The notes under the pieces are model-generated. The model saw nothing but the letters and a program-made list of their open reading frames with translations. It was not told the origin of the DNA and made no database searches. Below, one piece after another: positions 1 through 17,836 of a stretch of DNA of 17,836 bases (positions within the stretch are counted from its first letter, which is position 1; every line of letters begins with the position of its first letter). The stretch spans positions 1-17,836 of the forward strand of contig JAEOTV010000224.1 in NCBI GenBank assembly GCA_016839635.1. Direction: 5' to 3'. This stretch comes from Promethearchaeota archaeon. Lineage in GTDB: Archaea > Asgardarchaeota > Lokiarchaeia > Sigynarchaeales > SOKP01. The position numbers and the translations under genes were made by a program.

Positions 1-41
1 ATACCAAAAGAATTTCAAAAATAAATTAAAATGTGAATAAA

Positions 42-986
42 ATGGAGCAAAACAAAATGGAATTAACAATAGAGCAAATCAAATCTATTATGGAAAATGA
101 TTTTCAGATCCCTTCAGAATCTTCTCTAATGGAGATCACCCCTGTGTTGATTGAAAAATTAGGTAGTATCAATTCCGATATTCGGGAAGGGTGTTTGGAC
201 ATTTTATATGTGTGGATAATGAACGGAGAATATGATAATACAACTCTTATTTCGCTTGGGAATCAACTTATATCCCTGACACATTCAGGATTAAACCAAG
301 AAATATCCGATCTCGTGTTTTTACGGGCATTTGCGGCATTAGAAGTGGCTGGAATCTTGGTTTTTGATGAAAAATGTGAAAAAGGAGAAATCGAAGGAAG
401 AGATGCATTTTTAACACCAGAAATTGTAAAGAGATGGTTCACTACAGCATTGGAATATTATCAGCAAGAAAAAGATTATAGATCTTATGTAATTGGGAAA
501 GGTTGGGCACATTCAATTGCCCATGGTGCCGATTTATTCATGAATTTTTCGAAACATCATTTAATTCAAAAAGAGGAAATTCTTCAAATATTCCAACTTT
601 TTAAACATAAATTAGCTTCACCTTCCCCCATACTATTCAACGGGAAGGAAGAGTTAAGAATAGCCTCAGCTGTTTATACTGCATTATTGCGAAATAAACT
701 TGATATCCACGAAATTAATCAATGGTTATCTTCAATCTTTGATCATTTTAAAGGAAAACAATTTTGGGATTTTATAAATGAACCTGAGAAAGTGAATAGT
801 TTTTTCCATGTAGAGCGATTTTTCAAAGACTTTTATTTGATGATCAAATTTGGAATCTCCCGAAAAGGTTCACGAGCACACCCATATTATGATGTTCCTC
901 TCCAAAATCGAGATGAATTACTTAAATTATTAGAACAACGTATTTTAAAGGCAGATAATGATTCATTTTATTACACACCAGATTAA
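42..986 (+). CDS. DUF2785 family protein
   Basis: The product is a 314-residue soluble, mostly helical protein with no signal peptide or membrane segment. The central and C-terminal half matches what I know of DUF2785 (PF10978): a tyrosine-rich run (EYYQQEKDYRSYV), then the hallmark GKGWAHSIAHGAD at residues 152-164 with two histidines and an aspartate, then a segment with ELRIASAVYTAL. The function of DUF2785 is unknown, and it is better known to me from Firmicutes than from archaea, so transfer is possible. I chose ATG at 42 because GTGA at 33-36 sits 5 nt upstream like a ribosome site; the GTG at 33 is an in-frame alternative adding three residues. A stop lies just upstream in frame (27-29), so the gene is complete. 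A T-tract follows the stop. Family call fairly secure, function unknown. Confidence 0.8.
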   Translation: MEQNKMELTIEQIKSIMENDFQIPSESSLMEITPVLIEKLGSINSDIREGCLDILYVWIMNGEYDNTTLISLGNQLISLTHSGLNQEISDLVFLRAFAALEVAGILVFDEKCEKGEIEGRDAFLTPEIVKRWFTTALEYYQQEKDYRSYVIGKGWAHSIAHGADLFMNFSKHHLIQKEEILQIFQLFKHKLASPSPILFNGKEELRIASAVYTALLRNKLDIHEINQWLSSIFDHFKGKQFWDFINEPEKVNSFFHVERFFKDFYLMIKFGISRKGSRAHPYYDVPLQNRDELLKLLEQRILKADNDSFYYTPD

Positions 987-1002
987 TGAATACTTAATTT
1001 TG

Positions 1003-1011
1003 TTTTTTTTT
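1003..1011 (+). terminator. Oligo-T terminator after the DUF2785 gene
   Basis: A run of nine T residues lies 17 nt past the stop codon of the DUF2785 gene. Archaeal RNA polymerase commonly terminates at U-tracts without a hairpin. No stable stem is visible before it. The remainder of 1012-1131 is AT-rich and holds nothing I can name. Confidence 0.45.
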
Positions 1012-1131
1012 GTGATCATAAAGAATTCTATTATTGCCATATTTATCATCTTATATACATTGGATTATTGTAAGAATTAATATGATCCAATTTTTAAAAT
1101 AATAATCTTTTAGGTAAAAATTTTCAAAATT

Positions 1132-2403
1132 ATGGAATTTGGAAGAGAATATAGCGTAAAAGTTGATCCTCATTTCAGTATTCACATTGCGGGAGATACT
1201 GAAGAGGAATTAAAAGCAATCATTAATTTAAACATGGAAGTTCATCAAAAAGAGGTATTAGAGACATTTATTCGTCAAATCTTCTTAAAACATCCACGAA
1301 GAAGGGAGATTTTATGGTTGTATATCAAAGACGATAAAGAAAACAAACTAGTTTCTTCTATATGCTTATCTCCTTTAGAATGGCAAATTAAAGACATTAC
1401 ATTATCTGTATGTCAAATGGAATATGTTGGAACTCTTGAACAGTATAGGGGAAAAGGTCTTATTAAAATTTTAAACGAGCTGTACGAAAAATTAATGGAT
1501 CAAAATGGCTATATTCTTTCAGTTATTAAAGGTATACCCTATTATTACCGTTCTTTTGGATACGAATATGTTTCTTCTCTTGATGAGAGAATAGCAATTC
1601 CCGCATCCAAAATACCAAAAAAAAAAAATAAGGATACAAACATTAGAAAAGCTGATTCCAATGATATTCCCTTTATTGAATCAAAATATAATCAATTCCA
1701 TAGAAATTTTTATATCTTTAATAAATTTGACCCAGAATGCTTTATGTTTATGTATTTGAAAGATCAATTTAACTCAGAAGTCCGCTCCACTTATATTTTT
1801 GATGAAGAGGGGGTAGCTAATAATTATTTTTCCGTTGGAATGAGTTATGATAACCAAAATTATGAAATTATTACTCCAGATTTAAATAAAAACGAAGTGA
1901 TATCTTTACTTCAATTTATCAAAGCTATGGGAAACTATAATGATAATCATATTATCACTCTTAGTATCAGTGAACATTCTTCATTATTTAATTACATCAT
2001 ATCTTTAGGAGGAAAACCTCTTTCAGTTTATGGATGGCAAGTAAAAATTCCGAATTTGAAGAGATTTTTTAATTTAATAAAGAAAATAATTGAAAACAGA
2101 TTAAAACATTCTGAATTTAAAGGATTGACTAAATCTATAAGAATTAGTAATTATCATGAGACAGTCATATTAAATTTTAATAACGGAAAAATCGAGAAAA
2201 TTGAAGTTGAAAAAGAGTATCCGGATCCTAAGATTACAGATCTTATGATTCCAGGAGCTCTTTTATTTAAACTATTATTGGGAGATAGAACTTTTGATGA
2301 AATAAATTACATAATCAAGGATGCTATAGTAGACATTTCATCAAAATCAATAATTGAAACGATGTTTCCAAAAAAAATTAGTCTTTTTAGTTCATATCTC
2401 TAG
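1132..2403 (+). CDS. GNAT acetyltransferase, Eis-like, with SCP2-like C-terminus
   Basis: The product is a 423-residue protein of the GNAT fold in the Eis-like arrangement. Residues about 15-150 form the catalytic GNAT domain; QYRGKG near residue 104 is the acetyl-CoA pyrophosphate-binding motif A (Q/RxxGxG/A), followed by a helix and the typical GIPYYYRSFGYEYV segment, where Eis-type enzymes carry a tyrosine. Residues about 165-300 look like a second, degenerate GNAT unit, and about 305-415 resemble the sterol-carrier (SCP2-like) domain that closes Eis proteins, ending in a hydrophobic C-terminus (FSSYL). The family acetylates amines on small molecules or peptides; the substrate here cannot be read from sequence. 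There is no clear ribosome site; ATG 1132 is the first start that keeps the full domain. Length is close to the 400-odd residues of Eis. Confidence 0.8.
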   Translation: MEFGREYSVKVDPHFSIHIAGDTEEELKAIINLNMEVHQKEVLETFIRQIFLKHPRRREILWLYIKDDKENKLVSSICLSPLEWQIKDITLSVCQMEYVGTLEQYRGKGLIKILNELYEKLMDQNGYILSVIKGIPYYYRSFGYEYVSSLDERIAIPASKIPKKKNKDTNIRKADSNDIPFIESKYNQFHRNFYIFNKFDPECFMFMYLKDQFNSEVRSTYIFDEEGVANNYFSVGMSYDNQNYEIITPDLNKNEVISLLQFIKAMGNYNDNHIITLSISEHSSLFNYIISLGGKPLSVYGWQVKIPNLKRFFNLIKKIIENRLKHSEFKGLTKSIRISNYHETVILNFNNGKIEKIEVEKEYPDPKITDLMIPGALLFKLLLGDRTFDEINYIIKDAIVDISSKSIIETMFPKKISLFSSYL

Positions 2404-2460
2404 ATAAAAAAAGAAACTAATTCAGACCTGTTTAATTTACTTAAATTGATAATATAATCA

Positions 2461-2490
2461 AAATAAAAAAATGAAGTAAAAAAAAATTTT
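2461..2490 (-). terminator. U-tract terminator of the hdrA-vhuD-frhB-like cluster
   Basis: Downstream of the FrhB-like stop on the minus strand there are two T-tracts, nine Ts (2478-2486) and seven Ts (2465-2471). They lie between convergent genes, as expected for an archaeal U-rich terminator. No hairpin is visible. Confidence 0.45.
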
Positions 2491-2497
2491 AAATAAC

Positions 2498-3637
2498 CTA
2501 AGTCTTTTCTAATTCCATCTCTGCTATTGCTTTTCCCGATCGAAATGGAATATCATCAAGAGACATTCCTGCTTCATATTTGAACTTCTCTTTGAATGTA
2601 TCGTTTAAAGATTGAAAATATAACGAAAGTGGTAAATTTTGAGGGCAGTTATTATCACAATTTCCACATTCTACGCATCTATCAGCATCATGAGCTATTC
2701 TTGTTAATTGATATGTTGCTTTATCAATATTTTTATCTTTTCTCTTTTTCTGTAAGATACAATCCACACAGTAGCAAACTGGGCAACCCCGGATACAAGT
2801 ATTACACATTGTACATTTAAGAAGCTCTACTATTTTTTCTTCTTGTGAAAGTTTATCCCATTCTTCTAAATCTTTTGTTCGCTTTTCCTTTGCTTTTTCG
2901 ATTACTTCATTATATTTATCTGAGTGTGTCTTCTTCTCTTTATCTGGAAGCGTTTTTGTCTTAACTCCTGACTTATCTAAAATATCACTTCCTTTATCTG
3001 AATATACCTTCAGGATTATCTCATCTGAATCAACGGGAATCCCAAGATCACTAACAGTTAAATCAGCGATTACCGGAATTTTACGATAGCATCTCAAACA
3101 ATTTTCAGCTACAGTAAGATTAAGTTCTTTTGTGCTTCCATCTTCCATCTTAACTATAAGTCCTTTATCTCCTACTTTTTCTTTGATAATTTTAGTAGCA
3201 TCAACATCCTTAATTGCTCTCATTTCTCGTCCTGCTTTGGGAAGCATTCCTCTATCTTCAATACCAATTATAAAGAGATTATCAAGATTTACTTGCTTGA
3301 TTTTTGCAAGTTCTATTAAGGCTCTTGTATCACAAGGACGAGCAATTAATCCTACTTTTTCATTCATCGCACCAGCAACAGATTTATGCAGATATTTTGA
3401 AGCAGAATCCGTTCTTGCATATCCAAATGCAATTAAGGGAGTTAATGGAAAATCCTTCACATCGGCTTCTTTTTCTGCTAATTTTGGTTGAACGGTGAAT
3501 CTATCTATATTGCCGGATTTTTTATCGACCCTCAATTGAGCGCCAATTATTTTATCTACAGCTTTTTCTTTTAATAAAGTTGCCAAGATTTTAGAAAAAT
3601 CTTCAATCTTTATTAAATATTCTGCCATTGCTTCCAT
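2498..3637 (-). CDS. FrhB/FdhB-like F420-type oxidoreductase with dicluster ferredoxin domain
   Basis: The product is a 379-residue cytosolic iron-sulfur flavoprotein. Residues about 60-215 resemble the core of coenzyme F420 hydrogenase/formate dehydrogenase beta subunits, including GLIARPCDTRA (C102) and a Cys pair C180/C183. Residues 215-265 are a charged, coiled-coil-like linker. The C-terminus carries a cysteine-rich cluster (C275, C278, C281, C285, C288, C290, C293) and a second motif C321xxCxxCxxxC331, giving at least two [4Fe-4S] sites. FrhB/FdhB family members pass electrons between F420 (or a related donor) and iron-sulfur partners. Its place after hdrA and vhuD suggests it feeds an HdrA bifurcating complex. 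There is no UGA codon inside. It is 188 nt after vhuD, separated by the SECIS-like RNA. ATG 3637 or ATG 3628 could start it. Exact electron donor unknown. Confidence 0.75.
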   Translation of the reverse strand: MEAMAEYLIKIEDFSKILATLLKEKAVDKIIGAQLRVDKKSGNIDRFTVQPKLAEKEADVKDFPLTPLIAFGYARTDSASKYLHKSVAGAMNEKVGLIARPCDTRALIELAKIKQVNLDNLFIIGIEDRGMLPKAGREMRAIKDVDATKIIKEKVGDKGLIVKMEDGSTKELNLTVAENCLRCYRKIPVIADLTVSDLGIPVDSDEIILKVYSDKGSDILDKSGVKTKTLPDKEKKTHSDKYNEVIEKAKEKRTKDLEEWDKLSQEEKIVELLKCTMCNTCIRGCPVCYCVDCILQKKRKDKNIDKATYQLTRIAHDADRCVECGNCDNNCPQNLPLSLYFQSLNDTFKEKFKYEAGMSLDDIPFRSGKAIAEMELEKT

Positions 3638-3746
3638 GTAATTCCAACTCTAACTATATACTCAACAATTATTTTTTCTTAAATTTCACAAATATTTTGA
3701 AATAAATTTTTAATTCTTTTTTATTAAATTTTATCAAACCATTTTT

Positions 3747-3819
3747 ATGTGTTATATGGTGCGCCCATTTCTTCAACTGAGTTCTCATTTTTTTAACTCA
3801 GCTTCATCAGTAAACACAT
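3747..3819 (-). ncRNA. Candidate SECIS element in the vhuD 3' UTR
   Basis: Read on the minus strand, the element begins 6 nt after the vhuD stop. An outer stem pairs AUGUGUU (3819-3813) with AACACAU (3753-3747), 7 of 7. Inside is a hairpin CUGAGUU/AACUCAG (3801-3795 with 3783-3777), extended by A-U and G-U pairs to 9 bp, capped by an 11-nt loop with seven As. The base of that hairpin has AUGA on the 5' side (3807-3804) and GA on the 3' side (3774-3773), the bases that form the sheared G.A kink-turn in eukaryotic SECIS elements; the A-rich loop also fits. A second small hairpin AUGG/CCAU (3768-3756) completes a possible three-way junction. Known biology: archaeal SECIS elements usually lie in the 3' UTR. 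The SECIS identity is inference, strongly supported by four adjacent in-frame UGA codons. Confidence 0.7.
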
Positions 3820-3825
3820 TATTTT

Positions 3826-4284
3826 TTAAGCCTTAGCTTTCGCTTTAGCTTTTTCTTTTTTAGGTGTGCTTTTCGTACGGAGAGGACTTGGCCCTAATTT
3901 ATGGATAGTTTTATCGATTTCTATTGCTTCATTTTGAAATTTTTGACCTTCAGCTGCGGTACAATAGATTATTTTTATTCTATCTGGACTCAGTCCAACA
4001 ACTTTTAATATTTCTTTAATGTATTCAACTTGTCTATATGCATGATAATTGCCAGTTTCATAATCACATTCACCAGGGTATCAAGCATTAATTACTACAC
4101 CATCTGCGCCTCTTCCAAATGCTCGCATTACTAAGTCAGGTCCGACACGACCAGAGCAGGGTACTAGAACATTTCTGATACTATCAGGATATTGTGCCCG
4201 AATAGTACCCGCCATATCAGCTGAACCATATCCTCATTTCCAACAAGCATATACAATAATTTTAATATCATTATCTTGCGCCAT
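3826..4284 (-). CDS. vhuD: VhuD/MvhD-type hydrogenase delta subunit, selenoprotein with two Sec codons
   Basis: Reading UGA as selenocysteine gives a 152-residue protein matching the MvhD/VhuD family, the small [2Fe-2S] subunit that carries electrons from a hydrogenase or formate dehydrogenase to HdrA. Landmarks are ACWKUGYGSAD (family CNWCSYxGAD; U17 replaces Cys), VPCSGRVGP (C43), and NAUYPGECDY (family GCHPGDCHY; U68 replaces Cys, C73 kept). The C-terminal EGQKF and KLGPSP segments are also typical. The last 18 residues are a Lys/Ala-rich tail. Without recoding, no open frame longer than about 85 codons remains, so standard calling misses the gene. ATG 4284 follows the hdrA stop by 17 nt with an AGAGGT-like ribosome site; the stop is UAA. 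A SECIS-like RNA begins just beyond the stop. MvhD is an equally valid name. Confidence 0.88.
4081..4083 (-). other. UGA recoded as selenocysteine, VhuD residue 68
   Basis: The in-frame UGA falls exactly at the first cysteine of the conserved GCHPGDCHY-like motif (here A-U-Y-P-G-E-C). Family identity continues on both sides in the same frame, which argues against a true stop. Confidence 0.87.
4234..4236 (-). other. UGA recoded as selenocysteine, VhuD residue 17
   Basis: The in-frame UGA replaces the second cysteine of the N-terminal CxxC motif of MvhD/VhuD (here C14-W-K-U17-G-Y). Only 16 codons precede it, so termination would leave no protein, while the downstream frame is conserved. Confidence 0.87.
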
Positions 4285-4301
4285 TTTTTTTCTCTACCTC
4301 T

Positions 4302-6278
4302 CTATTCCTCCATTGGTAATAATACATCTACTAATGCCATATACTGATCATCTCTGAAATAAGTTAATTCAATTGCTTTTGATGGACATAATGATGCACA
4401 GGTTCCGCAACCTCGACAATTAATTAGGTCTACAACTATATTACCGTTTTCATTTATTGAAATAGCAGTATATGGACAAGCTTCTATACACTTATAACAT
4501 TTAGCACAACGTTCATCTGAGGGTGTAGCTCTGATTAATTCCATTGTATATTCTCCTTTTCCCATTGGAATACCTGCGACTGATGCTGCTCCTCTAGCTT
4601 GACTTACTGCTTTGTCAATTTCTTTTTGACCTTGAGCAGAACCGCAAATATAGATTCCAGGTACTTTTGTACTAATTGGGTCTAGTCGAGCATGGTATTC
4701 TTTTAAGAAACCATCAGTACTTCTCTCCATGTTTAATACCTTAGCAATTTGAAGAGTACCTTGAGATGGAAGTGAAGCAGAGGACAAAACAACCATATGG
4801 AATTCCATAGAGACAACACTATCGGTTCCAACTGGTTCAAATTGTACTGTAAGGTTTTTTGTTAGAGGATCTTCTTCAATTTTTCCAACTAGTCCTTTAA
4901 CAAAAACTATTCCCGCATTTCGAGATCGTCTGTAGTACTCTTCATATTCTTTTCCAGCACATCTCATGTCTATGTATACACAAAGTATTTGTGAATCGGG
5001 ATACTCTGATTTGATCAGTTTAGAGTTTTTAAGTGAAAGGTTACAGCAAATAACGCTACAATAAGCATTTTTGTTTACATCTCTAGATCCGACACAGTTA
5101 ATGAATAATACCTTGGTTGGACGTTTCCCATCTGATGGACGCTTCAAATGCCCATAAGTAGGACCATTTGGAGCGAGGATTCTCTCTAACTGTATTTGGT
5201 TGATTACATTATCGTATTTGCCATAACCATAATCATCTCCTTGATAGAGATCCCAACCAGTAGCAACTATTATTGTACCAACTTTAAGTTCTACAATTTC
5301 ATCCTGTTGACTGAAATCTATAGCTTGTTGTTCACAAGCATCTACACAAGCGAAACACTCGATGCATGCTTCTCTGTCAAGTTGAGATATTGCAGGGACT
5401 GCTTGGGCAAACGCAATATCAATAACCTTTCTTGCTGATAAATGCTCATCAAAATAGTTACTAATATAAACAGGACATACATCTGTACAGGTACCACAAC
5501 CAGTACATTCTTTTTCAAGGACAAATCGAGCCTTCCTTCTCACTTTAACTTCAAAATTGCCAATGTATCCATCAATTTTGGTTACTTCACTGTAAGATAA
5601 GATTTCTATATTTGGATGGCGATTAGCTTCAAGCATTTTTGGTCCCAAGATTCATATAGAACAATCATCTGTAGGGAAGGTTCTATCAAGTTGGGACATG
5701 CGTCCACCAATTGTCGTATTCGTTTCAACTAAATATACTTTGTATCCCGCATCAGCTAAATCAATAGCTGAAGATAATCCTGCAATTCCTCCACCTACTA
5801 CTAGAGCTACTGGTTCAACTGGTACAGTTTTAGTCGGAACATCTTCTAATAATTTCGCTCTGGCAATACCAGCCTTAATTAATTCAATAGCTTTTAGTGT
5901 AGCTTTTTCACGTACTTCTGGAGCTTGATGCACAAAGGAACAGTGTTCTCGAATGTTTACAAATTCCAAGTATCTTGGAGGTAATCCCATCTCTTTTAAA
6001 ATTGCATGGAAAACAGGTTGATGAGTTTTTGGAGTGCAAGCAGCAACTAAAACCCTATCAAATTTAAATTCTTCATGTTTCTCCTTGATTTCTGTAGATC
6101 CACCTTCAGTACATAAAGATAAATACGGATAAGCCCAAACATTATCTAATTTATCTATTACTTCGATTATCTTTGGAATATCTAAGATCCCTGCGATATT
6201 GATACCTCAGTGACACACGAACACACCTATTCTTGGTTGATCTTCGTTATTATTTTCATTGGTCTGTTTTTCAGACAC
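4302..6278 (-). CDS. hdrA: Heterodisulfide reductase subunit A, selenoprotein with two Sec codons
   Basis: With two UGA codons read as Sec the product is 658 residues, the normal HdrA size. In order: N-terminal Fe-S domain with VFVCHUG (U24) and AACTP; FAD Rossmann motif GGGIAG (162-167); FPTDDCSIUILGPKM with U209 where HdrA has Cys; inserted ferredoxin clusters C258xxCxxCxxxC268 and C305xxCxxCxxxC315; the second half of the thioredoxin-reductase-like fold ending with GIYICGSAQG; and two C-terminal ferredoxin clusters, C591-C601 and C621-C631. HdrA is the flavin-bifurcating subunit that splits electrons between ferredoxin and a thiol/disulfide branch. The gene leads the operon with vhuD 17 nt behind. 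GTG 6278 is chosen for its AGGTG-like site 6 nt upstream; in-frame GTG 6287 is an alternative. HdrB and HdrC are not in the window. No SECIS of its own was seen. Confidence 0.92.
5652..5654 (-). other. UGA recoded as selenocysteine, HdrA residue 209
   Basis: The codon lies in D-C-S-I-U-I-L-G-P-K-M, which aligns with the HdrA segment DCSACILTPKM, so UGA stands for the second cysteine next to the FAD. From memory, methanogen HdrA selenoproteins carry Sec at this site; I could not check this. Confidence 0.9.
6207..6209 (-). other. UGA recoded as selenocysteine, HdrA residue 24
   Basis: The codon lies in G-V-F-V-C-H-U-G-I, aligning with the HdrA N-terminal motif VCHCG, so UGA replaces the second cysteine. 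It is 185 codons upstream of the other hdrA UGA and in the same frame, with conserved HdrA sequence between them. Confidence 0.87.
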
Positions 6279-6313
6279 TTCTACCACCTTAAGTTAAACC
6301 TAACCTCCTAATT

Positions 6314-6321
6314 TTTATAAA
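6314..6321 (-). promoter_or_regulatory. TATA box for hdrA
   Basis: TTTATAAA on the minus strand is preceded by an A/G-rich stretch compatible with a BRE. Its centre is about 30 nt before GTG 6287 and 39 nt before GTG 6278, placing transcription start near 6290 with a very short leader. The sequence is palindromic and the region AT-rich, so chance is possible. Confidence 0.45.
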
Positions 6322-6584
6322 GTATCTTTTCTCTTAGTTTCTTGGTGTAAATTTAAGAAATGATGTTATGATCAAGTAAATAGTGTATATTATTAAAATT
6401 CAATTATTATGTAATTTGTGTAGGATTAGCAGTTAAATAATAACGTTAAAAACATTAATTTCTTCTAACAAGGAGATTTAAAATCATAAAGCGAATGACT
6501 AGTCTTTTTATATTTTTAAAGATAAATGATTATTAAGTCAAGATTATCAAAACTTTAAAGTTATAATTTTAAGTTAAATAAGCA

Positions 6585-6590
6585 GGGTGA
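6585..6590 (+). promoter_or_regulatory. Ribosome-binding site deciding the start at 6600
   Basis: GGGTGA lies 9 nt before the ATG at 6600 and matches the archaeal anti-Shine-Dalgarno core (complement of UCACC). It fixes the start of the large signalling gene. Confidence 0.65.
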
Positions 6591-6599
6591 AATAAAGAA

Positions 6600-9179
6600 A
6601 TGGAACCAGAACGAATCGCTTTTTATAGAGACCAAATTGAAAGATATCGAGAAAGACAACCAGTTTTCAAAGAATTAAAAGATAAAATTAAAGAAATATT
6701 AAAGTTTTCTATAAAAAAAGAACTTTTTAAAGAGAAATATTTAATACAAGGAAGGGTCAAAACAATTTCAAGTTTTGCTGAAAAAATTTCTCGACCAAAT
6801 AAAAATTATACTGATCCCATAAATCAACTCACAGATTTAAGCGGAATTCGTGTAATTTTACCTACAATTGAAAAGGAAGAAGCTGTATGTGAATTAATAA
6901 GAAGGATTTTCAAAATTGATACTAAAAACAGTTGGCATAAATTAGAAAAACTAAAACCTCATGAATTTGGTTATTTATCTCATCATTTTATAGTAGAACT
7001 TGACCCTACAAAAAAATTCCTTCAGGATTCAAACATTGAAATACCGGAGAATTTACTCAACATTAAAGCAGAAATACAAGTAAAAACCTATTTGGCATAT
7101 GCTTGGAATCTAAATCAGCATGGCTCTTTTTATAAGGGAGAATTTGAACCACCGATTGAATATCAGAGAGAATTTCATAGATCTGCAGCTTTACTTGAAG
7201 AAGCTGATCATTGTATCAATAATGTATTTAAAAAAATTCATGATTATGATTCCAGTTATGGAGCTTATATGTCTAGAGAGAGGATTGAAAAGGAGATTGA
7301 ACGCCTTCGAATCGTATTCAACGCTGTTCTAGATGATATAAATCTAGATGTTGGATATAAACTTGCTAAATTAGCTATGGAAATTGAAGATTGGAGACTA
7401 GCAATTGATACTTTAGCGGTTATCAAGGAGACTACAAAATGGGAAAATGAGGTAAAACATAAAAAAGCAGCAATTCTACGAGATCTCGGCTTTGCAATGA
7501 CACAATTTTATGATCCCTCAGAGGATCGAGAGCAGTTTGAAGAAGGTCAGGAATTAATTAAACAGGCTACATTAATAAATGAAAGAGATGTTGATGCAAT
7601 CGCTTCTCTCGGTGGATCATATAAAAGGCAAAATAATCATGAAGAAGCTTATAGAAAATACCAAGAAGCGTTAATAGATAATCCAGCTGAACCTTATCCT
7701 TTAATTAATTATTTGATCTATGAATTAAAAAAGAGTGAGAATATTAACAAAATTATTAAATATCAAAGAAGTGCTATATTAAAAGCAATTAAAAAGCGAT
7801 CCAAACAAATTGGAGTCTTAGTAGACATTCCATGGGCGTTTTTTGATGTTGGTTTTTTTTCCTTACTGTTGGGCAATTTAGATGAAGGGTCTCATAATAC
7901 AAATATATACAAGAGTTTAAACAATTATTTAATGGGGATTAGATTTAGTCCTAATCTGTGGATGATACATACTACAATCAAAACTTTAAAATTGATGCAA
8001 GAGAAATTTAGAGATTTGAAAGATATTGATTTAGTTTTAATACTTTTATATTTAGGAATTTTATTTCATTCGGAGAGTAATTTGGATGAAAATAACGAAA
8101 TTGTGGATGAAGCAAGTCAATTTTTGAGAAATAATTCGATCCTAAGACAAAATAGATTACCTAGAGATAAAAATGTTATTATAATAGCAGGTGGGACTGA
8201 TAGATCTTTTAATCAAGATTTAATGAAATATAGTTTAAACTTTTTCAACGCATTTCAAGGATATGAAGGAGTAATAATTTCAGGTGGAACTAATGTAGGA
8301 GTTTGTGCTTTAGCTGGTAAAATTAGACATAGGTATCCCAATGATATCCAATTATATGGTTACATTCCCAGTGTTTTACCTACTGATGGTACTGTACAAA
8401 GAGATGAAAATTTTAGACATTTTATAACAAGCGGAAGTGATTTTAGTATTTTAGAATGCTTTCAGTACTGGTACGACATCCTGAATGCGAACATTGATCC
8501 TTCTAAAGTAAAACTAATTGGGCTTAATGGAGGAGAAATTGCAAATCTAGAGTATCTTATCTCAATTGTTTTCGGAGCTCAAGTGGGATTAATTGAAAAT
8601 AGTGGACGAGCAGCTTCAGAACTAATTAAAAATCGATGGTGGACAGTAAGAGAAGCTTCAACCTTAAGTAAAAGTACCAAACGTTTATTTAAAGTCGTAA
8701 AAAATAGCACTGAAGAAATTAAAAACTTTATCTTTAAACCTGTAATTTTTGATACCGATGTTGATAATATAAAGAAAATTTTAATTTTGACCCACGAAAG
8801 TGGTACAAACATGTTTGAATTAGACTTTGCAGGTGATCCAATAGATAATGAGATTTTGACTGCATTACTTAACGCTTTAGATAGAATAGGTCAAACTGAA
8901 CTACATGTTGGAGAAATTTTATCAGTCAAATTTAGAAACGCATTCTTAACTGGTGGTTTTTTATGCAGGAATCGATTCAAGATAATCTTTCTTCTTAAAG
9001 AGACACCGTCTAAAATTTTAGAAGAAAATATTAGTAGATTTATTGAAGAATTAGAACAAAAAAAGTGTGAAGAATTTCATGAATTAGCAGATCAGTTCCA
9101 TATATTTCCGCTAGATGATGAAATGAGAGAAATACTTGGGAGATCATTTGGAGAAGAAATCTCTAAACTTCTAAATTAG
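6600..9179 (+). CDS. RelA/SpoT synthetase - TPR - SLOG (LSDAT) - longin-like fusion protein
   Basis: The product is an 859-residue soluble multidomain protein. Residues about 25-215 form a RelA/SpoT nucleotidyltransferase: G51-R-V-K (ATP-binding arginine motif), D79-L-S-G-I-R (metal aspartate), G-Y125-L-S-H-H, and E158-I-Q-V-K-T, the equivalents of Rel residues R241, D264, YxSxH and E323, so synthesis of (p)ppGpp-like nucleotides is plausible; no HD hydrolase domain is present. Residues about 250-400 are helical, TPR-like. Residues about 523-690 are a SLOG domain of the LSDAT (TRPM-like) type: IIIAGGT (527-533), SGGTNVGV (561-568) and SGRAA (668-672), expected to bind a nucleotide or nucleotide-derived ligand. 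Residues about 724-855 resemble Asgard longin/roadblock-like domains. An NLR-like gene follows after 201 nt on the same strand. Synthetase and SLOG calls are firm, the longin call tentative. Confidence 0.82.
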   Translation: MEPERIAFYRDQIERYRERQPVFKELKDKIKEILKFSIKKELFKEKYLIQGRVKTISSFAEKISRPNKNYTDPINQLTDLSGIRVILPTIEKEEAVCELIRRIFKIDTKNSWHKLEKLKPHEFGYLSHHFIVELDPTKKFLQDSNIEIPENLLNIKAEIQVKTYLAYAWNLNQHGSFYKGEFEPPIEYQREFHRSAALLEEADHCINNVFKKIHDYDSSYGAYMSRERIEKEIERLRIVFNAVLDDINLDVGYKLAKLAMEIEDWRLAIDTLAVIKETTKWENEVKHKKAAILRDLGFAMTQFYDPSEDREQFEEGQELIKQATLINERDVDAIASLGGSYKRQNNHEEAYRKYQEALIDNPAEPYPLINYLIYELKKSENINKIIKYQRSAILKAIKKRSKQIGVLVDIPWAFFDVGFFSLLLGNLDEGSHNTNIYKSLNNYLMGIRFSPNLWMIHTTIKTLKLMQEKFRDLKDIDLVLILLYLGILFHSESNLDENNEIVDEASQFLRNNSILRQNRLPRDKNVIIIAGGTDRSFNQDLMKYSLNFFNAFQGYEGVIISGGTNVGVCALAGKIRHRYPNDIQLYGYIPSVLPTDGTVQRDENFRHFITSGSDFSILECFQYWYDILNANIDPSKVKLIGLNGGEIANLEYLISIVFGAQVGLIENSGRAASELIKNRWWTVREASTLSKSTKRLFKVVKNSTEEIKNFIFKPVIFDTDVDNIKKILILTHESGTNMFELDFAGDPIDNEILTALLNALDRIGQTELHVGEILSVKFRNAFLTGGFLCRNRFKIIFLLKETPSKILEENISRFIEELEQKKCEEFHELADQFHIFPLDDEMREILGRSFGEEISKLLN

Positions 9180-9380
9180 ATACTATAAATTTTTCTTTTA
9201 ATAGAGAATTAATTTTAGTATACAATATTAATTTAGAGTGAGTGCTAAATCATTTTGTTTTAGACATTTTTATTAATAGCTGAGTAATAGTGTTATTTAG
9301 AATATGTAAAAATTTTTTTAATTAAAAATTAATCTTCCTAATTATATTTACCATAAGAAAAGAACATAGGTATAGAATAT

Positions 9381-12300
9381 ATGGAGTATCAGAGTATTAA
9401 ATGTACAAACTGTAATTACTTAATTCAGGGGGAATCATTAGCAAAACTTCAACAGAGTGGTCATATTGTTTGCGATAATTGTGGTACTAGCTTGATTCTA
9501 AGAGAAAACAAAATATTTTTATCAGGTACCTCTGAGTTTAGATACTTAATAGAAGGATTGAATGATTTATTATACTCCATAGGTTATGAACCAATATGGT
9601 TTAAAGAGAAATTCTATTTAGAAACCAATGATGCTATAGGTGAATGTTTTACTAACATAGAGAAATCAGATAAGTTTATCATTGTTATAGGTAAAAATTA
9701 CGGATATATGAGAAATGGTAAAAAAATTTCGGTTATTGAAGAGGAATTCGATTATGCATTTTCACTTAATAAGCCTATGATGGTATTTATAGATTCAGAA
9801 GTTTTCAATGAGACAAAATTTTATCAGCAAGTAAAGGATAAGGATTTAGACTTTAATGATTTTGAAGCTTTTACTGCTGATGAGAATATATATCAATTCA
9901 TTTTGAAGATTGAAGCTATTCGGCCAAAGTTATGGATGGAGTCATTCACATCAAGGAAAGATATTGTCAGCAAGATTACGAATCATTGGCCTTTACGTAT
10001 TGGAAAAGATGGAATTATAAAAAAACCTCTTAAATCGAATTATGAGAGTATAATGGTTCCCGTGGAAACCGAACCAAAATACTTTAGATTATTGGAACAT
10101 AGTCGTGTTTCTGGTGATATATACGAAGTTGATATCAAAAAAGGCGCTGTAGAACGCATAGAAAGTGTTATTTGGGATCTTAAAGAAGAATTATTAAAAA
10201 ATGGAAATTGGGTGTTGCTTAGTGGTAAATCTGGGCTTTCCAAGACAACAACCGCAAAAATATTAGCTTATGATGTATTTAAGTCTGGAATTGATGTATA
10301 CTTCAAAAACCGTCCAGAAGAAATCAAGGATTTTATTAAAAGTCTAGATGATACCACAGGTATAAAACTAATCATAATTGATGATTTACATAGGAGATCT
10401 TTTGGGGAAATTTCATCAAAAATAGGAAATCTTTATCCATTAATCAAATTTAAGAATTTAAATGTTATAGTGCTAGCAATTTCGCGTTTAACCTTAAAAC
10501 AGATTAGTGATATTTGTAAGAATGTTGAAGAAAGACGTGTTATTGACAGATTTACTCAAATTAATATGGAAGATTATATGGAAAGCATTAAAAGTGCTCA
10601 AGAAAACTTGATAACAAATATTTTAACGCAAGAAAATAAATTTAAGGAGGATTTAGGAGATTTCACAAATAAACTTATCGAGAATTATGGTAATGATTTT
10701 GTTTCTTTAGGATTCGCTTTATTACAATTAGTTAAATCGGGAACTCCAAAAGTAGATGAGCATATTATTATTGAAGAAAGGCAGGAGTTCTTGAAAAACG
10801 AACTTGAAGAAATACTAAGAGGAGATGCTCTCAACCTTCAAGTTTTAATAAGTGTCTATATAGGTGCATGTTATTGTGGTTTGGTTGATGAGGCCGTTTC
10901 CGTAGATCATTTTGATCAAAAAATACATCCAAAGAAGCTTATTTGGACAGCTTTAAACGCGCTATCTAATCAAGGTTTGTTATCTAAAGCTGTTGTATTT
11001 GAAAAAAATAAAAACCTTTATCAATTCGAAGCATATCATGCAAAAATTGCTGAAATGGATATAAAAGCTTTAAAAGCAGGTTTTTGGGTGAATAATGATA
11101 CATATGAATGGGATGATGTTTGTACTCTAATCCGGTTCAAAGTTGATGGTCTTCATGAACTTGATATAAACGATGTATTTTCTAATATTAAAACCCTTAA
11201 ATATTTAATTTTATTAAATGTTGGAGTCCAATCGCTTCCTGATTCCATCAAAAATCTCAAATCTCTTGAAAAGTTAGATTTAAGATATAATAAAATATTT
11301 GTTCTACCTGATACAATAGGTGAATTAAAAACTTTAGAAATATTAAATTTAAAAAACAATCAGTTAAGAGTCTTACCTGAATCAATTAATGAACTCAAAT
11401 TACTAAAGAAATTGGATATTAGTAATAACCCTCTGCAAAAATTACCAGAAACCATCTTTGGTTTAGCAAATATAGAAGAATTAAGGCTTGAACATATAAA
11501 CTTGGTTAATTTATCTGAAAAAATTAACCAGCTTAAAAACCTAATAATTCTTGATCTGAGAAGTAATTCCTTAAAAGAATTGCCGAGCACCATTGGAGCC
11601 TTACAGTTTCTTGAAGAATTATATTTAGATGGTAATAAGTTAAAAGCATTACCAGGATCCATTGAAGAATTAAAGGAATTAAAAGTGCTCTCCTTGAATA
11701 GCAATGAACTGGTAAACATTCCAGAACACATTGGTCATTTGCATCACTTAAAAACTCTAAATTTAAGCAATAACGTGCTAGAAGAGTTGCCTGATTCAAT
11801 GGGAAAACTCAAATCGCTAAAAATGTTAAATCTCGATGCTAATAATTTGAAAATATTACCAAATTCTTTGGGTAATCTCGTCCAATTAAATGAATTGAAC
11901 TTAGGATTTAACAAACTTAATGCATTTTACGATAGTATTGGAAGTTTATACTCCTTGAGAAGGTTACTTGCTCAAAATAATAATATTAACCAGATTCCAG
12001 AATCTATCGGAAATCTAAAAATACTTCAGGAATTAGCTTTACACTTTAATCGATTAACATCAGTTCCTAATTCTTTAGGATCTCTTACTTCTCTTAAAAA
12101 GCTTGATATTGGCGGAAATAATATTAAGGAAATTCCAAATACAATAGGAAATCTGAAAAACTTAGAAGAACTATATTTAGGTTATGTTCAAATTAAAACA
12201 TTTCCACACTCCTTTGGTAATTTAAAAAAACTAAAAATTTTTCAAATTGTAGGTAGCCCTCTCAATAAACTTCCTGATTGTTTATTTGAGCTTGAATCAC

Positions 12301-12959
12301 TCAAATTATTAAGAATGTCTATGTGTAATATAGAATTTCTTCCTGATTCAATAAGGAAATTGAAGAATCTTGAGAAACTAGTATTAAACGGCAATAAATT
12401 GGAAAAGCTTCCAGATTCATTTGGAGAACTTAAATTTTTAAAAGAAATTACGTTAGATAATAATTTATTAAACATATTGCCTGAGAGTATTGGAAAGCTT
12501 AAGTTGCTTCGTAAATTAATTCTAAAAAATAATCAAATAACATCTATTCTTTCTGAAATTCGAGATTTATCATCCCTCCAATTGTTAGATTTAAGTAATA
12601 ATAAATTAGAAAAACTTCCAGAAACTATATTCGAACTTAATTTACTAAAAGAATTTGATATCAGCAATAATGAGATAAAATATATACCATCTTCAATTGA
12701 AAATCTTAAAAATATTAACGAAATTGATATTAGTGGAAATCAAATATTTGAATTACCAGAATCAATCGGAAATCTCACAAGTTTAATAAAATTAAACCTG
12801 TCAAAGAACCAATTTACAACTTTACCTTATTCAATTGGGAACTTACAAAATCTTAAATTTATTAACTTGAGAGATAATAATTTTGGTATAGATAAGGATT
12901 CTAAAATAACTGAGCTTTTAAACAATTTAAAAGAAAAGGGATGCATCGTAATACGATAG
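9381..12959 (+). CDS. NLR-like protein: zinc ribbon - DUF4062 - STAND NTPase - leucine-rich repeats
   Basis: The product is 1192 residues. A zinc ribbon (C8xxC11, C31xxC34) precedes a DUF4062 domain (about 46-165), recognised by IFLSGTSEFR, the S-D-K-F-I-I-V-I-G segment and YG; DUF4062 is thought to be a TIR- or SLOG-like Rossmannoid effector/adaptor. Residues about 255-450 are a P-loop STAND-type NTPase: Walker A GKSGLSKTT (282-290), Walker B LIIIDDLHR (D334, D335), sensor strand VIVLAISR. Residues 455-585 are helical, winged-helix-like. From about 590 to the end there are about 24 repeats of 23 residues with the LPxSI signature, forming a solenoid sensor. This is the effector-NTPase-LRR plan of NLR immune receptors. 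There is no signal peptide, so it is cytosolic. The ATG 9381 start has only a weak AGGT upstream. Ligand and output are unknown. Confidence 0.85.
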   Translation: MEYQSIKCTNCNYLIQGESLAKLQQSGHIVCDNCGTSLILRENKIFLSGTSEFRYLIEGLNDLLYSIGYEPIWFKEKFYLETNDAIGECFTNIEKSDKFIIVIGKNYGYMRNGKKISVIEEEFDYAFSLNKPMMVFIDSEVFNETKFYQQVKDKDLDFNDFEAFTADENIYQFILKIEAIRPKLWMESFTSRKDIVSKITNHWPLRIGKDGIIKKPLKSNYESIMVPVETEPKYFRLLEHSRVSGDIYEVDIKKGAVERIESVIWDLKEELLKNGNWVLLSGKSGLSKTTTAKILAYDVFKSGIDVYFKNRPEEIKDFIKSLDDTTGIKLIIIDDLHRRSFGEISSKIGNLYPLIKFKNLNVIVLAISRLTLKQISDICKNVEERRVIDRFTQINMEDYMESIKSAQENLITNILTQENKFKEDLGDFTNKLIENYGNDFVSLGFALLQLVKSGTPKVDEHIIIEERQEFLKNELEEILRGDALNLQVLISVYIGACYCGLVDEAVSVDHFDQKIHPKKLIWTALNALSNQGLLSKAVVFEKNKNLYQFEAYHAKIAEMDIKALKAGFWVNNDTYEWDDVCTLIRFKVDGLHELDINDVFSNIKTLKYLILLNVGVQSLPDSIKNLKSLEKLDLRYNKIFVLPDTIGELKTLEILNLKNNQLRVLPESINELKLLKKLDISNNPLQKLPETIFGLANIEELRLEHINLVNLSEKINQLKNLIILDLRSNSLKELPSTIGALQFLEELYLDGNKLKALPGSIEELKELKVLSLNSNELVNIPEHIGHLHHLKTLNLSNNVLEELPDSMGKLKSLKMLNLDANNLKILPNSLGNLVQLNELNLGFNKLNAFYDSIGSLYSLRRLLAQNNNINQIPESIGNLKILQELALHFNRLTSVPNSLGSLTSLKKLDIGGNNIKEIPNTIGNLKNLEELYLGYVQIKTFPHSFGNLKKLKIFQIVGSPLNKLPDCLFELESLKLLRMSMCNIEFLPDSIRKLKNLEKLVLNGNKLEKLPDSFGELKFLKEITLDNNLLNILPESIGKLKLLRKLILKNNQITSILSEIRDLSSLQLLDLSNNKLEKLPETIFELNLLKEFDISNNEIKYIPSSIENLKNINEIDISGNQIFELPESIGNLTSLIKLNLSKNQFTTLPYSIGNLQNLKFINLRDNNFGIDKDSKITELLNNLKEKGCIVIR
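11150..12930 (+). repeat. Coding array of about 24 leucine-rich repeats (69-bp period)
   Basis: This is the repeat part of the NLR-like gene. Each unit encodes 23 residues with conserved L-x-x-L-P-x-S-I and N-x-L positions. Units are diverged at DNA level, with no identical neighbours seen, so the array looks old and stable rather than recently amplified. Units 5, 11 and 20 lack the proline of the LP step (LSEKI, FYDSI, ILSEI). The array runs to the last residues of the protein. Confidence 0.85.
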
Positions 12960-13023
12960 TCATTAAGTTTATTGGTTAATTATTAAATGTTTAGCTCATT
13001 ATTGAAAAGAATTAAGAAATCTA

Positions 13024-13428
13024 TTAATAGAATTCTGTTTCAACTAATTGAACAACTTTAAGGAGCCGCTTGATCATCGAATATGACTGTATTATGTTTG
13101 CAACGTCTCCCATAACTCTGAATTTACCCGCCATCGTACTCCTTATAAGATCGATCTTACCCTCCATCAAATTTTTCCAATTTTCGTAAGAACCTTCAAA
13201 TGTGTAATCTGTTTGAACATCATCTGGAGAGGTTATTGCGCCTCCATCTACGACGTATCCATTTGAGATATCTAACCACACATATAAGTCCATTTCAATA
13301 TGATGGTCTGCTTTTATAATTAGTAAAAAATCTCCTTCCCAATCCTTGGCTTTATTCCTGAATCTCTCATTATTATTTATATTCTCGATAACTTCTTTAA
13401 CCCATTCTTCTGTGGCAAAAAAGACCAT
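13024..13428 (-). CDS. SCP2 sterol-carrier-like lipid-binding protein
   Basis: The product is 134 residues, about the size of a lone SCP2 domain (COG3255-like). After an N-terminal helix, a beta-rich part (FLLIIKADHHIEMDLYVWLDISNG) leads to the typical C-terminal stretch FEGSYENWKNLMEGK followed by MAGKFRVMGDVANII, which matches the W-x-x-L/I-x-x-G-x-x-x-x-x-x-A-x-x-x-G-K-x-x-x-x-G-D pattern of the family. These proteins bind lipids or fatty acyl-CoA in a hydrophobic tunnel; the ligand here is unknown. A GAGAGGA ribosome site precedes ATG 13428. It lies on the same strand as, and 153 nt downstream of, the TetR regulator and may be co-transcribed with it. The 13429-13581 gap shows nothing else. 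Confidence 0.75.
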   Translation of the reverse strand: MVFFATEEWVKEVIENINNNERFRNKAKDWEGDFLLIIKADHHIEMDLYVWLDISNGYVVDGGAITSPDDVQTDYTFEGSYENWKNLMEGKIDLIRSTMAGKFRVMGDVANIIQSYSMIKRLLKVVQLVETEFY

Positions 13429-13581
13429 ATTCTTATTCCTCTCTTCTAATTTTTCTCCAATTAACTATTATATATTTATTGTTATATTATAAAATGTTTT
13501 CTTTATATCAACAAAAATGAAAATTCTAGATTTCTCTATTTATATTCTTGATCCTCTTCTAACTCTAATGGAATATTAAAT

Positions 13582-14160
13582 CTAACTGAATCTAATAAAT
13601 TTTAATATCATATCTGCTAAATAATTAATCAAATCTTTATCAGTAATTAAATTATCTTCAGAAATCACATGTCGATGAATAATACTGTCAATTGAATAAA
13701 GAAGAAATTTACTAATCATATTTAAATTCTCTTTATCAGGATATCCTAATTGTTTTAGAACATTTGAAATCAGAGGAACAAGCTTTAATTCATTTTGGAT
13801 ATATTCATAATCTTGAAATAACTTTCTATTTGAAAGAAACGCGGATTCAAGTGCGATAATAAGTAATTTATTTTGTTTATGTTGTTCTAAATATTGGCTT
13901 AAAAATGATTTTAAAAAGTCTGGGAGATTATCAATTGTTAAGCTCTTAAGATTTATTTCTTCTAAGAATTCAGCATACCCTTGTTTAATAATTTCTTTGA
14001 TAATATCTGGTTTTCCATTCTCAAAGTGATAATAAAGTGTGCCGATACTTATGCTTGCCTCTTTCGCAATGTGATTTGTACTAATATTATTATACCCTTT
14101 TTCTTGGATCATTTGAATTGTTGTATCTATTATTTCTTTTTTAACATTTCTAACGCTCAA
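13582..14160 (-). CDS. TetR/AcrR family transcriptional regulator
   Basis: The product is 192 residues. Residues about 4-52 form a TetR helix-turn-helix: IIDTTIQMIQEKGYNNIST, then NHIAKEASISIGTLYYHFENG, the near-invariant recognition helix with Y-Y-H-F. The rest is an all-helical ligand-binding and dimerisation domain with no recognisable ligand motif. The start is TTG 14160, supported by a strong AGGGGAG site 9 nt upstream and by correct placement of the HTH domain. It is divergent from the membrane protein at 14327, and two identical palindromes in the shared promoter region are probable operators, implying autoregulation and control of the neighbour. The ligand is unknown. Confidence 0.9.
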   Translation of the reverse strand: MSVRNVKKEIIDTTIQMIQEKGYNNISTNHIAKEASISIGTLYYHFENGKPDIIKEIIKQGYAEFLEEINLKSLTIDNLPDFLKSFLSQYLEQHKQNKLLIIALESAFLSNRKLFQDYEYIQNELKLVPLISNVLKQLGYPDKENLNMISKFLLYSIDSIIHRHVISEDNLITDKDLINYLADMILKFIRFS

Positions 14161-14226
14161 ATTTTAATTCTCCCCTAAATTCTCTTATTGCTATATAATT
14201 ATGGGTTGTCGAAATATTTAAACTTA

Positions 14227-14241
14227 TCGAGCAAAGCTCGA
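14227..14241. promoter_or_regulatory. Palindromic operator 1, probable TetR site
   Basis: TCGAGCAAAGCTCGA is a perfect inverted repeat (TCGAGC/GCTCGA) about a 3-nt centre. It lies where transcription toward the TetR gene should begin, and is identical to the copy at 14274-14288. TetR dimers bind such 15-bp palindromes. Assignment to this TetR is inferred from position. Confidence 0.75.
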
Positions 14242-14245
14242 AAAA

Positions 14246-14253
14246 TTTATAAA
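14246..14253. promoter_or_regulatory. TATA element(s) of the divergent promoter region
   Basis: TTTATAAA, a self-complementary TATA box, lies between the two palindromes within an AT-rich run (14242-14271). For the plus-strand gene it places transcription start near 14276-14280, inside palindrome 2. For the TetR gene it or an overlapping box near 14257 would place the start at or just past palindrome 1. Confidence 0.55.
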
Positions 14254-14273
14254 TATAAATTAACATATATTCT

Positions 14274-14288
14274 TCGAGCAAAGCTCGA
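14274..14288. promoter_or_regulatory. Palindromic operator 2, probable TetR site
   Basis: This is an exact second copy of TCGAGCAAAGCTCGA, 47 bp centre-to-centre from the first. It overlaps the expected transcription start of the membrane-protein gene at 14327, a position suited to repression. Confidence 0.75.
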
Positions 14289-14326
14289 TAAAAAATATTA
14301 AAATTTTTAAGGTGAAAGTAAAAAAA

Positions 14327-15037
14327 ATGTCATTAAATGTAATGGAAGAAATAAAATCCATTAAAGATAATTTAGATAATGGGGTAAACTATAAAGAAGA
14401 AAAGAAAAATTTCTTTCAAGTCGTAGATTTTGTTAAAATCCATGAAATTAAAGATGAAGAGATCTTAGAAAAAATAAGTGAGCTAAGATATAACATGGCA
14501 AGAACATGGAGACCAAACCAATTTTCAATTCAGTCGGGGCTGCTACTATGGACAACGTTAATAGGATTTGGAGCTTTTTTGATCTATAGTACATTTTGGA
14601 TTTTGGCACAATTAACAGGTCTTGGAATATGGATGAATATATTATATGCGATCACTCTCATTCTTGGCTGGCTTTCAATTAATGTGGGAATTCATAATTT
14701 GGGGCATTACATTGCAGGAAAATTAGTAGGAATAAATTTTCATGCCTGGGTTATACGTAAAGCGGTATTTCAATGGGCATTAATTATTGAGTATAAATCC
14801 TATCTAATGGTTACCTTTAGGAAAAGACAAATACTTCATATCGCGGGACCAGTATCAACTCTTGGGGCACCTTGGATAATTTACTTAATAACTTTAAATC
14901 CAATTATGATTGGAATAGGGATTTATATGTTTGTTGCATCAATCCCTGTAATAGTAAAAAAAAAATGGGATTACGGAAGAATTTTTAAAGAAAGACAATT
15001 GAAAAAGCAAAATAAAAAAGCCCAAAATCAAATCTAA
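14327..15037 (+). CDS. Membrane protein resembling an M50/site-2 protease, catalytic Glu absent
   Basis: The product is 236 residues from ATG 14327, chosen because AAGGTGA (14309-14315) fits as ribosome site; GTG 14312 lies inside that site. A charged cytosolic N-terminus of about 65 residues leads to four or five membrane segments (about 70-95, 101-125, 170-190, 192-210) and a basic C-terminal tail. The second segment ends in H123-N-L-G-H127-YIAGKLVG, the place and context of the M50 zinc motif HExxH-(A)-x-(K)-x-x-G, but with Asn for the catalytic Glu. AGPVST near 173 and D215-Y-G-R resemble the later GP and D-G motifs. If related, it would be an inactive or altered intramembrane protease that may bind rather than cut. 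It is divergent from, and probably controlled by, the TetR gene. The M50 link is inference. Confidence 0.6.
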   Translation: MSLNVMEEIKSIKDNLDNGVNYKEEKKNFFQVVDFVKIHEIKDEEILEKISELRYNMARTWRPNQFSIQSGLLLWTTLIGFGAFLIYSTFWILAQLTGLGIWMNILYAITLILGWLSINVGIHNLGHYIAGKLVGINFHAWVIRKAVFQWALIIEYKSYLMVTFRKRQILHIAGPVSTLGAPWIIYLITLNPIMIGIGIYMFVASIPVIVKKKWDYGRIFKERQLKKQNKKAQNQI

Positions 15038-15040
15038 TAT

Positions 15041-15050
15041 CTTTTTTTTA
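15041..15050 (+). terminator. U-tract terminator after the membrane protein gene
   Basis: Eight Ts follow 4 nt after the stop codon in an AT-rich region, a typical archaeal U-tract terminator. No hairpin is visible. Confidence 0.45.
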
Positions 15051-15154
15051 TTTATAATTTTAATATCATTTCTTTATCTCCATCATTTTCAATAAAATTG
15101 TATGTATAATTTTTCATTTATATGGATGTGATTAAAATACAATTAAACAGATTA

Positions 15155-15180
15155 ATAAAAAAAAGATAAATAATAAAAAT
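15155..15180 (-). terminator. U-rich terminator of the AOR operon
   Basis: On the minus strand just beyond the ferredoxin-like gene stop there are several T-runs, the longest eight Ts (15157-15164). It faces the terminator of the convergent membrane-protein gene. Confidence 0.4.
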
Positions 15181-15186
15181 TTAAAT

Positions 15187-15744
15187 TTAAGCCTCAGTTT
15201 CCTTTAACATTTCACCAAAAAGTCGTTTTACAGCATCAATCCGCTTTTCTTCACCGATTTGTTCCACATCTTTTAATGAGATAGCTTCTTTTGGACACAC
15301 ATCAATACACGCAGGATATCTTTCACCTCTCTCAGGATCGATATAATCTTCTTTCATAGTCTCACAAAGATCACAAATCAGAGCTTTTTGGGATACAATA
15401 TGTAAACTTAAAACTCCGAAATCGCACGCCCTAATACAGAAGGCACATCCGTTACATTTATCGTCATCAACAATGATAGAACCTGTTGTCTTATCTTGTT
15501 CCAAAGCTTTTTCAGGACAACTGCGAACACAAGGCGCATCATCACATTTTTGGCATGCTAAGGCGACGTTTAAGATAGGTTCAATTCGGACTCTATGAAT
15601 TCTAGTGTTAATCGGGTTAAATTCACCATCATGAACAAAAGAGCAAACACTTTCGCATGTCTCACATCCAGTGCATAAATCTGGATCAACAATAATAAAT
15701 TGGTGTACTACACCGCCCCTTTTCTTAGTTCCGCTTTTCGACAT
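15187..15744 (-). CDS. Four-cluster [4Fe-4S] ferredoxin-type subunit paired with AOR
   Basis: The product is 185 residues with 16 cysteines in four groups: C24/C27/C30/C34, C64/C67/C72/C76, C97/C100/C103/C107, and C124/C127 with C146/C150. This is the HycB/NrfC/DmsB-like layout, which holds four [4Fe-4S] clusters and moves electrons between a catalytic subunit and a partner. There is no Tat or other signal peptide, so it should be cytosolic. Its ATG follows directly on the AOR stop (TAAATG), so translation is probably coupled and the two proteins likely form a complex in fixed ratio. It may connect AOR to ferredoxin or another acceptor. Specificity unknown. Confidence 0.85.
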   Translation of the reverse strand: MSKSGTKKRGGVVHQFIIVDPDLCTGCETCESVCSFVHDGEFNPINTRIHRVRIEPILNVALACQKCDDAPCVRSCPEKALEQDKTTGSIIVDDDKCNGCAFCIRACDFGVLSLHIVSQKALICDLCETMKEDYIDPERGERYPACIDVCPKEAISLKDVEQIGEEKRIDAVKRLFGEMLKETEA

Positions 15745-17667
15745 TTACTTTTTGCCTCCTATTGGTTTTAATTTACCGATCACAAAATCTAATCCGAGAG
15801 ATTTTAATGTCTCATCAGTTGGAATTCCTGTTTGGGTGTCCCACCCTCGAGATTCATAATATCCACTTAATAACTTTTGATATCCATCCTCTTTTAAAGT
15901 CACACCCTTCGCTGGCCCTTTTGTATGTGCTTCCTTAAAGAATCTCTCAGGAGGATGATCATCATCTCTAGTCCATCCCTCCCGAATATTAAAGCATTTA
16001 GAAAGAGTGACAATTGCATCTCCTCTTTGCTGAAGAAATGTATCTGTTACTGGAATTCCAGTTACCAGTTCAAAAACTTTCGCCATTTCAGCATCATTTT
16101 CATAAATTCCTCGAGTAAATTTACACACTATATAGGAATCAATAATCGCATAAATATCTTCTAATTCTTTAATAGCTTTACCTCTTTCAAGGGGTTTATC
16201 ATAGGCAAATCTATCAAATTTACCTTTTGCATCCAATCCATAAGCTCCATTCCTTAAGTGGCATGCTCCTCTAATCGAAACGCTTTCTCCAACTGCAAAA
16301 GAAGTCATTCCATGAAGATCAAATGCTGGCATTTCTAAACCCTTAATATGCATACCATAAAAACCAGCATTTTTTTTACCCATTTCTTCTAATCGTATAC
16401 CTGCTTGCCTAGTTCCATCACCAAAAATCTTTCCAGCAAATCCTTTACCTAAAATCATCTCTTCCGTGAATTTTGCTAGATTTACTGTAGACCCAAAAGG
16501 TAATTCATAGCCTAAGTCTTTTGTTGTAATTAAGCCCAAATCAAAGCATTCACATGCCATTGCAGCAGTTACTCCTCCAGATATTGCATCAATCCCTAAA
16601 TCATCACATAATTGAACACACTTAAATACTGTAGGCCAATCATAACATCCTGTAGCAGTCCCAAACCCATAACAAAGTTCTACATCTATACTTGCATATA
16701 AGTTAGGCCAATGAGGATGTGTTTTTGGTACCTTAGTAATGTGATCACAAGCAATTGAACATTGAGAGCATGCAACCTTTTTCACCACCCAATCATTATT
16801 AAGTGTATCTCCTGTAAAAGTTCCATCATCAATTTTTTCCCAGGTTCCTTCGCGATAATTAAATGTGGGCATCATTCCAAGTTTATTATAGCTTGTAAGG
16901 CCTGCTGGAGTTCCCAAATCTCTATATTTAGCTGTAGCAGGTCCATTAGCGACTTTAATTAATTTTTTAGCTAATTTAAAAAATTCAACGGGTTTTGCTA
17001 CTTTTATACCCTTAGTACCTCTAAAACATATAGCTTTAAGGTTTTTAGAACCCATAACAGCACCCATTCCGGTCCGTCCTGCTTGTCGATTACGATCGTT
17101 AGTTATACATGCCATCCTGCTCATTCGTTCTCCCCCAGGACCAATTGCCATAACAGCTAACCTATAGTCTTGAAATTCTTCTCTTAACAATTCTTCTGTA
17201 TCCCAACAACCTTTTCCTGCAAGTTCTGGGCATGGAACGATATAATAATCATCATCGTCCACAACCATATATGAAAGTTCTGGGGCTTTCCCTTTGAATA
17301 CAAGCATATTGATACCAGCACGACGGGCTTGAGCTCCAACTGATCCAGAAGATATTGCCATACCAAACATATCAGTTAATGGAGATTTAGCGAATACACC
17401 ATATTTCGAACTTGTGGGAAGAATAGTTCCTGGGAAGGGGCCATGTGCATACACAAAGACGTTTTCTGGACTTAAGGGATCAACACCAGCAGGGCATTCA
17501 TCCCATAGTATTTTAGCAGCAAAGCCATATCCCCCAATCCAATCTCGACAGAATTCATTGGATAATGTAGATTTACTAATCTTACCATTTGTTAAATCTA
17601 CATCAAGTCTTGTTTGACTAAAACCCGAAACTTTATCAGGAACAGGTATTTCCTTAGTTTTACTCAT
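15745..17667 (-). CDS. Tungsten-dependent aldehyde ferredoxin oxidoreductase family enzyme
   Basis: The product is 640 residues, the usual AOR size. The N-terminal domain has the tungstopterin-binding features FAKSPLTDMFG and SSGSVGAQARRAGINMLVFKGKAP; GRTGMGAVMGSKNLKAI (about 197-213) is the family hallmark. The [4Fe-4S] ligands are C300xxC303xxxC307 and a later C515 in IVCKFT. AOR-family enzymes oxidise aldehydes to acids with ferredoxin as acceptor, in the cytosol of anaerobes. The adjoining multi-cluster subunit makes this a two-subunit variant. The substrate cannot be told from sequence; other AOR-family members act on formaldehyde, glyceraldehyde-3-phosphate or benzoyl-type substrates. 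ATG 17667 is preferred because GTGA at 17676-17673 sits 5 nt upstream like a ribosome site; GTG 17676 adds three residues. Confidence 0.92.
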   Translation of the reverse strand: MSKTKEIPVPDKVSGFSQTRLDVDLTNGKISKSTLSNEFCRDWIGGYGFAAKILWDECPAGVDPLSPENVFVYAHGPFPGTILPTSSKYGVFAKSPLTDMFGMAISSGSVGAQARRAGINMLVFKGKAPELSYMVVDDDDYYIVPCPELAGKGCWDTEELLREEFQDYRLAVMAIGPGGERMSRMACITNDRNRQAGRTGMGAVMGSKNLKAICFRGTKGIKVAKPVEFFKLAKKLIKVANGPATAKYRDLGTPAGLTSYNKLGMMPTFNYREGTWEKIDDGTFTGDTLNNDWVVKKVACSQCSIACDHITKVPKTHPHWPNLYASIDVELCYGFGTATGCYDWPTVFKCVQLCDDLGIDAISGGVTAAMACECFDLGLITTKDLGYELPFGSTVNLAKFTEEMILGKGFAGKIFGDGTRQAGIRLEEMGKKNAGFYGMHIKGLEMPAFDLHGMTSFAVGESVSIRGACHLRNGAYGLDAKGKFDRFAYDKPLERGKAIKELEDIYAIIDSYIVCKFTRGIYENDAEMAKVFELVTGIPVTDTFLQQRGDAIVTLSKCFNIREGWTRDDDHPPERFFKEAHTKGPAKGVTLKEDGYQKLLSGYYESRGWDTQTGIPTDETLKSLGLDFVIGKLKPIGGKK

Positions 17668-17689
17668 GTTTTTCACAATTAGTTGTATG

Positions 17690-17699
17690 TTTATATTTT
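17690..17699 (-). promoter_or_regulatory. Possible TATA box for the AOR operon
   Basis: On the minus strand an AAAATATAAA element is centred about 28 nt before ATG 17667, which would give a nearly leaderless mRNA. The surrounding 17677-17836 sequence is AT-rich and holds no gene that I can see, so this assignment is weak. Confidence 0.3.
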
Positions 17700-17836
17700 G
17701 AATAGATTGTAGATATTAAAAATAAATAACCAAAATTTTAAAGGTTACTTGTTAATCCTAAAAATCTCTCACTTTAAAATTCTTAAGTAGTACATTTACC
17801 TTAATATTTGAAGAATAAAATAGAATAGTGAACAAA

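Follow-up and report, generated by a model that had tools for sequence, protein, structure and literature searches.

A predicted RelA/SpoT synthetase fused to TPR-S-like, SLOG and longin modules in an Asgard archaeon, with TIR genes beside its relatives

An open reading frame at positions 6600–9179 of the window (the whole 17,836-nt stretch of Asgard archaeal DNA analysed here) is predicted to join a RelA/SpoT synthetase, TPR-S-like repeats, an LSDAT/SLOG domain and a longin domain in one chain, and the TIR genes that neighbour its relatives suggest an immune switch. We put at about even the chance that the protein is an Asgard alarmone synthetase gated by its SLOG domain and coupled to TIR proteins, similar to Thoeris with a different output. 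The features concerned are as follows.

6600..9179, + strand: four-module protein gene, one open frame from ATG at 6600 to stop at 9179, 859 aa
6750..7139, + strand: RelA/SpoT synthetase domain, residues 51–180 (Pfam PF04607, E 1.4e-12; matches to YjbM, YwaC and 2be3)
6969..6986, + strand: G-loop motif GYLSHH, residues 124–129 (Tyr125, Ser127, His129)
7419..7718, + strand: TPR-S-like sensor repeats, residues 274–373 (PF20308, 20.4 bits, below the cut-off of 27.6)
8175..8699, + strand: LSDAT/SLOG domain, residues 526–700 (PF18171, 22.8 bits, below the cut-off of 25.4)
8772..9110, + strand: C-terminal longin domain, residues 725–837 (paralog-only profile, E 4.2e-12)
9381..12959, + strand: DUF4062-nSTAND3-LRR gene, candidate partner, the next gene on the same strand, 201 bases downstream

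Architecture and domain assignments

The four-module architecture proposed in an earlier sequence-only reading is borne out by the single 859-residue frame, the domain matches and homologs with the full arrangement. Our search returned 51 proteins besides the query, among which 32 (P0002–P0033, 837–867 aa, 37–82% identical to the window protein) carry the same C-terminal domain; P0039–P0052 are 27–35% identical and homologous over about residues 1–700. Three of the homologs, and loci L001–L006, bear Asgard names, in line with the Asgard origin of the window. In a tree that excludes the fragments P0034, P0035, P0037 and P0044, the longin-fused members group together (support 98). This clade, and the occurrence of the same architecture in 32 proteins of similar length, the nearest at 82% identity, refute a misassembled or chimeric gene in the metagenome contig, whose probability we regard as negligible. 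Folds were assigned from Pfam, paralog profiles, hhalign and PDB sequence search, a combination weaker than structure prediction.

The two central modules fall below the Pfam cut-offs in the window protein and rise above them in some relatives. Residues 526–700 match LSDAT_prok (PF18171) with E 6.2e-5, and E<=0.01 is reached by 46 of the 52 family members, the relative in locus L010 exceeding the cut-off at 27.1 bits. Both SLOG loops, SGGTNVGV and SGRAA, are found in the window protein, as are the LSDAT glycine loops GGT...SGGTxxG and a conserved GG...E; in a 33-row alignment that includes the window, G531, G532, T533, G562, G563, T564, G567, G644, G645 and E651 are invariant. The loops speak for the SLOG/LSDAT domain claimed earlier, the Pfam match in the window protein lying under its cut-off. 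A PDB profile search returned a TRPM2-like channel as the second of two hits, through the same LSDAT loop, at a non-significant E of 0.37. The TPR-S family (PF20308) matches residues 274–373 with E 7.8e-4, passes its cut-off in the relatives of loci L006 (34.4 bits) and L084 (35.8 bits), and is found at E<=0.01 in 30 of the 52 members.

The C-terminal domain is taken to be a longin through family kinship. Beyond residue 715 the window protein has no Pfam match, nor does the C-terminus searched alone; a profile built only from Asgard paralogs, with the synthetase-fused members excluded, matches residues 725–837 with E 4.2e-12. Some of these paralogs match Pfam Fuz_longin_1, Sybindin, Longin or Intu_longin_1, and in L107 and L110 the Fuz_longin_1 match exceeds its cut-off of 26.1 at 27.7 bits. 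Across a wider C-terminal set, 5 of 29 members have a longin-family Pfam match at E<=0.1, and a PDB profile search places AP-4 sigma, MON1 and TRAPPC1 in its top six at E 0.07–0.16, values that are not significant and at which longin-fold chains are interspersed with unrelated ones; a smaller set of 21 gave no longin family in a Pfam scan and only chance matches in the PDB search. Two of the Asgard longin paralogs are fused to an Arf/Ras-like GTPase, in keeping with the longin-type, GTPase-linked C-terminus that had been read from the sequence.

Roadblock identity was also considered and rejected: in profile comparison the synthetase-fused C-termini alone reach 2.8% against Asgard roadblocks, their own controls giving 0.1–0.6%. 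The mixed set of 21 reaches 27%, the paralogs alone 64%, and 28 paralogs with the window 66%. The domain thus appears related to roadblocks without being one, and we call it a longin. It seems to occupy the place of the RyR domain in bacterial relatives; in four of six bacterial loci (L007, L008, L009 and L012) a C-terminal RyR stands in place of the longin and the G-loop is intact.

The synthetase active site in the window and across the family

The N-terminal module exceeds the curated cut-off for RelA_SpoT (PF04607; 48.3 bits against 27, E 1.4e-12), and the PADLOC model PDC-S33 matches residues 29–169 with E 2.7e-12. The catalytic residues named in the earlier reading, R52, D79 and E158, are present at those positions, where solved RelP/RelQ-type synthetases have the motifs RVK, D-x-x-G-x-R and E-x-Q-x-R/K-T. 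A larger set (R52, K54, K62, D79, R84, Y125, S127, H129, E158, Q160, T163, W169, H174 and K179) fits the YjbM-type motifs, and position 162 is K in the window and R in YjbM-type chains. Judged from these residues, the site is intact and pyrophosphate transfer from ATP is the predicted activity.

The family departs from this picture within its longin-bearing branch. All the synthetase residues examined are kept in the window's subclade of four proteins, which accounts for every one of the 4 of 35 longin-bearing members that retain His129; the remaining 31 are without it, one by a gap, and only 4 of those 31 keep Tyr125 (counts that include the fragments left out of the tree). His129 is also lost from the synthetase copy of genome G119. 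Both Tyr125 and His129 are kept in 10 of 10 RyR-type members, so the catalytic residues are not gone from all homologs. The earlier description of the protein as a maker of alarmones stands for the window protein, as a predicted activity, and cannot be extended to the family, because so few longin-bearing members keep His129.

Such losses bear on the possibility that the protein serves chiefly as a scaffold that senses nucleotides for a small-GTPase or membrane system, its synthetase a relic in the course of being lost as in most longin-bearing relatives. The missing His129 would fit this, as would the derived longin clade, in which no module is less conserved than the synthetase (mean pairwise identity 0.56; SLOG, 0.68; 29 rows), the fusion of an Arf-like GTPase to longin paralogs, and a Ras-family GTPase gene upstream of the family gene in L002. 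However, a neighbouring GTPase gene was noted in that one locus only, and the window's clade keeps all its site residues, with a synthetase as conserved as SLOG (0.55 and 0.53, 4 rows). Of the 35 longin members, 33 also keep the ATP-side residues Lys54 and Asp79, two having gaps there, and 30 keep Arg52; because these mostly remain, a change of acceptor and loss are equally likely. We consider the scaffold explanation unlikely.

Distribution and gene neighbourhoods

The family was found in 15 of 227 Asgard genomes, with up to four candidates scored per genome, and in at least 1 of 400 and at least 1 of 395 genomes of two bacterial phyla; more bacterial carriers may exist, since at most two candidates per genome were scored there. 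Viral contigs and plasmids were considered as carriers and rejected: eight viral loci and four plasmid records match only within residues 13–261, the synthetase end of the query and not the full architecture. In 14 of the 15 family-bearing Asgard genomes the RelA/SpoT domain is the only one, and an HD_4 hydrolase is found in 2 of the 15 and missing from 12 of the 14, so that a signal would have to be cleared without the usual enzyme.

Nine of 14 testable Asgard genomes have a TIR gene immediately next to the family gene, where 0.03 would be expected (P about 1e-22). These nine genomes represent about three lineages, and with the data collapsed to eight lineages three are positive (P about 4e-7); the neighbour count covers genomes outside the window's close clade (P0002, P0004 and P0013). 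TIR domains are few, with 67 matches in the 15 Asgard genomes, 26 of them in one. A Glu occupies the presumed catalytic position in 20 of 20 TIR segments of family loci, in an alignment read by eye. The TIR gene is convergent in L002 and about 500 bases off in L003 and L004, and the partners in L003–L005 are long proteins of beta-helix or membrane type that end in a TIR domain; the adjacent partner in L079 is a TPR-TIR protein. A search for a TIR gene within the 17,836 nt of the window found none, and genomes G006, G153 and G099 have no TIR neighbour. Among the six bacterial loci, a Nudix gene is directly upstream in three (L007, L008 and L009), a TIR lies within three ORFs in two (L009 and L010), RyR proteins are encoded nearby in L007 and L010, and in L008, L011 and L012 no TIR is near in the stretch read.

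The window's next gene encodes a protein with DUF4062 (residues 44–126), an nSTAND3 NTPase (270–402) and leucine-rich repeats. A DUF4062 protein also adjoins the relative in L080, and in L012 DUF4062 proteins lie two and four ORFs away, the former of DUF4062-NACHT-TPR type. A kinship of DUF4062 to TIR is at most tentative, with TIR_2 at E 0.0062, under the cut-off, and 2.8% in a profile comparison of only four sequences. PADLOC assigns PDC-S33, a phage-defence candidate model that matches the synthetase part, to all three synthetases tried (P0001, P0041 and P0036), and PDC-S07 to the Nudix protein of L007; its ThsB models match one of three TIR neighbours tried, and no PADLOC model matches the TIR protein of L003 or the DUF4062 proteins of the window and L080. 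The role of SLOG as a predicted nucleotide sensor of conflict systems, put forward in the earlier reading, fits these neighbourhoods.

In the Loki loci L001, L003 and L004 the family gene is followed by a similar series of genes, apparently for lysine fermentation and hence metabolic. They could be cited for a housekeeping stringent-response regulator, whose TPR, SLOG and longin modules would report metabolic or membrane state and whose synthetase would make (p)ppGpp for growth control; the canonical active site and the single RelA_SpoT match per genome also favour it. Set against it are the scarcity of HD_4, the sporadic distribution and the TIR, Nudix and DUF4062 neighbours, and we find it quite improbable. 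In favour of a TIR switch we counted the domains and active-site residues, the TIR adjacency in Asgard genomes, the Nudix, TIR, RyR and DUF4062 neighbours in bacteria, the PADLOC matches, and the lone RelA/SpoT domain with HD_4 mostly missing. Counted against it were the lack of a TIR gene in the window, the TIR-less loci, the tentative DUF4062 kinship, the proteins that PADLOC misses, the metabolic neighbours, the loss of His129 in 31 longin members and in the G119 copy, the small number of TIR-positive lineages, and the convergent or more distant TIR genes of L002, L003 and L004.

A possible TIR-linked switch among known systems

Were the protein a TIR-coupled synthetase, a partner (a TIR protein in many relatives; in the window perhaps the DUF4062-STAND-LRR protein) would sense an insult and convert NAD+ to an ADP-ribose-type signal. 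The SLOG domain and TPR-S repeats would bind that signal, and the freed synthetase, with ATP as donor, would pyrophosphorylate a nucleotide or the 3' ends of tRNA, arresting growth. The longin would serve for dimerisation or for attachment to membrane or small-GTPase complexes. The acceptor site appears to have decayed in the other longin-bearing members, so that they would either use another acceptor or make no product. More broadly, the family might form a third TIR-SLOG immune class, in which a TIR NAD-derived signal activates an alarmone or tRNA pyrophosphokinase tied by its longin to small-GTPase/membrane machinery, a tentative proposal that we think somewhat doubtful; held with equal reserve are its further elements, that the genome encodes no other alarmone synthetase and in most cases no hydrolase of the usual kind, and that the machinery is of the kind inherited by eukaryotes.

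As in Thoeris (ThsB TIR with ThsA SIR2-SLOG or TM-macro), a TIR gene stands beside a SLOG-effector gene in the relatives, and the TIRs keep the presumed catalytic Glu; unlike Thoeris, the effector is a RelA/SpoT synthetase, TPR-S plus longin or RyR is added, and no TIR gene is present in the window. The small alarmone synthetases YwaC and YjbM, of RelP/RelQ type, share the aligned catalytic core but are short enzymes without the TPR-S, SLOG and longin modules. The bacterial RelA/SpoT-TPR-LSDAT-RyR proteins (L007, L008, L009 and L012) are homologous over about residues 1–700 with the same active site, and differ in their RyR and, in three loci, a Nudix neighbour. That neighbour recalls TRPM2, which also carries a Nudix domain, and the LSDAT loop recalls the MHR1/2 of TRPM channels; the window protein is no channel, and the kinship is based on the Pfam family. 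Its longin is kin to those of Asgard longin-GTPase fusions and of eukaryotic MON1, HPS1, FUZ and TRAPP, here attached to an alarmone synthetase. CapRel and other toxSAS synthetases resemble the window protein in that a RelA/SpoT domain with a G-loop Tyr belongs to what is probably a defence protein and is presumably controlled from the C-terminal part of the same chain; the window region after residue 230 matches TPR-S, LSDAT and longin, with no CapRel-type C-terminal pseudo-zinc-finger. Published work describes ThsA SLOG as activated by cADPR isomers from ThsB TIR (PMC11204291, PMC10022894), and CapRel as regulated by a pseudo-zinc-finger antitoxin, unlike the TPR-S-SLOG-longin part here, its G-loop Tyr155 being required for phage protection (PMC9712102). 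A 2011 survey found few RSH proteins in archaea (PMC3153485).

The architecture had been thought undescribed, which appears to hold for the Asgard longin fusion and not for its components: TPR-S and prokaryotic LSDAT are existing Pfam families, PDC-S33 is a PADLOC model, and bacterial RelA/SpoT-TPR-RyR proteins exist, some with LSDAT. LSDAT and TPR-S were reportedly named by Burroughs and co-workers in 2015 and Burroughs and Aravind in 2020, and RelA/SpoT-LSDAT proteins have presumably been catalogued by others. In the titles and abstract openings of the literature we found neither the RelA/SpoT-TPR-S-LSDAT-longin architecture nor the Asgard TIR link described, and the longin fusion and TIR linkage look new. 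If true, the proposal links TIR/SLOG immunity, alarmone signalling and the longin/GTPase biology of the archaea nearest eukaryotes, in a family that offers intact members, a natural series with the acceptor site lost, and TIR genes adjoining relatives; it would also inform the question of how RyR, Nudix, longins and TRPM-type sensors became combined before eukaryotes.

Anatomy and spread of the family

The window encodes the protein under study, a candidate partner and an HdrA-like gene:

6600-9179, plus strand: gene of the four-module protein, a single frame of 859 residues
9381-12959, same strand, 201 bases downstream: DUF4062-nSTAND3-leucine-rich repeat gene (Pfam)
4302-5990, minus strand: HdrA-like gene, read as two ORFs with an in-frame TGA at 5654-5652

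Pfam places RelA_SpoT at residues 51-180 of the four-module protein (E 1.4e-12, above cut-off), TPR-S at residues 274-373 (E 7.8e-4, below cut-off) and LSDAT_prok at residues 526-700 (E 6.2e-5; 22.8 bits, cut-off 25.4), with no Pfam match beyond residue 715. The synthetase part, residues 29-169, is matched by the PADLOC phage-defence candidate model PDC-S33 (E 2.7e-12), and the closest solved synthetase chains are the GTP pyrophosphokinases 2be3, 3l9d, YjbM and YwaC. Both LSDAT and TPR-S were reportedly named, as components of conflict systems, by Burroughs and co-workers, whose papers may include RelA/SpoT fusions.

Searching 5.8 billion proteins and scoring the 7994 candidates with the most shared words gave a family of at least 52 proteins at E<=1e-3, the query counted; the nearest homolog among the matches listed is 82% identical. 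The same C-terminal domain is found in 32 homologs (P0002-P0033, 837-867 aa), and 10 of the 52 members carry a RyR domain. Three of the listed matches bear Lokiarchaeota or Promethearchaeota/-chaeia names, on which basis the window is taken to be Asgard. Whole-genome scans at E<=1e-60, which scored up to four candidates per Asgard genome and two per bacterial genome, detected the family in at least 15 of 227 Asgard genomes and, for two bacterial phyla, in at least 1 of 400 and at least 1 of 395 genomes; because so few genomes match, the distribution looks sporadic. In a rapid maximum-likelihood analysis of residues 1-715 (70 rows after exclusion of four fragments; SH-aLRT as the sole support measure; at least a dozen branches are long) the longin-bearing members form one group with support 98, its 40 rows including one protein, from locus L005, that is cut short before the longin. 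The window's protein (P0001) groups with P0002, P0004 and P0013, also with support 98.

Elsewhere in the window, the HdrA-like frame is open throughout if the TGA is read as selenocysteine (DCSI-U-ILGPKM); across the whole window, all Rfam families stay below their gathering scores. Selenoprotein HdrA occurs in some archaea, and the predicted product fits such a protein.

Synthetase active site and split copies

Compared with YjbM-type enzymes, the window's protein keeps the 15 positions examined, including Tyr125 and His129 of the G-loop, the exception being position 162, where it has Lys and those enzymes have Arg. Among 35 longin-bearing rows, two of them partial, Asp79 is kept in 33 (the other two are gaps), Glu158 in 31 and Arg52 in 30, Tyr125 in eight, and His129 only in P0001, P0002, P0004 and P0013. 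Both G-loop residues are kept in all 10 RyR rows and in 5 of 7 rows with neither RyR nor longin. Since the alignment is gapped around the G-loop in derived members, loss of the motif is surer there than any single letter. Phage protection by CapRel requires the G-loop Tyr155 (PMC9712102). Given where the G-loop is kept and where it is lost, the window's clade should be an active synthetase, whereas the other longin-bearing members would have either changed their acceptor or lost activity. Of the modules, the synthetase varies most in this derived clade (mean pairwise identity 0.56 versus 0.68 for SLOG), which is not so in the window's clade (0.55 versus 0.53).

In one Asgard genome (G119) a longin copy without synthetase adjoins a synthetase copy without longin, the latter itself without His129 and Trp169. 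P0003, which has the longin and has lost His129, and P0036, which has an intact site and no longin, each lie on a 19,465-base contig, probably one and the same. These two pairs suggest that sensor and maker can sit on separate chains. The second family copy of another genome (G161; L083, 9362-11881) reads as two ORFs, with one TAA within the match.

C-terminal longin-type domain and its Asgard kin

In six genomes searched, many other proteins matched only the C-terminal part of the family profile, and an alignment of this domain gave matches at E<=1e-5 in 56 of 59 Asgard genomes, with 1 to 44 per genome. When all synthetase-fused members are left out, the resulting profile still matches the window's protein at residues 725-837 (E 4.2e-12). 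An earlier set of 21 members, seven of them synthetase-fused, matched no Pfam longin family; with 29 members, matches at E<=0.1 were Fuz_longin_1 in five, Sybindin in four, Longin in two and Intu_longin_1 in one (best 5e-7). Two loci, L107 and L110, encode the domain followed by an Arf/Ras-like GTPase in the same protein, and there the score against the Pfam longin family of FUZ, MON1 and HPS1 is 27.7 bits, above its cut-off of 26.1. In profile comparisons with Asgard roadblocks the paralogs gave 64-66%, a mixed set 27% and synthetase-fused members alone 2.8%; controls for the paralog profile (reversed roadblock, synthetase, TPR, SLOG) gave at most 1.4%. The C-terminal domain of the window's protein is thus taken as a longin through its family, as judged from sequence profiles.

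Across 43 loci the domain is often placed after a membrane span, in proteins with large outer parts. The longin-like family, mostly without Pfam match, is widely expanded in Asgard (for example L023, L026, L028, L031, L096, L107 and L110), and appears to be an Asgard module for signalling from receptor to GTPase. At L002 the gene that immediately precedes the family gene (8793-9353) encodes a Ras-family GTPase. Asgard archaea are already known to have longin domains and longin-GTPase fusions (PMC10933270); the parts of that account consulted do not include a longin-synthetase fusion.

Gene neighbourhoods and a proposed signalling route

There appears to be no stringent response around the family gene in the draft Asgard genomes that bear it: in 14 of 15, the family gene is the single RelA_SpoT match at E<=1e-4, and the fifteenth (G099) has a family fragment without RelA_SpoT. 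The HD_4 hydrolase family was seen in 2 of the 15, so that 12 of the 14 lack it; as drafts, these genomes may be incomplete.

The same 15 genomes hold 67 TIR_2 matches (26 in G161, none in two genomes). In G002, G003, G004, G005, G117, G130, G141, G144 and G146 the family gene has a TIR gene directly next to it, although in G005 and G146, where the contig stops inside the family gene, one flank was read; G119 and G161 have TIR genes no more than three ORFs away, and none is nearby in G006, G153 or G099. G001, whose contig stops 101 bases upstream, was left out. Assuming 0.9 genes per kb and one gene per TIR match, adjacency is expected in 0.03 of the 14 testable genomes (P about 1e-22), or, collapsed to eight lineages of near relatives of which three are positive, has P about 4e-7. 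A TPR-TIR gene ends 49 bases upstream in L079, a TIR gene is convergent in L002, and TIR lies at the end of a beta-helix protein (L004, L005) or of another long protein (L003). An alignment read by eye has Glu at the presumed catalytic position in 20 of 20 TIR segments of these loci.

At L080 a DUF4062-AAA-TPR gene adjoins the family gene, and the 2564-19900 stretch of this Asgard locus, where two family copies cluster with LRR, TIR, TIR-LRR and DUF4062-AAA-TPR genes, resembles a defence island. In L001, L003 and L004 the family gene is followed by a similar run of BKACE-like, diaminohexanoate dehydrogenase-like and aminomutase-like genes, with an aminotransferase in L003 and L004; the predicted products suggest lysine fermentation.

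Six bacterial loci (L007-L012) were read. A Nudix gene lies immediately upstream of the family gene in L007, L008 and L009, that of L007 matching PDC-S07 (PADLOC). A TIR-HEAT gene overlaps in L009, TIR genes flank on either side in L010, one of them adjacent, and a DUF4062-NACHT-TPR gene is two ORFs away in L012; beside the family gene of L011 there is no Nudix, TIR, RyR or DUF4062 gene. L007 also encodes RyR and TrkA-RyR proteins and L010 a RyR protein, and the relative itself bears RyR in L007, L008, L009 and L012, and lacks it in L010 and L011. The Acidobacteria relative of L011 (8873-11932) has a sigma-54 activator domain fused ahead of RelA/SpoT and TPR.

Among the titles and abstract openings listed in literature searches, none concerned a longin fusion or a TIR-linked alarmone synthetase in Asgard archaea. 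ThsA effectors of Thoeris are reported in two kinds, SIR2-SLOG and TM-macro (PMC11204291), and the SLOG of ThsA reads 3'cADPR (PMC11204291, PMC10022894); we propose a comparable role for LSDAT in this family. The window's 9381-12959 product, encoded on what is probably an Asgard contig, is NLR-like in domain order. No TIR gene was found in the window, so naming this DUF4062-STAND-LRR protein as the partner there is a guess. The protein anatomy, conserved residues and neighbourhood statistics of the relatives are direct observations, beside which a signalling route may be set: the TIR product would be an ADP-ribose-type signal read by LSDAT, and signal-bound LSDAT would release the synthetase, with a role for the longin that we infer from its kin.
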